From Synergistaceae bacterium (GTDB lineage Bacteria > Synergistota > Synergistia > Synergistales > Aminobacteriaceae), in assembly GCA_017450125.1 (NCBI GenBank), contig JAFSWZ010000010.1, positions 62,001 to 126,000 of the forward strand: a DNA stretch of 64,000 bases. Direction: 5' to 3'. The notes under the pieces were generated by a model. It ran no database searches, had not been told where the DNA came from, and saw only the letters and a list, made by a program, of their open reading frames with translations. The position numbers and the translations under genes were made by a program. Shown here in pieces: positions 1-64,000 of the stretch; position 1 is the stretch's first letter; every line of letters begins with the position of its first letter.

Positions 1-21
1 CTCAACGACAAGGACTCGAAC

Positions 22-291
22 ATGGAAGTATTCGGTTACGAGGAAGCAAAGGAAGCCATGTTCTTAATCGCGAAAAAGTACACGGGAGGGGCAACCTTCC
101 AGCACGCGCAGGGTTTCTGGTACGACAAAGAGAGCGATACCACTTACACCGAGAACACATTAGTGTGTGTCTTTCTGGACATTGAGCCGGAAGCCGTGAA
201 GAGCATCATGGACGAGGCATTGAAGGTCTTTAACCAGAGCAACATACTTCTCGAGACGGAAGAAGTCAGAGAAGTCTTCTGCAGCAACTAG
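22..291 (+). CDS. Small protein of unknown function
   Basis: An 89-residue soluble protein with no signal peptide or membrane segment. The reading frame stays open to the left edge of the window, so a longer N-terminus is possible, but AAGGA seven bases before the ATG at 22 makes this start credible. It has a compact alpha/beta look with a central Gly-Phe-Trp and an acidic C-terminal helix ending in Val-Phe-Cys-Ser-Asn. It faintly recalls DUF3574-like small proteins; I cannot confirm this. It converges on the sec genes. Confidence 0.55.
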   Translation: MEVFGYEEAKEAMFLIAKKYTGGATFQHAQGFWYDKESDTTYTENTLVCVFLDIEPEAVKSIMDEALKVFNQSNILLETEEVREVFCSN

Positions 292-292
292 C

Positions 293-324
293 GGAAAAAA
301 ATAATCCCCCCTGCGTAAGGGGGG
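293..324 (-). terminator. Rho-independent terminator after secF
   Basis: Arms CCCCCC (306-311) and GGGGGG (319-324) around a 7-nt loop. Read on the minus strand the hairpin is followed by ATTATTTTTTT, a good U-tract, so it ends the yajC-secD-secF transcript. It may also stop the convergent small gene. Confidence 0.8.
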
Positions 325-333
325 TAATAATCG

Positions 334-1197
334 TTATCTCTTGTCGTACCACTCGCAGAGAAGCCCCGTAGCCACAAACATAGAGCTCCACGTTCCCGCG
401 ATGATACCCACAAGCATTGCGTAGCTGAACGCCTGAAGCACAGGCCCTCCCCACACGCACAGCGCAATAACAGGGAACAACGTAGTCAGCGTGGTGTTGA
501 TGGTTCTGCCCAGCGTCTGGTTCAGGGACTTGTTGACGAGGTTGACGATGCCCTCACGCGACAACGTGCCCCAGTTCTCGCGCACACGGTCGAGAATGAT
601 TATCGTGTTGTTCAGCGAGTAACCCACAATCGTGAGGATTGCCGCAATGAACGACGAACCTATCTCCATCTGCGTGAGGCTGAAGAAACCCAGCGCGATG
701 ATGACATCATGCACCAGCGGTATGACGCTCACAACCGCAAACCTGAACTGGAAGCGCAGTGTTATGTATATCAGTATCGCCACGAGAGCGATTGACACGC
801 CGATTATTGCTTGGCGGCGAAGCTCCCCTCCGACTACCGGCCCGACTTTCTCGAAGCCCGTAACCTTCATGTCAGGGTAGTTTGTACTGAGAGCCTTCAC
901 GACGTTTTCGCGGCTCTCCTCTGTGTCCTCGTTGGTACGGATTATGATTCCCTTCTCGCCGAAATTCTGAATCATCGCTTCACGCGCTACTACTCCCGAA
1001 ATTACCTGCCTGACGTTCGTGATGTCCGGCCTGTTCTCGAACTCTGCCTGTATGACGTTTCCGCCGGTGAAGTCTATTCCGAGATTGAGCCCCTTCGTGA
1101 GCAGAAGGATAATGCTTGCAATGACGAACACAAGGCTGATTGTCAGGGCAAGTTTGCGGCGGCTCATGAAGTCGAAATGCAGATTAAGTGCGCTCAT
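334..1197 (-). CDS. secF: Protein translocase subunit SecF
   Basis: SecF, the inner-membrane partner of SecD, which uses the proton motive force to complete SecYEG export. The 287-residue length is typical. The first membrane helix is near residues 14-34, followed by the family motif Gly-Ile-Asp-Phe-Thr-Gly-Gly. A periplasmic region of about 90 residues comes next, then five C-terminal helices, including the SecD/SecF motif around Leu-Asn-Asn-Thr-Ile-Ile-Ile-Leu-Asp-Arg. The start overlaps the secD stop by four bases (ATGA), indicating coupled translation. Last gene of yajC-secD-secF. Confidence 0.97.
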   Translation of the reverse strand: MSALNLHFDFMSRRKLALTISLVFVIASIILLLTKGLNLGIDFTGGNVIQAEFENRPDITNVRQVISGVVAREAMIQNFGEKGIIIRTNEDTEESRENVVKALSTNYPDMKVTGFEKVGPVVGGELRRQAIIGVSIALVAILIYITLRFQFRFAVVSVIPLVHDVIIALGFFSLTQMEIGSSFIAAILTIVGYSLNNTIIILDRVRENWGTLSREGIVNLVNKSLNQTLGRTINTTLTTLFPVIALCVWGGPVLQAFSYAMLVGIIAGTWSSMFVATGLLCEWYDKR

Positions 1198-2579
1198 CTT
1201 CTGGCATCTCCTCTCTTCACGAAAAGCTGAAGTATCGCTCTGGTTACAACTATGTTAGCGAAAACGCTCGCAACAAGTCCGACCGACAAAGTTACTCCGA
1301 ACCCTCTCACCGAGCCCGAGCCGAAGTAGAACAGCACCAGTGCTGCAATCAGCGTCGTGATGTTGGAGTCCAGAATCGTAACGAGTGCTTTGCGGAAGCC
1401 CGAGTCCAGTGCGGCCATCGGTGTCTTGCCGGTGTTGCGCTCCTCACGAATGCGCTCGTAGATGAGAACGTTTCCGTCAACTGCCATTCCGAGCGTGAGG
1501 ATGATACCTGCGATGCCCGGAAGCGTCAGGGTTGCGTTGAAGGCAATCAGCCCCGCGAAGATCAAAAGTACCGTAACAGCAAGTGCGATGTCCGCCGCAA
1601 GTCCTCTGAACTGGTAATAGATGAGCATGAACACGAGCACCATTGCCGCGCCGAAAAGTCCTGCCTCGAGTCCCTGCTTGATGCTGTCAGCACCCAAGCT
1701 CGGCCCTACTGACCTGTTCTCGGCAATTTCTACCGCAACAGGAAGTGCACCGGCCTTCAGCATTATTGCGAGACGTGCGGCTTCCTCGTTGGTGAAACGC
1801 CCGGTAATCTGCGCCCTGCCTCCCGAGATTCTGTCCTGAACTACGGGAGCTGAAATCACTACGTTATCGAGCACAATCGCCAGCTGTTTGCCGACCATTC
1901 TTGCCGTAGCTTCCTCGAAGAGCCTTGCGCCCTCAGAGTTGAACTCGAGGGATACGCCCATTCTGCCGAGATTGTCGGGGGCAACTTCTGCATTAACGAG
2001 GTCTTTTCCCGAGAGAACCACAGGCCCTAACAGGTAGAACCTTCCGGCTTCCTCTGCGGGTGCAACGATTGAGCCGGGATTGGCCGCAACCTTCGCGACG
2101 AGGTCTGCGCTGGCGTTGCTTATCTGCTCGACTGCCTGCTTCCACCGTTCCTGAGCGTTCACAAACTGTATGTCGCTGTCGTAATTGCTCCTTACAGGTG
2201 CGGGAGGTGTTGCCATTCCCGTCTGGTCTATTACTTCGCGGAAATCCATCTGCGCAGTGCGTCCGATGAGTTCGAGTGCCGCCGCAGGGTCCTGAATGCC
2301 GGGAAGGTCAACTATGATTCTGTCCGAGCCCGACTTCTGGATGATGGGTTCAGCAACTCCGTACTGGTCGATTCTGTTGCGCAGTACCGCAAGAAGCCTG
2401 TCTATGCTGTCATCGCGGAGGGGGGCTTCCGGCGTTGCCTTTGCCTGAAGGACTATGTGAGCTCCGCCCTTGAGGTCAAGACCGAGATTCAGGCTGTCCT
2501 TCTCGAAGTACGCGAAGCATCCTGCTGCCGCGATTACGATAATTACCAGCCAGAAGCGAAATCTGTCCGTACGGTTCAT
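1194..2579 (-). CDS. secD: Protein translocase subunit SecD
   Basis: SecD, 461 residues. An N-terminal membrane helix (about 9-25) is followed by the Leu-Gly-Leu-Asp-Leu-Lys-Gly-Gly motif, then a large periplasmic P1-type region, and six C-terminal helices with the Asp-Gly-Asn-Val-Leu-Ile-Tyr-Glu-Arg-Ile-Arg-Glu-Glu motif. The ATG overlaps the yajC stop by one base (TAATG), and secF overlaps the other end. The periplasmic part is shorter than in E. coli SecD (615 residues), as is common outside proteobacteria. Confidence 0.97.
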   Translation of the reverse strand: MNRTDRFRFWLVIIVIAAAGCFAYFEKDSLNLGLDLKGGAHIVLQAKATPEAPLRDDSIDRLLAVLRNRIDQYGVAEPIIQKSGSDRIIVDLPGIQDPAAALELIGRTAQMDFREVIDQTGMATPPAPVRSNYDSDIQFVNAQERWKQAVEQISNASADLVAKVAANPGSIVAPAEEAGRFYLLGPVVLSGKDLVNAEVAPDNLGRMGVSLEFNSEGARLFEEATARMVGKQLAIVLDNVVISAPVVQDRISGGRAQITGRFTNEEAARLAIMLKAGALPVAVEIAENRSVGPSLGADSIKQGLEAGLFGAAMVLVFMLIYYQFRGLAADIALAVTVLLIFAGLIAFNATLTLPGIAGIILTLGMAVDGNVLIYERIREERNTGKTPMAALDSGFRKALVTILDSNITTLIAALVLFYFGSGSVRGFGVTLSVGLVASVFANIVVTRAILQLFVKRGDARR

Positions 2580-2953
2580 TAAGATGCTGCCTCCGTCTTT
2601 GCAGCAGCACGCTTGCCCTGAACTGCTGACTTCAGGATAGTTACGCGCACGCCTTCAGCAATCTCAATCTGGAACGAGTCATCACGCACTTCACGGACTG
2701 TCCCGAAGAAGCCGCCTATCGTGATGATCTGGTCTCCGCGCGCGATGCTGTCTATCATGTTCTTCTGCTGTTTGTCGCGCTTCCTCTGCGGCCTTATGAT
2801 GAAGAAGTAGAAGATAAGCACGAATATAGCAAGGGGAAAGAGCATCCCCATAAGTCCGCCCTGCTGGGCTGCTCCTTCTCCTGCACCTGCACCGCCCGAG
2901 CCTGAGGGTGCACTCCCTCCGCAAGGCGATACCGCTGTTGTTGTTTCTGCCAT
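2579..2953 (-). CDS. yajC: Sec translocon accessory protein YajC
   Basis: Small single-span inner-membrane protein that associates with SecDF. The 124-residue sequence has a Gly/Ala/Ser-rich N-terminal tail (about 30 residues, longer than usual), a membrane helix near 36-53, then the hallmark Ile-Ile-Arg-Pro-Gln-Arg-Lys basic stretch and a beta-rich cytosolic domain with Gly-Asp-Gln-Ile-Ile-Thr-Ile-Gly-Gly. First gene of the sec operon; a GGAGG lies 13 bases before the ATG, which is a loose spacing. Confidence 0.93.
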   Translation of the reverse strand: MAETTTAVSPCGGSAPSGSGGAGAGEGAAQQGGLMGMLFPLAIFVLIFYFFIIRPQRKRDKQQKNMIDSIARGDQIITIGGFFGTVREVRDDSFQIEIAEGVRVTILKSAVQGKRAAAKTEAAS

Positions 2954-2977
2954 GTCTAAAACATTACCTCCAAAAAG

Positions 2978-3403
2978 TTACTGCTTCTTTCTCCAGGCTA
3001 CAGCCTCAATCTCGAGGCCGACACCCTTCGGAAGATCCTTCACCGCCACGAATGACCTTGCAGGTGCATCATGGCTGAAATACTCTGCGTACACACCATT
3101 AATCTCCGCAAAGTTGGCTATGTCCGCCGCAAATACAGTTGTCTTGACGACATCAGAGAGCGTGTACCCTGCCGCAAGAACGATTGCCTTAAGGTTCTCG
3201 AGGGACTGCCGGGCCTGGTCTGCGATTGCTGAAGGGACATTGCCGGTTGCCGGGTCAACAGGAATCTGACCCGATACATAGAGAAACTCTCCGGCCTTGA
3301 TTGCCTGAGAGTAAGGGCCGATGGCGGCAGGAGCTTCCTTTGTGGAAACTACCTGCCTGACCTCTGCCTGCTCGAGGATGATTTCGGGGTCTGCAAATGC
3401 CAT
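2978..3403 (-). CDS. ridA: RidA family enamine/imine deaminase
   Basis: RidA (YjgF/YER057c/UK114) proteins are cytosolic trimers that hydrolyse reactive 2-aminoacrylate from PLP enzymes. Visible signatures are Ala-Ile-Gly-Pro-Tyr-Ser-Gln-Ala near residue 26, Tyr-Val-Ser-Gly-Gln-Ile-Pro, and the conserved Arg in Pro-Ala-Arg-Ser-Phe-Val-Ala-Val near 116, which binds the substrate carboxylate. At 141 residues it is about 15 longer at the N-terminus than most members; a later start is possible. It begins 6 bases after the eno stop, so it is probably cotranscribed with eno. Confidence 0.93.
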   Translation of the reverse strand: MAFADPEIILEQAEVRQVVSTKEAPAAIGPYSQAIKAGEFLYVSGQIPVDPATGNVPSAIADQARQSLENLKAIVLAAGYTLSDVVKTTVFAADIANFAEINGVYAEYFSHDAPARSFVAVKDLPKGVGLEIEAVAWRKKQ

Positions 3404-3409
3404 GATGAC

Positions 3410-4749
<1,340 letters not shown>

Positions 4750-4767
4750 AAGTGTTATGGCGAAAAA

Positions 4768-5043
4768 TTAAAACGGTTTTTCGTCGGGCTTAACAGGCCT
4801 TTCTTCGAGCTGCTCCCACGAAATGACTTTTGGGCGTTTGAGTATCGCTTCATCGGCGATGAGTACCTTGACCTTCAGGACGCGGTTGATGTAGGCAATC
4901 TCGATGATGCTGCCTTCGCGGACTTCGGCGGAAGGTTTGCACTCCCGGCCGTCGAGACGGACTGCGCCGAGCTCTATCATTTCTTGGGCGACAGTGCGGC
5001 GTTTGACGAGGCGGGCGAGCTTAAGGAATTTGTCGAGCCTCAT
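4768..5043 (-). CDS. rqcP: S4-domain RNA-binding protein, RqcP/Hsp15 type
   Basis: A 91-residue single S4 domain: Met-Arg-Leu-Asp-Lys-Phe-Leu-Lys at the N-terminus, then Arg-Arg-Thr-Val-Ala-Gln-Glu and Gly-Ala-Val-Arg-Leu-Asp-Gly. Relatives (RqcP/YabO, Hsp15) bind stalled 50S subunits during ribosome-associated quality control. The start at 5043 is preferred because AGGAGG lies just upstream and the homology begins there; the open frame runs 39 codons further up without similarity. It is divergent from the toxin-antitoxin pair. Confidence 0.85.
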   Translation of the reverse strand: MRLDKFLKLARLVKRRTVAQEMIELGAVRLDGRECKPSAEVREGSIIEIAYINRVLKVKVLIADEAILKRPKVISWEQLEERPVKPDEKPF

Positions 5044-5104
5044 AGTGTGTGCCTCCTTTTGCTGTAGAATAGGGAATATATTAACACTATCAGGAGGGGT
5101 AATC

Positions 5105-5335
5105 ATGGAAGCAGTATTAGAGCGTGAGGCAGCGGCAACGAAGGTAGACTGGCGCGACATCGAGATGTATTACGATGACGGCAGGAGAATAACGAACCCT
5201 GACATCCTGCAAAGCATCGCGGAAGGACAGGAGCTTATTGCGGAATGGGACAGGCGCATTGAGCGCACGGGCATGGCGGAAGCTATGAGGAGGTACTACG
5301 AGGGGGACGATGACGTTGACGGCGAAGAAGAGTAG
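5105..5335 (+). CDS. Antitoxin of a YafQ-type toxin-antitoxin pair
   Basis: A 76-residue acidic protein with an Asp/Glu-rich C-terminus, fitting a labile antitoxin, although it lacks an obvious ribbon-helix-helix signature and I identify it mainly from its partner. A strong GGAGG lies upstream of the ATG. Its stop is 26 bases inside the toxin gene, so translation is coupled. Matching half-sites ATAGTGT (5042-5048) and ACACTAT (5084-5090) flank the divergent promoter region and might be operator boxes; this is speculative. Confidence 0.65.
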   Translation: MEAVLEREAAATKVDWRDIEMYYDDGRRITNPDILQSIAEGQELIAEWDRRIERTGMAEAMRRYYEGDDDVDGEEE

Positions 5336-5645
5336 CGAACGCAAACGCACCCCATTTCCCCGAGAAATTCTGTATACGTCGAGCGGGTTCGTCAAGGATT
5401 GGGAAAGACTGAAGGAGTCCGGCAAGCATGATATGCACCTCATCAAGGAAGCTATATCACTGCTGATGATGAACGACGGGCCTCTTCCCGCTGAATGGAG
5501 AGACCACAAACTGACCGGCAAGTTTGAAGGTTTCAGGGAATGCCATGTTAAGGGGGACTTGTTGCTGATCTACCAGATACACAAGAAGTCCTATTGCGAA
5601 GTAGTGGTGTGCTACAACATCAAAACACACTCGGAAGCGTTCTAG
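5310..5645 (+). CDS. YafQ family (RelE-fold) mRNA interferase toxin
   Basis: A 111-residue RelE/YafQ-type toxin, which in known cases cuts mRNA at the ribosome. The family core is clear in the C-terminal half: Trp-Arg-Asp-His-Lys-Leu-Thr-Gly, then Arg-Glu-Cys-His-Val-Lys-Gly-Asp-Leu-Leu-Leu-Ile-Tyr, and a final Thr-His-Ser-Glu-Ala-Phe. These place the three histidines and the aspartate that correspond to catalytic His50, His63, Asp67 and His87 of E. coli YafQ. The N-terminus has about 15 basic extra residues, so a start further down is possible. Confidence 0.85.
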   Translation: MTLTAKKSSERKRTPFPREILYTSSGFVKDWERLKESGKHDMHLIKEAISLLMMNDGPLPAEWRDHKLTGKFEGFRECHVKGDLLLIYQIHKKSYCEVVVCYNIKTHSEAF

Positions 5646-5661
5646 GGCGCAAGAAGCAAAG

Positions 5662-5694
5662 AAGCTGTCCTCACGGTCGGGGACAGCTTTTGTA
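5662..5694 (+). terminator. Terminator of the toxin-antitoxin operon
   Basis: Nine-base perfect arms AAGCTGTCC (5662-5670) and GGACAGCTT (5681-5689) with a 10-nt loop, running into TTTTG. It closes the toxin-antitoxin transcript. Confidence 0.8.
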
Positions 5695-5771
5695 TTGTGG
5701 GGCAAAGAAATTCCGGGTCAGGCATACCCGAAAATGTCGTCAGCCGTCAGGGTTGGATTCCGGGCTAGGGG

Positions 5772-6272
5772 TTAGCCCCCCCCCCCCCCACCACTAGGAA
5801 CAGGCTCAATCTTGCCGGAGAGGAGTGTAACCTTGAAGCTGTACACACCTGTTCCTAAAAGCACTGTCGCATTACCATTGTTGTTGTACTTTCCGTAGCC
5901 CTTAATCTTCTGCAGAGCTTCTCTTACAGCATCCTTGTCAGGTTCACTGCCGAAGTCCACAGTAACAGACCAATTAACGCTACCTTCACCCTCTGCCGTG
6001 TACGTGGTATTCCCGCTGCCAAAATCAACCCAAGTAGGAATGCTTGCTTTAAGCATATCATCTGCCTTCAGAGTAGAAATATTGTCTGTCGCGTCGTTGA
6101 CATACAGCATAGCCGCAGTCCTGCACGCTTCCACGTTCGACGCGATAGCCACTGCCTTAGCCTTCGCTGTCGACCCGCTCGTCGCAACTGACATCGTCGC
6201 CGAAAGTGCGCCCACAATCGCAATCACTATCAGCAGCTCAACCAGCGTAAAACCTTCGCGCTTCATCTTCAT
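5772..6272 (-). CDS. Orphan type IV pilin-like protein with glycine tail
   Basis: A 166-residue prepilin-like protein. The N-terminus Lys-Met-Lys-Arg-Glu-Gly-Phe-Thr-Leu-Val-Glu-Leu-Leu carries the prepilin peptidase site (cut after Gly, Glu at +5) and a hydrophobic helix. The globular part is Thr/Asn-rich with repeated Ala near residues 25-50. The gene ends in six glycines encoded by a long G run directly before the stop codon. I chose the ATG at 6272, which has GGGAGG 11 bases upstream; a GTG lies four codons further up. It lies apart from the gsp operon, so its assembly system is not obvious. Confidence 0.8.
   Translation of the reverse strand: MKMKREGFTLVELLIVIAIVGALSATMSVATSGSTAKAKAVAIASNVEACRTAAMLYVNDATDNISTLKADDMLKASIPTWVDFGSGNTTYTAEGEGSVNWSVTVDFGSEPDKDAVREALQKIKGYGKYNNNGNATVLLGTGVYSFKVTLLSGKIEPVPSGGGGGG
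5776..5789. repeat. Homopolymer C14/G14 tract at pilin 3' end
   Basis: Fourteen consecutive C on the plus strand (G on the coding strand) at the last codons of the pilin-like gene. Runs this long are prone to slipped-strand length change. Loss of one base would end the protein in Ala-Asn-Pro; gain of one would add about eleven residues ending Ser-Asn-Pro-Asp-Gly. Confidence 0.9.
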
Positions 6273-6290
6273 GTTACGATACACCTCCCG

Positions 6291-6324
6291 CTAAACAATA
6301 CCCCCCGGCATTTCGGCCGGAGGG
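6291..6324 (-). terminator. Terminator after pgm
   Basis: On the minus strand a nine-pair hairpin (arms 6316-6324 and 6301-6309, with one G-U pair) follows the pgm stop and is followed by TATTGTTT. The U-tract is interrupted, so strength is moderate. It lies between pgm and the pilin-like gene. Confidence 0.55.
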
Positions 6325-6337
6325 CAACCGTACTACC

Positions 6338-7936
6338 TTACGCGATAATCTTCTGTGCCTCTTCCTGAATCTGCTTCAGGTGCTCGGGGCTCACGAAACT
6401 TTCCGCGTACAGCTTGCAGATGTTCTCCGTTCCTGACGGACGAGCCGCAAACCACCCGTTCGCCGTCGTAACCTTCAGGCCTCCGATTGATGCATTGTTG
6501 CCCGGTGCCTTCGTGAACTTCGCCGTAATCGCATCTCCCGCAAGCGTGCTCGCCTTGATGTCCTCAGGAGACAGCTTCCCGAGTGCCGCCTTCTGTTCCG
6601 GCGTTGCTGGAGTGTCGATGCGCGCATAGAAGCTCGTCCCGTACTTGGCCGTAATCTCCGCGTAGTGCTCAGCAGGGTTCTTCCCCGTAGTCGCCGTAAT
6701 CTCGCACGCCAGCAGATCCATGATTATGCCGTCCTTGTCCGTCGTCCAGACGCTTCCGTCCCTGCACAGGAACGATGCACCCGCGCTCTCTTCTCCGCCG
6801 AAGCCCATAGAGCCGTCAAGCAGCCCCTCAACGAACCACTTGAACCCTACAGGCACTTCACACAGCTTGCGGCCGATTCCTGCGGTTACACGGTCAATGA
6901 TTGAGCTCGAGACTACAGTCTTGCCGACCATCGCATCAGCACGCCAGCCCTTACGTGTCGTGAACAGGTGCTGTACCGCAACAGCAAGGTACGCGTTCGG
7001 GTTCATGAGACCCTGCGGAGTTACGATGCCGTGCCGGTCATAGTCCGTGTCGTTCCCGAAAGCTATGTCGTAGTCGTCCTTCAGGCGGATGAGGTTCGCC
7101 ATCGCGTAAGGCGATGAACAGTCCATCCTGATTTTGCCGTCATGGTCAGGAGGCATGAACGAGAATGTCGGGTCAAGGTTGGGGTTGACGACGGTGAGGT
7201 TCTTGATGCCGTAGACTTCTGCGATGGGCTCCCAGTAGTAGATGCCGCTTCCGCCTAACGGGTCTGCACCTATCTTCAGGCCTGACCTCGCAACTGCCTC
7301 CATGTCAACGACAGTCGCAAGTGCCTTCACGTAGGGCATCACGAAGTCCTCAAAGTGAACGTTGTCCATCTTGATTGCACGCTCAAACGGTACGCGCTTG
7401 ATTGAGCCGACACCCTGACGAATAAGCTCGTTCGCACGGTTCTGAATCTTGCTCGTAATCTCCGGGCTCGCAGGGCCTCCCGAAGGCGGGTCGTACTTTA
7501 TTCCGCCGTCAGTAGGGGGGTTGTGCGAAGGTGTGATGACCATTCCGTCAGCCTCAATGTTTCCGGGCGTGCGGTTGTGCTCGAGGATTGCGCGGGAGAT
7601 TACCGGCGTGGGCGTTGGTGCGAAACCCTCCTGAAGGATGAGCTCGACTCCTGCCGCCGCAAGCACCTCAACGCACGTCCTCATTGACGGTTCGGAGAGA
7701 GCGTGCGTGTCTGCTCCGAGATACAGCGGCCCCTTGATGCCCTCAGCCGTACGGTGCTCGACGACTGCCTGTGCAATCGCGAGAATGTGCGCCTCGTTGA
7801 AGCTGTGAAGGGCTGAACTTCCGCGATGCCCGGATGTTCCGAACGCGACCTGCTGTGTCTTGTCGTCAGGATCTGGCGCAAGAGTGTAGTAGTCGCTAAT
7901 GAGAGAAGGGATGTTGACTATCTTCTTTGCCTGCAT
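6338..7936 (-). CDS. pgm: Phosphoglucomutase, alpha-D-glucose specific
   Basis: Interconverts glucose 1-phosphate and glucose 6-phosphate in the cytosol, feeding sugar nucleotide and LPS or glycogen synthesis. The 532-residue length fits bacterial Pgm. Signatures: Phe-Gly-Thr-Ser-Gly-His-Arg-Gly near residue 33, the phosphoserine loop Thr-Pro-Ser-His-Asn-Pro-Pro near 139, the metal loop Asp-Thr-Asp-Tyr-Asp-Arg-His-Gly near 300, and Arg-Pro-Ser-Gly-Thr-Glu near the C-terminus. GGAGG is nine bases before the ATG. It follows lpxA by 55 bases but has its own promoter candidate. Confidence 0.96.
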
Positions 7937-7983
7937 ATAATTATGCCTCCATTCTTCAATTGTGTTAATTTGGGAATGGCAGA

Positions 7984-8012
7984 ATTATACCCTAAATGCC
8001 CCAGAATGTTAC
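7984..8012 (-). promoter_or_regulatory. Candidate promoter for pgm
   Basis: On the minus strand, GTAACA (8007-8012), a 17-base spacer and a perfect TATAAT (7984-7989). It overlaps the 3' end of lpxA and sits about 48 bases before the pgm start, suggesting pgm can be expressed apart from the lpx block. Confidence 0.5.
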
Positions 8013-8780
8013 TCCCCTCTTAGTCCCCTCGTAGAACTCTATTATGTGCTGAATCTCCGGGATGTATTCCGCTTTCTTCTCCACCGCCTCAGCCAGCGAC
8101 TGCGTGAATGTCCTGTCCTTGCTGTACAGCTCGCGGTAGAACTTCGTTATCGTCCTCCGCGTCTCCTCAGGGATACCTGCCCTCTCAAGCCCCACCTTGT
8201 TGAGCCCCGTAAGCCTCAGCGGTTCTCCCGAAGCAAGCGTGTAATGAGGAACGTCCTTCACCACTCTGTACAGCCCGCCTATCATGCAGTAGTCCCCTAT
8301 CCTCACGAACTGGTGAACTCCCGCCATTCCGCCGAAGACCGTATGACTGCCTACCTGCACGAAGCCCGACAGCCCGACCTTGTTCGCGATGGTTACCCAG
8401 TCGCCTAGCCGTGTGTTGTGCGCAAGGTGAACGCCGTCCATGATGAAGCAGTTGTCGCCAACTACTGTCTCGTTTCCTTCGCCGGTAGCGCGGTTGATGG
8501 TTACGTTCTCGCGTATGAGGTTGTTGTTCCCTATCCTCACGTAGGAGACTTCTCCCTTGAAGCCGTGATCCTGCGGGTTGCCGCCTATCGCCGTGTACTC
8601 GCAGATCTCGCAGTTCTCGCCTATCGACACGTGGTCGTGAATGCTTACGTATGCCCGCAAGAGCGTTCCTGCTCCTATGCGTGCCCTGCCTTCGACTATG
8701 CAGAACGGCCCGATAGTAACTCCGTCGGCTATCTCGGCGTTGGGTGAGACTATCGCGCTTGGATGAATGTTTACGCTCAC
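7992..8780 (-). CDS. lpxA: UDP-N-acetylglucosamine acyltransferase LpxA
   Basis: First enzyme of lipid A synthesis, moving a hydroxyacyl chain from ACP to the 3-OH of UDP-GlcNAc. The 262-residue protein begins Ile-His-Pro-Ser-Ala-Ile-Val and shows a long left-handed beta-helix of hexapeptide repeats with His-Asp-His-Val-Ser-Ile-Gly, then a helical C-terminus. The GTG at 8780 is chosen: it overlaps the fabZ stop (GTGA) and has GGAGG seven bases upstream. The open frame extends 15 codons further without homology. Confidence 0.95.
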   Translation of the reverse strand: MSVNIHPSAIVSPNAEIADGVTIGPFCIVEGRARIGAGTLLRAYVSIHDHVSIGENCEICEYTAIGGNPQDHGFKGEVSYVRIGNNNLIRENVTINRATGEGNETVVGDNCFIMDGVHLAHNTRLGDWVTIANKVGLSGFVQVGSHTVFGGMAGVHQFVRIGDYCMIGGLYRVVKDVPHYTLASGEPLRLTGLNKVGLERAGIPEETRRTITKFYRELYSKDRTFTQSLAEAVEKKAEYIPEIQHIIEFYEGTKRGVTFWGI

Positions 8781-9241
8781 TCCTGACCCTCCTTCTTCTT
8801 CACGAGTGTGCTGCCGATTATGCACATGAACTCCGCTTCGGCCGCCGTCTCGCCGTTGACGGTTGCGGTGGTCTTGACCTTCGCGCTCCTGCTCCGTACG
8901 TTCGTGAGCTCTGCAGTCGTGATTAACTGGTCGCCGGGACGTACAGGCTTCCTGAAACGTGCACTGTCTATCCCCGCAAGAAACGCTATCTTGTCTTCGC
9001 CTTCCTTGCCCAGTCGCAGGCCGAGAAGTACGCTCGCTACCTGCCCCATCGATTCGAGAATCATTACGCCGGGCATCACAGGGTCGCCGGGAAAATGTCC
9101 ATTGAAGAACGGCTCGTTTATCGTTACGTTCTTGTAGCCTGTTACGTGAGAGTCATCGTAGTCCGTTATCCTGTCCACCATCAGGAACGGGTAACGCTGC
9201 TTCAGAATCTTCATCACTTCGAGAATATCCATCTCTGCCAT
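8777..9241 (-). CDS. fabZ: 3-hydroxyacyl-ACP dehydratase FabZ
   Basis: Hot-dog fold dehydratase of fatty-acid elongation, 154 residues. The active-site helix segment Gly-His-Phe-Pro-Gly-Asp-Pro-Val-Met-Pro-Gly holds the catalytic His, and Ile-Leu-Glu-Ser-Met-Gly-Gln holds the catalytic Glu. It sits between lpxC and lpxA, a common order that balances hydroxyacyl-ACP use between lipid A and phospholipid. The lpxA start overlaps its stop. Confidence 0.96.
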   Translation of the reverse strand: MAEMDILEVMKILKQRYPFLMVDRITDYDDSHVTGYKNVTINEPFFNGHFPGDPVMPGVMILESMGQVASVLLGLRLGKEGEDKIAFLAGIDSARFRKPVRPGDQLITTAELTNVRSRSAKVKTTATVNGETAAEAEFMCIIGSTLVKKKEGQE

Positions 9242-9247
9242 TAACCT

Positions 9248-10024
9248 TTATGCTCCTCTCAATCTTTCTGCAAGCTGAAGGTGTAGCTCATGACCCGCCT
9301 TCACCGCTATTACGTGCGCATTCACGGGGTGTCCTACTGCGGCCAAGTCCCCGATTAAGTCTAAGACCTTGTGCCTCACGAACTCATCAGGCCAGCGCAG
9401 GCCGCCTTTTGCCTCGATGGTTTCGCCGACGACTATTGCGTTGTCGAGGCTTCCTCCGAGTGCCATTCCATGACTGCGGAGGTAATCTATGTCCCGCTTC
9501 ATCGCAAATGTTCGCGCCTGCGAGATTTCGTCGTAGTAGTTCCCGCTGTACTCGAAGAACTGTGTCCCGACAAAGTCATAATCCACAACGTACGTTATCC
9601 TGAAGGTATCGCCGGGCAGTGCCGCAACAAACCGTGTCCTGTCAGTGCCGTAAACACATACTGCTTCAGTCAGCGATGCTGCTTCTGCTGGTTCGCTGTC
9701 TTCCGAGTGCCGGAGAAGTTCATCACAGACCGTCCGCGAGCATCCGTCAAGCGCGGGCATCTCTCCTCCCTCAACCGTGAGGCTCACTCCACTCCAGATA
9801 CCCAGTCCGGCAAGTGCTGAGAGTACGTGCTCGCAGGTGCGTATCCTCGTGCCGTCGGGATAGATGTAGTCCGAGCCGCGATTCGTCCCGCAAAGCGAGA
9901 GTTCGCGCAGAGGATAGCCGTTCATCATGATGCACGGGCTGTCGCAGGGCTCAATAGTCAGCCTGCAGTCTTGGCCGCTGTGGAGACCTTTACCCTCCAT
10001 CAATATTTTCCCGTTAAGCCTCAT
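9248..10024 (-). CDS. lpxC: UDP-3-O-acyl-N-acetylglucosamine deacetylase LpxC
   Basis: Zinc deacetylase that commits UDP-GlcNAc to lipid A. At 258 residues it is shorter than E. coli LpxC (305). Key parts are present: Gly-Lys-Gly-Leu-His-Ser-Gly near the N-terminus, Cys-Glu-His-Val-Leu-Ser-Ala-Leu with the zinc-ligand His, Arg-His-Lys-Val-Leu-Asp-Leu-Ile-Gly-Asp with the second His and Asp ligands, and Gly-His-Glu-Leu-His near the end with the catalytic His. The ATG at 10024 overlaps the lpxD end by 11 bases and has AGGTGG ten bases upstream. Confidence 0.94.
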   Translation of the reverse strand: MRLNGKILMEGKGLHSGQDCRLTIEPCDSPCIMMNGYPLRELSLCGTNRGSDYIYPDGTRIRTCEHVLSALAGLGIWSGVSLTVEGGEMPALDGCSRTVCDELLRHSEDSEPAEAASLTEAVCVYGTDRTRFVAALPGDTFRITYVVDYDFVGTQFFEYSGNYYDEISQARTFAMKRDIDYLRSHGMALGGSLDNAIVVGETIEAKGGLRWPDEFVRHKVLDLIGDLAAVGHPVNAHVIAVKAGHELHLQLAERLRGA

Positions 10025-10964
10025 GATTTTTGCACCACCTCTCAAGAACTCTCACTCTCTTGTACAGCGACGGCAAATCAGCAGAAAGCACCAGTGCTCT
10101 CTTGGCCTCGTTATGCGGACGGGCAGGGAAGCCGGACACAACCGAGTTTGCGGGTACGTCGTTCGTTACGCCGGTTCTCCCGGCAAGGATAGAGTTTGCT
10201 CCTATCCTCACGTGGTCAGTTATTCCGGCCTGAACCGAGATTGTTACGTTGTCTTCTATCACCGAGCTTCCTGCTATGCCGGTCATTGAACATATGATGC
10301 AGCTGCGCCCTACCTGCACGTTGTGCCCGATCTGAACGTGATTGTCTATCTTCGTTCCACTCCCAATAACCGTGTCGCCCATCGTTCCCCTGTCTATCGT
10401 CGTACACGCTCCTACCTCAACGTCATCGCCGATGGTTACTCCGCCGGTCTGAGGTATCTTCACGAGTCCTTCTGCTGTACGCTCAAAGCCGAAACCGTCC
10501 GCACCAATCACCGCCCCAGAGTGTATCAGGCAGTTCTTGCCGACTTTCACGCCGTCAAGAAGCGTGGCGTTCGGCTCAATGACCGTCCCCTCGCCGACAC
10601 TGCACCCCTCACCGACAAACACCAACGCTCCGACGTATGCACTCGGCGAAACATCCGCACCCGCTGAGACTACGGCTGAAGGATGTATCCCTGCGGGCTT
10701 GGACTTGCGGCTGAAGAGTGCCAGCAGCTTCGGCAGCATCGCTCTGGGATTGGGCGTGATTATTCCGTCGCGCGGTGAAGTGAAGAAGTCCTCAGGAGCA
10801 GCAATCGGGACTTCCGGCGGCAAAATCTCCGCTATGTGCTTGTCCCAGATTACGCACAGTGATTGAGCGTCTGCTTTGTCGGGTGATGTTATGCGTGTAA
10901 CTTCGCGGGATGGGTTGCCCCGCACCTCTAAACCAAGTGATTGCGCTATGTCTGATGTCTTCAT
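10014..10964 (-). CDS. lpxD: UDP-3-O-acylglucosamine N-acyltransferase LpxD
   Basis: Third lipid A enzyme, adding an N-linked hydroxyacyl chain. The 316-residue protein has the N-terminal uridine-binding domain (about 1-95) and a hexapeptide-repeat beta-helix containing Ile-Gly-Ala-Asp-Gly-Phe-Gly-Phe and Gly-His-Asn-Val (catalytic His in Gln-Ile-Gly-His). The ATG at 10964 follows AGGAGG by four bases. The next upstream gene ends 11 bases before it. Confidence 0.95.
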   Translation of the reverse strand: MKTSDIAQSLGLEVRGNPSREVTRITSPDKADAQSLCVIWDKHIAEILPPEVPIAAPEDFFTSPRDGIITPNPRAMLPKLLALFSRKSKPAGIHPSAVVSAGADVSPSAYVGALVFVGEGCSVGEGTVIEPNATLLDGVKVGKNCLIHSGAVIGADGFGFERTAEGLVKIPQTGGVTIGDDVEVGACTTIDRGTMGDTVIGSGTKIDNHVQIGHNVQVGRSCIICSMTGIAGSSVIEDNVTISVQAGITDHVRIGANSILAGRTGVTNDVPANSVVSGFPARPHNEAKRALVLSADLPSLYKRVRVLERWCKNHEA

Positions 10965-10975
10965 GAGTCCTCCTC

Positions 10976-12220
10976 TTATAGTTGCCACTGGCCTCGTATT
11001 CCTACCTTGTCAGAACCAGTGCTATTGTAGTAAAGCTCTATCGACACGTGCTCGTCTATACGGTAGCCTAATGCCGCCTCGTGTTCCCTGAGTTCCGGCG
11101 ACCAACGCCACAGAGCATAAGGCCTCCTAACTTTCGCGGGGATGTACTGCACGCGAAGATATATGCTGTCCTCCGGCCACTGCGCATCAATCCCAATGAA
11201 CAGGTTGTCCAGTGCCTCGAACCTCACACCGATGCGGCGCGTTACCTCAAAGTCATTCAGCGAGAACAAAAGCTCCGTGTAGAGCTCTGCCCGCCAGCCC
11301 GGACGGAAACCGAAGAACAGTCCCGCCTCCGGGTATTTTCCCTCAAGCCCTGCGTACGCCGCTACCCACATGCTGAACGTGAAATCCTCGCTGTCTGCCT
11401 CTGCATCAAGCTCGCTCACCGTGTCCGCACGGAATTTCACGCTCACGCCTGCCTTCAGGTTCTCCACAGCATGACGGTCAAGCAGAAACTCTCTCGCTTC
11501 CGCCTCTATGTCTGCTTTGTGCTTGGCCGCCCACTTCACCGGCACTCCGATAAGGGGCGAGAAGAACGGCAGAAGTTTCGCCTCGAGGTCAGAACGGAAC
11601 ATCACGGGGATTGTGCGCGAGTAGAGAGAGGGCTTTACGGCCAAGACCAGCTTCGTGGAGGGACGGAACGTCAGAGTGATTAGGACTTCTTCGGAGGAAA
11701 TGTAGATATGCTGTGCGAACTCCCAGCCCGGAAGCCGCGCAGAAACCAGACGGCCTATCTGTTCGCGCAAGGCTTCATCCGCCCAAGTCAGCGCAGTCTT
11801 CGGCACTCCGCCGAGCAGCGACGCAACATCGCCGCTCAGTCCCGTTGTGTCCTCCCTGAACCACTCTGCTGACATTCCGCGAAGGTCGGGAGGCTGGATG
11901 TTCACGCGCAGAGACGACGGCTCATCATGTGCAGAAAAAATTACTGCAGGTCCCCGGCGGCCCGGATAGACGAACACGCTGTAACCTGCAAATAACCTCG
12001 CCGCTACGAGCTCCAGCGTCCCTTCACGGTCTGTCTCGGGAGTGTCGGGAATCTCCTGCCACACTGCGCTGATACTTCGCGCTACCGCACCTTCCAGCCA
12101 CGCGGGCAGGCCTGAGATGCTCAGTGAGTACGCAGGGGACGCTAAGAGCAGCAACAGCACTACGCTAGAACATTTCGCCAAAACCGAAATATGTTCTGTC
12201 TTCGTCCTCGCCCTTCGCAT
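10976..12220 (-). CDS. Exported protein of unknown function, probable outer-membrane beta protein
   Basis: About 414 residues; I do not recognise the family. The N-terminus has an Arg/Lys-rich region, a run of leucines (about residues 20-27) and Ala-Ser-Pro-Ala-Tyr-Ser, a good Sec signal peptide. The C-terminal third has alternating aromatic and polar residues, many Tyr/Trp, and ends Gly-Gln-Trp-Gln-Leu, reminiscent of beta strands of an outer-membrane barrel. The start is uncertain: the ATG at 12220 lies inside the bamA 3' end and lacks a ribosome site, and a GTG at 12160 would leave little n-region. Its place between bamA and lpxD suggests an envelope role. Confidence 0.75.
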   Translation of the reverse strand: MRRARTKTEHISVLAKCSSVVLLLLLASPAYSLSISGLPAWLEGAVARSISAVWQEIPDTPETDREGTLELVAARLFAGYSVFVYPGRRGPAVIFSAHDEPSSLRVNIQPPDLRGMSAEWFREDTTGLSGDVASLLGGVPKTALTWADEALREQIGRLVSARLPGWEFAQHIYISSEEVLITLTFRPSTKLVLAVKPSLYSRTIPVMFRSDLEAKLLPFFSPLIGVPVKWAAKHKADIEAEAREFLLDRHAVENLKAGVSVKFRADTVSELDAEADSEDFTFSMWVAAYAGLEGKYPEAGLFFGFRPGWRAELYTELLFSLNDFEVTRRIGVRFEALDNLFIGIDAQWPEDSIYLRVQYIPAKVRRPYALWRWSPELREHEAALGYRIDEHVSIELYYNSTGSDKVGIRGQWQL

Positions 12221-13895
12221 AGTCAAGGCGCAAATTCCCGAACGGAGTTTTTACTCTCACTCCGAAACCGTAATCATCGTGGTAGTTGCTCCAGTCCATC
12301 TTCTTGTCTGCGTTGCCGATGTCGTAGAAGCCCACAAGCGACAGGTAATTGTTCACCGGCACTCTCAGCTCGAAGTTGCCCAAGTAGAAATTGCTGCCCT
12401 CGAAGGAGCGCGAATTGTAGCCCCTGAGGGAGTTCATTCCTCCGAGCGAATAACGGGCAAACGAAGGAAGTTCGTCCTCTGTTGAAGAGCCGATGCGCAG
12501 ACGTGCCGCGAACAGAAGCGGGTTGTCATCAGTCCATCCGCCCGACGTGTCAGCTATCTGCTCTACTGCCTTGTTCAGTGAAGCGTAAAGGCGTGCCTGT
12601 GTCCAGTACTTCAGGTAGCTGTACTCTCCGCCCAGTGCCTCCACTGCCTGCTCAAGGTTCGTGTCCCACACAAAACCGCTCGGGTATGCCGCGTAGACAT
12701 CCCTCTTGTCCCACGTCAGCTGAAGCTCTACGGTCTGGTTCACGCCGTCCCACTCCGTCATGTCATCCATGTAACCGGGAATAGCATTGTGTATGTTGGA
12801 ATAGTCGACTTCCTCGCGCCTCAGCGTCAAGAACCAGCTCCAGTCCTCGTTGCTGAACTTCTTGCCTATCCCAGCGTAGACGTTCAGGCTCTTCTCGTCG
12901 AACTCGAACTGTCGTTGGCCGTTGTAGTAATAGTACCTGTCGTCGTATTTCCTGTAGTTCACGCCCACGCGCCAGCCGAACGTGTGTGCGTCCATGTACG
13001 GCGAGGAAAACGTCATCCAGTAGCTCGCCTCACTGCCCTCGTTGAAGCCTATCTCGAAGTTCATGCCGCGTCCGAAAAGGTTCGTGTCCCCGTAAGTCAG
13101 TCCGCCGGACACTCCGCTTTCTGTCCCGTAACCGAAATTAACTCCGATCGACGCGGTGCGCTTCTCCTTCACCGTCAGTATCAGGTCAACTACACCGTCC
13201 ACGTCCTCCGGCACGTCAAAAGCTACGTTCACGTCCTCAAAGTACCCCAAGCCCTGAAGTTTCCCCAGCTGGTGGCGGAAATGTATCACGTTGAAGATGT
13301 CTCCTTCGTCGAGCTTGATTTCACGGCGGATAACGTAGGTCTTGGTCTTGGTGTTGCCCTGAATTACAACATCACGGACGCGCGGCTCAAGTATCGTTAC
13401 GTAGATATTGCCGCCCGTTATCTGCACGTCGGAGACGCGTGCCATAACGTAACCGGCCTTGTGGTACTTCTCCTGTATCCTGTCGAGGTCGTTGCGGAAG
13501 AAGTTGCGGTTGAAGACTGTGCCTTCCTGCGAGAAAACTTCTTCCATCAGCTGTTCCGATGTGTACATCGTGTTTCCCGTGAAGATTATGCTCTCGATTA
13601 CGGGGTTCTCACGCACTATGAAGGTTACCGCCACTCCGCCGCCTTCGGGCTTGAGGTCAAAATCTGCGTACGAGAAGAAGCCTTGATTGTAGATCGCCTC
13701 AACGTCCGTCTGAATCACGTCGCGGCTGAGAATGCTTCCTGGTTTCGTGTCAACGACGTTGAGGATGTATTCCGATGCAATCTGGCTGTTGCCGGAGACT
13801 GCTACGCTCGTTACCTGGAACTGCGGCAGTTCCGCCGAGTATGCGGCCGAAGGAATCAGCAGAAGGATTAACAGCAGCAAAAATTTATGTCTCAC
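12165..13895 (-). CDS. bamA: Outer-membrane protein assembly factor BamA
   Basis: Omp85 family insertase for outer-membrane beta barrels. The 576-residue protein is shorter than E. coli BamA (810): signal peptide (1-20), about three POTRA domains (residues 25-245) rather than five, then a C-terminal barrel. The Leu-Arg-Gly-Tyr segment near 500 matches the conserved Val/Leu-Arg-Gly-Phe/Tyr loop-6 motif, and the chain ends in Phe, as barrel proteins do. The reduced POTRA number is common in deep-branching diderms. It lies directly upstream of the lpx genes. Confidence 0.93.
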   Translation of the reverse strand: MRHKFLLLLILLLIPSAAYSAELPQFQVTSVAVSGNSQIASEYILNVVDTKPGSILSRDVIQTDVEAIYNQGFFSYADFDLKPEGGGVAVTFIVRENPVIESIIFTGNTMYTSEQLMEEVFSQEGTVFNRNFFRNDLDRIQEKYHKAGYVMARVSDVQITGGNIYVTILEPRVRDVVIQGNTKTKTYVIRREIKLDEGDIFNVIHFRHQLGKLQGLGYFEDVNVAFDVPEDVDGVVDLILTVKEKRTASIGVNFGYGTESGVSGGLTYGDTNLFGRGMNFEIGFNEGSEASYWMTFSSPYMDAHTFGWRVGVNYRKYDDRYYYYNGQRQFEFDEKSLNVYAGIGKKFSNEDWSWFLTLRREEVDYSNIHNAIPGYMDDMTEWDGVNQTVELQLTWDKRDVYAAYPSGFVWDTNLEQAVEALGGEYSYLKYWTQARLYASLNKAVEQIADTSGGWTDDNPLLFAARLRIGSSTEDELPSFARYSLGGMNSLRGYNSRSFEGSNFYLGNFELRVPVNNYLSLVGFYDIGNADKKMDWSNYHDDYGFGVRVKTPFGNLRLDYAKGEDEDRTYFGFGEMF

Positions 13896-13907
13896 AATAT
13901 ATCTCCC

Positions 13908-14480
13908 CTAATCTAGCTTTATCACTGTGCTGGTGTTCTTCAGGGCACGCTGTCCTGTCTGAACCAGCGAAAACACTTTGTCGTAGGGCACAGTCCGCAC
14001 CGGCGAAGGTTTTGCTGAGGGCTGAACTTGTGCGCGCTTGCGGGGTTGTGCTGGAGTCGTTCTCTTGGCCGCCGCCTTCTTGGGCGAAGGTGCACGCTGC
14101 TGAGCGGCAGGAGCTTCACCGGCGGGCACTTCCTCGCGGACAATCACGATGGGTTCGGCGAGCGTCAAGGTCTCGGGGTTGTGCTCGATTACCACAGAAG
14201 GAACGTCCTTTGCGAGTGGTACAACGTACGACATCACGATTACCGCCGCAAGAGATAAGGTGCGAAGTACAAACCCCACCCCCGCCTTCCCCTTAATATG
14301 GGAGGGAGTATGCACAACTCTTGCCCGTGTCGTCGACCACACCTCCTGCCGTAGCACCTCGAGGTCTGCACGGGCACATTCAGCGTCCATCAGCGCACTC
14401 TCCATCGCACCCTTGCGGTAGGACTGCTTCAGCCTCTCCAGCCACCGTATTATTCCGTCTATTCTCTTCTCTGCAAGCAA
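13908..14480 (-). CDS. Single-span membrane protein with Pro/Ala/Lys-rich region, unknown function
   Basis: A 190-residue protein of unknown family. Residues 1-50 are a charged helical cytosolic segment, about 68-90 form one membrane helix, and about 120-165 are a low-complexity Pro/Ala/Lys/Arg region that could span the periplasm or peptidoglycan. The start is TTG at 14480 with GGAG nine bases upstream, overlapping no gene; the sigma-factor stop is 5 bases away. It sits between a sigma factor and bamA, 12 bases before bamA, so the three are likely cotranscribed. An anti-sigma role is conceivable but no domain shows it. Confidence 0.72.
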   Translation of the reverse strand: MLAEKRIDGIIRWLERLKQSYRKGAMESALMDAECARADLEVLRQEVWSTTRARVVHTPSHIKGKAGVGFVLRTLSLAAVIVMSYVVPLAKDVPSVVIEHNPETLTLAEPIVIVREEVPAGEAPAAQQRAPSPKKAAAKRTTPAQPRKRAQVQPSAKPSPVRTVPYDKVFSLVQTGQRALKNTSTVIKLD

Positions 14481-14484
14481 GTAC

Positions 14485-15027
14485 TTACGCTCCTTCTAAA
14501 CCAAGCCACATTCTCATTCTGGCTATCGCGCTGCGCCTCAAACGGTAGACATGGCTGACATCCAGCTTCTTCTCTGCCGCAACATCCTTCGGGGCTTTGC
14601 CCTCAAAGAACAGCGCGGACACTACTTCTGCTTCACGCCCTTCAAGACGCGACACAGCCTCCGAAGCTGAGAGCCAGTCCTCATCACTGCGCTCTTCCTC
14701 CGAGACTTCAAGCCACTCGTCAGGCACAGGCACAGGCGCGCGGCGTTCCGAACGCTCCAGAAGGTTTATCATCTGTCCGTGTATCTTGTGGTAAGCGTAC
14801 GTCGAGAACCTGAACTCACGCTCCGGCTCGAACTTATCCACCGCACGAATCAGCGCAAGCATTCCTTCCTGTATTATGTCCTGCTTCAGCTCTGGGTCGG
14901 TGATGTGAATCTTCCCGGCTATCCAGAACACTAGCGGACGGTACGCTATGATGAGCTCCTCCCGTGCCTCAGGGTCTCCGGCGTTGCACAGCCGCCACAG
15001 TTCGCGTTCGCGTTCAGAGTCTAACAT
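14485..15027 (-). CDS. Sigma-70 family RNA polymerase sigma factor
   Basis: A 180-residue sigma factor with region 2 (residues about 22-92: Tyr-Arg-Pro-Leu-Val, Asp-Ile-Ile-Gln-Glu-Gly, Phe-Arg-Phe-Ser-Thr-Tyr-Ala) and region 4 (about 122-175, helix-turn-helix Asp-Val-Ala-Ala-Glu-Lys-Lys-Leu-Asp-Val-Ser-His-Val-Tyr). Region 3 is short or absent, so it is between ECF and FliA/WhiG types. Its ATG overlaps the upstream phosphatase by 14 bases. A sigma factor in an envelope operon hints at envelope-linked regulation. Confidence 0.88.
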   Translation of the reverse strand: MLDSERERELWRLCNAGDPEAREELIIAYRPLVFWIAGKIHITDPELKQDIIQEGMLALIRAVDKFEPEREFRFSTYAYHKIHGQMINLLERSERRAPVPVPDEWLEVSEEERSDEDWLSASEAVSRLEGREAEVVSALFFEGKAPKDVAAEKKLDVSHVYRLRRSAIARMRMWLGLEGA

Positions 15028-15688
15028 TGCTGTCCCCCCACACCGGCAGTTTACCGGCCATCTCTGGAACCCTCACGTGAAGGTCATCGTTTGCGAACAC
15101 TAAGCAGGGTCTTCCGTGCCTCATCTCTACTCCGCTCATCGCACAGTTCGACACGTCCATGTTCCAGACCTTGTGCGGGTTAAGTCCGCAGAAGACAGCG
15201 TAAAGCGCGCGCATTATCCCTCCGTGCGAAACCACTACGATGCGTTTATGTCCGCCGTCAAGAAACGTCTTCACTGCACGGGTAAGGCGGGTATGAATCT
15301 TCTCCCACGTTTCTGCTCCGTGCGGAGGGTTGAAGAACGGATCTGCTCTCCACAACGACCACGCTTCGTGCTGTTCGTGCTGAAGCTGGGGGATGGACTG
15401 GCCTTCCCACACAGCAAAGTTTATCTCCGTCAGCTCAGGGAGAAGCACCGGCACAACGTTCTGCCGCGAAGCTATTGCCTCAGCAGTGAACGACGCACGG
15501 TCAAGAGGAGACGTGTACACCGCCTCAACAGGCCACGACGACAAGCGTTCTGCCAGCAGCAAAGCCTGCTTCTTGCCTTCATCTGTGAGCTGCACATTTG
15601 TCCTGCCCTGAAATCTCAGTGCCTTGTTCCATTCTGTCTGGCCATGACGGGCGAAGATTATGCGCACCGGTTCTGCGGGAACATCCAA
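15014..15688 (-). CDS. Histidine phosphatase family protein (phosphoglycerate mutase-like)
   Basis: A 224-residue cytosolic histidine phosphatase. The catalytic Arg-His-Gly-Gln-Thr-Glu-Trp-Asn is at residues 14-21 and the second His is in Val-Val-Ser-His-Gly-Gly-Ile-Met-Arg-Ala near 155. Members include dPGM, CobC-type alpha-ribazole phosphatase and broad phosphatases; the sequence does not decide between them. The start is TTG with GGAGG 11 bases upstream; no ATG is in frame near. First gene of the minus-strand sigma-bamA-lpx block. Confidence 0.88.
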   Translation of the reverse strand: MDVPAEPVRIIFARHGQTEWNKALRFQGRTNVQLTDEGKKQALLLAERLSSWPVEAVYTSPLDRASFTAEAIASRQNVVPVLLPELTEINFAVWEGQSIPQLQHEQHEAWSLWRADPFFNPPHGAETWEKIHTRLTRAVKTFLDGGHKRIVVVSHGGIMRALYAVFCGLNPHKVWNMDVSNCAMSGVEMRHGRPCLVFANDDLHVRVPEMAGKLPVWGDSNVRL

Positions 15689-15734
15689 CGTCCTGAACGC
15701 CTCCCTGTCAAAATGATAGATTGGAATTTCAGCA

Positions 15735-15743
15735 ATTATACCA
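15735..15743 (-). promoter_or_regulatory. Extended -10 promoter for the phosphatase-sigma-bamA block
   Basis: On the minus strand TGGTATAAT, a perfect extended -10 element, about 47 bases before the phosphatase TTG start. No good -35 hexamer is visible, as is usual for extended -10 promoters. Confidence 0.5.
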
Positions 15744-15760
15744 TGTACTATTTACGCTTA

Positions 15761-15769
15761 TGCTATTAT
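15761..15769 (+). promoter_or_regulatory. Extended -10 promoter for the his operon
   Basis: TGCTATTAT on the plus strand, an extended -10 element 38 bases before the hisZ ATG and divergent from the phosphatase promoter 20 bases away. The -35 position shows no clear match. Confidence 0.4.
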
Positions 15770-15807
15770 TAGCGCAAAAATCAAGGGAGTTCATTCACGC
15801 TATCACC

Positions 15808-16638
15808 ATGCATACATTCAGACTAAGACCAGAAGAGGAAGCAGCTTTGTATCTGCGGGGGCTTTACTCGGATTACGGGTACAGTTTCTACAGGATGAGC
15901 CGCTTCGAAGAATATGATTTCTACTCCGACAAGAAAGACTTTCTGCCGTCGCCTTCTGTGCTGACCTTCACGGATGCTGACGGGCGTATGAAGGCATTGC
16001 GGCCGGATGTAACCTTGTCGATAATCAAGCATTTTCGTGCGGAAGAGAGGGTGCAGAAATACTTTTACGACGAGAAAGTTTACCGTGTACCGAGAAACTC
16101 TGCGGCATTCCGTGAGATTCCGCAGGCCGGCATAGAGTGCATGGGAGACCTTGACGAGGTAGACACAGGCGAAGTGATAGAGCTTGCGGTCAAGAGCCTT
16201 CAGGTTCTTGCGGGAGAGCGGAAGTGCGTTCTCGATGTCTGCCACGCAGGGACTGTTGCTGCCTTGCTCCCGGAGAAGGGACGCGCCGAGTGCCTCGAGT
16301 GCATACGTGCGAAGAATATTCACGGCCTCAAGGAGCTCGGAGCTTCGGAGGAACTCTTGAGGCTCATGCAGACAGAGGGTCATCCGTCGGAAGTCGGAAA
16401 CGTCGCCGGGCTTGAGGTTCTCAGCAGTCTCGGTGAGTACGACGAACAGATACGCGTAGATTTTTCCGCAGTCAGCAGCCTCAGCTACTACAACGGAATA
16501 GTGTTCAGAGGCTTCATCGAGGGAGTGAGCGAGTGCGTTCTGTCTGGCGGACAGTATGACAACCTAATGAAGCTGATGGGTCATGAAGATGCTCAGGGCA
16601 TAGGCTTCGCGGTGAATTGGGGTGATGTTCATGCTTAG
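15808..16638 (+). CDS. hisZ: ATP phosphoribosyltransferase regulatory subunit HisZ
   Basis: HisZ is a class II tRNA-synthetase-like paralogue without aminoacylation activity that activates and gives histidine feedback to short HisG. About 276 residues: motif-2-like region around Tyr-Arg-Val-Pro-Arg-Asn near 95 with Leu-Arg-Pro-Asp-Val-Thr before it, and the C-terminal Tyr-Tyr-Asn-Gly-Ile-Val-Phe and Gly-Gly-Gln-Tyr-Asp-Asn-Leu. Shorter than most HisZ, but followed by hisG. The ATG at 15808 begins the homology; its ribosome site is weak (AAGGGAG about 19 bases up). Confidence 0.9.
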   Translation: MHTFRLRPEEEAALYLRGLYSDYGYSFYRMSRFEEYDFYSDKKDFLPSPSVLTFTDADGRMKALRPDVTLSIIKHFRAEERVQKYFYDEKVYRVPRNSAAFREIPQAGIECMGDLDEVDTGEVIELAVKSLQVLAGERKCVLDVCHAGTVAALLPEKGRAECLECIRAKNIHGLKELGASEELLRLMQTEGHPSEVGNVAGLEVLSSLGEYDEQIRVDFSAVSSLSYYNGIVFRGFIEGVSECVLSGGQYDNLMKLMGHEDAQGIGFAVNWGDVHA

Positions 16639-17260
16639 CATAGCGTTCCCCAAAGGGAGGCTCGGCGAGAAAGTGTACTCTTTGTTTGTGCGTGCAGGCT
16701 ACGAGTTTGACGGAATGCAGGGCGGCACGAGGCAGCTCGTCTTCGAGAACGCGGAACTTGGGATGCGTGCATTCTGGGCAAAGCCGTTTGACGTGGGAGT
16801 ATACGTAGAGAGAGGCGCGGCGGACATCGGGATAATCGGCAAAGATATACTGATGGAACGTTCGCCGGACGTGTATGAGCTGATGGATCTCAAGGCCGGT
16901 GTGTGCAGGATGGCAGTTGCCGGAGCTCAGAGCTTCGAGGATGACGAAGAGAGAGTTCTTCGGGTAGCGACGGAGTTCCCGAACATAGCGCGTAGGTACT
17001 ACGAGGCACAGGGCGTGGAGATAGACATCATCGCACTGCGCGGCTCGCTGGAACTTGCGCCGGTTCTGGGCTTGAGTGATGTTATCGTGGACATTGTCGA
17101 GACAGGCGAGACTCTCAGGCGCAACAACCTCGAGGTCATTGACGTAATCGCCGACATCTCTGCCCGCCTCATCGCCAACAAATCGTCGTACAAGTTCAAG
17201 CGTGAAGCCATAACGGAGATTATCAGGAGGCTTAGTGATGATAAAGATTGTCAGGGCTGA
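16631..17260 (+). CDS. hisG: ATP phosphoribosyltransferase catalytic subunit, short form HisG
   Basis: First step of histidine synthesis: ATP plus PRPP to phosphoribosyl-ATP. At 209 residues this is the short form lacking the C-terminal regulatory domain, consistent with HisZ just upstream. It starts Ser-Ile-Ala-Phe-Pro-Lys-Gly-Arg-Leu and contains Asp-Ile-Gly-Ile-Ile-Gly-Lys-Asp and the PRPP loop Asp-Ile-Val-Glu-Thr-Gly-Glu-Thr-Leu. The ATG at 16631 follows GGGGTG; an ATG two codons earlier is possible. It overlaps hisZ by 8 bases. Confidence 0.95.
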   Translation: MLSIAFPKGRLGEKVYSLFVRAGYEFDGMQGGTRQLVFENAELGMRAFWAKPFDVGVYVERGAADIGIIGKDILMERSPDVYELMDLKAGVCRMAVAGAQSFEDDEERVLRVATEFPNIARRYYEAQGVEIDIIALRGSLELAPVLGLSDVIVDIVETGETLRRNNLEVIDVIADISARLIANKSSYKFKREAITEIIRRLSDDKDCQG

Positions 17261-18470
17261 AGAGTTCAGGAGGAAGATAGTATCTTCGCCGGATGTCAGC
17301 AAAGTTGTCGCGGAGATTCTCGAGGATGTTCGCCTCAGAGGAGACGCGGCCGTAAAAGAGTACGAGGAACGTTTTGACCGCGTGAAGCTCGAGACGCTGG
17401 AGCTTGCAGCACATACCCCCGCAGTAAGCACGGAGTACCTGCGTATGCTCGAGCGTGCTGCAGAGAACATCAGAGCCTTTCACGAGAAGCAGAGGCACGA
17501 GGGCTTCATGTTCACACCGCGAGACGGAGTACTTCTCGGGCAGAGAGTTATTCCGCTCGACACCGTAGGAGTGTACGTGCCCGGCGGAACTGCAGCTTAC
17601 CCGTCAAGCGTCTTGATGAACGTAATTCCGGCTGTCGTTGCAGGATGCCGGAGGATCGTCGTTGCTACTCCGCCCCGCGTGAGGCCTGAAATCGTCGCGG
17701 CGGCCAAGATTGCGGGAGCGTCGCAGGTCTTCCAGATGGGAGGAGCGCAGGCAGTTGCGGCAATGGCGTTCGGGACAGAGAGCGTCCCCAAAGTCGACAA
17801 GATTACCGGGCCCGGCAACATCTACGTAGCTGAGGCAAAGCGGCAGGTCTTCGGGAGAGTGGGCATCGACATGGTAGCCGGACCGAGCGAGATACTCATC
17901 ATCGCTGACAAGGACAACAACCCCGTTCACTTGGCCGCAGACATGCTAGCTCAGGCAGAGCACGACAAGTTAGCTTCTGCTGTGCTCATCACCGACAGCG
18001 CAGACCTTGCGGAGAAGGTAAAGTCGGAGGTTGAGAGGCAGCTTCAGGCCTTGCCGCGCGAGGAGATTGCACGTGAAGCCATCGAGAACAACAGCGCAAT
18101 TATTCTCGTTGAGAACCTCAATGATGCCGCAAAGATTGCTGATGACTTCGCACCCGAACACCTGGAGCTGTGCGTAGCTGAGCCGTTCGGGTTCATGACC
18201 AGAATACACAACGCAGGCAGCATCTTCTTGGGGAAAAATTCTCCCGAAGCACTGGGGGACTATTACGCGGGAGCAAATCACGTCCTCCCGACTATGGGCA
18301 CAGCAAGATTCTCGTCGCCTCTGTCGGTTGATGACTTCGTGAAGAAAACACAGTACATAGCTTATTCTCATGATGCATTGATGCAGTCAGCAGGAGACAT
18401 CGAGGCATTCGCGATGTCTGAAGGGCTGCAGGGACACGCAAGAAGCATCACGGTAAGGAGGCATGATTAA
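17238..18470 (+). CDS. hisD: Histidinol dehydrogenase
   Basis: Last step of histidine synthesis, oxidising L-histidinol to histidine in two NAD-dependent steps. 410 residues, usual length about 430. Signatures: Val-Tyr-Val-Pro-Gly-Gly-Thr-Ala-Ala-Tyr-Pro-Ser-Ser, the zinc-site Ala-Gln-Ala-Glu-His-Asp, Gly-Pro-Ser-Glu, and catalytic Pro-Glu-His-Leu-Glu near residue 310. ATG at 17238 has AGGAGG seven bases upstream and lies 23 bases inside hisG. Remaining his genes are not in this window. Confidence 0.97.
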   Translation: MIKIVRAEEFRRKIVSSPDVSKVVAEILEDVRLRGDAAVKEYEERFDRVKLETLELAAHTPAVSTEYLRMLERAAENIRAFHEKQRHEGFMFTPRDGVLLGQRVIPLDTVGVYVPGGTAAYPSSVLMNVIPAVVAGCRRIVVATPPRVRPEIVAAAKIAGASQVFQMGGAQAVAAMAFGTESVPKVDKITGPGNIYVAEAKRQVFGRVGIDMVAGPSEILIIADKDNNPVHLAADMLAQAEHDKLASAVLITDSADLAEKVKSEVERQLQALPREEIAREAIENNSAIILVENLNDAAKIADDFAPEHLELCVAEPFGFMTRIHNAGSIFLGKNSPEALGDYYAGANHVLPTMGTARFSSPLSVDDFVKKTQYIAYSHDALMQSAGDIEAFAMSEGLQGHARSITVRRHD

Positions 18471-19196
18471 GTGTACTCACGAGATATTACAGTACAGCCG
18501 TCGGATGTGTCGTGCTTGGGGGCAATAAAGCTCCGTGCCTTGCTGGATTACTTTCAGGACACAGCCGGGCTCGCCGTCGAGGACATAGAGGGCACAACCA
18601 CAGAACTCATCGCGAAAGGTTACGCGTGGGTTCTGACGCGCTACGAGATTGAGTTCATCGGGAAGCTCCCGAGCCTCGACGAGAGATTCACACTCTCCAC
18701 GTTCCATGACCCGAATCACGGCTACAACACTCTGAGGGTGTTCAGTGCTCCGTTCGTGTGGGCAAAAACAAGCTGGCTTCTCCTTGACTTGGCCGCCGGG
18801 AAACCCGTCAAGCCCGCCGTTCACTTGCCGTGCATCACTGAGAGAGACACTGCGGAGATTGCGCCGGAGTTCCACGACATCCCGGACTTCGGGGAGATCG
18901 ACACTACAGGTGAAACCAGCCGTACCGTCGCCTTCCACGACCTCGACTACAACGGGCACGTGAACAACGCGGCATACTTCGAGTGGATTCACGACACATC
19001 ACCGCTTGACCTTACGGCTCACGAGCTGTGCTCGGTGTATGCGTCCTTCAGGAGCGGCGCGAAGCTCGGCGAGAATGTTACAATCAAGGTCTCGAAGCGT
19101 CCCGAAGAGCTGTCCTTTGCGCACAAAGTCATCCGTGAAGGCGTGGCCAAGCCGTCGGGAATGTTCCTGACCACTTGGAGGAAGCGTGATGCCTAA
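18471..19196 (+). CDS. Acyl-ACP thioesterase
   Basis: A 241-residue double hot-dog acyl-ACP thioesterase (FatA/FatB-like bacterial family), which releases free fatty acids from ACP. The N-terminal domain has Leu-Asp-Tyr-Phe-Gln-Asp-Thr-Ala-Gly; the second hot-dog has Asp-Tyr-Asn-Gly-His-Val-Asn-Asn with the Asp-X-Asn-X-His catalytic arrangement. The start is GTG, directly after the hisD stop, with AAGGAGG nine bases upstream. Its end overlaps trkA by 8 bases, so it is coupled to both neighbours, an unusual setting for this enzyme. Confidence 0.88.
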   Translation: MYSRDITVQPSDVSCLGAIKLRALLDYFQDTAGLAVEDIEGTTTELIAKGYAWVLTRYEIEFIGKLPSLDERFTLSTFHDPNHGYNTLRVFSAPFVWAKTSWLLLDLAAGKPVKPAVHLPCITERDTAEIAPEFHDIPDFGEIDTTGETSRTVAFHDLDYNGHVNNAAYFEWIHDTSPLDLTAHELCSVYASFRSGAKLGENVTIKVSKRPEELSFAHKVIREGVAKPSGMFLTTWRKRDA

Positions 19197-20580
19197 GATT
19201 GTTATTGTAGGTGCAGGGGAAGTTGGGCGGAGCGTGGCCAAGACCTTGTCGGACGAGAATTACGACATCTGCCTTGTCGAGAAGAACCCGGAACAGGCCG
19301 AGAGCGTGAAATCAGAGCTGGATATTCAGGTGGTTACGGGCAACGGGGCGCGTCCGCAGGTTCTTGCTCAGACGGGCATCAACCAGCTCGGCGACGTGCA
19401 GATGTTCATTGCGTGCACAAACAGGGACGAGGTCAACATCCTGTCGTGCTGGATAGCCCACAACGCCGGCGTTGAACACGTCATAAGCCGCGCCAAGAAC
19501 CTCGAGTTCACCGACAGCCCGGAATGGGGCGGCAAGCTCGGGATAAAGTTCATGGTCTCGCCGGAAAGGTCAATTGCCCGCGAAGTTATCGGCCTCCTCG
19601 AGGTCAGTTCCGCAACGAAGGCCGCAGAACTCCTCGACGGAAGCGCAGGCCTCTACACCCTCAGGCTCTCACCGAAATCACCCATCGTGAACATGGCTCT
19701 GAAGGACATACGCCCGAAGTTTCCGCAGCTGATGGCAGTGTTCGTGCATGTTGCCCACGAGGACGGGACGGCAGGAGTGCCCGACGGGTTCACTGTTCTG
19801 CGTGAAGGTGATGTGTGCTACGTCGTTACCTACAAGGAGAGCGCGAAAGTCCTTCAGGAACTCTTTGACCCCAGCCCCGAGAAAGGCAGGAGGCTGCGGA
19901 AGATATTTGTTGTCGGCGGCGGAAAGTTAGGCACGCAGATTGTGCAGGCAGTGAAACGCGATTTCGGGAACGTCTCGTTAAGGCTCATCGAGAAGGATAC
20001 CGCAAAGGCACTCCGTCTCTCTGAGGAACTCGGCGAAGCTCTCGTGATTAACGACGACGGTGCGGATGAACGTATGCTCTCCACCGAAGGCATCGAGGAC
20101 GCTGACGGTTACATCTGCGCGACGGACAGCGACGAGCTCAACCTGATTTACTGCGCGATAGCAAAACGTCTCGGCGCGAAGAAAACTATCGCCGTCGTCA
20201 AGCGCAAGGACTACCAGACACTCACCGACTGTATGCCCGTTGATGCCATCGTTGACCCGAATGATGCCCTCGCCAATCTCATACTGAGAATCGTGCATTA
20301 TCCCGAACACACGCGGGCTTACACAATGATAGAGAACATTGACGCTGAGATGCTCGAGGTCGTGCTTCAGGACGGCGCGGAAGTTGCCGGAAAGTCTCTG
20401 ATGGAACTCAGGCTCGGCAAGGGAGTTGTTGTCGCGCTGATAAAGAGGAGAGACAAAGTTTTTGTGCCCGCCGGAGCTGACGTGCTTATGCCGGAAGACA
20501 GGGTGATACTCTTTGCGGTAGGTTCAAGGATGCAGGAAGCCGCAAAACGTTTCGGCACTGAGGACGAACATGAAGATTAG
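19189..20580 (+). CDS. trkA: Trk potassium uptake system, TrkA subunit
   Basis: Cytosolic NAD(H)-binding gating subunit of Trk/Ktr potassium uptake. 463 residues with two RCK_N-RCK_C units: first Rossmann motif Val-Gly-Ala-Gly-Glu-Val-Gly at the N-terminus, second Val-Gly-Gly-Gly-Lys-Leu-Gly near 242. ATG at 19189 has GGAGG seven bases upstream. The trkH start lies 11 bases inside its 3' end. Confidence 0.95.
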   Translation: MPKIVIVGAGEVGRSVAKTLSDENYDICLVEKNPEQAESVKSELDIQVVTGNGARPQVLAQTGINQLGDVQMFIACTNRDEVNILSCWIAHNAGVEHVISRAKNLEFTDSPEWGGKLGIKFMVSPERSIAREVIGLLEVSSATKAAELLDGSAGLYTLRLSPKSPIVNMALKDIRPKFPQLMAVFVHVAHEDGTAGVPDGFTVLREGDVCYVVTYKESAKVLQELFDPSPEKGRRLRKIFVVGGGKLGTQIVQAVKRDFGNVSLRLIEKDTAKALRLSEELGEALVINDDGADERMLSTEGIEDADGYICATDSDELNLIYCAIAKRLGAKKTIAVVKRKDYQTLTDCMPVDAIVDPNDALANLILRIVHYPEHTRAYTMIENIDAEMLEVVLQDGAEVAGKSLMELRLGKGVVVALIKRRDKVFVPAGADVLMPEDRVILFAVGSRMQEAAKRFGTEDEHED

Positions 20581-22006
20581 GAACGTAGCGGGCATTCTCT
20601 CGGTCATCTGCCTCGTGATAAGCGGAGCAATGCTGTTTCCGCTGGTTCTGGCACTGATTGACCGCTCGCATGATGCGTGGGCGTTCGGATTCGCGTTCTT
20701 GGCCGGAGGTGCTGTATCCCTGCTCTTGAGGTGGATTTACGGCTTCAAGCCCATGACCGGCATCTCAATCGGAATCCGCGAGGGAGTGGGGGTTACGGGG
20801 TTCTCGTGGGTGATTGCGTCTGCTGTAGGTGCGCTGCCGTATGTCTTCGCGGGAGTGTGCGGGTACACAGATGCGTTCTTCGAGACAATGAGCGGCTTCA
20901 CCACTACCGGCGCAACAATCATGACCGACATTGAGGCGTTGCCGCGAGGCATCCTGCTGTGGAGGTCTCTCACCCACTGGATGGGCGGCATGGGAATTAT
21001 CGTGCTGAGCCTTGCTGTTGTGCCATTTCTCGGAGTTCGGGGAATGGAGATGTACAAGGCAGAAGTTCCCGGTATTACGGCAGACAAGCTCACACCGCGA
21101 CTTCACCAGACCGCCGTCTACCTGTGGACGGTGTATGTATCTCTCACGCTAGCGGAAACTGTCCTGCTGATGTTCGGAGGACTGAGCCTGTTCGAGGCGT
21201 TCTGCCATTCTTGCTCGACCATAGCAACAGGAGGGTTCTCGACGCGCAATGCCTCTGCCGGAGCGTTCGGAAGCTATGTGCAGTGGGTGCTGATCGCGTT
21301 CATGTTCGCGTCCGGCGTAAACTTTTCGCTGTACTTCATGCCCCGTCTCATTCTCCGTGACGAGGAGTTCCGGGCTTATGTCGGCATCGCCGTCGTGTCC
21401 GCGCTCGCTATGGCTGCCGGGCTGTGGGTCTGCGGAATGGGCACAGGCCTCGAAGGTACACTGAGGCGTGCGGCATTTAACGTGGTGAGCGTGATGACAA
21501 CTACGGGCTTCGTGATAGAGGACTACAACCTGTGGCCGGAGTTCACGCGGTTCATGTTCATCGTGCTGATGTTCGTCGGAGCGTCAGGAGGCTCGACGGG
21601 CGGCGGGTGCAAGGTCTCACGCTTCCTTGTGCTCGGCAAGAAGCTCAAAGCAGAGACACAGCATCTCCTTCACCCCCGTGCACTAATCACCGCAAGAATG
21701 AACGGCGTACCTGTTTCACGCAGCACCTTCGACAGCGCAGGGGCATTCTTCGTGCTGTATATGCTGATGCTTGTCGTCGGGACAGTAATCACTGCGGCGT
21801 TCGGCATCGATGTTCTCACGGCGTTCACTGGGGTAATCACGTGCCTGAGCAACGTCGGGCCGGGACTTAACCTGCTCGGGCCTGTGGAGAATTTCGCGTG
21901 GCTTCCGGGTGCGGTGAAGTGGCTGTTCTCGTTCCTGATGCTCGCCGGTAGGCTGGAGCTGTTCGCGGTGTTCCTGCTGTTCCTGCCTGGAACTTATCGG
22001 AAATAG
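20570..22006 (+). CDS. trkH: Trk potassium uptake membrane subunit TrkH
   Basis: Potassium channel-like membrane subunit, 478 residues with about ten or more helices. Four P-loop filter segments are visible: Thr-Thr-Thr-Gly-Ala-Thr, Ile-Ala-Thr-Gly-Gly-Phe-Ser, Thr-Thr-Thr-Gly-Phe and Leu-Ser-Asn-Val-Gly-Pro-Gly. The segment Gly-Gly-Ser-Thr-Gly-Gly-Gly-Cys-Lys after helix 8 matches the regulatory intramembrane loop. Cotranscribed with trkA. Confidence 0.95.
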   Translation: MKIRNVAGILSVICLVISGAMLFPLVLALIDRSHDAWAFGFAFLAGGAVSLLLRWIYGFKPMTGISIGIREGVGVTGFSWVIASAVGALPYVFAGVCGYTDAFFETMSGFTTTGATIMTDIEALPRGILLWRSLTHWMGGMGIIVLSLAVVPFLGVRGMEMYKAEVPGITADKLTPRLHQTAVYLWTVYVSLTLAETVLLMFGGLSLFEAFCHSCSTIATGGFSTRNASAGAFGSYVQWVLIAFMFASGVNFSLYFMPRLILRDEEFRAYVGIAVVSALAMAAGLWVCGMGTGLEGTLRRAAFNVVSVMTTTGFVIEDYNLWPEFTRFMFIVLMFVGASGGSTGGGCKVSRFLVLGKKLKAETQHLLHPRALITARMNGVPVSRSTFDSAGAFFVLYMLMLVVGTVITAAFGIDVLTAFTGVITCLSNVGPGLNLLGPVENFAWLPGAVKWLFSFLMLAGRLELFAVFLLFLPGTYRK

Positions 22007-22008
22007 GC

Positions 22009-22014
22009 TATAAT
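22009..22014 (+). promoter_or_regulatory. Candidate -10 box upstream of the spermidine-synthase-like gene
   Basis: TATAAT 24 bases before the next ATG, in the 32-base gap after trkH. There is no convincing -35, so a promoter for the following operon is only suggested. Confidence 0.3.
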
Positions 22015-22038
22015 TCACAACACAAAGGAGGTTAATTC

Positions 22039-23550
22039 ATGTATGACAACAACTCTATACGCATAGCTCCCCGACTGCAGATAACATCATTCTTCAGCGG
22101 AGCGGCGACCATGATACTAGAGATGACGGGCTCGCGTATGGTAGCACCGTTTTTCGGGACGAGCCTTATCGTCTGGACAGCGTTAATCGGCATCATCATG
22201 ACCAGCCTGTGCATCGGGAACTGGACGGGCGGGACGCTAGCCGACAAGAGGCCTGAGGGCAAACTCTTGGGACGCATCCTGCTCTTGGCCGCAGTCATAA
22301 TAGCCGCAACAGCTTTCGGGAGCAATTACATCCTCACAGAACTTCACGGCCTCAACCTCAACCTTTACACAGCAAGCATAGCAAGCGCGGTCGCAATCTT
22401 CGCGCCGTCGTCAGTGCTTCTGGGAATGGTGTCGCCGTTCGTTGCCCGTCTGGCGATGCAGGACGTGAACTCTTCGGGTGCAGTGGTCGGGAGGCTTTCT
22501 GCGCTGAACTCTGCAGGCAGTATCTTCGGGACGTTCATGGGAGGGTTTGTGCTGATCTCGCTGTTCCCGTCGGGCGTGATACTGATGCTCCTCGCAAGCG
22601 TTGTGGCACTGCTCTCTGTGCTGGTCTACACGGGGGCATGGAGGAAGATTATCGCGTTGATAGTGATGTGCGCAATGGCAGGCTTGACGTGGTACGCAGA
22701 TACGTTCGGGCTTCCGTTCGCGCCTCTGGGCGTGCAGATCGACACTGCGTATAATCACCTCTCCGTAGTGCAGAGCACAGACACACGCAACGGCCGCCGT
22801 GTTCGCGTTCTCGTAACAAACCCTGACGCGGCACAGTCCGTGATGTACATCGACAACCCTTCAGAGCTCTTCAGCGAATACACGAAGTTCTACGACCTCG
22901 CGTTCAGCTACAAGCCTGACACCAAGAAAGTACTCATGCTCGGAGGAGGAGGATACTGCGTACCGAGACACCTTCTCGCCACGAGGCCTGATGTCTCCAT
23001 CGACGTTGTTGAGCTTGACCCGGGCGTAACACAGTGCGCGAGGGATTATTTCAGCCTCAAGGACAGCCCGAACATGCGGATATTCCACGAGGACGCGAGA
23101 ACCTTCCTCAACCGTGAAGAGGGGACGTACGACGCTGTGTTTATGGACACGTTCACGAGCTGGACATCAATACCGTTCCAGATGACTACGGTAGAGACTG
23201 CCCGGCACATCCGCAACATCCTCAAGCCCGACGGGGTGTTAATCATCAACACGATAGCGAGCCTTTACGGGCCGAAGTCGGGAGTGTTTCACGGCATCTA
23301 CAAGGCGTTCAACACTGCGTTTCCTGTGATGTCGATATTTCCTGTGAGTGCCCCTGATGCACGTTACGCTATGGCACTGCAGAACATAATCCTTATTGCG
23401 CACGGCGAGGACATAGCGGCCGCAGTGGACAGCAAATACGCTTCACTTATGCGTCATCAGTGGCTTGACCCGTTTGTCCCTGACCCCAGCGTACCGGCAT
23501 TCAGAGATGATTTCGCGCCTGTGGAACGTTACGCACTTGCGCAGAACTAG
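22039..23550 (+). CDS. Fused membrane / spermidine synthase-like protein
   Basis: 503 residues in two parts. Residues about 15-225 form roughly seven hydrophobic helices of the type annotated as fused MFS/spermidine synthase. Residues about 240-480 form a Rossmann methyltransferase-like domain with Val-Leu-Met-Leu-Gly-Gly-Gly-Gly-Tyr, then Val-Val-Glu-Leu-Asp-Pro-Gly and an acidic Glu-Asp-Ala-Arg. In true spermidine synthase the next motif has two aspartates; here it reads Met-Asp-Thr-Phe-Thr-Ser, with only the first, so polyamine synthesis is doubtful. AAAGGAGG precedes the ATG. Confidence 0.82.
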   Translation: MYDNNSIRIAPRLQITSFFSGAATMILEMTGSRMVAPFFGTSLIVWTALIGIIMTSLCIGNWTGGTLADKRPEGKLLGRILLLAAVIIAATAFGSNYILTELHGLNLNLYTASIASAVAIFAPSSVLLGMVSPFVARLAMQDVNSSGAVVGRLSALNSAGSIFGTFMGGFVLISLFPSGVILMLLASVVALLSVLVYTGAWRKIIALIVMCAMAGLTWYADTFGLPFAPLGVQIDTAYNHLSVVQSTDTRNGRRVRVLVTNPDAAQSVMYIDNPSELFSEYTKFYDLAFSYKPDTKKVLMLGGGGYCVPRHLLATRPDVSIDVVELDPGVTQCARDYFSLKDSPNMRIFHEDARTFLNREEGTYDAVFMDTFTSWTSIPFQMTTVETARHIRNILKPDGVLIINTIASLYGPKSGVFHGIYKAFNTAFPVMSIFPVSAPDARYAMALQNIILIAHGEDIAAAVDSKYASLMRHQWLDPFVPDPSVPAFRDDFAPVERYALAQN

Positions 23551-23562
23551 GAGGATGTCATC

Positions 23563-25551
23563 ATGAAGAAGAACGTGAAGAATAAGACTTACGCGCTGCC
23601 GGTTCTGCCTCTTGTGCCTGCGTGGATACTGATTCCGTTGTGGATGGTATCTCTGGCACTCCCTAACCTCGTGTATTCGGGAGTACTTTTCGCCGACACA
23701 CTGCACATCCTGAAGTGGACGGTTACCGGCGTGCCTGTCGCGCTTGCGCTGATTGTGGCGGGGTTGAGGCTGGTGCGTTACGGAACTGAGCGCATAACGC
23801 TGAAGCTGGATAATTTTGCGGTGATATGGCTGGTGATTCTGGTCTACTGCGCGATACAGCCTTTGTGGGTGAAGCTCTTGTCGCCGACGGGCTACGTCCT
23901 CGAGATGGTGTGCTTTGCGTGCGTGTGGGCGTTCTACGTGTTGTCGGTGTCGTCGTTCCCGGAATGGGGGCTGAAAATCGCTCTGCTCCTCGCCAACATT
24001 AATGCCGCTGTGAACGTGATGTTTGCGGAGCTGCAGATTCGCGACATGAACAACCTACGCTTCCTCGAGGGCACGATCTTTTCCGACATAATCCGCTACA
24101 GCAACATAATTCTTCCGACGCCCGGCAACTACATCGGCAACACAGCCCAGCAGAACATGTTCGGCCTGTGGTGCGCGGTGGCAGTTCTCGGTGCGGTGTG
24201 GCTGTCCATACACAGCAACAAGAACGAAGGGCGCAAAGCCTTTCTCCCTGCACTGTGCGTCGCGCTCGCTGCGGTTGCGCTGAAGTTCGCTGTAGCTGAC
24301 GGGATAACGGTATGCTACGCCGCCGCAGGAGTGTGCCTCGTCGCAGCATTCATTCTCTCGGGGAAAACCCTTCAGGGGGTAACCCTCACGCTTGCTGCCG
24401 TGAACTTCTGGGGACTGATGAACTCTACGAGCCGTTCTGCGACACTTGCGCTGACGGGCGGAATAATCTTGATGTTTCTGCTGACTGCGTGGAAGTTCCA
24501 GCGTCAGGACTTGGTGAGGTTCGGTGCAGTGATGGTTGTGCTGTGCGCGGTGTTCTGGGTATCGATGTACTCCGAACGTTCGGGGCAGATAGTCGGCAAG
24601 ACGATAGACATAATCCAGAACGCCGAGAACATCGGCAACCGCCGGGGCATCTGGGCAACGAGCTACGCAATGTTCCTCGAGCACCCTGAAGGCGTAGGCG
24701 TGGGACAGTACAAGTGGCATTACCTCGAGGCACAGCGTTACGGCTTCAAGCTGATGCCCTATGACTGGTACACGTGGCAGTACACTCACTGGGCACATAA
24801 TGAGTTCCTGCAGTTCTTCTGTGAAGGCGGAGTGGCAGGGGGATGCTTGCTCGTCTTGATGTGGATGCTGTGGCTGGTGCCCGCTGTAATCGGACTGTTC
24901 AAGCGTAAGGAGATCTCGCGCGATGCTGTGTGGGCGTTGTGCCTCGTGTCGCTGATAACTTTCTGCGGGCTGTTCACGCGTCCGTTCCACCGAATCGAAA
25001 ACATGGTGTGGATTGCCTTAGCTTTCGCGCTCTCGAACCGCGAATTTCTCTCGCAGAGATTCTCCATCAGGGGCGGACTGCGCAAAGTTGTCGGGCTTGC
25101 GTGCGTTGTGTCGGCAGTCGCTGGCTGTGTCTACATTTACAGCGGAATAGCCGGGAACTACATCCTTCGTCAGGCACTCTCCACACAAAATGCTGACCTC
25201 CAGATGTACTACCTTGAGAGGTCGGCCAAGCACCCGATAACCTATGAAGAGAGTATGCGCAACATCGGCTATCACTACATGCAGAGAGGCGAGCAGACTG
25301 ATGACGGAGAAATGCTGTCCAACGGCTTCAACCTTCTGTGGGAGCACTTTAACCACGAGCCTCACAGCGAGGACATCAGCCGTCTTCTGCAGTACGCGCA
25401 GAAATACCAGATCGAGCCGGTACTTCGTGAACTGGCTAGCTACTTCAGGCCCGGCACGTACCACCTGAGGCGTATTCCGCAAAAGGACGCTGACGGCTCA
25501 GTCGTGAACGCACTTCTTCTGGTGAACGGACCAGGCAGTGATGACGACTAA
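23563..25551 (+). CDS. O-antigen ligase / Wzy-like polytopic membrane protein
   Basis: 662 residues with about 11-12 hydrophobic helices up to residue 530, then a soluble helical C-terminus that may be TPR-like. A large loop near 385-430 holds Tyr-Thr-His-Trp-Ala-His-Asn-Glu-Phe-Leu-Gln-Phe-Phe-Cys-Glu-Gly-Gly, the Wzy_C/WaaL hallmark with its conserved His and Glu. Such enzymes polymerise O-antigen, ligate it to lipid A or attach glycans to pilins (PglL/PilO). The gspJ-like gene starts within its last codons, so link to the pseudopilus operon and pilin glycosylation is inferred. Confidence 0.8.
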   Translation: MKKNVKNKTYALPVLPLVPAWILIPLWMVSLALPNLVYSGVLFADTLHILKWTVTGVPVALALIVAGLRLVRYGTERITLKLDNFAVIWLVILVYCAIQPLWVKLLSPTGYVLEMVCFACVWAFYVLSVSSFPEWGLKIALLLANINAAVNVMFAELQIRDMNNLRFLEGTIFSDIIRYSNIILPTPGNYIGNTAQQNMFGLWCAVAVLGAVWLSIHSNKNEGRKAFLPALCVALAAVALKFAVADGITVCYAAAGVCLVAAFILSGKTLQGVTLTLAAVNFWGLMNSTSRSATLALTGGIILMFLLTAWKFQRQDLVRFGAVMVVLCAVFWVSMYSERSGQIVGKTIDIIQNAENIGNRRGIWATSYAMFLEHPEGVGVGQYKWHYLEAQRYGFKLMPYDWYTWQYTHWAHNEFLQFFCEGGVAGGCLLVLMWMLWLVPAVIGLFKRKEISRDAVWALCLVSLITFCGLFTRPFHRIENMVWIALAFALSNREFLSQRFSIRGGLRKVVGLACVVSAVAGCVYIYSGIAGNYILRQALSTQNADLQMYYLERSAKHPITYEESMRNIGYHYMQRGEQTDDGEMLSNGFNLLWEHFNHEPHSEDISRLLQYAQKYQIEPVLRELASYFRPGTYHLRRIPQKDADGSVVNALLLVNGPGSDDD

Positions 25552-26185
25552 AGGCTTCACCCTGATGGAGACGCTCATTGCCGTAATGCTCACGGGCACG
25601 CTTACGACGCTCGCACTTGCCCCTACGGTGCGGGCAATCAGCGGGACTGTCGACACAATGAACTCCCGCCGCGACCACGAGGCATTGACGCGGACTATCT
25701 CCATCATCGAACGTGATGTGATGAACGCAATGCGCCTGAGCACCAACGCAATCACCGTAACCGACCACGACTCGCTCGGAGGTTTTGCGGACGACACGCT
25801 CGCGGTGATGACTGTGTCTCCTTCCGTGCAGGGGCATGCTGGCGGAACAGTCGTGTACAAGACGCTTGAAGGCGGAGTGATGCAGAACAACCTTATACCC
25901 GGACTGTACCGCTGGGTGATTCCCGGCAAGAGGCCTAACGACGTAAACACGAACCGCCTCGATGGCGACGAAGCCCAGCTGGTGCTTCCTGACGTGATGG
26001 AGTTCAGCGTCGAGGTGCAGGCCATAAAGATGGGCGATGAACCGCTGAAGAGCTACTCGGGGGCACTGCCTAAGGGGCTGTACATCAGGGTTCGTCGGGG
26101 CAAGAGAGAAGGAATGAGCGACGCGCTCAACAGGGACAAGGAGGACAGGGAGGATGAGCTATCACGTACAATCACGCTTCCGTAA
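25541..26185 (+). CDS. gspJ: Minor pseudopilin, GspJ-like
   Basis: 214-residue prepilin-like protein: Thr-Thr-Lys-Gly-Phe-Thr-Leu-Met-Glu-Thr-Leu-Ile at the N-terminus has the peptidase site after Gly and Glu at +5, with a hydrophobic helix to about 30. The Ile-Ile-Glu-Arg-Asp-Val-Met-Asn-Ala segment resembles the GspJ pattern Leu-Glu-Arg-Asp-Leu. Assigned as J by this, by length and by gspK following; it is not certain. ATG at 25541 is 11 bases inside the previous gene; ribosome site weak. Confidence 0.75.
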   Translation: MTTKGFTLMETLIAVMLTGTLTTLALAPTVRAISGTVDTMNSRRDHEALTRTISIIERDVMNAMRLSTNAITVTDHDSLGGFADDTLAVMTVSPSVQGHAGGTVVYKTLEGGVMQNNLIPGLYRWVIPGKRPNDVNTNRLDGDEAQLVLPDVMEFSVEVQAIKMGDEPLKSYSGALPKGLYIRVRRGKREGMSDALNRDKEDREDELSRTITLP

Positions 26186-27086
26186 GAGCGGCTTTGTGAT
26201 GATAAGCGTCCTTATCCTCTGCAGTATATTAATCTCGTGCGCAACAGCATTCACGTGGTTTGTGAGGACGCAGGCGCGCAGTGTCGGTGGAGGACGCAGG
26301 CTCATAGAGATACGGTCAATGGCGGAAACCCTCGCGCAAGCCGTCATCAGCGTAACGAGCGAGATGAGCAGCCACACGGAGGCGGACAATCCGTCCCAGA
26401 AGTGGTATCAGCCGATAATTCTGCCGTTCGGTTCGGAGGGGGGATCGCTCGGCCTTTGGGCAGTTCAGGTAACGCCTCTTGACGACAAGATACCCATACG
26501 CACGATGTTTCTCCCCGACGGAGACACTTTGCGCCGCGAACTGTCTGATGTGTGGGAGAAGCTGTGGGAAACTCTCGGACACCGTGAGCTTGAACAGTTA
26601 TTGCTCGACTTCATGGACAAGAACGACAAGCCCAGAGTAGGCAGCGCAGAGCGCGACTGGTACATCAACCGTCCGCCCTACGACATGAGCGAGCTTCTGA
26701 TTCTGAGCGCGGACATCTCGCCATCACTGCTGAACGCCATCGAGGAGTACTGCACTATCTACGGAGACAGCCAGATCAACCTCAACACTGCGCCCGTGCA
26801 CGTTATGGAGCTGCTGCCCGGCCTTGATACAAACGGACTTGCGCAGAGAATCGCGCAGATTAGGCAGGAAGAGCCTCTGACCTCACTTAACGACGTTCAG
26901 CGCATACCCGGAGCCGGCCCAAAGACCTCGACACAGCTGACGAACATTGCTGCCTTCAAGAGCCGCTACTTCCTGCTGAAGATAGACACGCTGGAGAGCC
27001 TCTCGGGCAGAGAGGACGGCGGGACATCATTCCGAATAATCTTTGACATCACGACGAGAAGCATAGTGAGATGGGAGGAATCATGA
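26154..27086 (+). CDS. gspK: Minor pseudopilin, GspK-like
   Basis: 310 residues. GspK caps the pseudopilus tip together with I and J. A hydrophobic N-terminal helix (13-35) lacks the usual Glu at +5 (Phe-Val-Met-Ile-Ser), a known trait of GspK. The body has Ile-Asn-Leu-Asn-Thr-Ala-Pro near 205, and helix-hairpin-helix-like segments with Ile-Pro-Gly-Ala-Gly-Pro-Lys, both standard for GspK. Overlaps gspJ by 32 bases and gspL by four (ATGA). Confidence 0.85.
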   Translation: MSYHVQSRFRKSGFVMISVLILCSILISCATAFTWFVRTQARSVGGGRRLIEIRSMAETLAQAVISVTSEMSSHTEADNPSQKWYQPIILPFGSEGGSLGLWAVQVTPLDDKIPIRTMFLPDGDTLRRELSDVWEKLWETLGHRELEQLLLDFMDKNDKPRVGSAERDWYINRPPYDMSELLILSADISPSLLNAIEEYCTIYGDSQINLNTAPVHVMELLPGLDTNGLAQRIAQIRQEEPLTSLNDVQRIPGAGPKTSTQLTNIAAFKSRYFLLKIDTLESLSGREDGGTSFRIIFDITTRSIVRWEES

Positions 27087-28303
27087 AGCTAGACGAAATA
27101 CTTGCAGGCCTCAGGACTCGTTTGACGCGCAATAAATCTGGTGAAACATTCCGTTCAACGACGTTCCTGCGGCTGGCTGAGGACAGTGAAGAGCCTGCGA
27201 CAGTGAGGACGGGCAACGGCAGGGACAGCATAATTCTCGCACCCATGAGGTCATTGTCCGTCGAGGGGTTCGAGTTTCCGTTCTCCTCGCCCTCGAAGAT
27301 AGCGGCATCCCTGCGCCTCAAGGTCATGCCGTTCGGTTCTGCGGGAAGTGTTGAGCTGTTCCCCGTGATAACCCTGCGCAAGGGGCGCGCCGCAGAAGGT
27401 ATAGTGTGGTACGCGTCTCCTGCTGAGCTGAACATTCCGGCTTCGGGGACGGTGAAGGTGTGGCCTGCTCCGATGCCGTTCGTTTCATGCTTGGCCGAAT
27501 TTGGCGGCAGCGGAGTAACGATGTGGATGGACGAGAAGAACATCTGCTCCATCTTGTGGCAGTCGAATAAGCCCGTACTTTACCGCTGGCACAGCAACTC
27601 CGGCGAAGCCTCTTCCGTCAAAGAATTAGCATGGTATGAGGCGTACTGCACAGCCCGAGAGCTCGACAGGGGCGGCACCTTCGTGATTAATGGTTCTGCC
27701 ATCGAGGAGACTGACGAAGACTTTGCCGACATTGTCGCGGAGAGTGTGAAGACATGCCCGTGGATGAAGGACGTGAACCTCTCGCGTACAGCTCTTGAGG
27801 GAGCGCGGGATCTAGAACGCATCGTCAGGGTGAGCACGCGTGCGGCAGTGTGGCTTCTTGTGCTTGGGGCAGGAGTGCTCGGAGCTGGCCTTCTGCGGCG
27901 TTATCAGGTGCAGAGCCAGATAGACGCACTCAGGACACGCAGCGAGAACTACTACCGCCAGACATTTGACCCTTCGCGGACAGGACGAATCTCGAATCCC
28001 GTAATGCTTGCACGGGACAAGATAGCCGAACTCTCCGGCACAAGCACAGTCGTTCACCCGCTCGAAGAAGTGCTGGAGAGCTTGGGAGATATATTCGCGT
28101 CGGCAGGAAACTCCGGCGTAACAATAGACGTAATCCGTTACAACAGCGAAGGCATAGACTGCACGGGAACTGCGCCGGATCAGAGCGCGGTGCTGAACTT
28201 CCGCCGTGCATGGGAGGAGAGGGGAAACATGGCACAAGTGGATAACACACAGTTTGTATCAGGGATAGGCTACAGGTTTGATTTGCGTGTGAGGTGGCAA
28301 TAG
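27083..28303 (+). CDS. gspL: Type II secretion platform protein, GspL-like
   Basis: 406 residues. GspL links the ATPase GspE to the inner membrane. An actin-like cytosolic region (about 1-250) is followed by one membrane helix (about 257-274) and a periplasmic ferredoxin-like domain. Identity comes from this architecture and position between gspK and gspM rather than strong motifs. ATG at 27083 has GGGAGG four bases upstream; an earlier ATG (27071) lies upstream of that site. Confidence 0.72.
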   Translation: MKLDEILAGLRTRLTRNKSGETFRSTTFLRLAEDSEEPATVRTGNGRDSIILAPMRSLSVEGFEFPFSSPSKIAASLRLKVMPFGSAGSVELFPVITLRKGRAAEGIVWYASPAELNIPASGTVKVWPAPMPFVSCLAEFGGSGVTMWMDEKNICSILWQSNKPVLYRWHSNSGEASSVKELAWYEAYCTARELDRGGTFVINGSAIEETDEDFADIVAESVKTCPWMKDVNLSRTALEGARDLERIVRVSTRAAVWLLVLGAGVLGAGLLRRYQVQSQIDALRTRSENYYRQTFDPSRTGRISNPVMLARDKIAELSGTSTVVHPLEEVLESLGDIFASAGNSGVTIDVIRYNSEGIDCTGTAPDQSAVLNFRRAWEERGNMAQVDNTQFVSGIGYRFDLRVRWQ

Positions 28304-28804
28304 ATGGCGTTGAACGTAGACCAAGTGATAAGCAGTGCCCGCAGTGTTATGCGCGGAGAGGCGGCGGGGTCAGTAATGTTTCTGGCGGCCGGGCTTCTCG
28401 CGCTGACGGTGTGGACAGGCGTATTGATGGTGAGGAATCTCACGGCACAGAGCCTGAGCACCCTCAGCATTCAGCAGAACCGCCTGAACACTCTTCTGAC
28501 GCTCGGGAACGAGTACAAGTCTCTTGCTCCGCTTGCCCGCAGCACAACAAAAAACGTCGACGTTCCGTCAGTGTTCGCGCAGGTCTCCGAGCGCATGGCA
28601 CTCGGAAGCCGCGTCAACAGAATCACGCCCGACGGTCGGAATCTCTCAGTTGAGGTCAATCGTCTATACGACGAGGAACTGACCGAGCTTCAGCGTCAGC
28701 TCAACGCTTCGGGAGTACGGTTCATCTCCGCCGAGCTCCGTGCTCTTCCGGCCGGGCAGGAACGGCTCTTCACCCTCTCGGCAATCATCGGCCCGATAAG
28801 TTAA
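28304..28804 (+). CDS. gspM: Type II secretion platform protein, GspM-like
   Basis: 166 residues with a short cytosolic part, one membrane helix (about 22-43), a coiled-coil-like stretch and a C-terminal ferredoxin-like domain. This is the GspM/PilO architecture, which pairs with GspL. The ATG immediately follows the gspL stop. Assignment rests on layout and order. Confidence 0.7.
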   Translation: MALNVDQVISSARSVMRGEAAGSVMFLAAGLLALTVWTGVLMVRNLTAQSLSTLSIQQNRLNTLLTLGNEYKSLAPLARSTTKNVDVPSVFAQVSERMALGSRVNRITPDGRNLSVEVNRLYDEELTELQRQLNASGVRFISAELRALPAGQERLFTLSAIIGPIS

Positions 28805-28810
28805 CTCATC

Positions 28811-29386
28811 ATGAAACGTATCTCTGTGAAAATCGCAAAAATTCTGTTGTTCACGGTATGTTTTGCCGCCGCGTTCTGGTACTTCTTGGACTGGCAAAGC
28901 ATCGGAACTTTCCTGCTTACCAACGCATCATCCTACGCCTCGCGCAACGGCACGCGAATCACCTTCTCGGGCGTTTCCGGGACAGACAGCGGCTTCACGG
29001 TACACAACCTGTCCGTGAACGGAAGAGTGAGCTTCACCTTCTCGTCGCTGACGATAACTCCGCGCATAATCGCCAGCATCGCCAACCTGAGCCTTGTTGC
29101 TGATCTGGCCTTCAATGATGCCAATGTACGCTTCGGGCAGACCCTGAACTTCGGGAACGGCGGAATGACGGGATTTGCGCGCCCTTCTTCCGTGCACGTG
29201 GAGAATTTGCGCACAAACGGTGATTTCTCCGTTTCCGGGACAATAACGTACGACGTGTCAACGGGGAGGATTGCCCGTGCTTCTGCGCGCCTGAACATGC
29301 CGCCGCAATGGCAGGAGAACATCTCGCTTCTTCAGGGTTATCTGCCTATCGTGCGCGAAGGAGATAACTGGTACTTAAGGAGGTAA
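28811..29386 (+). CDS. gspN: Type II secretion protein, GspN-like
   Basis: 191 residues with one N-terminal membrane helix (about 8-27) and a Ser/Thr/Asn-rich beta domain with repeated Leu-X-Val and Val-X-Leu strands, like the AsmA-related fold of GspN. GspN is an optional component whose role is unclear. Position between M- and C-like genes supports the call; it could also be an unrelated periplasmic anchor. Confidence 0.6.
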   Translation: MKRISVKIAKILLFTVCFAAAFWYFLDWQSIGTFLLTNASSYASRNGTRITFSGVSGTDSGFTVHNLSVNGRVSFTFSSLTITPRIIASIANLSLVADLAFNDANVRFGQTLNFGNGGMTGFARPSSVHVENLRTNGDFSVSGTITYDVSTGRIARASARLNMPPQWQENISLLQGYLPIVREGDNWYLRR

Positions 29387-29390
29387 ATCA

Positions 29391-30281
29391 ATGGACAACA
29401 TACGGGACAAAGTATCACTGTGGAGCTTTGTGCTCTGTGCGATAGCCGGGCTGTCGGTCGGCTACATGGCTTCGACGCTGGGGAGTTTCGCTCTCTCCTA
29501 CTTTTCGCCGTCCGCTGGAATAGCTGATGCCTCAGTCTCGGGCACGCAGGCCTCTGGTTCATCGTCATCACGTTCAGTGAACTTGTCGTCGTTCCTTGCG
29601 TCAAACCCGTTCCACGTGTCATCGCGGAAGCCTCCCGAGCCGGTGAAGGTGGAAGAGCCTGCCGAGCCTGCACCTGCCGAGCCTGCACCGCTTGAAGCAA
29701 TATTGCGCGGGACATTTCCGGGTATCGGTGCGTGGCTTGAGCATGATGGCAACATGGAGCTTGTGCTTGTGGGCAATAACCTCGACCGCTGGCGTTTGAC
29801 CTCAGTGAACTACGACAGCGTTACTTTCCGGCGCGGCCGTGAACGCAAAACCTTCTACCTCACGTACGGGCCGACAGTTGCGGCGACACCGACACCGCCT
29901 CCTGCTCCTCCTGCACCCAAGCGAGCTGCAGCGCGCAAGAACACCGGCGACGTTCAGGAAGCGACAGAACAGTCAGAGGGAGCTATTTCCGCAGAGCTGG
30001 TGAACTCCCTCGTACAGAATCCCTTCGACGAACTTAAGCGCATACGTCTTCGTCCCAACGACAAGGAAGGCGGCCTCGAGGTTCAGTGGATTCAGAATGA
30101 CAGCATACTGCGGCAGCTCGGCGTACGTCGCGGGGATGTGATACGCTCGGTGAACGGCATTCCTTTCACGAACATGGGAGACATCGCCAACTCGATAAAC
30201 TCTCTCATGAACAGTGAACGCTTTGACGTTGAGGTAACGCGCGGCGGAAAGAATACTCCGTTGCGTTACGTGGTGAAGTGA
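29391..30281 (+). CDS. gspC: Type II secretion inner-membrane protein GspC with PDZ domain
   Basis: 296 residues. One membrane helix (about 12-38), a Ser/Pro-rich linker, the homology region (about 100-160, which contacts the secretin in known systems), a Pro/Ala/Lys linker, and a C-terminal PDZ domain (about 220-296) with Gly-Val-Arg-Arg-Gly-Asp-Val-Ile and Val-Asn-Gly-Ile. AAGGAGG precedes the ATG. GspC normally joins the inner platform to GspD. Confidence 0.85.
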   Translation: MDNIRDKVSLWSFVLCAIAGLSVGYMASTLGSFALSYFSPSAGIADASVSGTQASGSSSSRSVNLSSFLASNPFHVSSRKPPEPVKVEEPAEPAPAEPAPLEAILRGTFPGIGAWLEHDGNMELVLVGNNLDRWRLTSVNYDSVTFRRGRERKTFYLTYGPTVAATPTPPPAPPAPKRAAARKNTGDVQEATEQSEGAISAELVNSLVQNPFDELKRIRLRPNDKEGGLEVQWIQNDSILRQLGVRRGDVIRSVNGIPFTNMGDIANSINSLMNSERFDVEVTRGGKNTPLRYVVK

Positions 30282-30625
30282 TGCGCCGTTGCGGGTTTAC
30301 GCTCCTTGAGGTTCTGGTTGCGACAGCGATAGCCGGTCTCTCGATAACTGCGGGCTTCAGGCTCATCGCGATGTCCTATAGCACTCTTGAGCGAGTGGAG
30401 CAGGAACGACGCATGACTGAGGCCGCAAGCCGTATCTGGCTGAGGTTCAGGACAGACCCCGACACTCCGTCGAGCGGGACGGACGAGGACTTGTCGGTTC
30501 AATGGGAGGCGCGGGAAATGTCGGTGCCTCTCGCGTCGCTGGGAGAGGACTTCGAGTTCCGTTACAGGCGCGTAACAATCAGGGATGAGACGGGAAGTGA
30601 GGCATACATATATGTTTCTCCGTAA
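30281..30625 (+). CDS. gspI: Minor pseudopilin, GspI-like
   Basis: 114 residues, beginning Arg-Arg-Cys-Gly-Phe-Thr-Leu-Leu-Glu-Val-Leu-Val with peptidase site and Glu at +5, followed by a hydrophobic helix. Small size and the Leu-Leu-Glu-Val-Leu-Val-Ala segment suggest GspI. The ATG overlaps the gspC stop by one base (TGATG). Confidence 0.72.
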   Translation: MRRCGFTLLEVLVATAIAGLSITAGFRLIAMSYSTLERVEQERRMTEAASRIWLRFRTDPDTPSSGTDEDLSVQWEAREMSVPLASLGEDFEFRYRRVTIRDETGSEAYIYVSP

Positions 30626-30686
30626 ATGATATTATGTAGTATTATAGTTGCACGCAAGATGTAAAGTATTAGGGGGAACGGAAATC

Positions 30687-32717
30687 TTGTACTTCAAGAC
30701 CTGTGTAATGGCAATAATGCTGTGCTTAAGTTTTCTGTCCGGGGCACAAGGGGCATCTCCCCCGCCGGAGCAGACCGAGATGACAGCAGAAGAAGAAAAA
30801 GCATTGATGGACATGGCAAAGGCTTACCGGCAGAGCGGAATGGTACAGTTCAACTTCAAGGACATGGATCTCGTGAGGTTCATGCGGTTCATGTCGGAGA
30901 TACTGAACGAGAACATCATAGTCCCTCCCAACATCAACAGCAAGATAACGATAGTTTCACCGCATCCCGTAACGATACCAGAGAGCCGCGAGATAATGCT
31001 GTCGACGCTTCAGATGTACAATCTCTCCCTGCAGAACATGGGAGCTTATTCTGTTGTACGTCAGGGAGGCTTCAGCCCTTCGCCGAACGTTAATCGCGGC
31101 CGTACCGGTCCGAACTTCGGGGAAGAGACGGTAACGTACATTGTGCCGCTGGACTACATAACGCTGGAGAGCATAGTTCCAGCGATTCAGCAGTCATTTG
31201 GTTCTGCGCTGATAGTGCTTCCCGTCGGCAACGGCAAGGACATTCTCCTTCAGGGACGGGCAACGGATGTCCGCAAGGGAGTTGACTTGATCCGCAAGAT
31301 GGACACGCCTTCAAGCGCGCGTTTAAGCCGGACGTACGAGATAAAGTACGCAGACCCCGCTGTAGTGGCAGGCCAGCTCAATGCAGTCGCCGGAGCTCAA
31401 GGGCCTCTGCAGGGACTTACGGCGATAGCTGATGCTCCGAGCAAAAAGGTAATCGTCGTGGGTTCGCGGAGTGCGATAGACAAGGCCACCGCGATAATCC
31501 GTGATCTTGATGTGGACAGCAAGATAGGCGACTTCCACATCTACAAGCTGAAGAACATCGACGCGACAGCTGCGGCGGAACAGGTCGGCAGGGTGCTCGC
31601 CACAACAACAACGATGCTCGGCCCGGACGCGGCACGTTTTCCCGCAACAGTTGTCCCGGACACCGCAACGAACAGCCTGATATTCGCGGCGACGCAGAGG
31701 CAGTTTGACGCGCTGAAACCGATTCTCGACACGATTGACGTTCAGCCCAAGCAGATACTGTTGCGCGGCTTCATCGCAGAAATCAACGTGTCTAACCTCG
31801 AGAACAACGGCATCGACTGGAACATGATAGGCGGCCAGATGTGGGATGACCTTCTGCTGGGCGGCAATATGTCTCTCGGAGAAAGTTCCGTGCCCTCTAC
31901 GTTCGTTACGTGGTTCAACGACATGACGAAGGAACAGCGCATAGAGTACGACATTCACGGCAACGCATATCAGACTACGGTTACGAAACCGATGGCGTTG
32001 ATGTACGCGACGATAGACCTGCTGAAACGCTACAACGCGGTGAACGTCCTCTCAGTTCCGCGCCTCATGTGCACCGACAACAAGGAGAGCAGCTTCAAGG
32101 TAGGCCAGGTTATTCCCGTGCTCAAGGGAGCTACTTCCGACCTGAGCAACCCTTCGGCAGTCCAGAGCAACTACGACTACAAGGACACGGGTCTCACCCT
32201 CACGGTAACGCCTCACATCAGGAGCGGCAACCTCGTAACGTTGGACATCAAGCAGACGACGGAAGATGTTATGACTCCTGCCGGAGTTCCCACGCCGATA
32301 ACCTCGAAGCGCGAGGTAACCACATCGGTTGTTGTGGGCGACGGCGAGACGGTAATACTCGGCGGCATGATCAAGGAGACGGAAACCTCAATGAAGCGCA
32401 AAGTTCCCGGCCTCGCGTACATCCCGTTAATCGGAGGGCTGTTCCAGAAGATAAGCAAGGAGAAGCAGAAGGTAGACTTCGTTATCTTCCTGACCCCGCA
32501 GATAATCGAGAGCCCAGAAGAAATGCGCGGAGCTACTATGCGTGCCTCTGGCTTCACGAACCGTTTCGTGTCGCCCGACGTGAAGGAACTGAACATGTCG
32601 GACTTGATGCCGGCCTACGCGCGTAGTGATCTGCTGAGCGTGGATGTGAGTCCTGTCGAGGCGGACATTGACGTGAGGTTCAGGGAGCTGTACCAGAAGA
32701 GCCTTAGGAGGAAGTAA
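30687..32717 (+). CDS. gspD: Type II secretion outer-membrane secretin GspD
   Basis: About 676 residues. The likely start is TTG at 30687, with AGGGGG ten bases upstream and an n-region plus signal peptide ending Gly-Ala-Gln-Gly-Ala-Ser; an ATG at 30708 would lose the n-region. N0 (from about 55) and N1-N3 domains precede the secretin domain (about 390-600) with Val-Pro-Gly-Leu-Ala-Tyr-Ile-Pro-Leu-Ile-Gly-Gly-Leu-Phe. It forms the outer-membrane pore. No pilotin-type signal is recognised. The gspE start overlaps its stop (TAATG). Confidence 0.95.
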   Translation: MYFKTCVMAIMLCLSFLSGAQGASPPPEQTEMTAEEEKALMDMAKAYRQSGMVQFNFKDMDLVRFMRFMSEILNENIIVPPNINSKITIVSPHPVTIPESREIMLSTLQMYNLSLQNMGAYSVVRQGGFSPSPNVNRGRTGPNFGEETVTYIVPLDYITLESIVPAIQQSFGSALIVLPVGNGKDILLQGRATDVRKGVDLIRKMDTPSSARLSRTYEIKYADPAVVAGQLNAVAGAQGPLQGLTAIADAPSKKVIVVGSRSAIDKATAIIRDLDVDSKIGDFHIYKLKNIDATAAAEQVGRVLATTTTMLGPDAARFPATVVPDTATNSLIFAATQRQFDALKPILDTIDVQPKQILLRGFIAEINVSNLENNGIDWNMIGGQMWDDLLLGGNMSLGESSVPSTFVTWFNDMTKEQRIEYDIHGNAYQTTVTKPMALMYATIDLLKRYNAVNVLSVPRLMCTDNKESSFKVGQVIPVLKGATSDLSNPSAVQSNYDYKDTGLTLTVTPHIRSGNLVTLDIKQTTEDVMTPAGVPTPITSKREVTTSVVVGDGETVILGGMIKETETSMKRKVPGLAYIPLIGGLFQKISKEKQKVDFVIFLTPQIIESPEEMRGATMRASGFTNRFVSPDVKELNMSDLMPAYARSDLLSVDVSPVEADIDVRFRELYQKSLRRK

Positions 32718-34219
32718 TGCCGGAGGAACAGACAAGTACATTACAGCCCCTGCCCGACGCAAAAGAAGTCAGCGCGCTCTTGCCTGAGGGCTTCGGACTG
32801 GACATTCTGAGGCAGTCGAGGATAGTTCCCCTGCGTGTTGAGGACGGAATGTTAATCGTCGGAGCAGTGGACTACGAGGCGTGGGGGAAAGCCCAGATGC
32901 TCGGAGTTGCGCTGGGTTACCCGATAGACCTCGAGCTACGGGACGAGAAGGAGATCGGAGACCTGATTCACACGCTCTACGACCTCAGAAGCGTTGCGGC
33001 GGACGAGGCGGCCAAGAACATCGAGGGCATTGACGACATCGACGACCTCACGCGTGAAGACATCCTCAGCGACAGCGTTGACGTTCCCGTAATACGTCTG
33101 GTGAACGGACTGTTCGTTGATGCTCTGAAGCAGAGGGCGACGGATATTCACGTAGAGCCGTATGAAGACGAGGTGCTGATACGTTTCAGGATAGACGGAG
33201 TTCTGCAGGACAGGCTGAGGCTTCCGCGTTCGAACCAAGCACCCTTAACGAGCCGCATAAAGGTTATGTCGCGAATGGACATCGCCGAACACATGGCACC
33301 GCAGGACGGCAGAATCGGCATTACGCTCGGGGACAGAGCAGTTGACGTGCGCGTCGGCCTCGTTCCCACACAGTACGGCGAACGTATAGCGATGCGCCTT
33401 CTGGACAAGGGAGGCGGGCTTCTCACGCTTGCTGACTTGGGCATGGAGGAACGCGAGCGCGGAATCATGAACGAGCTTATTCATCACCCGCACGGAATGA
33501 TACTGTTCACCGGCCCTACAGGTTCAGGAAAGTCGACGAGCCTTTACGCAATCCTTCAGGAGCTTGCTTCACCAGACGTGAACATCATCACGGTAGAAGA
33601 CCCGGTAGAATATGCGTTGCCCGGAGTGTCGCAGATTCAGGTGAACGAGAAAGCAGGGGTAACCTTTGCGGCGGCGTTGCGCTCAATCCTGCGTCAAGAC
33701 CCTGATATAGTGATGATCGGAGAGATGCGCGACTTCGAGACTGCACACATCGGAGTTCAGGCCTCGCTGACGGGACACCTCGTGCTTTCGACTCTTCACA
33801 CGAACGACAGCATAAGCGCGATAATCCGTCTCGTCGACATGGGAATAGAGCCGTACTTGGCCGCATCCTGCATGATAGGAACGGTTGCCCAGAGGCTGGC
33901 ACGCCGTTTGTGCCCGAAATGCCGCCGCGAGATAACTCCTCCGTCAATGATGGCCAAGCAGGGACTTACCCGCGCCTTCGAGCCCGTAGGATGCAGTGAG
34001 TGCCACAATACGGGGTATAAAGGCCGTGTGGGTCTCTATGAGCAGTTTGTCATCAACGAGGAGATTCAGGAAGCGTTCGTTGGCGGAGCACCGGCAAGCA
34101 AACTCCGTGAGATTGCGCGGAAGTCAGGCTTCAAGACGTTGTGGGAGATAGGCTTGTCGGCTGTGCAGTCCGGCCTCACTTCTCCTGACGAACTTGCACG
34201 CGTGGCAGGGGAGGATTAA
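32717..34219 (+). CDS. gspE: Type II secretion ATPase GspE
   Basis: 500 residues. Cytosolic hexameric ATPase that drives pseudopilus assembly. N-terminal MshEN-like domain, then Walker A Gly-Pro-Thr-Gly-Ser-Gly-Lys-Ser-Thr near residue 266, Asp box with Glu-Asp-Pro-Val-Glu-Tyr, Walker B Ile-Val-Met-Ile-Gly-Glu-Met-Arg-Asp, His box, and a four-cysteine zinc module (Cys-Pro-Lys-Cys and Cys-Ser-Glu-Cys) near 395-430. Confidence 0.96.
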   Translation: MPEEQTSTLQPLPDAKEVSALLPEGFGLDILRQSRIVPLRVEDGMLIVGAVDYEAWGKAQMLGVALGYPIDLELRDEKEIGDLIHTLYDLRSVAADEAAKNIEGIDDIDDLTREDILSDSVDVPVIRLVNGLFVDALKQRATDIHVEPYEDEVLIRFRIDGVLQDRLRLPRSNQAPLTSRIKVMSRMDIAEHMAPQDGRIGITLGDRAVDVRVGLVPTQYGERIAMRLLDKGGGLLTLADLGMEERERGIMNELIHHPHGMILFTGPTGSGKSTSLYAILQELASPDVNIITVEDPVEYALPGVSQIQVNEKAGVTFAAALRSILRQDPDIVMIGEMRDFETAHIGVQASLTGHLVLSTLHTNDSISAIIRLVDMGIEPYLAASCMIGTVAQRLARRLCPKCRREITPPSMMAKQGLTRAFEPVGCSECHNTGYKGRVGLYEQFVINEEIQEAFVGGAPASKLREIARKSGFKTLWEIGLSAVQSGLTSPDELARVAGED

Positions 34220-34222
34220 GGG

Positions 34223-35377
34223 ATGCCGTATTTCTCGTACACCGGCTACGACGCTAAGGGCAAGAGCACGAAAGGCACGGTTGAAGCTCCGTCGTCAATT
34301 CAGGCTGTTGACCGTCTGACCGAACGCGGAATAGTTGTCGTTGACGTGAAGCTCGCGGAAGAGAAGAAGGGCGGCAAGGTCAAGATAAAGCTCCTTCCTC
34401 TGGAACAGCACATCTTCTTCTGCCGCTCGTTGTCGTCGTACCTGAAGTCCGGGCTTCCGCTGGCTGACAGCCTCCGCATAATGTCGAAGCAAACTCACGA
34501 CAAGATAATGAAGCCGGTAATGGAGAAGCTCCTTGCGGAAGTTGAGGGAGGCCGGAAGTTCCACACGGCATTGTCGGAGAGCGGGGCATTCCGTGAGAGC
34601 TTGTGGCGTGTCGCAGAATCCGGCGAGCAGTCAGGGACGTTAATATCAGTGCTCAACGAGGCGGCTGATGAGTTCAAGCTGGAGGACGACCTGCGGCGCA
34701 AGATACACGGAGCAATGACGTACCCCATCGTTATGGCGGTCGTGGGAGTTGGGGTTGTGGCATTCATGCTGACGTACGTTGTCCCGAAAATCTCTGAGCT
34801 CTTCGAGGACATGCACCAGACCTTGCCCTTGCCGACACGAATCCTCATAGGCGCGTCGAACTTCCTCAGCAACTGGGGGCTGTATCTTCTGCTGGCGATT
34901 CTGATCTTCTTTGCGTGGATGAAGAGGACGGGCAGGAGCATACAGATGCCGTTCATGAAGGGTATAACGGAACAGCTGAACCTCGCGCTCGTGATGTCTC
35001 ACCTCAGCACCTTGCTGAACTCAGGAATACCGCTCGTGCAGGCACTGCGGATGGCTTCGTCGATGGACGTTCAGCAGCAGAGATGGATTGACGCGGCGGA
35101 GATGGTGAAGGCAGGGCACAGGTTCGACAGAGCCCTCGAGAAGATAGGCCTTCCTGAAGAGAACGTCGCAGTTGTGCGCGTCGGAGAGATGGGCGGAGAC
35201 TTGGCCGGAGCGTTGACGAATGTGTCAATGCAGTCGCGCGAGATAGCACAGTCCCGCATGGAAAAACTTTCTACGCTGATGGAGCCGATAATGGTACTGG
35301 CACTTGGTTTCAGCGTAGGGTTCATAGTACTGGCGATACTAACGCCGGTGTTCAACTTAGCCGGAATAGTAAGATAA
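34223..35377 (+). CDS. gspF: Type II secretion inner-membrane platform protein GspF
   Basis: 384 residues with two GspF domains (about 55-180 and 260-380) and three membrane helices near 160-185, 215-232 and 355-378. The Phe-Cys-Arg-Ser-Leu-Ser-Ser-Tyr-Leu-Lys-Ser-Gly-Leu-Pro-Leu segment is characteristic. It forms the core on which pseudopilins are assembled. Confidence 0.95.
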   Translation: MPYFSYTGYDAKGKSTKGTVEAPSSIQAVDRLTERGIVVVDVKLAEEKKGGKVKIKLLPLEQHIFFCRSLSSYLKSGLPLADSLRIMSKQTHDKIMKPVMEKLLAEVEGGRKFHTALSESGAFRESLWRVAESGEQSGTLISVLNEAADEFKLEDDLRRKIHGAMTYPIVMAVVGVGVVAFMLTYVVPKISELFEDMHQTLPLPTRILIGASNFLSNWGLYLLLAILIFFAWMKRTGRSIQMPFMKGITEQLNLALVMSHLSTLLNSGIPLVQALRMASSMDVQQQRWIDAAEMVKAGHRFDRALEKIGLPEENVAVVRVGEMGGDLAGALTNVSMQSREIAQSRMEKLSTLMEPIMVLALGFSVGFIVLAILTPVFNLAGIVR

Positions 35378-35395
35378 ACACAAGGAGGCAGAACA

Positions 35396-35830
35396 ATGAA
35401 GGACAAGAAGAAGGTATTTGTGAAGCGCAAGGGATTCACCCTCATCGAAATCATGGTGGTCGTGGTCATACTGGGACTGCTTTCGGCTCTGGTAGTGCCC
35501 AACATCAGCTCCAACGTCTCGGAGGCACAGCGTACCGCAACACGTACCCAGATAAGCCAGATTGAGCAGGCACTCGAGAAGTACCACCTCGACAACGGGT
35601 TCTACCCCTCGACACAGCAGGGGCTTGATGCACTTGTTAATGCTCCGAGCACAACACCAGTCCCGAGAAAGTACGCAGAAGGCGGCTACATGAAGAAAGT
35701 TCCTGAGGACTCGTGGGGCAACCCCTACGTGTACCGCAACAACAACGGCCGCATAACCATCACGAGCTACGGACCTGACGGCGAAGAAGGCGGAGAAGGA
35801 GTCAACGCGGACATCACGAACTATGACTAG
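35396..35830 (+). CDS. gspG: Major pseudopilin GspG
   Basis: 144 residues. Prepilin site Lys-Arg-Lys-Gly-Phe-Thr-Leu-Ile-Glu-Ile-Met-Val, long hydrophobic helix, and the GspG-specific C-terminus: Tyr-His-Leu-Asp-Asn-Gly-Phe-Tyr-Pro-Ser-Thr-Gln-Gln-Gly-Leu, then Asp-Ser-Trp-Gly-Asn-Pro-Tyr and Tyr-Gly-Pro-Asp-Gly-Glu-Glu-Gly-Gly (calcium-binding loop). CACAAGGAGG lies upstream of the ATG. Confidence 0.96.
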   Translation: MKDKKKVFVKRKGFTLIEIMVVVVILGLLSALVVPNISSNVSEAQRTATRTQISQIEQALEKYHLDNGFYPSTQQGLDALVNAPSTTPVPRKYAEGGYMKKVPEDSWGNPYVYRNNNGRITITSYGPDGEEGGEGVNADITNYD

Positions 35831-36332
35831 GGCACGAAGCGGCTTCACGCTTCTCGAGATACTGATAGTCCTGCTGATAATCGGCATGATGGCTTCAGTG
35901 GCAATACCGCAAATGTCAGCACAGTTCGAGCCGCCCTCAGCAGAACTTCAGAGGATGTTCGAGGAGGCAGGAGACCGTGCACTGGGCGGAACGTCGCTGA
36001 GGCTCTCGGTGAACGACGACAACCCGCGCCGTCGCGGAGAGATCGTTGTTGAGGCACTGCTCAAGAAGGAAGAGCCTGCGGACAGCCTGAGTGCGTTTCT
36101 CGGGACGGACAAGAACAAGCCGCCGGTTCTCGAGTGGCAGAAGATAAAGCTCAGGAATGTTCCGAAAGACGACGGATGGAGGTTCAACCCGCGAATAATC
36201 TACTTCTACAAGGACGGTTCGTGTTCGCCCGCAAGAATCTCGAACGCTCCGCCGAACGTCTCGGACTTCGACGCAGATGAGTACGTGCTCACAGTTACGG
36301 GATACTGCATGAAGCTGGAGAAGAGCAATTAG
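35823..36332 (+). CDS. gspH: Minor pseudopilin, GspH-like
   Basis: 169 residues, with Ser-Gly-Phe-Thr-Leu-Leu-Glu-Ile-Leu-Ile peptidase site and helix, and a larger globular domain than GspI. Located directly after gspG, overlapping it by 8 bases, as H usually is. Contains a Cys pair in the last 30 residues that could form a disulfide. Last gene of the operon. Confidence 0.78.
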   Translation: MTRARSGFTLLEILIVLLIIGMMASVAIPQMSAQFEPPSAELQRMFEEAGDRALGGTSLRLSVNDDNPRRRGEIVVEALLKKEEPADSLSAFLGTDKNKPPVLEWQKIKLRNVPKDDGWRFNPRIIYFYKDGSCSPARISNAPPNVSDFDADEYVLTVTGYCMKLEKSN

Positions 36333-36335
36333 GTT

Positions 36336-36369
36336 TCTCCCTCTCGGACAAAACGGGAGGGAGATTTTG
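36336..36369 (+). terminator. Terminator of the gsp operon
   Basis: Eleven-pair stem (36336-36346 with 36354-36364, including one G-U pair), 7-nt loop, then TTTTGTT. It directly follows gspH. Confidence 0.85.
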
Positions 36370-36374
36370 TTATC

Positions 36375-36383
36375 TGGTATAAT
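36375..36383 (+). promoter_or_regulatory. Extended -10 promoter for the nucleoside kinase operon
   Basis: TGGTATAAT, a perfect extended -10, just after the gsp terminator and 43 bases before the kinase TTG start. The same nonamer occurs on the minus strand at 15735-15743. Confidence 0.55.
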
Positions 36384-36426
36384 CGCATAATTCTCACACA
36401 CAATCATTCTCAAAGGAGCTAATAAT

Positions 36427-37065
36427 TTGGGTCAGATACAAATCATCGTTGAAGGCATGACCGCAAGCGGCAAATCCACAATCGTTAATCTGCTCTCCGA
36501 ACGCTTAGGCTTCAAGATAATGCCCGAAGAGTTCAGAGACCCGCTGGATCTTCTGAGCCGCTTCCACCACGACAACCGCTGGGCATTCCCGATGCAGCTC
36601 AACTTCCTCGTAACACGTTTTGCGCAGTACATGTGCGCGAGCGAGGAGGAGAACTACATACTAGACAGAAGCATATTCGGCGACAAGGTCTACGCGATGC
36701 TGTACTACAGGCAGGGAACATTCAAGGACAGCCAGCTGGGGTGCTACTTGACGCTTTATGACTCACTCTTGCGTTACGTGAAGAAGCCGAGACTTCTGGT
36801 GCTGGTGAAATGCGGGTTCGACGAGATAATGAGGCGCATACACTCACGAGGCAGGCAGGACGAGATAGATGCCGGTGCTGAATACTGGAAGTCCCTCTAT
36901 GATGCATACATGCCGTTTCTGGATTTCATGAAGTCCGAGCTTTCCGATGATCTGAACTACATAGAGCTTGACCTCTCAGACCCTGCGTTCATTCACACGC
37001 CCTCAATGGTTGATGCATTCCTCGCAAACGTCAAGTCATACTTCCCGGAGCGCAGATTATCATGA
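36427..37065 (+). CDS. Deoxynucleoside kinase family protein
   Basis: 212 residues, P-loop deoxynucleoside kinase (dAK/dGK/dCK-like) phosphorylating deoxynucleosides for salvage. Walker A reads Gly-Met-Thr-Ala-Ser-Gly-Lys-Ser-Thr near residue 10-18; Leu-Asp-Arg-Ser-Ile-Phe near 77 is the family Asp-Arg-Ser motif; a basic lid Arg-Arg-Ile-His-Ser-Arg-Gly-Arg occurs near 137. Start is TTG with AAAGGAG eight bases upstream. Specific substrate cannot be read from sequence. Confidence 0.82.
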   Translation: MGQIQIIVEGMTASGKSTIVNLLSERLGFKIMPEEFRDPLDLLSRFHHDNRWAFPMQLNFLVTRFAQYMCASEEENYILDRSIFGDKVYAMLYYRQGTFKDSQLGCYLTLYDSLLRYVKKPRLLVLVKCGFDEIMRRIHSRGRQDEIDAGAEYWKSLYDAYMPFLDFMKSELSDDLNYIELDLSDPAFIHTPSMVDAFLANVKSYFPERRLS

Positions 37066-37817
37066 ATGTACGTGAACTCCTTGAACACGCAGACAGTTTT
37101 GCGCCCCTTTCGCTTGCTGAGGAGTGGGACAATCCCGGCCTTCTCGTGGGAAGTTACGCTGCGGAGGTCAGGAAGATTGCTGTAGCTCTTGACGCAGTCC
37201 GCGAGGCAGTAATAGCGTCTGCAGATGAAGGGTGCAACGTCTTGGTGTGCCATCACCCGCTGATATTCCGTCCCGCAAGGAGGGTAACGGACGACACGGA
37301 GCAGGGCAGAACGATAATCGAGGCAATACGCCGGAACGTGAATATCATTGCGCTTCACACGAACTGGGACAAAGCCGCCGGAGGAGTGAACGACACATTA
37401 GCTTCACTGCTCGGCCTGAAAGACACCGAGCCGATGGACAGCTTTGGTGTTGTCGGGAAACTTTCCGTGCCGATGTACCGTCCTGCGTTTGCTGAACACG
37501 TCAAAGTTTCGTGGGGACTGTCTCACCTCGACTTGTACGGACAGCCCGCTAGGATTTCGCGCGTCGCACTGTGCGGAGGAGCAGGTGCGGAGTTCTGGCG
37601 CGAGGCCAAGAGCAGGGGAGCAGACATATACCTTACTGCAGACATGAAGTATCACGACATCTCTGACGCTGTGAACGAGGGGCTTTCTGTTGCGCTGGCA
37701 TGTCATGGCGAAATGGAGAGGGCATCGCTTCCTGCCCTTGCCGAAAAGTTATCGCAGTGCGGAACAGAGACAGTCATTGTTGACGTTAAGGCACTGCCTT
37801 TACCGCTGAGAATATAG
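37062..37817 (+). CDS. Nif3-like dinuclear metal center protein
   Basis: 251 residues of the NIF3/YqfO family, a metal-binding toroid often labelled GTP cyclohydrolase 1 type 2; function not settled. Conserved: Trp-Asp-Asn-Pro-Gly-Leu-Leu-Val-Gly near 23-31, Cys-His-His-Pro-Leu-Ile-Phe near 64 (metal-binding His), and the C-terminal Gly-His-Gly-Glu-like Cys-His-Gly-Glu-Met-Glu. Its ATG overlaps the kinase stop (ATGA). Confidence 0.9.
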   Translation: MNVRELLEHADSFAPLSLAEEWDNPGLLVGSYAAEVRKIAVALDAVREAVIASADEGCNVLVCHHPLIFRPARRVTDDTEQGRTIIEAIRRNVNIIALHTNWDKAAGGVNDTLASLLGLKDTEPMDSFGVVGKLSVPMYRPAFAEHVKVSWGLSHLDLYGQPARISRVALCGGAGAEFWREAKSRGADIYLTADMKYHDISDAVNEGLSVALACHGEMERASLPALAEKLSQCGTETVIVDVKALPLPLRI

Positions 37818-37830
37818 GAGATTTATCATA

Positions 37831-38853
37831 ATGAAATTACGAGTATTGAGCCTTATGAGACCGACGGGGCCGCTTCATCTTGGCCACATGGCCGGAGCAC
37901 TGAGCAATTTCGTCCGCCTGCAGAACGACGACAAGTACGACTGCTTTTACGGCATCGCAGACTGGCACGCCCTGACCTCCAACTACGAGGACAGCGCGAA
38001 CACTGCCGAATACACATACACTGCGCTTCTGGACTGGCTTGCGGTAGGACTAGACCCCGAGAAATCCCCGCTGTTCGTTCAGTCGCATATTCCCCAGCAC
38101 GCGGAATTAGCCCTAGCACTGGGAATGATTACGCCACTGGGCTGGCTCTACAGAAATCCCACGTACAAGGAACAGCTCCAGAACATCGCCAATAAGGATT
38201 TGGGCACGTATGGTTTTCTCGGTTACCCCGTGCTGATGGCGGCAGATATTCTGCTGTACAAGGCATCGCTTGTGCCGGTAGGTGAGGATCAGAGCGCGCA
38301 CCTTGAGATTTCCCGTGAACTTGTGAGACGCTTCAACAACTTCTTCGGCGAGAATCTGCTTGTTGAACCTCAGCCGATGTTTACGGCTTTCCCGAAAGTT
38401 CCCGGCATCGACGGACGCAAGATGAGCAAATCCTACGGCAACGCGCTGGAGATTTCGGAGAGCGCGGACTCTATGTGGCAGAAGCTCCGCACAATGATGA
38501 CTGACCCGGCAAGAATGCGGCGCACTGACCCCGGCGACCCGGAGAAATGTCCTGTGTGGGATCTGCACAAAGTCTTCAACCCAGACGAATCGGAGAAGGC
38601 CGAACTCTGCGAGGGCTGCAGGACTGCGGGCATAGGGTGCATTGACTGCAAGAAGAGGCTGAACGCGCACATTCAGGAGATGATGACTCCTGTCCGTGAA
38701 CGCCGGGCCAAGTACGAGGGCAAGACTTCTCTGCTCGACGAGATTCTTGCTGACGGTGCGGAACGTGCGGGACGTGTTGCGCGCGAGACGATGAGCGAAG
38801 TTTATCCTGCGATGGGGCTGCTTGTGAACCCTAAGAGAGTCAATGAGGCTTAA
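37831..38853 (+). CDS. trpS: Tryptophanyl-tRNA synthetase
   Basis: Charges tRNA-Trp; class I synthetase, 340 residues. HIGH-type motif Pro-Leu-His-Leu-Gly-His near 14-19, and Lys-Met-Ser-Lys-Ser near 202 (Gly-Arg-Lys-Met-Ser-Lys-Ser-Tyr-Gly-Asn). AGGAG lies upstream of the ATG. Ends with rluB start 11 bases inside. Confidence 0.97.
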   Translation: MKLRVLSLMRPTGPLHLGHMAGALSNFVRLQNDDKYDCFYGIADWHALTSNYEDSANTAEYTYTALLDWLAVGLDPEKSPLFVQSHIPQHAELALALGMITPLGWLYRNPTYKEQLQNIANKDLGTYGFLGYPVLMAADILLYKASLVPVGEDQSAHLEISRELVRRFNNFFGENLLVEPQPMFTAFPKVPGIDGRKMSKSYGNALEISESADSMWQKLRTMMTDPARMRRTDPGDPEKCPVWDLHKVFNPDESEKAELCEGCRTAGIGCIDCKKRLNAHIQEMMTPVRERRAKYEGKTSLLDEILADGAERAGRVARETMSEVYPAMGLLVNPKRVNEA

Positions 38854-39559
38854 TGCGTTCGTCGCGTCGTGCGGAGCTGCCTCGAGGCGCAAGGCAGAAA
38901 CCCTCATCCTCGAGGGCAGAATACACGTCAACGGCAAAATAGTTCTCGCGCCGTTCTTTCAGGTTGACCCGGAGAACGACACGGTTACCCTTGACCGCAA
39001 ACCTCTCACCCTCAGCGAGCACGTCTATTACGTCATCAACAAACCCGCAGGTTACGTGTGCGCAGTCAGCGACAAGTATGACCCTGTCGTCGTTGACCTC
39101 ATCCCCGAACACAAGGGAAGGCTGTACCCGGTCGGCCGTCTTGACCGTGAGAGCGAAGGCCTCTTGATCCTCACGAATGACGGCGAGTTCACACAGAGCA
39201 TCCTTCACCCCTCGAACGAGATCCGCAAGGAGTATGAAGCACTCCTCAACATCCCCATCAACGCCAAACAGTTAGCGCGCTGGCGGAAAGGCTTCGAGCT
39301 TGAGGGAGGACACCGCGTGAAGCCGATAACCATTAAGGTGATTGACCGCGAACCCGCAGGACAGTGGGTGAGTGTGGTGATCGTCGAGGGACTGAAGCGC
39401 GAAGTCAGGCTGATGGCACGCGAGGCAGGTTTCAGGGTAGAGAGGCTGATACGGAGGCGCATAGGAGGGATGGTGTTAGAGAGCCTGAAAGCCGGAGAGT
39501 ACGTGAATTTGTCTTTTTCCGGCCTGTACTCTAAAATATTTGACGGCGGAAAAATCTAA
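38843..39559 (+). CDS. rluB: 23S rRNA pseudouridine synthase, RluB/RsuA family
   Basis: 238 residues. N-terminal S4 domain (about 1-60), then the synthase domain with catalytic Gly-Arg-Leu-Asp-Arg-Glu-Ser-Glu-Gly-Leu-Leu-Ile-Leu-Thr-Asn-Asp-Gly near 99-115. Family members act on 23S (RluB/E/F) or 16S rRNA (RsuA); exact target not decided. Start overlaps trpS. Confidence 0.88.
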   Translation: MRLNAFVASCGAASRRKAETLILEGRIHVNGKIVLAPFFQVDPENDTVTLDRKPLTLSEHVYYVINKPAGYVCAVSDKYDPVVVDLIPEHKGRLYPVGRLDRESEGLLILTNDGEFTQSILHPSNEIRKEYEALLNIPINAKQLARWRKGFELEGGHRVKPITIKVIDREPAGQWVSVVIVEGLKREVRLMAREAGFRVERLIRRRIGGMVLESLKAGEYVNLSFSGLYSKIFDGGKI

Positions 39560-39596
39560 TCCACAAGCAACTTTTTCACAGAAGGGGGCATAGTCC

Positions 39597-40487
39597 GTGA
39601 GTGAGATAGATGAGAAATCCCGCGAACTGATCAAGACCAGAATAATCAGCAAGATGAAGGACATAAAATCATTCCCGCAGTTCGTTATGGAGACGATGAG
39701 AAAACTTAATGACCCCGAAAGCAATGCTGCGGACGTGGCGCAAAGCCTTTCACGAGATGAAGGGCTGGTTCTGCGCATCCTGAAGCTGGCAAATTCGGCG
39801 GCCTACGGAATGACCCGCAACATCTCCAACATTTCGGAGGCAATCGCGCTTCTGGGCTATAAGAGCGTCAGCAACATCATTCTTGCGGCGACGGTGTATT
39901 CAGCGATGGACAAGGGGCTTTCCGGCTACGCGCTCGACAGGGGCGAACTCTGGAGGCATTCGCTGATGGTTGCGTACACTTCACGGCATCTTGCGCAGGT
40001 AACTGGTGCTGTTAGCTCTGAGGATGCGTACGTAGGAGGTTTGCTTCACGACATCGGCAAGGTCATACTGAATGACTATGTGCGTTTCGGGTACGGAATC
40101 ATCGTGAAGATGGTTGAGGAAAAGCATATGCCCTTCACTGAAGCGGAATGCCAGGTGCTGGGTTTCGACCACGCAGAGATAGGCGAAGTGCTCATAGGCA
40201 AGTGGGACATGCCGGAAGCGTACCGTCTCGCAGTAGCCTACCACCACAAACCCAACGAACTCCCCGAAGACAAGAAGCAGTACCAGCCTCTGCTTGACGT
40301 TGTAACCGTCGCAAACACGATATGCCTGATGCTGGGTATAGGGTTAGGAGCTGACGGCCTGCAGTCGTACATGTTCCCCGAACCGATCGAGAGGCTGGGC
40401 ATCAAGAACTTTGACGTTCTGCTCTCAGAGATGATTGATTTCGCCGGAAACGTTGCTGCGGATATGGGCGACATGTCGGGGCTGTAG
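39597..40487 (+). CDS. HDOD domain protein
   Basis: 296 residues dominated by an HDOD domain (about 20-215), an HD-like module of regulatory proteins. The metal-binding HD signature is partly kept (Leu-Leu-His-Asp-Ile-Gly-Lys-Val near 150), followed by Asp-His-Ala-Glu-Ile-Gly and Tyr-His-His-Lys-Pro, so residual HD character is present. No second output domain. Start is GTG with AGGGGG nine bases upstream. Lies between rluB and cmk. Confidence 0.85.
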   Translation: MSEIDEKSRELIKTRIISKMKDIKSFPQFVMETMRKLNDPESNAADVAQSLSRDEGLVLRILKLANSAAYGMTRNISNISEAIALLGYKSVSNIILAATVYSAMDKGLSGYALDRGELWRHSLMVAYTSRHLAQVTGAVSSEDAYVGGLLHDIGKVILNDYVRFGYGIIVKMVEEKHMPFTEAECQVLGFDHAEIGEVLIGKWDMPEAYRLAVAYHHKPNELPEDKKQYQPLLDVVTVANTICLMLGIGLGADGLQSYMFPEPIERLGIKNFDVLLSEMIDFAGNVAADMGDMSGL

Positions 40488-40490
40488 AAA

Positions 40491-41150
40491 TTGCCGTACG
40501 TAATCACGATAGACGGTCCTGCAGGTGCAGGCAAAAGCTCCGTCGCTAAGGATGTTGCGCGCGAGCTGGGCATCAACTACCTCGACACCGGCGCAATTTA
40601 TCGCGCAATAGCCCTCCTTCTGGCCAAGTCCGAAGTCAGTCCCGACAATGAAGAGTTCTTGCGCGAAGCATTGAGTGAAATCCGCGTTGAGCTCAAGGAC
40701 GGCAGGGTTCTCGTGAATGACTTTGACGTTAGCGGAGAGATACGCACGCCGGAAGTCGACGAACTTGCCTCTGTGTATTCGGCTGTACCTGCGGTGAGAG
40801 AAGCACTGCTGGGGCTTCAGCAGGAGCAGGAGAAGCACGGCTCAATAGTCGCGGAAGGCCGTGATGTCGGGAGCGTGGTTTTCCCGAAAGCACGGGTAAA
40901 GTTCTTCATCACAGCAAGCCCCGAAGCCCGCGCAAGACGCAGATACCTCGAACGCATCAGCAAGGGCAGACCCGCAGACTACGGCGAGATACTTTCGGCG
41001 ATAATCGAGCGCGACAAGAACGACTCCAGCCGTGAGACCGCACCTCTGACAGTGCCGGAAGGAGCTATATACCTCGACACATCGGACATGACGGAGCAGG
41101 AAGCCGCAGAATTTATCATCAAGCAAGTTAAGGCAGAAATACAATCATGA
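40491..41150 (+). CDS. cmk: Cytidylate kinase
   Basis: Phosphorylates CMP/dCMP. 219 residues; P-loop Gly-Pro-Ala-Gly-Ala-Gly-Lys-Ser-Ser near 9-17, Asp-Thr-Gly-Ala-Ile-Tyr-Arg-Ala, and Glu-Gly-Arg-Asp-Val-Gly-Ser-Val-Val-Phe-Pro near 121. Start is TTG four bases after the HDOD stop, with only a weak GGGG site upstream. Confidence 0.95.
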   Translation: MPYVITIDGPAGAGKSSVAKDVARELGINYLDTGAIYRAIALLLAKSEVSPDNEEFLREALSEIRVELKDGRVLVNDFDVSGEIRTPEVDELASVYSAVPAVREALLGLQQEQEKHGSIVAEGRDVGSVVFPKARVKFFITASPEARARRRYLERISKGRPADYGEILSAIIERDKNDSSRETAPLTVPEGAIYLDTSDMTEQEAAEFIIKQVKAEIQS

Positions 41151-41782
41151 AGACTGGACAGAACAAAATCTTTTACGCAATCGTTCGCAATTTCCTCAAG
41201 GCATTACTTATAATCTGGAACAGATGCTCCGCAAAGTGGAAGTTCAGGCTTCCCGATAATGAACGTTTCATCGTAGCCTGCAACCACGCGAGCAACCTTG
41301 ACCCCGTAATAGTCGGGTGTTTTTTCCCGAGACGTTTAAGGTACTTCGCGAAGGAGGAGCTTTTCACGAACCGTATTTTCAGCGCAATAATCCGCGCTCT
41401 CGGTGCTGTGCCTGTCTCGAGGCAAAGCAATGCCAGTGCCGCCGGAGCGTTAAAGGGTTTCATGAAGCTTTATCAGGAAGGAAGCGACGTGCTGATATTC
41501 CCTGAAGGCGGGAGGACTCTCGACGGGAAATTACAGCCGCTTGAAGCCGGAGTGGCATTAATCGCGGCACACGAACACGCGCCGATACTTCCTGCGTTCA
41601 TTCACGGTTCGTTCAAGTCGATGCCTCCCGGAGCGGTGTTCATCAAGCCCACGAAACTGCGCATAACTTTCGGCGAGCCTCTGAGGTTCAGCGACGAGGT
41701 CTACAAGAGCAGGGACGGCCGCAAAATCATCATGGACAGCCTCAATGATGCAATGAAGCAGCTTGAAGCGGAGGTTAAGTGA
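41147..41782 (+). CDS. plsC: 1-acyl-sn-glycerol-3-phosphate acyltransferase
   Basis: Makes phosphatidic acid at the inner membrane. 211 residues with an N-terminal amphipathic/hydrophobic segment, catalytic Asn-His-Ala-Ser-Asn-Leu-Asp-Pro (NHxxxxD) near 46-53, and Phe-Pro-Glu-Gly-Gly-Arg-Thr near 118. ATG overlaps the cmk stop (ATGA). Confidence 0.93.
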   Translation: MKTGQNKIFYAIVRNFLKALLIIWNRCSAKWKFRLPDNERFIVACNHASNLDPVIVGCFFPRRLRYFAKEELFTNRIFSAIIRALGAVPVSRQSNASAAGALKGFMKLYQEGSDVLIFPEGGRTLDGKLQPLEAGVALIAAHEHAPILPAFIHGSFKSMPPGAVFIKPTKLRITFGEPLRFSDEVYKSRDGRKIIMDSLNDAMKQLEAEVK

Positions 41783-41785
41783 AGA

Positions 41786-42673
41786 ATGTTCTTGAGCATG
41801 ACAGGTTTCGGCAGTGCGTCCCGTGAATTTTCGTGGGGCACTGTATTAGTGGAGATTACCTCAGTCAACCATAAGTTTCAGGACTTTTCAGCACGTCTTC
41901 CAAGAGAGCTATCATCCCTCGAAAACAGAATCATCAACCTTCTGCGCGGCTCAATCTCTCGCGGCAAGGTCAAGCTGTCCGCCGAAATAACATGGAATCC
42001 CGGAGCACATATCCCAGTTCTCGACGAGGAAGGGCTAATCAACCTCTTCAATCAGGTGCGCAAGATAGCCAAGCGCAACCACATGGAACAGCCTACTGAC
42101 ATAACGAGCTTTCTGCTGATTCCGGGAGTGTACGACGACCACAGCAACCTTGCGGAACAGGAAGCACGTTCGAGGCCGGAAGTGTGGGACCTTGTGGTGA
42201 TGGATGCTGTGAAGTCCCTGCAGGACACTAAGGAAGCCGAAGGCCAGAAGCTCAAAGCGAAAGTAGCCGCAGACCTTGACCTTCTGCTGAAGATAATCGA
42301 GGCACTCAACGAACGCTGGAAGGATGCCAGCACGGAAGCTATAGAGTCCCTCCGCACACGCATCGAAAACGTCATGGAACATTACAGCCTAGAGATTGAC
42401 GAGGCACGGATAGCGCAGGAAGTTTCGCTGATGTCGGACAGGTGGGATGTGTCGGAAGAACTCGTGAGGCTCGAGGCACACACGGAGAAGTTCCGGCAGG
42501 TTATGGAGCTTACCGAACCGTCGGGGAAAAGGCTGGACTTCTTGATTCAGGAGATGAACCGCGAGATAAACACAATGGGCAGCAAGGTCAACGATGCACA
42601 GTTCAGGTGGGGAGTAGTCGAGGCGAAATCATGCATAGAGAGAATGCGGGAACAAATCCAGAACATCGAGTGA
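41786..42673 (+). CDS. YicC family endoribonuclease-like protein
   Basis: 295 residues of the YicC/YloC stress-induced family, reported to be an endoribonuclease acting on RNA. N-terminus Ser-Met-Thr-Gly-Phe-Gly and C-terminal Gly-Lys-Lys/Arg-Leu-Asp-Phe-Leu-Ile-Gln-Glu-Met-Asn-Arg-Glu (DUF1732) are diagnostic. Directly upstream of gmk, its usual neighbour. Confidence 0.92.
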   Translation: MFLSMTGFGSASREFSWGTVLVEITSVNHKFQDFSARLPRELSSLENRIINLLRGSISRGKVKLSAEITWNPGAHIPVLDEEGLINLFNQVRKIAKRNHMEQPTDITSFLLIPGVYDDHSNLAEQEARSRPEVWDLVVMDAVKSLQDTKEAEGQKLKAKVAADLDLLLKIIEALNERWKDASTEAIESLRTRIENVMEHYSLEIDEARIAQEVSLMSDRWDVSEELVRLEAHTEKFRQVMELTEPSGKRLDFLIQEMNREINTMGSKVNDAQFRWGVVEAKSCIERMREQIQNIE

Positions 42674-43218
42674 GAGGGAAACTGTTTGTGCTTTCCGGGC
42701 CGAGCGGTGCGGGCAAAGGCACTCTCCGCGAGAAAGCCCTGAAGGACATCGCTAATCTCGTGTACTCAATCTCCTGCACGACGCGGCGGCCAAGACCCGG
42801 CGAGACTGACGGAGTGGAGTACAGGTTCATCACGCACGAAACGTTCACGGAGTGGGTGAATCAGGGGCTGTTCCTCGAGTACGCACACGTTCATGATGAC
42901 ATGTACGGGACGCTGAAGGCTGACGTTATGCGCGAGCTCGAAGCCGGAAAGAACGTACTGCTTGAAATCGACGTACAGGGAGCACTGCAGGTGAGGGAGA
43001 AGATTCCTGAAGCAGTGCTGGTGTTCGTTGACGTGCCTTCTGTTGAGGAGCTTGAACGCCGTCTGCGGAGCAGGCACACCGAGACGGAAGAGGCATTGCG
43101 TACGCGTCTGACTAACGCAGTCAAGGAGCTCGGCCTCAAAGGCGAGTATGACCGCGTAATCGTGAATGATGACCTTGATTCGGCGTGCGAAGAGCTCAGG
43201 CGGGTAATCACATCATGA
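42631..43218 (+). CDS. gmk: Guanylate kinase
   Basis: GMP to GDP. About 195 residues; P-loop Gly-Pro-Ser-Gly-Ala-Gly-Lys-Gly-Thr near residues 22-30, Thr-Thr-Arg-Arg-Pro-Arg-Pro-Gly-Glu, and Ile-Asp-Val-Gln-Gly-Ala. Start uncertain: ATG at 42631 (with GAGG seven bases upstream, 43-base overlap with yicC) or GTG at 42670, which overlaps the yicC stop. The former gives the usual length. Confidence 0.94.
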   Translation: MHRENAGTNPEHRVRGKLFVLSGPSGAGKGTLREKALKDIANLVYSISCTTRRPRPGETDGVEYRFITHETFTEWVNQGLFLEYAHVHDDMYGTLKADVMRELEAGKNVLLEIDVQGALQVREKIPEAVLVFVDVPSVEELERRLRSRHTETEEALRTRLTNAVKELGLKGEYDRVIVNDDLDSACEELRRVITS

Positions 43219-43655
43219 GCATCGACAGGCTTTCACGGTGGGTGTTCTTCTGCGCCGGGATAATCGGAGCAATCTTCGCGGCATACATGTTCTACACGCG
43301 GAAAACTGCAGAAGGTGCTGCGTGCCTTGCGGGTGCTGTCGGTCTGCTGAACTTCGCGACAAGGTACAGCCCCGACAAGCCAGCCTCGAACGACGCTCAG
43401 GATGACAGCGACCTTCACGACTTGGCCATACTCGTGGCTGACATTGCCGCAATGAGCCTCCAGAACATAGGCCGTACAGTTCCGCCGACGACGAGGGAGA
43501 TTGACGAGATAGAGGAGAAGCTCAACAAGTTTCTTGACGCAATGCCGGTAACTCCTTCCGAACGTGAGGAGATTGCGGAGAAGTTTTCTGCGGCAAGGGA
43601 CAAGGCCCGCCGTAACGGAGCAGGACGGGCAATAATGAGGAGCGCAAGGCTGTAG
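43215..43655 (+). CDS. Small membrane protein of unknown function
   Basis: 146 residues. Two short hydrophobic stretches (about 9-25 and 33-46) and a charged helical C-terminal half. Not RpoZ, which often follows gmk. The ATG overlaps the gmk stop (ATGA). The basic C-terminal segment could contact RNA or protein; no motif is recognised. Confidence 0.7.
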   Translation: MSIDRLSRWVFFCAGIIGAIFAAYMFYTRKTAEGAACLAGAVGLLNFATRYSPDKPASNDAQDDSDLHDLAILVADIAAMSLQNIGRTVPPTTREIDEIEEKLNKFLDAMPVTPSEREEIAEKFSAARDKARRNGAGRAIMRSARL

Positions 43656-43683
43656 AATCTTAGGGGGATAAAACCTATTTGAC

Positions 43684-45567
43684 ATGAACAGAGGACAAAA
43701 ATTTTCGGTATGGTATTTTCTCGGCGCATTGCTGGTGGCTTGGATGTTCGCGGAATACATCTATAAGCCGTGGACGGAAAGCAAGAGCGAAGTTCCCTAC
43801 AGCGAGTTTCTTGCGGATTTGACGAGCAGAGACATCGAGAACGTCGACATCACGGACTCGCGCATAACCTACACGCTCAAGGAATCAGCCTTAAGCCCCG
43901 ACAAGCGACCGATAGTTGACGGAAAAATACTCGGAACGCGCGCAAAGAAGCCCTCAGCCGTCAAGAGCGTAGTACGTGTAACAGACCCGTTCCTGATAGA
44001 GAGGCTTGCGAGCGGAGATATTACGTTCGGAGGGATTGCACAGCGGGACAGCCTGCTTGATATGCTGATGGGGATTCTCCTGCCAATGCTTCCGCTCGTG
44101 ATTATCTGGTACTTCATCTTCAGGAACATGCACGGAGGCGGAGGCGGCGGAGGAATCTTCTCGTTCGGCAAGAGCAGGGCAAAAGAACTTCAGGGAGAGA
44201 TGAGCGGCGTACACTTCAGCGACATCGGCGGTGCAGGTGAAGCAGAAGTAGAGTTGCGCGAGATAATTGACTTCCTGAAAGACCCGAAACGTTTTGACAG
44301 GTTCGGCGCGAAACTCCCAAGAGGCGTACTCCTTGTCGGCCCTCCCGGAACAGGAAAAACACTGCTCGCTAAGGCATGTGCGGGTGAAGCAGGAGTACCC
44401 TTCTTCTTCATCACCGGCTCGAGCTTCGTTGAAATGTTCGTCGGTGTCGGAGCGGCAAGAGTGCGCGACCTCTTTGACCAGGCCAAGCGCAAAGCACCGT
44501 GCATAATCTTTGTGGACGAGATTGACGCGATAGGGCAGTCGAGGATGCGGAACTTCAACAGCAACAGCGAGCAGGAAGCCACGCTGAACCAGTTACTCGC
44601 TGAGATGGACGGCTTCGAGCAGAATAACGGCGTTGTGATAATGGGAGCAACCAACAGGCCGGAGATTCTGGATCAGGCGTTGCTGAGGCCGGGAAGGTTT
44701 GACCGACAGATTCAGGTAGTGCTTCCGACAGAGGAAGGCAGAGAGGAGATACTCAAGATACACACGAAGAATCTCCCTCTTGCGCCGGAGATAGACTTGA
44801 AGGCCATCGCTAAGGTTACGCCGGGCTTCTCTGGAGCAGACCTCGCGAACATCGCCAATGAAGCATCACTCCTGGCCGCGCGCAGAAAAGCCGACAAGGT
44901 CAGCATGAATGATTTTGACCTCGCAATAGAACGCGTTGTCGCGGGACTGCAGAGGAAAACTCCCCTCACGCCCGAAGTCCGCAAGAAGGTAGCTTACCAC
45001 GAGACTGGACATGCGCTCGTTGCCTGTTACCTGCCGGGAACTGACCCGGTGCACAAGGTGAGCATAATTCCGACGACGAAGGGAGCACTGGGCTACACGA
45101 TGCAGAGGCCGAACGAGGATCATTACCTTGTCGGGGAAACGGAATTGCGTTCGCGTATGGCAGTGATGCTCGGCGGACGTGCGGCTGAACTGCTGGTGTT
45201 CTCTGAGGCCTCGACAGGTGCGTCTAACGACCTTGAGCGCGCGACAGAGACTGCACGGCGTATGGTCATTGAGTTCGGTATGTCCGCAGAGCTCGGGCCG
45301 GTGAGGTACGCTGCTCCGTCGATGATGTACCTTCACGGCGAATCAGGAGTCCGCAACGACGTGGGCGACGACACCTCAGAGAAGATTGACGCGGAGATAC
45401 GCCGTCTTGTCCTTGAGGCGCAGGAACAGGCACAAAGCATCCTCCGTGAACACGAGAAGCTGCTTCATGAAGTTGCGGGAGTACTGCAGGAGAAGGAAGT
45501 CATCAACCACGACGAGATTCAGGCGATGGTAGACAAAGAGAAAGAAGATAAGGGGGCAGAGGGTTAG
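43684..45567 (+). CDS. ftsH: ATP-dependent zinc metalloprotease FtsH
   Basis: Membrane-bound AAA+ protease for quality control. 627 residues: membrane helix (8-25), periplasmic loop, second helix (about 127-145), glycine-rich linker, AAA+ domain with Walker A Gly-Pro-Pro-Gly-Thr-Gly-Lys-Thr at 219-226 and the second-region Arg motif, then the peptidase domain with zinc motif His-Glu-Thr-Gly-His at 439-443. The nearest AGGGGG is 16 bases from the ATG, looser than usual. Confidence 0.97.
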
Positions 45568-45596
45568 CTGCTCCCTAGCCCCTCATCTATCATAAA

Positions 45597-47261
45597 CTAG
45601 TGGAAGTAGGAGATTGCTTCGTTGAGGTTTTCTGCAAGCCCGCTCATCGTGTCCGTGTCGTCGGAAACAGTCTTGACGTTATCGGCGATGGACTCGATTG
45701 ATGCCGCAACCTGCTCGTTCGTCGCAGAAGTCTCCTCAGAGATCGCCGCCAGATCGCTCACCGCAGAAAGTATCGTGTCCTTGATGCTCTCGAGCCGCGC
45801 CGTAATGTCCGAAACAGACGATATTTCCTTCACCGAATCCTTTATCTCCTCAGCCAGTGCCATGAACTTCTCCCGCGTTGTGGAAAGCAGCTCGCCTTCT
45901 TCCGTGATGAGCTCCCTGACTTTCGCCGCCTGTTCGACGCATTCGCCGGACAGTTCGCGAATCTCGTCAACAATACCGTTAATCTGTTCCGCCGACTCGT
46001 TGGAGTCCTCAGCCAGCTTCTTTATCTCCGCCGCAACAACACCGAAACCCTTTCCGGCCTCACCTGCACGTGCTGCTTCTATTCCGGCGTTGAGGGAAAG
46101 AAGGTTTGTCTGCGTCGCAATGTCCGTTATCATTCTGACCTTCGCGCCTATCTTCGCGATGGCTTCATTTGTGGCGTTAATCTTTTCGGTGATGAGGTCT
46201 ATTGCCGCTGAAGATTTTACTGAGGACTTGGCCGCACTCTCTATGTACTCAAGAGCAGCATTGTTGGCCTCAGTCATCTCGCCTGCTCCCTTGCTGAGGT
46301 TCTCGACGTTCTGCACCGCCTGTTCTATGACCGTGCCCATACTGCTGACGTTCTCGTTGATGTCGCGGACGTTTCCTGCCATCGACACGGTCGTCTGTGC
46401 CAGAGCCTGCATCGACTCGGCAATCTGCGTCGACGCGAACGAAGACTTGTGCGCCATGTCGGCGGTGGACAGCACGGTGTCAGTCAGCGAGTGCGCGGAG
46501 TCCTGAATCTTCCCCACAACTTCAGTCAGTACCGCGCTGAGCTTATCTGCGGCGGTGATGAGCTGGGAGGTCTCGCGTATGCTGCTCGTCGTCGTCTGCT
46601 TAACTTCAAGGTTGATGTTGAGGAGGTTCTCTATCCTGTCTGCCACTTCCATCAATGGATGAGCGACGTTGCTGGCAATAACCATCGTGATTGCCCCGAA
46701 CACAAGCAGAAGCAGTCCGCTTATCGTCAGAATAATCTTGTAGATGCTGCGTTCGGCTTCCTGGATTGTCGTTGCAGGTTTGCCGGAGAATGCCATGCCG
46801 TAGATCCTTCCCGCGTACTGAATCGGCATGTAGCACACGTGATAGTCGAGGCCGTTTATCTTCACTTGGTCGGAGTAGTAATCCTTGCCCGTGCTGACTA
46901 CCCGCCACACCGCGTCAGAAGCGGGAGTGCCCTCGATGCGTTTGCCCGCCGCGTCCTTGATGGTCGTCATGAAGCGTATGTTGCCCTTGAAGAGCGTAAG
47001 GTCAACCCCCGTCGTCCTCATTGAGTCGATGTAGGATGTGTCGTAGCGTATGAACCCGTCGACCAGGTCATTCTCGTTGACTATGTCGTACTCGTAATAC
47101 TCTTTGAGTGCTCTGGCGGCTACGCGGAGTTCTTCCTTCGTGCTCTCCTTGAGACTGCTGACAACTATTCTTGAAGTTACGACGGCAATGATTGAGACAG
47201 AAAGAATGAGCGGAACAAGGGAAAGCATAATAAGCATTGCTTTGATGCTGAGATTTTTCAC
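45597..47261 (-). CDS. Methyl-accepting chemotaxis protein
   Basis: 554 residues: membrane helix (about 8-28), periplasmic single-Cache-like sensor (about 35-175), second helix (about 180-203), HAMP region, long coiled-coil with the MCP signalling tip Gly-Phe-Gly-Val-Val-Ala-Ala-Glu-Ile-Lys-Lys-Leu-Ala-Glu (about 405-418). Ligand unknown. Start chosen as GTG at 47261, with AGGAG 11 bases upstream; the frame runs 40 more codons into metA without homology. It follows metA by 14 bases and may be in its operon. Confidence 0.9.
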   Translation of the reverse strand: MKNLSIKAMLIMLSLVPLILSVSIIAVVTSRIVVSSLKESTKEELRVAARALKEYYEYDIVNENDLVDGFIRYDTSYIDSMRTTGVDLTLFKGNIRFMTTIKDAAGKRIEGTPASDAVWRVVSTGKDYYSDQVKINGLDYHVCYMPIQYAGRIYGMAFSGKPATTIQEAERSIYKIILTISGLLLLVFGAITMVIASNVAHPLMEVADRIENLLNINLEVKQTTTSSIRETSQLITAADKLSAVLTEVVGKIQDSAHSLTDTVLSTADMAHKSSFASTQIAESMQALAQTTVSMAGNVRDINENVSSMGTVIEQAVQNVENLSKGAGEMTEANNAALEYIESAAKSSVKSSAAIDLITEKINATNEAIAKIGAKVRMITDIATQTNLLSLNAGIEAARAGEAGKGFGVVAAEIKKLAEDSNESAEQINGIVDEIRELSGECVEQAAKVRELITEEGELLSTTREKFMALAEEIKDSVKEISSVSDITARLESIKDTILSAVSDLAAISEETSATNEQVAASIESIADNVKTVSDDTDTMSGLAENLNEAISYFH

Positions 47262-47275
47262 GTATACACACGCTC

Positions 47276-48208
47276 CTAATTTGTTGTAAGGTCTGTAATA
47301 TTCCGCGCATCGTAAGGTGTCTGCTGATACACAAAATAGTTGAGCCAGTTGGAATAAAGCAGGTTCGCACTCGACCGCCACGTGCAGACCGGCGGTTTTG
47401 TGTCGTCGTCGTTCGGGAAATAATTATACGGCACGTGAATCGCAAGTCCTGCGCGTTTGTCCCGCCAGTATTCCAGCGCAAGAGTCTCGGGGTCGTACTC
47501 CGAATGCCCGGTGATGAAGAGTTGCCGCCCCTCGTTGGTGGAGACCGCGTAGACTCCTGCTTCCTCGCTCTCAGAGAGAATCTTCAGCGCAGGTACTCTC
47601 TTGATGTCGCTCCGCATTATCGTCGTGTGGCGTGAGTGCGGAACCATGAAGACATCATCCGAGCCCCTGAAAAGTATCGAGCCCTTGTGCGTAACCCTGT
47701 GGTGAAACACCCCGAACAGCTTGCTGTGCAGATGAATTTTCGGGATGCCGTAATGATAGTACAGCCCGGCCTGAGCTCCCCAGCAGATGTGGAACGTGCT
47801 GTGAACGTGGGACTTGCTCCACTCCATAATCTCGCACAGTTCCCGCCAGTAATCCACTTCCTCGAAGGCCATGTGTTCGACGGGCGCGCCGGTGATTATC
47901 ATTCCGTCAAAGTACTCGTGCTTCACCGCGTCAAAGTTCCTGTAGAATGCCAGCATGTGTTCGGCGGGAGTGTTCTTGTGCGCGCGTCCGCTGGCGGCTA
48001 TGAGCTCAATCTCAACCTGAAGCGGAGTGTTGCCCAAAAGGCGGGCTAACTGCGTCTCCGTAGTTATCTTTGTGGGCATGAGGTTAAGGATAAGGATGCG
48101 CAGAGGCCGGATGTCCTGCGACTGCGCACGCCTGCGTGTCATCACGAAGATGTTTTCGCGCTCAAGGACTCCCGCTGCCGGAAGGTCTCCGGGTATGTTT
48201 ATGGGCAT
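47276..48208 (-). CDS. metA: Homoserine O-acetyltransferase (MetA family)
   Basis: First committed step of methionine synthesis from homoserine. 310 residues, alignable to E. coli MetA without gaps around the active site: catalytic Cys142 (His-Ile-Cys-Trp-Gly-Ala-Gln), His235 and Glu237 (Gly-His-Ser-Glu). Residue 111 is Glu (Gly-Ala-Pro-Val-Glu), which in characterised members marks acetyl-CoA rather than succinyl-CoA use; Gly111 marks succinyl enzymes. The start overlaps the previous gene's stop (TGATG). Confidence 0.95.
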
Positions 48209-49614
48209 CAGTCGTCGGCTTTCTGTGCGAAAATCTGCACGAACACTTTATGTGTCTCGGCGGGAAGTATCCTGTAGCCCTTCTTCTCCTTCGTCATCCA
48301 CAGCGAATAATCCTTGTAGAATGAACTTGCCAGAGCCAGCGTCGCCTTCTTCCTGTTCTCCTTAATCTGCTCGTACGGGGCTTTGACCTTCCTGTCCTCG
48401 TCGCTGTCCCACCTGTACGCGGCAAGTGCATAGCTCACTGACTTATCTTCTCCGCCTATCGGGAACGCGGGCAGAAGCAGAGAGTTATCCTGCCAGTCGT
48501 AAGCCCCCAGTCCCTGACCCGGCACGAAAATTGCTCGCGGAATGCCGTACATTCTGACGCGCGGGACGTTGAACATCGCGATGTCCATTCTGCACATGTC
48601 CTCAAGAATCGCGTAGTTCGCAGCGTAATCGAGGGGCATCGCGTCCGGCAGGCAGAGAAGAGAAGTATCAGCCCGTGCATTTTTGCCCGGAACAGTGAGG
48701 TAGTCGCGTTTCTTCACGAGGATTTCACGAAGCTGGCTGCGCTTCATGTTGGCGGACATTCCTGCGCATTCGTCGGTGATTTTCTTCATGCGCCGGGCAA
48801 TCTTGGCCGCGTCAATCTGCGAATAGAGGACTTCACGCGCGAGGGTCTTCGTGGTTTCGTGGAGCTGAAGGAATCTCTCGGCTCTCGGTGCAGGCAACGG
48901 GTCAGCCTCCTTCTTGCGGGCGGAATTAATCTCCATCAGCATAGCATTTTCCGCGTCGAGAAACGCTTTGCGGAGCTTGGCCAAGTTCTGTCGGAAGGCT
49001 TCATCTCCCTCGCGGTACTCGGGAACTCTCATGTTCACCTTCATGTACGGAATTAGGTTGTCATTCAGCGCGCGCGATGTCTGGTCTGCGTTGAGCTTGA
49101 GGCCGTACGTCGCAACGATGCCGGCTAACTCCTTGTCGCGTTCTGCCTGCGCGGAGGTCAGGGCTTCGGCGAGCTGTGCTGAGCGTGTGCTCTGGGACAT
49201 GCCGATTGAGGGTTCAGGTGCTGGGTTGCCGGTGATTGCCGCCCAAGTTTCGGCTATGTAGTCCGAGAATGCCATCACAGGGAAGATTCCTGCAGGGCAC
49301 TTCGCGGTGAGGAAGGCTTTAGGGTCAAAGCTCCTGCTCAGGGACAACACGCGGTGAACGTAGCCTGTATTGATGAACAGCCTCTCTTCCGCGTCAAAGG
49401 CCAGCTGTGCGGGCATTGCCTTAGTCTGTGCGTCAACCAGCGTAAAAAGTATGTCCCAGTAGGAGCTGGACATTATGCCCCACAACTTTTGTGCCTGAAT
49501 CTTGTCGTCGGTTTTGCCTGAAGCGAGCAGAGAGAAGTATCTCCGCGCATTGCTGTCTAACTTGCTGACTTCGTCCTGAACTTCCGGGACGTTCTGCCAT
49601 CGCTTGAATGCCAT
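48208..49614 (-). CDS. Protein of unknown function between sirtuin and metA
   Basis: 468 residues; I do not recognise the family. It looks cytosolic, with long charged helices (for example residues about 145-310, rich in Glu/Lys/Arg/Ala) and no membrane segment or signal peptide. Only a few cysteines are present. GGAGG lies upstream of the ATG, inside the sirtuin 3' end, and the stop overlaps metA, so it is tightly coupled to both. It could be tied to methionine or NAD metabolism by context only. Confidence 0.78.
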
Positions 49615-49618
49615 TTGC

Positions 49619-50308
49619 TTATACCTCCTTCAACAGTTCATCCCTCATTACCGCGACTCCCTTAGAGGCGACTTCCTTGATGACCCTGAAGTTCAGCCAC
49701 TCGGGCACGTCAACGTCTGCCGGGTCAATCAGGTAATTCTTCGTCCCTCCCCGAAGCTCATTGACCAAGCCAGCCGCCGGATACACCACAAGCGACGAGC
49801 CCACTACCGCAAAGATGTCCGCACTCCTGACGAGCTTTGCCGCGTTCATGATTTCGGGTACAGCTTCGCCGAACCACACGATGTGCGGCCGCAGAAGGTC
49901 TCCGTCCTCGTCGCGCTCGCCGTACTTCATTGCGCGGTAGCCGATGTCGATGATCTTGCTGTCGTTGTTCACGGGGCGGGCTTTGGTCAGTTCGCCGTGA
50001 AGGTGAAGGACGTGATGGCTTCCGGCTTTCTCGTGAAGGTTGTCGATGTTCTGGGTGATTATCTGCACGTCAAAGTGTTCCTCAAGTTCCGCAAGTATCC
50101 TGTGTCCGGCGTTGGGCTGAGCTTTCTCGAGCTGGGCCCGCATGTCGTTGTAGAAGTCCGTCATCAGCTGGGGATTCCTGTACCAGCCCTGAATGCTCGC
50201 AACGTCCTCGACGCTGTAACTCTCCCACAGTCCGCCGGAATCACGGAACGTCTTAAACCCGCTCTCTGCACTTATCCCTGCACCAGTCAGCACAACAAGC
50301 CTCTTCAT
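49619..50308 (-). CDS. Sir2 family NAD-dependent protein deacylase without zinc cysteines
   Basis: 229 residues. Sirtuin motifs: Gly-Ala-Gly-Ile-Ser-Ala-Glu-Ser-Gly-Phe-Lys-Thr-Phe-Arg-Asp near the N-terminus, Thr-Gln-Asn-Ile-Asp-Asn-Leu-His near 85-92, catalytic His in His-Leu-His-Gly-Glu-Leu. The chain contains no cysteine at all, so it lacks the four-Cys structural zinc of most sirtuins. ATG at 50308 is preferred over a GTG two codons earlier, with GGGAG about nine bases upstream. First gene of the metA operon. Confidence 0.9.
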   Translation of the reverse strand: MKRLVVLTGAGISAESGFKTFRDSGGLWESYSVEDVASIQGWYRNPQLMTDFYNDMRAQLEKAQPNAGHRILAELEEHFDVQIITQNIDNLHEKAGSHHVLHLHGELTKARPVNNDSKIIDIGYRAMKYGERDEDGDLLRPHIVWFGEAVPEIMNAAKLVRSADIFAVVGSSLVVYPAAGLVNELRGGTKNYLIDPADVDVPEWLNFRVIKEVASKGVAVMRDELLKEV

Positions 50309-50386
50309 AAACACTCTCTCCCTGTATAATTATGTATGAATTGCTAAATGATAACACTAAATTTTGTTCACGGAGGAGAATCACAA

Positions 50387-50950
50387 TTGCACATCAAGGA
50401 GAGTATGACCTTCCTGAAACGTTTTGCGAGTTCACCCAGAAGAATAGGCAGTGTTGCGCCGAGTTCACGCTTCCTGACGAAGGCAATGCTTGACCGTGTT
50501 GACTGGGAGAACGCCAGATACATAGCCGAGCTCGGGGCGGGGACAGGAGTCTTCACGCGCGAGATAGTGAAGCGTGCACGCAAAGACGCGAAGATTCTTG
50601 TGTTCGAGATTGACCCGGCACTGCAGAAGATGATTCGCGACGAGCACCCTGAACATGAGGGACTGACGCTGCACAGCGATGCTCAGGAGCTCTACAGGTA
50701 CATGAACGAGAACGGCATCACCGCGCTGGACTTCGTGATCTCGAGCCTGCCTTTCACGGTGCTTCCGCCGAAAATGACGGTGAGGATTCTTAACGCAGTC
50801 GTGAAGAGCTTGAAGCCGGAGGGACATTTTGTGGCGTACCAGTACTCCTCGATAATGAAGCATGTCCTGAAGAAGAAGTTTGCGCACATGAAGACACGGT
50901 TTGTGATGTTCAACGTTCCGCCTGCGTTTGTGTATGACTGCTGGAAGTAA
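50387..50950 (+). CDS. Class I SAM methyltransferase, PmtA-like
   Basis: 187 residues. Ser-Ser-Pro-Arg-Arg-Ile-Gly-Ser-Val-Ala-Pro-Ser-Ser near the N-terminus is the pattern of phospholipid N-methyltransferase-like and rRNA dimethyltransferase-like proteins; SAM-binding loop Glu-Leu-Gly-Ala-Gly-Thr-Gly-Val follows, and Ser-Ser-Leu-Pro-Phe replaces the NPPY-type motif. Substrate not certain. Start is TTG with GGAGGA about eight bases upstream. Confidence 0.8.
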   Translation: MHIKESMTFLKRFASSPRRIGSVAPSSRFLTKAMLDRVDWENARYIAELGAGTGVFTREIVKRARKDAKILVFEIDPALQKMIRDEHPEHEGLTLHSDAQELYRYMNENGITALDFVISSLPFTVLPPKMTVRILNAVVKSLKPEGHFVAYQYSSIMKHVLKKKFAHMKTRFVMFNVPPAFVYDCWK

Positions 50951-50971
50951 TTCGGCGGGATGGTAAAAGAA

Positions 50972-51059
50972 TGGCGGAAACGTAGAGATTCGAACTCTAG
51001 TAGGATCACTCCTAAGACGCTCTCCAAGCGCCCGCCTTCGACCGCTCGGCCACGTTTCC
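50972..51059 (-). tRNA. tRNA-Ser (anticodon GGA)
   Basis: 88 nt. Acceptor arms GGAAACG (51053-51059) and CGTTTCC pair, with G discriminator and encoded CCA (50972-50974). The anticodon stem closes a loop reading UUGGAGA with anticodon GGA (reads UCC/UCU), and a long variable arm and TTCGAATC T-loop are present, as expected for serine. Confidence 0.95.
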
Positions 51060-51071
51060 GTCTGGTGAGAG

Positions 51072-51100
51072 ATTATAGCACAAAAACGGGAAGCCCCCAA
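51072..51100 (-). promoter_or_regulatory. Promoter of tRNA-Ser
   Basis: TTGGGG (51095-51100), 17-base spacer, perfect TATAAT (51072-51077), about 12 bases before the mature tRNA 5' end. The -35 lies inside the leuB terminator hairpin. Confidence 0.7.
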
Positions 51101-51118
51101 ACGTTCACGGCCTCCCGT
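51082..51118 (-). terminator. Terminator after leuB
   Basis: Ten-pair stem (arm ACGGGAGGCC at 51109-51118 against GGGCTTCCCGT, with one G-U pair) followed by TTTTT on the minus strand. It lies 10 bases beyond the leuB stop and overlaps the tRNA-Ser promoter. Confidence 0.85.
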
Positions 51119-51127
51119 AAGTTTGTC

Positions 51128-52189
51128 TTACAGCTTCGTGATAATCGCGTCCCTCATCTGCGATCCGGTTATCAGCTTCTCAGCTCCTGTGTAGATGTCT
51201 CCCGTCCTCAGGCCGTCGTTCAGCACAGCGTCAACAGCACGTTCTATCCTGTCAGCCTCAGCGTTCATCCCGAAGCTGTAGCGCAGCATCATTGCCCCCG
51301 CAAGAATCGTCCCGATGGGATTCGCCTTGTCCTGTCCCGCAATGTCAGGTGCTGAACCGTGAATAGGCTCGTACAGCCCGCGATTGTTATCACCCAGAGA
51401 CGCGCTCGGTATCATTCCGATTGAGCCGACGATCTGGCTCGCTTCGTCCGACAGAATATCTCCGAACGTGTTTTCCGTAACGATAACGTCAAATTCGCTG
51501 GGAACGCGGATTAACTGCATCGATGCATTGTCGACATAGAGATGATTCAGCGAGACTTCAGGGTACTCCTTCGCAACGTCCTCAACAATCTCCCTCCAGA
51601 AACGCGACGTTGTGAGGATGTTGGCCTTGTCGATTGAGGTTACTATCTTGCGCCTGCCCATTGCCGCCTTGAACGCAACGTGAGCAATCCTCCTGACCTC
51701 GTGCTCAGTGTACTCCATCACGTCGCGCGCGGCACGTTCACCGTCGGGCGTGGTGAAGGCCTCGTGCTTGCCGAAGTATATTCCGCCGGTGAGCTCGCGA
51801 ATGATGACGAAGTCTATTCCCTTGTCCGCAATGTCCTTCCTCAGCGGGCACGCCGAAGCAAGAGGAGCGAAAATCTTGGCCGGACGGATATTGGCGAAGA
51901 CCTTAAGGCCTTTGCGCACGCCGAGAAGTCCGCGCTCTGGCCTGTTCTCTGGGGGCTGGTTGTCCCACTTAGGGCCTCCGACTGCTCCGAGCAACGTTGC
52001 GTCCGCGTCCTGGCAGATTTTGAGGCTCTCGGCGGGCAGAGGTTCGCCGTATTTGTCGATTGCGTTGCCGCCCATTGCGACCTCGCGGAAGTCGAAGGCT
52101 TTGGGGGCGGCTTTCTCGAGGACAGCGAGGGTTGCGCCGATGACTTCCGGGCCGATGCCGTCGCCGGGAATTACTGCTACATTCTTCAT
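51128..52189 (-). CDS. leuB: 3-isopropylmalate dehydrogenase
   Basis: Third enzyme of leucine synthesis; NAD-dependent oxidative decarboxylation of 3-isopropylmalate. 353 residues; Ile-Pro-Gly-Asp-Gly-Ile-Gly-Pro-Glu at the N-terminus, Leu-Leu-Gly-Ala-Val-Gly-Gly-Pro-Lys-Trp, Arg-Glu-Leu-Thr-Gly-Gly-Ile-Tyr-Phe-Gly near 136, and Val-Asp-Asn-Ala-Ser-Met-Gln. AAGGAGG precedes the ATG. Separated from leuC/leuD by the peptide cassette. Confidence 0.97.
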   Translation of the reverse strand: MKNVAVIPGDGIGPEVIGATLAVLEKAAPKAFDFREVAMGGNAIDKYGEPLPAESLKICQDADATLLGAVGGPKWDNQPPENRPERGLLGVRKGLKVFANIRPAKIFAPLASACPLRKDIADKGIDFVIIRELTGGIYFGKHEAFTTPDGERAARDVMEYTEHEVRRIAHVAFKAAMGRRKIVTSIDKANILTTSRFWREIVEDVAKEYPEVSLNHLYVDNASMQLIRVPSEFDVIVTENTFGDILSDEASQIVGSIGMIPSASLGDNNRGLYEPIHGSAPDIAGQDKANPIGTILAGAMMLRYSFGMNAEADRIERAVDAVLNDGLRTGDIYTGAEKLITGSQMRDAIITKL

Positions 52190-52295
52190 GGATATTCCTC
52201 CTTGTGAAGCAGAAACTTTGTGTACGACGTAATATTAGCACAGAGCTATATACGCAGAATAGCTGATGACAGTTGCGTTTTTTTTTATACTTATT

Positions 52296-52412
52296 ATGAA
52301 GGTGATTGCGGATGCTGTGGCTGAGGATTGCGGCAGGGAGTATGTGCGCACTATCGCGGCTCACAGAAAATCGGAAAGCATCATCAACAAAATTTTTGAC
52401 GAAAGGAATTAA
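52296..52412 (+). CDS. Possible small ORF upstream of peptide cassette
   Basis: A 38-codon ORF whose stop is directly followed by the GTG of the first precursor. An in-frame ATG at 52266 would add 10 hydrophobic codons crossing a T9 run. The protein is mixed-charge and helical, resembling nothing I know. No clear ribosome site. It may be a small gene, a leader for coupling, or chance. Confidence 0.3.
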   Translation: MKVIADAVAEDCGREYVRTIAAHRKSESIINKIFDERN

Positions 52413-52568
52413 GTGATAACTATGCTGAGTTACGAAGAGTTCTCGAATTACGGAAGTATGTCTGCCGACTGCAACCCTGACCCTTGCGGCCCGGATTATG
52501 ACTCTGACTGTATGCCGGACTGCTCGCCCACTGAGGACGGCTTTGACTGTTGCCCGTTCGAAGAGTAA
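52413..52568 (+). CDS. Putative Cys-rich RiPP precursor peptide A
   Basis: 51 codons. GTG at 52413 follows AAAGGA by about five bases; ATG at 52422 (48 residues, beginning Met-Leu-Ser-Tyr-Glu) is an alternative that matches precursor B's beginning. Cysteines at 20, 25, 33, 37, 46 and 47 (numbered from the GTG). Repeated Cys-X-Pro-Asp units: Cys20-Asn-Pro-Asp, Cys25-Gly-Pro-Asp, Cys33-Met-Pro-Asp; Cys37-Ser-Pro-Thr is related. The N-terminal half, Glu/Ser/Tyr-rich without cysteine, is a plausible leader. Highly acidic. Function inferred from the radical SAM gene that follows. Confidence 0.7.
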   Translation: MITMLSYEEFSNYGSMSADCNPDPCGPDYDSDCMPDCSPTEDGFDCCPFEE

Positions 52569-52580
52569 GGAGGAATAATC

Positions 52581-52688
52581 GTGTTGAGCCACGAAATTCT
52601 CACGAACGATGACGAATACACCCGCATAGAATGGTGCGAGCCTGACGACTGCAACCCCGATTACTTTTGCAGGCCTGACAGGTGGTAG
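52581..52688 (+). CDS. Putative Cys-rich RiPP precursor peptide B
   Basis: 35 codons; GTG start with AAGGAGG about seven bases upstream, 12 bases after peptide A. It begins Met-Leu-Ser-His-Glu. Cysteines at 19, 24 and 30, each in Cys-X-Pro-Asp: Cys-Glu-Pro-Asp, Cys-Asn-Pro-Asp, Cys-Arg-Pro-Asp. Shares Asp-Cys-Asn-Pro-Asp with peptide A. Ends Arg-Trp; the stop TAG overlaps the radical SAM GTG by one base. The strong ribosome site and tight coupling support real translation. Confidence 0.75.
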   Translation: MLSHEILTNDDEYTRIEWCEPDDCNPDYFCRPDRW

Positions 52689-53884
52689 TGTACTATCTGG
52701 AGCACAACGTCTACCTTGTTGACGGAAAAGTAAACGCGGCCTTCTATGACTTCAATCATGGAAGGCTTGTTCATGTCAGTACGGCGGGCAAGAATCTACT
52801 GCGCAGGGTTCTCGGCCAAGATGCAGAACTCACCAGCGAAGAACGCGCTTATCTCAACAGCCTAACGTCCCTGGGACTGCTCACCGACAAATTCACTGAG
52901 CCGCACGACATCAGCGAACTTTGCGGGAAGCCCGTTATAGATTTCGTGTGGATAGAGGTTACGACCTTCTGCAACCTGAAGTGCCTGCACTGCTACAACG
53001 AAGCAGAAAGCTCATGCGGAAAAGTCATGCCTTACGAGGACTTCTGCCACGTCATCGACGAGCTTGTTGCTTTCGGGGTCAGGAAGGTACAGCTCATCGG
53101 CGGAGAACCCCTCACTCTCGGCGACAATCTTACGCGCTATCTTGACTACTTGGCCGGGAAGTTCGACTACGTGGAGATTTTCACGAACGGCACGCTGATG
53201 ACCGACAGCCTCATCACTTACCTCAAGGCACACGGAATCAGAGTTGCCCTCTCCCTGTACTCGTACAGCCCTGACGAACACGACAAAGTTACACGTCTGC
53301 CCGGCTCATGGGCAAGGACGAACGAAACCATACGGAGATTGCGCGAGAACGGCATACCTTACGCAGTCAAGAATGTCCTGATGAAGGGTGTTGCTCTCGG
53401 CGACAAGAACACTGACCTTTACACGCTGAACCCCAAGAAAGATGTTGTGCGCCTCACAGGCCGTGCTTCCGCCTCTCTGCTTACGATGGAGCTGGCGCGC
53501 AAACGATTAATCACGAAGAGGAGCTTCCGCCGCCGCCTCAGCAAAGGCTTCGTGCAAAGATGCTTAAGCGGGCATAACTGCTTCTCGCGGAGATTATACT
53601 TTGCCGCAGATTTGACCGTCTACCCCTGCGTCATGGAACGCCGAATCTCTCACGGAAACCTGCGCGGCTCACACCTTCCCGACATAATCAATGAGGACAT
53701 ACTTTCACTGAACAAGGACAGAATCCACGAGTGCAGTGAATGTGAGTTCAGGTACTGCTGCCACGACTGCCGCCCAGACTCCGGCGGAAGAAACCTTCAT
53801 GCAAAGGCTTGGTACTGTACTTATCTTCCCCTGCTGGGACAATGGCAGGACGAGGAGAATTTCTTGAGAGAGCAGCTCCCCTGA
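52688..53884 (+). CDS. Radical SAM/SPASM peptide maturase
   Basis: About 398 residues from GTG at 52688 (TAGTG overlap); a GTG two codons earlier is also possible. Residues about 1-75 look like a small winged-helix, PqqD-type peptide-binding domain. Radical SAM cluster motif Cys-Asn-Leu-Lys-Cys-Leu-His-Cys at 95-102. The C-terminal SPASM region has Cys-Leu-Ser-Gly-His-Asn-Cys, Tyr-Pro-Cys, and Cys-Ser-Glu-Cys-Glu-Phe-Arg-Tyr-Cys-Cys-His-Asp-Cys, matching auxiliary Fe-S clusters. Such enzymes make thioether or carbon links in RiPPs (sactipeptides, ranthipeptides). Target is inferred to be peptides A and B. No transporter or protease is adjacent. Confidence 0.88.
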   Translation: MYYLEHNVYLVDGKVNAAFYDFNHGRLVHVSTAGKNLLRRVLGQDAELTSEERAYLNSLTSLGLLTDKFTEPHDISELCGKPVIDFVWIEVTTFCNLKCLHCYNEAESSCGKVMPYEDFCHVIDELVAFGVRKVQLIGGEPLTLGDNLTRYLDYLAGKFDYVEIFTNGTLMTDSLITYLKAHGIRVALSLYSYSPDEHDKVTRLPGSWARTNETIRRLRENGIPYAVKNVLMKGVALGDKNTDLYTLNPKKDVVRLTGRASASLLTMELARKRLITKRSFRRRLSKGFVQRCLSGHNCFSRRLYFAADLTVYPCVMERRISHGNLRGSHLPDIINEDILSLNKDRIHECSECEFRYCCHDCRPDSGGRNLHAKAWYCTYLPLLGQWQDEENFLREQLP

Positions 53885-53906
53885 AGAAACCTTCGGGGGA
53901 GTTTTT
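53876..53906 (+). terminator. Terminator of the peptide cassette
   Basis: Eleven-pair stem (53876-53886 with 53891-53901, one G-U) with AAAC loop and TTTTTG after. It begins inside the radical SAM 3' end, before the stop codon. Confidence 0.9.
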
Positions 53907-53914
53907 GTTGTGTG

Positions 53915-54397
53915 CTAGTTCTTGGCCTTCTTGAGGGATGCCATCAGTCCGCCGTCCTCTATCATCTGCTTGATGAACTCCGGGAACGGCTCAGCCTTGT
54001 AGGTCTTGTGCTTCGTCTCGTTCGTGATTATTCCTGTGTCGAAATTCACGCTCACACTGTCGCCGTCCGCAATGTCCTCCGCCGCTTCAGGGCACTCCAG
54101 AATCGCAAGCCCTATGTTGATTGCGTTGCGGTAGAAGATTCGCGCAAAACTCTTCGCGATTACGCAGGAAATCCCCGATGCCTTGATGGCCACAGGAGCA
54201 TGTTCCCTCGATGACCCGCACCCGAAGTTCAAGCCCGCGACGATAATATCTCCAGCCTTCGCCTTCTTCGTGAAATCCTTGTCGATGTCCTCCATGCAGT
54301 GCGAGGCTAACTCTTTCTCGTTCTGGCTGTTGAGGTAGCGCGCAGGGATAATTACGTCAGTATCTACGTGGTCGCCGTATTTGTGTGCAGTTGACAT
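53915..54397 (-). CDS. leuD: 3-isopropylmalate dehydratase small subunit
   Basis: 160 residues, aconitase swivelling domain. Conserved: [12 protein letters not shown] and [10 protein letters not shown]. Short archaeal/thermophile-type form. It follows leuC by one base gap and is transcribed with it. Confidence 0.96.
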
Positions 54398-54398
54398 T

Positions 54399-55661
54399 CT
54401 ACATTACCTCCTCTGGGTGAGAGATGTGCCCGGTGATTCCCGACGCGGCGGCAACAGCAGGGGACGCAAGATAGACCTCGCTCTTTGTGTGCCCCATCCT
54501 GCCGACAAAGTTGCGGTTGGTCGTAGAAACGCAGCGTTCACCTTCCGCGAGAATGCCCATGTACCCGCCGAGACACGGCCCGCACGTCGGAGTGCTCACA
54601 ACGCATCCTGCGTCAAGGAAGATGTCCGTGTAACCCCTCTTCATGCATTCGCGGTAAATCGCCATCGTCGCAGGAATCACTATTCCCCTGACCCCTGCGG
54701 CCAAGTGCTTGCCCCTAAGAACATTCGCGGCGGCCTCCATGTCCTCAATCTTGCCGTTTGTGCACGAGCCGATAACTATCTGATCAATTGCAATGTCCTT
54801 CCCCTCGCGCGCGGGGTGTGCGTTTTCGGGAAGGTGAGGGTAAGCGACGGTGCAGTCTATCTCGTCAAGGTTGAGCTCAACGACGGATTCATACTCTGCA
54901 TCAGGGTCAGGGTAGTACGCAGTCCATTCACGATTCACGCGTCCCTTCAGGAAATCGCGCGTGATGTCGTCGACGGGGAAGATGCCATTTTTGCCGCCGG
55001 CCTCTATCGCCATGTTCGAGATTGTGAGACGGTCTGCCATCGTCAGCTCGCTCAAGCCCTCGCCCGAAAACTCCAGCGACTTATAGAGTGCACCATCAAC
55101 GCCGATTCTGCCGATGAGCGTCAGGATTACGTCCTTCCCTGAGACGTAGGGCTTCTTGTGGCCGGTAACGTTCACTCTGATTGCCGCCGGGACTTTGAAC
55201 CACGTACTACCCGCCTTCATTGCCGCGCCCATGTCCGTCGAGCCGACCCCCGTCGAGAATGCCCCTAACGCTCCGTAAGTGCACGTGTGCGAGTCCGCGC
55301 CGATAACCGCTTCGCCGGGAGCTACGAGTCCCTGTTCAGGAAGCAAGGCGTGCTCGATGCCCATCGTTCCCACGTCGTAATAGTGCTCAATGCCGAAACG
55401 ATGCGCGAACATACGGCACTGCTTGCACTGCGTTGCTGACTTGATGTCCTTGTTGGGGACGAAGTGATCCATAACCATAACGATTTTTCCCGTGTCAAAT
55501 ACGCTGTCGAAACCTGCCGCCTCGAACTCGTTTATAGCTACGGGAGTTGTGATGTCGTTGCCGAGCACAAGGTCTAACCTAGCCTGAATGAGCTGGCCTG
55601 CGTGAACCTCAGGAAGCCCCGCGTGTTTCGCGAGTATCTTCTGAGTCATTGTCATACCCAT
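54399..55661 (-). CDS. leuC: 3-isopropylmalate dehydratase large subunit
   Basis: 420 residues, aconitase family with a 4Fe-4S cluster. Gly-Ala-Asp-Ser-His-Thr-Cys, Gly-Ser-Cys-Thr-Asn-Gly and Thr-Cys-Gly-Pro-Cys supply cluster cysteines and active-site residues. Short form, matching LeuD. ATG at 55661 follows GAGGGGG. Confidence 0.97.
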
Positions 55662-55692
55662 TGAGTTACCCCCTCTGTGTGAAAGTTTCTGT

Positions 55693-55701
55693 ATTGTACC
55701 A
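55693..55701 (-). promoter_or_regulatory. Extended -10 promoter for leuCD
   Basis: Minus-strand TGGTACAAT about 32 bases before the leuC ATG. No strong -35. It is divergent from the oxidoreductase promoter at 55720-55747, with overlapping control regions. Confidence 0.5.
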
Positions 55702-55710
55702 GATTTAAGA

Positions 55711-55765
55711 TTGTAACTATTGACATTACAGAATGACAGTGTAAAATCTTCAGCGTTGTAACAAT
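55711..55765. promoter_or_regulatory. Repeated TTGTAAC boxes in the ywnB-like promoter
   Basis: TTGTAACTAT (55711-55720) and TTGTAACAAT (55756-55765) flank the plus-strand promoter, 45 bases apart, nine of ten bases equal. TGTAA (55712-55716) and TTACA (55726-55730) also form an inverted repeat. These may be binding sites of the Rrf2 regulator in the operon. Confidence 0.4.
55720..55747 (+). promoter_or_regulatory. Promoter of the oxidoreductase-Rrf2 operon
   Basis: TTGACA (55720-55725), 16-base spacer, TAAAAT (55742-55747), about 43 bases before the ATG. A strong sigma-70-type match. Confidence 0.75.
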
Positions 55766-55790
55766 AATCCCTACAGGAGGAAGACAGCTA

Positions 55791-56420
55791 ATGAAACTCG
55801 CAGTTGTATGCGCAAACGGCAAAGCAGGAAGCCTCATAGTCGACGAGGCAGTGAGCAGAGGCCTCGACGTTACGGCAATTGTTCGCGGACAGAACAAGAC
55901 CAAAGCACAGCACGCAGTCATCAAGGACATTCTTGACCTCAAGGCGGAAGACCTCAAGGGCTTTGACGTTGTGGTTGATGCGTTCGGGGCATGGACACCC
56001 GACACACTGCCTCTGCACAGCAAGAGCCTTAAGGTTCTGTGCGACGCTCTCTCGGGAAGCGAAACTCGCCTTCTCGTCGTCGGAGGAGCAGGAAGCCTCT
56101 ACGTCAACCCTGAACACACAGTGCAGCTCTACCAGACCCCAGAATTTCCCGACGCGTTCAAGCCTCTTGCGACGGCTCAGGCAAAGGCACTCGACGAACT
56201 CCGCAAGCGTGATGACGTGCGCTGGACGTTCGTGAGTCCTGCGGGGGACTTTCAGGCGGACGGCGGGAGAACAGGCAAGTACATTCTTGCTGGCGAAGAG
56301 CTGACCCTCAACGCGAAGGGCGAGAGCATCATCAGCTATGCGGACTACGCTATAGCGATGGTTGACGAGGCAGTGAAAGGAAATCACATCAAGCAGAGAA
56401 TTTCTGTAGTCAGAGAATAA
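55791..56420 (+). CDS. NAD(P)-binding oxidoreductase, YwnB-like
   Basis: 209 residues, atypical short-chain dehydrogenase/NmrA-like Rossmann protein with N-terminal Val-Cys-Ala-Asn-Gly-Lys-Ala-Gly-Ser (GxxGxxG-like) and Val-Gly-Gly-Ala-Gly-Ser. Substrate unknown. Together with the next gene it resembles the Bacillus subtilis ywnB/ywnA neighbours. CAGGAGGAAG precedes the ATG. Confidence 0.82.
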   Translation: MKLAVVCANGKAGSLIVDEAVSRGLDVTAIVRGQNKTKAQHAVIKDILDLKAEDLKGFDVVVDAFGAWTPDTLPLHSKSLKVLCDALSGSETRLLVVGGAGSLYVNPEHTVQLYQTPEFPDAFKPLATAQAKALDELRKRDDVRWTFVSPAGDFQADGGRTGKYILAGEELTLNAKGESIISYADYAIAMVDEAVKGNHIKQRISVVRE

Positions 56421-56422
56421 CT

Positions 56423-56833
56423 GTGCAGATTTCCAGCAGGTTCACAATCGCAGTTCACATTCTGACGTGTATAGACTACTTTCATGAAGAGTGCACAATA
56501 ACGAGCGACTTCTTGGCCGGGAGCGTGGGGGTGAATCCCGTGATAATCCGGCAGATAATCTCCCAGCTCAAAACGGCGGGACTGGTTGAGGTTGTGCGCG
56601 GAAAAGGCGGAATACTTTTAGCCCGTCCTCTTGAGAGCATAACACTCTACGATGTCTATGAAGCTGTCGAGAGCGTGAAGGGAAAGCTGTTCCGTTTCCA
56701 CGAGAACCCCAACCCTGATTGTCCCGTCGGGAAAAACATACACGCCGCACTTGATGAGAGCCTCGATGAGATTCAGGAAGTCCTTGAAGGTAAAATGAAG
56801 TCTATCACCATGAAGGATATAGCGTTAAGGTAA
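56423..56833 (+). CDS. Rrf2 family transcriptional regulator, YwnA-like
   Basis: 136 residues with an N-terminal winged helix (Ser-Arg-Phe-Thr-Ile-Ala-Val-His-Ile-Leu, and Arg-Gly-Lys-Gly-Gly-Ile). The three-cysteine Fe-S pattern of IscR/NsrR is absent; only one Cys lies in that region (Asp-Cys-Pro-Val-Gly). So it probably senses something else, as YwnA/CymR types do. Start GTG two bases after the previous stop. Confidence 0.87.
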   Translation: MQISSRFTIAVHILTCIDYFHEECTITSDFLAGSVGVNPVIIRQIISQLKTAGLVEVVRGKGGILLARPLESITLYDVYEAVESVKGKLFRFHENPNPDCPVGKNIHAALDESLDEIQEVLEGKMKSITMKDIALR

Positions 56834-56836
56834 AGA

Positions 56837-56865
56837 TTGCCGACCTATGCAGTATAGGTCGGCAA
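56837..56865. terminator. Shared hairpin between convergent Rrf2 and leuA genes
   Basis: Perfect 12-base arms TTGCCGACCTAT (56837-56848) and ATAGGTCGGCAA (56854-56865), loop GCAGT. U-tracts are modest on either strand (UCUUU on the minus strand), so it is best seen as a bidirectional terminator. Confidence 0.7.
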
Positions 56866-56869
56866 AAAT

Positions 56870-58399
56870 TTACTCTGCCTCGAACATCTTGTTGATGCCG
56901 CTGATGTATGCCTGCAGAGACGCTTCAACTATATCCGTCGAAATCCCCGAGCCGGTGTACATCTCTCCCGTCGAAACGCTCGAAATCTTCACCACTGCCT
57001 CGCCTATGCTGTCTTCGCCTTCGGTTACTGCCCTAACGCTGAAATCTTCGAGACGCGCATCAACCCCCAGCATCTTGTTCACTGCCTTGAACGCCGCATC
57101 AAGAGGACCTGCTCCGTACTCTACTCCCTCCATCACGCTGCCGTCCTTCCTCAGCTTCACGTAGGAGATCTTCGGAATGTCGCTCCCGCTGGTTATCGAG
57201 TGGCTCAGGAGCTGGCAGGTTGACGCTGTACCTTCCTCCGGCCTCACTATCCGCGAACGGTGAAGAGTCAGTGCCTCAAGGTCTGAGCTCGTGATGGTCT
57301 TCTTCTGGTCGGCCAGCTTCTTGAACCTCACGAAAATATCTTCAAGCTCCTCGTCAGGAATCTCGTAGCCCATCGCTTCGAGCCTCTCACGTATCGCGTG
57401 CTTGCCCGAGTGCTTCCCGAGAACTAACGCCCTGTGCGGAACGCCGATTTCGTCAGGGTTCATTATCTCGTAGGTCTGCGAGTTCGTTATCACGCCGTGC
57501 TGGTGGATTCCTGCCTCATGCGCGAAGGCGTTTGCTCCGACGATGGGCTTTGTCGGCGCGATCGGGACTCCTGTAATGTTGCTGAGAAGACGGCTCGACT
57601 TGTAGATTTCCCGCGTGTTAATGTTCGTGTCCGCGTCGTAGAAGTCCCTGCGGGTACGTATCGCCATCACGATTTCTTCAAGGCTCGCGTTGCCCGCGCG
57701 CTCGCCGATGCCGTTGACGGTGCATTCAACCTGAGTTGCTCCGGCCTTAACGCAGGCTAAAGAGTTCGCGACTCCCATTCCCAAATCATTATGGCAGTGC
57801 ACGGAAATATCTACCCCGTCAATACCTTCAACGTGTGCCTTCAGGTACTCGATGAGGTCAGCCATCTCGTGCGGAGTTGAGTAGCCCACAGTGTCAGGGA
57901 CGTTGATTGTGGTTGCTCCGGCGGCTATTGCGGTGCTGAAAGCCTGTGCGAGGAACTCACGCTCCGAACGCGAGGCATCCTCTGCGGAGAACTCTATATC
58001 GTCGCACTTGGCCTTTGCGTAAGAGACCATCTCGGTGATTGTCGAGAGAACCTGCTCACGCGTCATCCTCAGCTTGTACTGCATGTGAACATCACTTGTC
58101 GCTATGAATACGTGAATGCGGGGCTTCTTCGCGTCCTTGACTGCATCCCACGCGGTGTCAATGTCCTTCTTGTTCGCGCGGGCAAGGCTGGCTATCGTGC
58201 AGTTCGGGGCGGCACTTGCTATGGCCTGTATGCTCTTGAAGTCCATCGGCGAGGCTATCGCGAAACCTGCCTCGATGATGTCAACTCCGAGCTTCTCAAG
58301 CTGTCGGGCCATGACTATCTTCTCGCTGAGGTTCATGCTGCAGCCCGGGGACTGTTCGCCGTCGCGTAATGTTGTGTCGAAAATCTTAACCTGATGCAT
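56870..58399 (-). CDS. leuA: 2-isopropylmalate synthase
   Basis: First committed step of leucine synthesis. 509 residues: TIM barrel with Asp-Thr-Thr-Leu-Arg-Asp-Gly-Glu-Gln near 9, Asp-Thr-Val-Gly and His-Cys-His-Asn-Asp-Leu-Gly metal motif near 201, and a C-terminal LeuA dimer regulatory domain (about 370-509) that gives leucine feedback. The start is preceded by GGGAGG, just after the leader terminator. Confidence 0.97.
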   Translation of the reverse strand: MHQVKIFDTTLRDGEQSPGCSMNLSEKIVMARQLEKLGVDIIEAGFAIASPMDFKSIQAIASAAPNCTIASLARANKKDIDTAWDAVKDAKKPRIHVFIATSDVHMQYKLRMTREQVLSTITEMVSYAKAKCDDIEFSAEDASRSEREFLAQAFSTAIAAGATTINVPDTVGYSTPHEMADLIEYLKAHVEGIDGVDISVHCHNDLGMGVANSLACVKAGATQVECTVNGIGERAGNASLEEIVMAIRTRRDFYDADTNINTREIYKSSRLLSNITGVPIAPTKPIVGANAFAHEAGIHQHGVITNSQTYEIMNPDEIGVPHRALVLGKHSGKHAIRERLEAMGYEIPDEELEDIFVRFKKLADQKKTITSSDLEALTLHRSRIVRPEEGTASTCQLLSHSITSGSDIPKISYVKLRKDGSVMEGVEYGAGPLDAAFKAVNKMLGVDARLEDFSVRAVTEGEDSIGEAVVKISSVSTGEMYTGSGISTDIVEASLQAYISGINKMFEAE

Positions 58400-58418
58400 T
58401 AACTGTTATTCCTCCCAT

Positions 58419-58464
58419 AAAAAACGGGGTCTGAGATTTTGTGTGATTGTCTCAGATTCCCCGT
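58419..58464 (-). promoter_or_regulatory. Leucine attenuator terminator of leuA
   Basis: Strong hairpin on the minus strand: arms ACGGGG..TCTGAGA (58450-58464) and TCTCAGACCCCGT (58425-58437), with a 2-nt bulge, then TTTTTT (58420-58425). It lies between the leader peptide and leuA, as in classical amino-acid attenuation. Confidence 0.85.
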
Positions 58465-58497
58465 ATGATTATCATGTTCTGCTGTGTGCACTGAAAG

Positions 58498-58557
58498 TTA
58501 CTGCACTCCCGGAGAATCCGCAGTGCATAAGAGTAGTGCGAGGGCAGTTGTGAACAT
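58498..58557 (-). CDS. leuL: Leucine leader peptide
   Basis: 19 codons, with AAAGGAGA about eight bases before the ATG. Residues 6-10 are Leu-Ala-Leu-Leu-Leu, four leucine codons out of five (CTC, CTA, CTC, TTA). The ribosome stalls here when charged Leu-tRNA is scarce. GGAGAATC at its ribosome site is fully complementary to GATTCTCC near the end of its coding region, and TGCACTG with CAGTGCA offers alternative pairing, typical of attenuation leaders. Confidence 0.75.
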   Translation of the reverse strand: MFTTALALLLCTADSPGVQ

Positions 58558-58591
58558 TATGCGATTCTCCTTTCTAGTATTGATGCGGGAT

Positions 58592-58620
58592 ATTGTACAG
58601 GCAAAAACAGTACCTGTCAA
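58592..58620 (-). promoter_or_regulatory. Promoter of leuL-leuA
   Basis: TTGACA (58615-58620), 17-base spacer, TACAAT (58592-58597) on the minus strand, a near-consensus sigma-70-type promoter. It begins 13 bases before the neighbouring peptidase stop codon. Short inverted repeats ACAGG/CCTGT sit within it. Confidence 0.8.
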
Positions 58621-58632
58621 AACACAACAGCT

Positions 58633-59832
58633 CTAATTGATGCCGATATATTTCTCAGGAGCAACTTGCTTGTCATTGATCCTAAGTTCAAAATGCAAAT
58701 GAGGCCCTGAGGAATTCCCTGTCGTCCCTACATAACCTATAATTTCGCCCTTTTTGACTGTGTATGAGCCTAACTCCTGATACCTTGTACCGGCAACAGT
58801 ATACGTACTGCCAGAACCTGCTGACACTGTTACGACAGGCTTGCACTTTGTAAAGCCACTCAGGTGAGCATATCGTGCCTTAGTCTTCCCATCACTTGAC
58901 GTAAAATAAATTACGTTACCATACGATACTAGCTTCCCGTTATAGTTACCCTTAGTCCCTATTATTTGTCTGCATTGAATCGTACCGTCCTGAATAGCAT
59001 ACACTGGTTTGCCGTTTATGCCGCTTGCAAGAATATCGTGTTTAAAACCTCCGTTGCCTGCAAGATTGTAGTTGCCCCAATATGCTCCTGCTACAGAAAT
59101 AGGGTTTGCATATCCAGAACTAGGATTAGAGGACGTGAAAACTGTCTTGCTGACCCAGCGATCCTTCGTGCCGTTGCTTACAGGATAGCGTACGTAATAC
59201 GCATTGCTCGTCTCCTGCAGAACTGTAACCATGTCGCCCTTATCGACGCGCTCATTGCCGTTGCGTTTGCTCAATGCAGAGTCCGTATACGCGGGAACGG
59301 TTTGCAAAGCCTGACGCTTGGTCTGGCCACCACCGCCTCCGCTGACAGGAACAAGTTTCCAGCTTGCAGATGCCCCACTGTGAGTATCCCACAAATGCAC
59401 AATTGCACCGTTGAATGCCCTGTTGTTGTCGAGGTCTATAATCCTGTTTCCTCTCAACTTGCTCTGAATCAAGTAATAACCATTCCCGAGATTCCCGAAC
59501 CTCCAGTAACAACTGTCCGTTTTATCGTTGGGATACAGCCACAGACGAGCATCGTTGTTCGAGTTACCGCCCTGAACGTTGATGACATGTCCGGAAGCTT
59601 TGTGAGTGATGGTGTACCAGTCTCCGTTTACTCTACGGAGCGTGAAAATCTGTGCCGCCGAATTGTTCTTCTCGTAGAGCCAGATAGGGGTTTGCGCTGC
59701 ATTGCCGCCACCTTTGACATCAATAGTAAAATTGTTGTTTGCACGGGGGACAATGTAATAATCTCCATTGTTCGGATATACAACAGGAATCGCAAGTGCA
59801 GCAACAGGAACAAGTACAGCAAACACAAGCAA
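58633..59832 (-). CDS. Secreted M23 peptidase with ricin-type lectin domain
   Basis: About 399 residues: signal-like hydrophobic start, ricin B beta-trefoil lectin (about 20-165, repeated Gln/Asn and Trp motifs), Gly5 linker, SH3-like domain (about 180-235), and M23 endopeptidase (about 265-399) with metal ligands in Lys-His-Asp and His-Leu-His-Phe. Probably binds and cleaves peptidoglycan or glycans. The start is doubtful: the first codon is TTG, with no ribosome site and no ATG in frame before an upstream stop. G+C is visibly lower (around 46%) than its neighbours, suggesting transfer. Confidence 0.8.
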   Translation of the reverse strand: MLVFAVLVPVAALAIPVVYPNNGDYYIVPRANNNFTIDVKGGGNAAQTPIWLYEKNNSAAQIFTLRRVNGDWYTITHKASGHVINVQGGNSNNDARLWLYPNDKTDSCYWRFGNLGNGYYLIQSKLRGNRIIDLDNNRAFNGAIVHLWDTHSGASASWKLVPVSGGGGGQTKRQALQTVPAYTDSALSKRNGNERVDKGDMVTVLQETSNAYYVRYPVSNGTKDRWVSKTVFTSSNPSSGYANPISVAGAYWGNYNLAGNGGFKHDILASGINGKPVYAIQDGTIQCRQIIGTKGNYNGKLVSYGNVIYFTSSDGKTKARYAHLSGFTKCKPVVTVSAGSGSTYTVAGTRYQELGSYTVKKGEIIGYVGTTGNSSGPHLHFELRINDKQVAPEKYIGIN

Positions 59833-59936
59833 CAGAAGACCACAACCGATAAATCTACATCAGCTGATCACCACTTGCATGAAAATATTGGGCAAAGTAT
59901 TTCACATGCACAATGAAATATCAAGGCCTCACCCCC

Positions 59937-62294
59937 TCACTTCCTGAACTCCACAATAGTTACTCCGTACCCGCCTTCTCCCTCCATTCCGAGACGGTAG
60001 CTCTTAACGTACTTCAATCTTGCGCACAACGCGTGAACCTCCCGCCGCAAAATCCCTTCTCCGCGTCCGTGAATCACCGTTACAACGGAGTGATTAGACC
60101 TGTAAGCGCGGTCAAGATACCCTTCAACCAGCGGCATCGCCTCAGCAACGAGCATCCCTCTCACCATGATTGACGGCGGAACGCTGTCAGCCGCAGGAAT
60201 CTTCGTCGTGTCCGCAAGCGGTGCTGCAACTTTCGCCTTCTTGTCCGTCGCTATGAGCTGCCCGACAGGCACATCAATCGTCATCGGCCCGGCAGTCATG
60301 TATGCCCGTCCGTTCCGAATCTCGTTGATTATCCCCACAATCCCGCTCCCGGCAACCTGCGCTGTAACTCCAGGTGCGGGCTCGAACGTTTTCGGGCTGC
60401 TCTCTATCTCGCGTTCCGTGCGTTTCTTGTGTCTCTTGTCGATTATTCCCCTCAGTTTCTCCAGCTCCCTCCGCCGAACATCATAGCCCTTCCTTGCTGA
60501 AACCTTCGCAGTCTCCTCAAGCTCACGGATAATCTCCTTCGAGGTTTCTTCCGCCCGTGCAATGAACTTCTCCGCACGCCTGTCTGCCGCCTGCATTATC
60601 TTGTCCCGCTGAATGTCTATCTCCGTTACACGTGCACGGTAAGCGTCCCTCAGCTCCTCTGCCTCGCGCATAGTCGCCTGAAATTCACGCTCTGCACGGT
60701 CAAGGGCTGCCTTGCGTTCGTTGAGCTCGCTCATTATGTCTTCCGCCGTAACTTCCCGCGAATCCAGCTCGCCCTGCGCCAGCTTCAACACACTTTCCGG
60801 CATTCCGTAACGTTTCGCGATGAGAAGGGCACTGCTCCGGCCCGGTATTCCCATCAGCAGCCGGTAAGTCGGTTCGAGCTTCTCTATGTCGAACTCCATG
60901 CTCGCCGTCTCGACTCCCTGCGTCATCAATGCGTATTGCTTTATCGGGTTGTGGTGAGTCGTCGCAAGAACCGTACAGCCCTTCTCCTTCAGCGTCTCCA
61001 GAATCGCAACTCCCAACGCCGCGCCCTCGTGAGGGTCTGTGCCAGCTCCTAACTCGTCGAGAAGAACAAGTGATGAGTCAGTAGAATCTTTGAGGATGCT
61101 GATTATCTTCTTCAGGTGAGAACTGAATGTCGATAGGTTCTGCTCTATGCTCTGTTCGTCGCCTATGTCCGCAAATATTGCGTCGAACGTCCCTATCACC
61201 GTCCCGTCCCGCGCAGGTATCGGCAGGCCGAGCCACGACAGCGCGATTAACACGCCCGCAGTCTTGAGGGTTACGGTTTTTCCGCCGGTGTTCGAGCCGG
61301 TTATCACGAGCGTGCTGAACGAGTCCCCGCATTCCGCGTCAATTGGGACTGCCTTCTCACGGAGCATAGGATGACGCGCGCCGGAAAGCCGGAAGAATTT
61401 GCGCTCAGTGAGTTCGGGAATCACCCAGTGCTTGGAGCGTATAAGCACATCACACGCGCACAGAAGGTCAAGCGTACCGATTACACGTTCTGCGCTGGTG
61501 ATTGCGGTCTCGCGTGAAAGTATCGTCCGCGTCAGGCCAAGAAGTATGTTCCTCTCCTCGTCGTGCTCGTCCCGAGATTTCACTATCAGCGTGTTGTTGA
61601 CGTGCGACAAGGCTTTAGGTTCCATGTACACGGAATTTCCCGACGCTGAACGTTCAACCGCCAAGCCGGGAAACCTGTTGATGTATTCCTGCCGTACCAG
61701 AAGCAGAAACCTTCCTTCACGCCACGACAGCGAACGTTCCTGCAGCATGTTCGTGATGTCGGAGTCGGAGAGGAGCTTCTCTGCAATTCGTCTGCCCGTG
61801 CGCTTCTGTGCCTCAATCTCCGAGCGCAAATCGTAGAGCTTCGGTGATGCGGTGTCCATTAACCGCCCGGAGTCCTCGATAACGTTAAGGCTCTCAAGTT
61901 CCGGCGAAAAATCCCGGATTCCTCTGCGCAGTGCGTCAATGTGCTCGTGTTTCTCCGAGAAACTCGCTAACTCTTCGCGGATGTGGCGCGCACACTGCAG
62001 GACTGCCCTGACCTTCACCAGCTCTTCACCCGACAGAATCCCGCTCCTCCGTGCCTGCGTGAACATTCCGCTGACAGACTCCAGCCCCGCGCTGAAGCGA
62101 AACTCTCCGTTGTGGTCAGTCAGGTCAAGCCACTCACGCAAGAGGGCTTCACGTTCACGGAGGGCTTCGAGAGTCTCTGCGGGCTTGAGCGACAATAATA
62201 CCTGCTCCCCGAGTTCACCGCGCAGGTTCTCACGGTATGGGAGCAGGTTTTTGCTCAGCTCTAAGACTTCCGCAACGTTCTGTGAAAGATGCAT
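59937..62294 (-). CDS. mutS2: Endonuclease MutS2
   Basis: 785 residues of the MutS2 family, linked to recombination suppression or ribosome collision rescue. MutS ATPase core: Walker A Gly-Ser-Asn-Thr-Gly-Gly-Lys-Thr near 336, Walker B Leu-Leu-Asp-Glu-Leu-Gly-Ala-Gly-Thr-Asp near 412, long coiled-coil, KOW-like region and C-terminal Smr domain with His-Gly-Arg-Gly-Glu-Gly. The Smr N-terminal motif reads Ile-Met-Val-Arg-Gly rather than Leu-Asp-Leu-Arg-Gly. It starts directly before the cvpA stop. Confidence 0.95.
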   Translation of the reverse strand: MHLSQNVAEVLELSKNLLPYRENLRGELGEQVLLSLKPAETLEALREREALLREWLDLTDHNGEFRFSAGLESVSGMFTQARRSGILSGEELVKVRAVLQCARHIREELASFSEKHEHIDALRRGIRDFSPELESLNVIEDSGRLMDTASPKLYDLRSEIEAQKRTGRRIAEKLLSDSDITNMLQERSLSWREGRFLLLVRQEYINRFPGLAVERSASGNSVYMEPKALSHVNNTLIVKSRDEHDEERNILLGLTRTILSRETAITSAERVIGTLDLLCACDVLIRSKHWVIPELTERKFFRLSGARHPMLREKAVPIDAECGDSFSTLVITGSNTGGKTVTLKTAGVLIALSWLGLPIPARDGTVIGTFDAIFADIGDEQSIEQNLSTFSSHLKKIISILKDSTDSSLVLLDELGAGTDPHEGAALGVAILETLKEKGCTVLATTHHNPIKQYALMTQGVETASMEFDIEKLEPTYRLLMGIPGRSSALLIAKRYGMPESVLKLAQGELDSREVTAEDIMSELNERKAALDRAEREFQATMREAEELRDAYRARVTEIDIQRDKIMQAADRRAEKFIARAEETSKEIIRELEETAKVSARKGYDVRRRELEKLRGIIDKRHKKRTEREIESSPKTFEPAPGVTAQVAGSGIVGIINEIRNGRAYMTAGPMTIDVPVGQLIATDKKAKVAAPLADTTKIPAADSVPPSIMVRGMLVAEAMPLVEGYLDRAYRSNHSVVTVIHGRGEGILRREVHALCARLKYVKSYRLGMEGEGGYGVTIVEFRK

Positions 62295-62837
62295 CTATTT
62301 GCCCGTCAGCTTTCCCAAGTCAAGCAGGCCGTATTTCTCGAGTATGTCTCTAACGTAAGGCCATACTTTGGACGCAAAAGTCATCGTGTAGCTTCCTTCG
62401 TACCAGTCATCAGAGAGGAATGGAGATGCCGCCGCGAAAACCGCAACAATGATGAAGCACGTCTTCAGGACCGCGATAACAACGCCCATCATCCTGTCAG
62501 TAACGGTGAGATCTGTAACCTTGACCATGTAGGTGAGGATTGCTCCGACACCCGCAAACAGCATCTCGACAATGAAGAATATCAGCACCATGCAGATTAT
62601 CGAGACTATTCCCCTGTCGATGCTCAGGCTGTCGTTGAACAGCATATGTATCGCGAGCTCCGTAGCCGCCTCGTTGAAGTGGAACGCACAGAAAGTAGCC
62701 GTGCCTATCCCCACAAGTCCTATTACCTCGCCGGAAAATCCGCGCATAACTCCTTTGTAGAGGAAGTACGCGAACACCAGAAACATCACTGTATCTATGA
62801 TCGTTCCTATAGCCATTCCCATAGCCATAGCATTCAT
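62295..62837 (-). CDS. cvpA: CvpA family membrane protein
   Basis: 180 residues with four to five membrane helices, CvpA (colicin V production-like) domain; cellular role unclear, in E. coli linked to the purF region and envelope stress. ATG at 62837 has GGAG eight bases upstream; a GTG three codons earlier is too close to it. Stop immediately precedes mutS2. Confidence 0.82.
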   Translation of the reverse strand: MNAMAMGMAIGTIIDTVMFLVFAYFLYKGVMRGFSGEVIGLVGIGTATFCAFHFNEAATELAIHMLFNDSLSIDRGIVSIICMVLIFFIVEMLFAGVGAILTYMVKVTDLTVTDRMMGVVIAVLKTCFIIVAVFAAASPFLSDDWYEGSYTMTFASKVWPYVRDILEKYGLLDLGKLTGK

Positions 62838-62852
62838 GTTTATCACTCCTTA

Positions 62853-63446
62853 TCAGTTTGCGCCCTGAGGAGCACGGAAGTAGTTAATCTTCAGCTCCAG
62901 AGGGCTTGCCGCACAATCAATTCTTTTCCCCGCAAGTTCGCAGAGAGCTTCTATGCTTGGCCTGACCTTCACGGCTTCGAGCCCTGCACGTTCCGGGTCA
63001 TCGGAGACAGCCAGTGCGTCAGGGTTAGCTTTTCGCCATTCAGCAACTTCTTCGAGTGTGTATTCTCCCGCATCAAGGAAGCCTTCACAGCCCGCGTACA
63101 CGTACCCGTGCCCTGCATAAACCACAGCAAGAACTTTCCCCTTCTGCCCGAAAGACAGGACATCAAGCGACGACACAGGAACAATCTTTGCGCCCGAAGC
63201 ATACGCAACGCCCGATGCATACGCCGCACCGACGCGGATTCCCGTGAAGTAGCCGGGTCCGTTGGTCAGAGCAACGTAGTCCAGAGACTCCCACGCATGC
63301 CCGCGCATTACGCGTTCAGACATTTGCGGAAGTTCTGAGGACTGACGGCGGCCTAAGTCCTCCTGCTCTGAGGCGACAATTTCACCGTCCACCATCAATG
63401 CGACTCCCGTCAAGCGCAGACAGCAATCAACCGCTAACATCTTCAC
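62853..63446 (-). CDS. tsaB: tRNA threonylcarbamoyladenosine biosynthesis protein TsaB
   Basis: 197 residues, ASKHA-fold partner of TsaD and TsaE in making t6A37. Conserved Ala-Val-Asp-Cys-Cys near residue 5, and Gly-Pro-Gly-Tyr-Phe-Thr-Gly-Ile-Arg-Val-Gly near 63. Starts GTG overlapping the tsaE stop (GTGA). Confidence 0.93.
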   Translation of the reverse strand: MKMLAVDCCLRLTGVALMVDGEIVASEQEDLGRRQSSELPQMSERVMRGHAWESLDYVALTNGPGYFTGIRVGAAYASGVAYASGAKIVPVSSLDVLSFGQKGKVLAVVYAGHGYVYAGCEGFLDAGEYTLEEVAEWRKANPDALAVSDDPERAGLEAVKVRPSIEALCELAGKRIDCAASPLELKINYFRAPQGAN

Positions 63447-63886
63447 AGCTTCATCAGCACTCCTTCCGCCTTCTGCCCCTGCGCGTCAATCGTTATTCGC
63501 CTCTCCGACTCGTCCGGCGCGGAGAAAGACACTTTCAGCACGTCGTCCGCCGGAGGGTTCTTCCAACGTTCCGGCCACTCGACGAACAGCACAGCGTCTT
63601 CACCGTACTCTTCGAGCCCCAATGAAGCAGCATCATCGAGCCTGTACAAGTCCGCGTGAATCACGAACAGCCCCGATTCCGCCTCGTACTCGTTGATGAG
63701 GGTGAAGGACGGACTCCTCACGCCGGAAATCCCCAGTGCCTCGCCGACTCCGCGAACAAGTACGGTTTTCCCCGCGCCCAAATCCCCGCAGAGCAGTACG
63801 CACAGCCCGCCTGTTAGAGCTTCACCCAGACGGCGGCCAAGTGCACGGGTTTCCTCCTCAGAGTGCGAGACAAATTCACTTGTCAT
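63443..63886 (-). CDS. tsaE: tRNA threonylcarbamoyladenosine biosynthesis ATPase TsaE
   Basis: 147 residues. Walker A Gly-Asp-Leu-Gly-Ala-Gly-Lys-Thr near 34-41; Ser-Pro-Ser-Phe-Thr-Leu-Ile-Asn-Glu-Tyr near 58; Glu-Trp-Pro-Glu-Arg near 101. The ATPase of the t6A complex. Order tsaE-tsaB is common. Confidence 0.96.
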   Translation of the reverse strand: MTSEFVSHSEEETRALGRRLGEALTGGLCVLLCGDLGAGKTVLVRGVGEALGISGVRSPSFTLINEYEAESGLFVIHADLYRLDDAASLGLEEYGEDAVLFVEWPERWKNPPADDVLKVSFSAPDESERRITIDAQGQKAEGVLMKL

Positions 63887-64000
63887 GTCTGCGGGAACGC
63901 TTCTTCATGATTATTCGGAGGACAACGCACGAGACGCAGAACAGCACCGCAAAAAGCACCGAGCGCGGGATCTCTACGCTTGCCCCCGTGAAGCGGCTCA
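63876..64000 (-). CDS. C-terminal end of a membrane protein (partial)
   Basis: The last 40 or so codons of a gene that begins outside the window. It has a hydrophobic segment (Val-Leu-Phe-Ala-Val-Leu-Phe-Cys-Val) followed by Arg/Lys-rich residues ending Arg-His-Asp-Lys, a typical membrane helix with cytosolic basic tail. It overlaps the tsaE start by 11 bases. Family unknown. Confidence 0.55.
   Translation of the reverse strand, partial: SRFTGASVEIPRSVLFAVLFCVSCVVLRIIMKKRSRRHDK

Follow-up and report, generated by a model that had tools for sequence, protein, structure and literature searches.

We describe a compact three-gene unit in a gut Synergistaceae bacterium, in which two short genes for cysteine-rich peptides (pepA and pepB) are followed by a radical SAM enzyme and a single terminator. 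We consider it very probable that this cassette belongs to a family of RiPP precursor-maturase pairs. It lies in a stretch of 64,000 nucleotides, which we call the window, between leuB and leuD and on the strand opposite to both. Our argument draws on the structure of the unit, the co-occurrence of peptides and enzyme, the peptides found upstream of distant homologues, control loci, shared motifs, selection on the peptides and predicted folds. The family has its own leader motif and its own Cys-X-Pro repeat code (CxP), both outside the NCBIfam and Pfam models searched, and is spread thinly over the Synergistota, the Bacillota and one 'Proteobacteria' MAG. Its peptides, almost certainly modified by the enzyme, appear to be of a kind not yet described, and the family is new to the NCBIfam and Pfam libraries searched. 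A literature search found no paper that links a CxP or CxPD motif to radical SAM enzymes; subscription papers lay mostly outside its scope and an earlier description is possible.

The gene unit and its borders

The features of the unit are collected in the table. A sequence-only reading of this DNA had described two short ORFs coupled to the enzyme through ribosome sites, a 12-base gap and a TAGTG overlap, closed by a strong terminator, and all of these are present. The terminator has a predicted stability of -24.8 kcal/mol (z = -3.85), and none of 200 shuffles was equally stable. A pattern for the gap and the pepB start, drawn from the window and a relative, matches once in the window and never in 100 shuffles. 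An Rfam search gave no match.

Features of the cassette, with positions in the window
Feature	Position	Strand	Evidence
pepA, precursor 1, 48 aa, MLSYEEFSNYGSMSADCNPDPCGPDYDSDCMPDCSPTEDGFDCCPFEE	52422..52568	+	ORF; orthologues in genomes G031, G010, G007
pepA leader motif E-E-F-S, 8 residues ahead of first CxP	52434..52445	+	family motif E-x-[LMF]-[ST]
pepA core: CNPD, CGPD, CMPD, CSPT, CCPF (Cys-X-Pro repeats)	52470..52565	+	motif count
pepA-pepB gap, 12 bases, GGAGGA-containing ribosome-binding sequence GGAGGAATAATC	52569..52580	+	G031 has same layout
pepB, precursor 2, 35 aa, GTG start, MLSHEILTNDDEYTRIEWCEPDDCNPDYFCRPDRW	52581..52688	+	ORF; peptide-profile match E 7.6e-12
Radical SAM / SPASM-type maturase, 398 aa, GTG start	52688..53884	+	Pfam Radical_SAM 78.4 bits; AlphaFold2 pLDDT 86.8; Foldseek
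N-terminal RRE (PqqD-like) domain by predicted fold, 81 residues	52691..52933	+	AlphaFold2 pLDDT 91.9 folded alone; fold matches
Radical SAM motif CNLKCLHC (C97, C101, C104)	52970..52993	+	three Cys invariant in 12 homologues
SPASM-type auxiliary cluster region C300-X15-C316 ... C351-X2-C354-X5-C360-X2-C363 ... C379	53579..53818	+	invariant Cys
Intrinsic terminator, 13-pair stem, T-rich tail	53874..53903	+	hairpin and folding energy vs shuffles

Two of the starts call for comment. The pepA ORF spans 52413-52568 and has an in-frame alternative GTG at 52413; we favour the ATG at 52422 (MLSYEEFS...) because relatives keep that start. The enzyme start is placed six bases earlier, at 52682, in a mechanical ORF list, but 52688 is likely since homologues begin at that residue (for example MYKLGKNIYL in Lutispora). 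With this start the pepB stop codon (TAG, 52686-52688) overlaps the GTG of the enzyme.

A further 48-aa ORF upstream, at 52266-52412, proved to be not a third precursor but the end of a longer resident gene, which is truncated in the window and whole in G031 (locus L031, 1539-1997); the ORF has no Pfam match. Relatives of that gene stand at the same leuD-leuB site in L109 and L126.

The precursor peptides

The sequence-only reading called the peptides Cys-rich, which they are, and the motif can now be drawn more sharply as Cys-X-Pro, often followed by Asp. Proline stands at +2 of 100 of the 113 core cysteines in 22 precursors. Asp directly follows 58 of these 100 motifs, and D, E or N stands at +1 or +3 in 79. 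Among the first 17 precursors there are 75 CxP, against a maximum of 23 in 2000 shuffles. These 17 peptides are rich in D, C and P and strongly acidic, with net charges of -6 to -18. Asp immediately precedes 37 of 92 cysteines. We dropped CxPD as the core motif, as the units CDPF, CDPS, CNPV and CRPV of L101 leave only C-x-P constant.

Ahead of the core, in a leader of about 16-18 residues, all 22 precursors carry the motif E-x-[LMF]-[ST] (as in MLSYEEFS, MLELECLT, LELLTK and IEKLTR). Shuffled leaders give it in a mean of 2.1 and at most 7 of the 22, a comparison that is descriptive because the motif was read off the same 22 peptides on which it was scored. The distance from this motif to the first core Cys is 8-11 residues in 21 of the 22. 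In pepB the leader motif is EILT and the core is CEPD, CNPD, CRPD. Four of the 736 window ORFs of 20-110 aa have at least three CxP, and only pepA and pepB have the leader motif as well; the two are the sole matches of their kind in their own genome.

The peptides are also under purifying selection. Comparison of pepA with its G031 orthologue gives a dN/dS of about 0.2, with changes mostly at third codon positions, and precursor codon comparisons give about 0.07-0.35 where computable. These values speak for purifying selection and not for its strength, given the saturation of dS in some comparisons and the small size of the peptides. No NCBIfam or Pfam family model matches either peptide, in agreement with the sequence-only reading, which could place them with confidence in no RiPP family.

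The maturase

Pfam identifies the enzyme as a radical SAM protein (PF04055, 78.4 bits). The same reading had also given it a SPASM domain and a PqqD-like N-terminal domain, and here the picture is mixed, since Pfam matches neither. On the first point, neither Pfam SPASM nor TIGR04085 is among the matches listed for the maturase, but the cysteine pattern is of the SPASM type. Ten cysteines are invariant in 12 homologues, three in the CxxxCxxC radical SAM site and seven SPASM-like. The seven come in nearly canonical SPASM order, with CX2C in place of CX3C as the last spacing and without the usual Gly.

On the second point, the predicted fold identifies the N-terminal domain as an RRE. Its seven best fold matches are all RRE-containing proteins (TM up to 0.69, E 0.06-0.8), among them TbiB1-leader (5v1u, TM 0.68), FusB1 (6jx3), PbtF (8t19) and CteB. 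The modest E-values, 0.06 or worse, are perhaps to be expected because the domain is so small. For the full-length model (pLDDT 86.8) the best Foldseek matches are SkfB, SuiB, CteB and TigE.

Curated scores place the maturase outside the SCIFF, PapB, CcpM, AlbA and StsB families. Its best NCBIfam scores lie in the tens of bits, with a maximum of 78, against cut-offs of 175-850, so it falls in no named equivalog. It scores 67.3 against 850 for AlbA, 51.5 against 625 for StsB and 48.8 against 500 for TIGR04068 (CcpM/Clo7bot). The models NF047865 (PapB family) and TIGR03974 (SCIFF) are outside its best 25 families, and the homologues L035 and L041 score 58.5-71.4 against the NF047865 cut-off of 340 bits (58.5 for Lutispora).

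Conserved pairing of peptides and enzyme

A profile built from the peptides matches exactly 7 of 188 Synergistota genomes, its own included, and these are the same 7 that hold a close enzyme or a fragment of one. Peptides from five of the seven genomes went into the profile, so the informative part of this result is the 181 genomes without a match together with the matches in G007 and G017, which were not in it. Close enzymes (67-72% overall identity) are found in G031, G010, G008 and G042, which belong to the same genus as the window genome. In G007 the peptides and the beginning of the enzyme lie at a contig end; G017 keeps a decayed copy of the cassette at the same leu site, beside leuD.

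More distant enzymes (36-45% identity; 37-44% overall) occur in Lutispora thermophila, in Oscillospiraceae, 'Clostridiales' and Ruminococcus MAGs and in a 'Proteobacteria' MAG. CxP peptides stand upstream of all of these (L035-L040 and L041); in the 'Proteobacteria' MAG two of them stand ahead of a second radical SAM gene. Overall, CxP peptides lie upstream of every close homologue with readable upstream DNA, in at least three phyla. Once the motif had been fixed, four more homologues came to light (G609, G613, G625 and G740; L098-L101), and each is directly preceded by CxP peptides, in G740 by two. By comparison, no ORF of 20-110 aa with three CxP is present in any of 21 control radical SAM loci taken from the same search. 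Two more distant homologues, in G140 (46%) and G003 (30%), have no visible CxP peptide and both lie at contig ends. The sequence-only reading had tied its precursor-maturase proposal to conservation of the peptides beside homologous enzymes. That conservation was found in seven of seven genomes and four of four later homologues, and with the RRE fold and the radical SAM core it supports the proposal.

The cassette is rare. Counting the centre genome, it is in 1 of 394 genomes of an order sample, 2 of 398 of a phylum sample and 8 of 30 in one genus, and viral, plasmid and phage collections gave only distant radical SAM proteins below 35% identity.

Some variants are worth recording. In L041 (283-2373) a pair of CxP peptides, of which one carries a GG-type leader, is followed by a PapB/DynA-like radical SAM enzyme and then by the family enzyme; we read it as a two-maturase version of the CxP system. 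In G740 a 202-aa protein without a Pfam match (L102, 8114-8722) lies directly upstream of the two precursors and is a possible extra component. In G003 two radical SAM genes are adjacent (L079, 5346-7303), one of them the 30% homologue.

Genomic setting

The leuD-leuB junction is a variable spot, because the two genes are adjacent in some cassette-free relatives (about 17-44 bp apart) and separated by different genes in others. The junctions compared were L105, L115 and L127 against L104, L109, L111, L116, L117, L120-L122, L131 and L132. Inserts in this genus include an NADPH-dependent-reductase-like protein, ankyrin-repeat-like proteins and other single genes. The cassette occupies the leu site in its own genome (G000), G031 and G010, and in decayed form in G017. 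In G008, G042 and G007 it follows what we take to be an oxidoreductase-like gene and, where readable, stands ahead of a presumed adenosylhomocysteinase-like gene. Its neighbours differ by lineage (hflX, leu genes, ahcY and others, the names being partly our own reading). None is conserved across the cassette loci, hence they give no clue to export or function. The variable insertion site and the scattered distribution over phyla suggest a history of gain and loss, probably by horizontal transfer.

The window's own genome carries two other loci of related appearance. One (L097, 1119-2910; contig C16) combines a Nif11-leader peptide that has a Cys core with a radical SAM enzyme, and a C39-peptidase-like protein is encoded close by; we read it as RiPP-like. 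The other (L096, 1576-3188; contig C34) pairs a radical SAM/SPASM enzyme that does have a Pfam PqqD match with a 39-aa peptide ending SCHKCEFEN, and we read it as a separate small cassette.

What reaction does the maturase carry out?

By analogy with known maturases, we lean towards thioether cross-linking of the cysteines. The N-terminal RRE would bind the leader, as homology suggests, and the 5'-deoxyadenosyl radical of the radical SAM domain would take a hydrogen atom from the peptide core. The Cys thiolate of each CxP would then join a carbon of a nearby residue with a loss of 2 Da per link (a thioether, again by homology), while the auxiliary iron-sulfur cluster would accept the second electron. 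Candidate acceptors for the sulfur are the Pro or the X inside CxP, the following Asp, or a residue further away. Since Pro is constant and Asp variable, Asp may be at most one of several acceptors, or Pro may set a turn. The product would be a small, very acidic polycyclic thioether peptide. Cassette loci have no transporter, protease or immunity gene in common, so leader removal, and export if there is any, must use general functions. From the acidity one may guess that the peptide binds metal or acts as a signal in the cell. The CxP repeat makes the reaction directly testable, since cross-linking should make the peptide 2 Da lighter for every CxP, and the cultured host Lutispora thermophila DSM 19022 (NZ_FQZS01000010.1) means the product can be sought in a real strain.

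There is a real, if less than even, chance that the cassette encodes a PapB-like ranthipeptide system, with Cys joined to the beta carbon of Asp (or the gamma carbon of Glu), mostly within Cys-X-Pro-Asp. PapB accepts Cys-Xn-Asp with n = 0-6 (PMC9413430), the fold of our maturase resembles CteB, and the counts of Asp after CxP, and of D, E or N at +1 or +3, are as such a reaction would have them. However, the Pro at +2 varies much less than the Asp at +3, which is missing from conserved units such as CWPY, CFPY, CCPF and CRPV, and the PapB model fits both the window enzyme and its Lutispora homologue poorly, as the scores above show.

We think it unlikely that the family is a sactipeptide system, in which, as with SkfB, the Cys sulfur would bond to the alpha carbon of residues in other parts of the peptide. 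Among solved structures SkfB matches best, both in full-length fold and in sequence, and the AlbA, StsB and SkfB models score within the CxP enzyme family, but far under their cut-offs. Typical sactipeptides have a block of Cys plus separate acceptor residues; CxP units are instead local and spread through the core.

It is also doubtful that no cross-link is made and that the enzyme performs an epimerisation, an oxidation of Pro or Asp, or a backbone excision, leaving CxP plus Asp as a metal-binding acidic peptide. The acidity and the D/C/P-rich composition would suit this, as would the lack of a nearby transporter, and related folds include the epimerase EpeE. Against it, the RRE and the seven additional invariant Cys are what one expects of a bond-forming maturase, and SkfB, CteB, SuiB and TigE rank above EpeE in the fold search.

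A more speculative form of our cross-linking proposal, which we regard as a long shot, takes Cys-X-Pro itself as the reacting unit. The Cys sulfur would be joined to a carbon of the Pro ring, or the Pro turn would be used to bond the residue between, up to nine times per peptide, and the acidic polycyclic product would stay in the cell or be exported by a general route and may bind metal. We know of no precedent for a Cys-to-Pro-ring cross-link within CxP.

Finally, we set aside as highly improbable the idea of an enzyme that acts on something else, with pepA and pepB as chance ORFs or 5' leader ORFs. Their small size and the lack of a family model for them would fit it, but the pairing across phyla, the purifying selection, the shared leader and core motifs, the blind test (4/4) and the control (0/21) all stand against it.

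Comparison with known systems

The skf operon includes genes for export and processing, and its peptide SkfA is unlike those with CxP repeats. Its maturase SkfB (sporulation killing factor sactisynthase, PDB 6efn) has the same RRE, radical SAM and SPASM-type architecture as ours and is its best fold match (E 2.3e-14), yet the two are only 19% identical. Classical exported sactipeptide clusters differ in general from the CxP loci, which have no such shared set of transporter, protease and immunity genes.

The ranthipeptide system CteB/CteA (SCIFF, PDB 5why and 5wgg) likewise sets a Cys-rich precursor beside an RRE-radical SAM-SPASM enzyme, and CteB is a fold match both of the whole window enzyme and of its RRE. 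It differs in that TIGR03974 is not among the best 25 models for our enzyme and in that the CxP precursors match no SCIFF (six Cys in forty-five) model. CcpM/Clo7bot (TIGR04068) also combines a Cys-rich peptide with a radical SAM maturase, with weak similarity to ours over the N-terminal domain and core; here too the CxP peptides match no precursor model and the maturase stays far below the cut-off.

In PapA/PapB (NF047865) one short precursor carries several Cys-X(n)-Asp units for a single maturase, much as in our family (PMC9413430). The PapA motif is CX3D, whereas in the CxP family Cys-X-Pro is constant and Asp optional. The tolerance of PapB for different spacings (PMC9413430) is the strongest precedent for a Cys-Asp link in the CxP family. 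A radical SAM network (PMC9062424) contains an uncharacterised Cluster 59, in which a recombinase and a radical SAM enzyme accompany a peptide with repeated Asp-Cys. It shares with the CxP cassette the minimal pair, the Cys repeat and the lack of a transporter. The two, which may yet prove to be the same, are set apart, by description only, by the Asp-Cys repeat and recombinase of Cluster 59 and by the constant Pro at +2 and lack of a recombinase in our cassette. As far as sequence can tell, then, the CxP system belongs to the broad RRE-radical SAM kind of RiPP.
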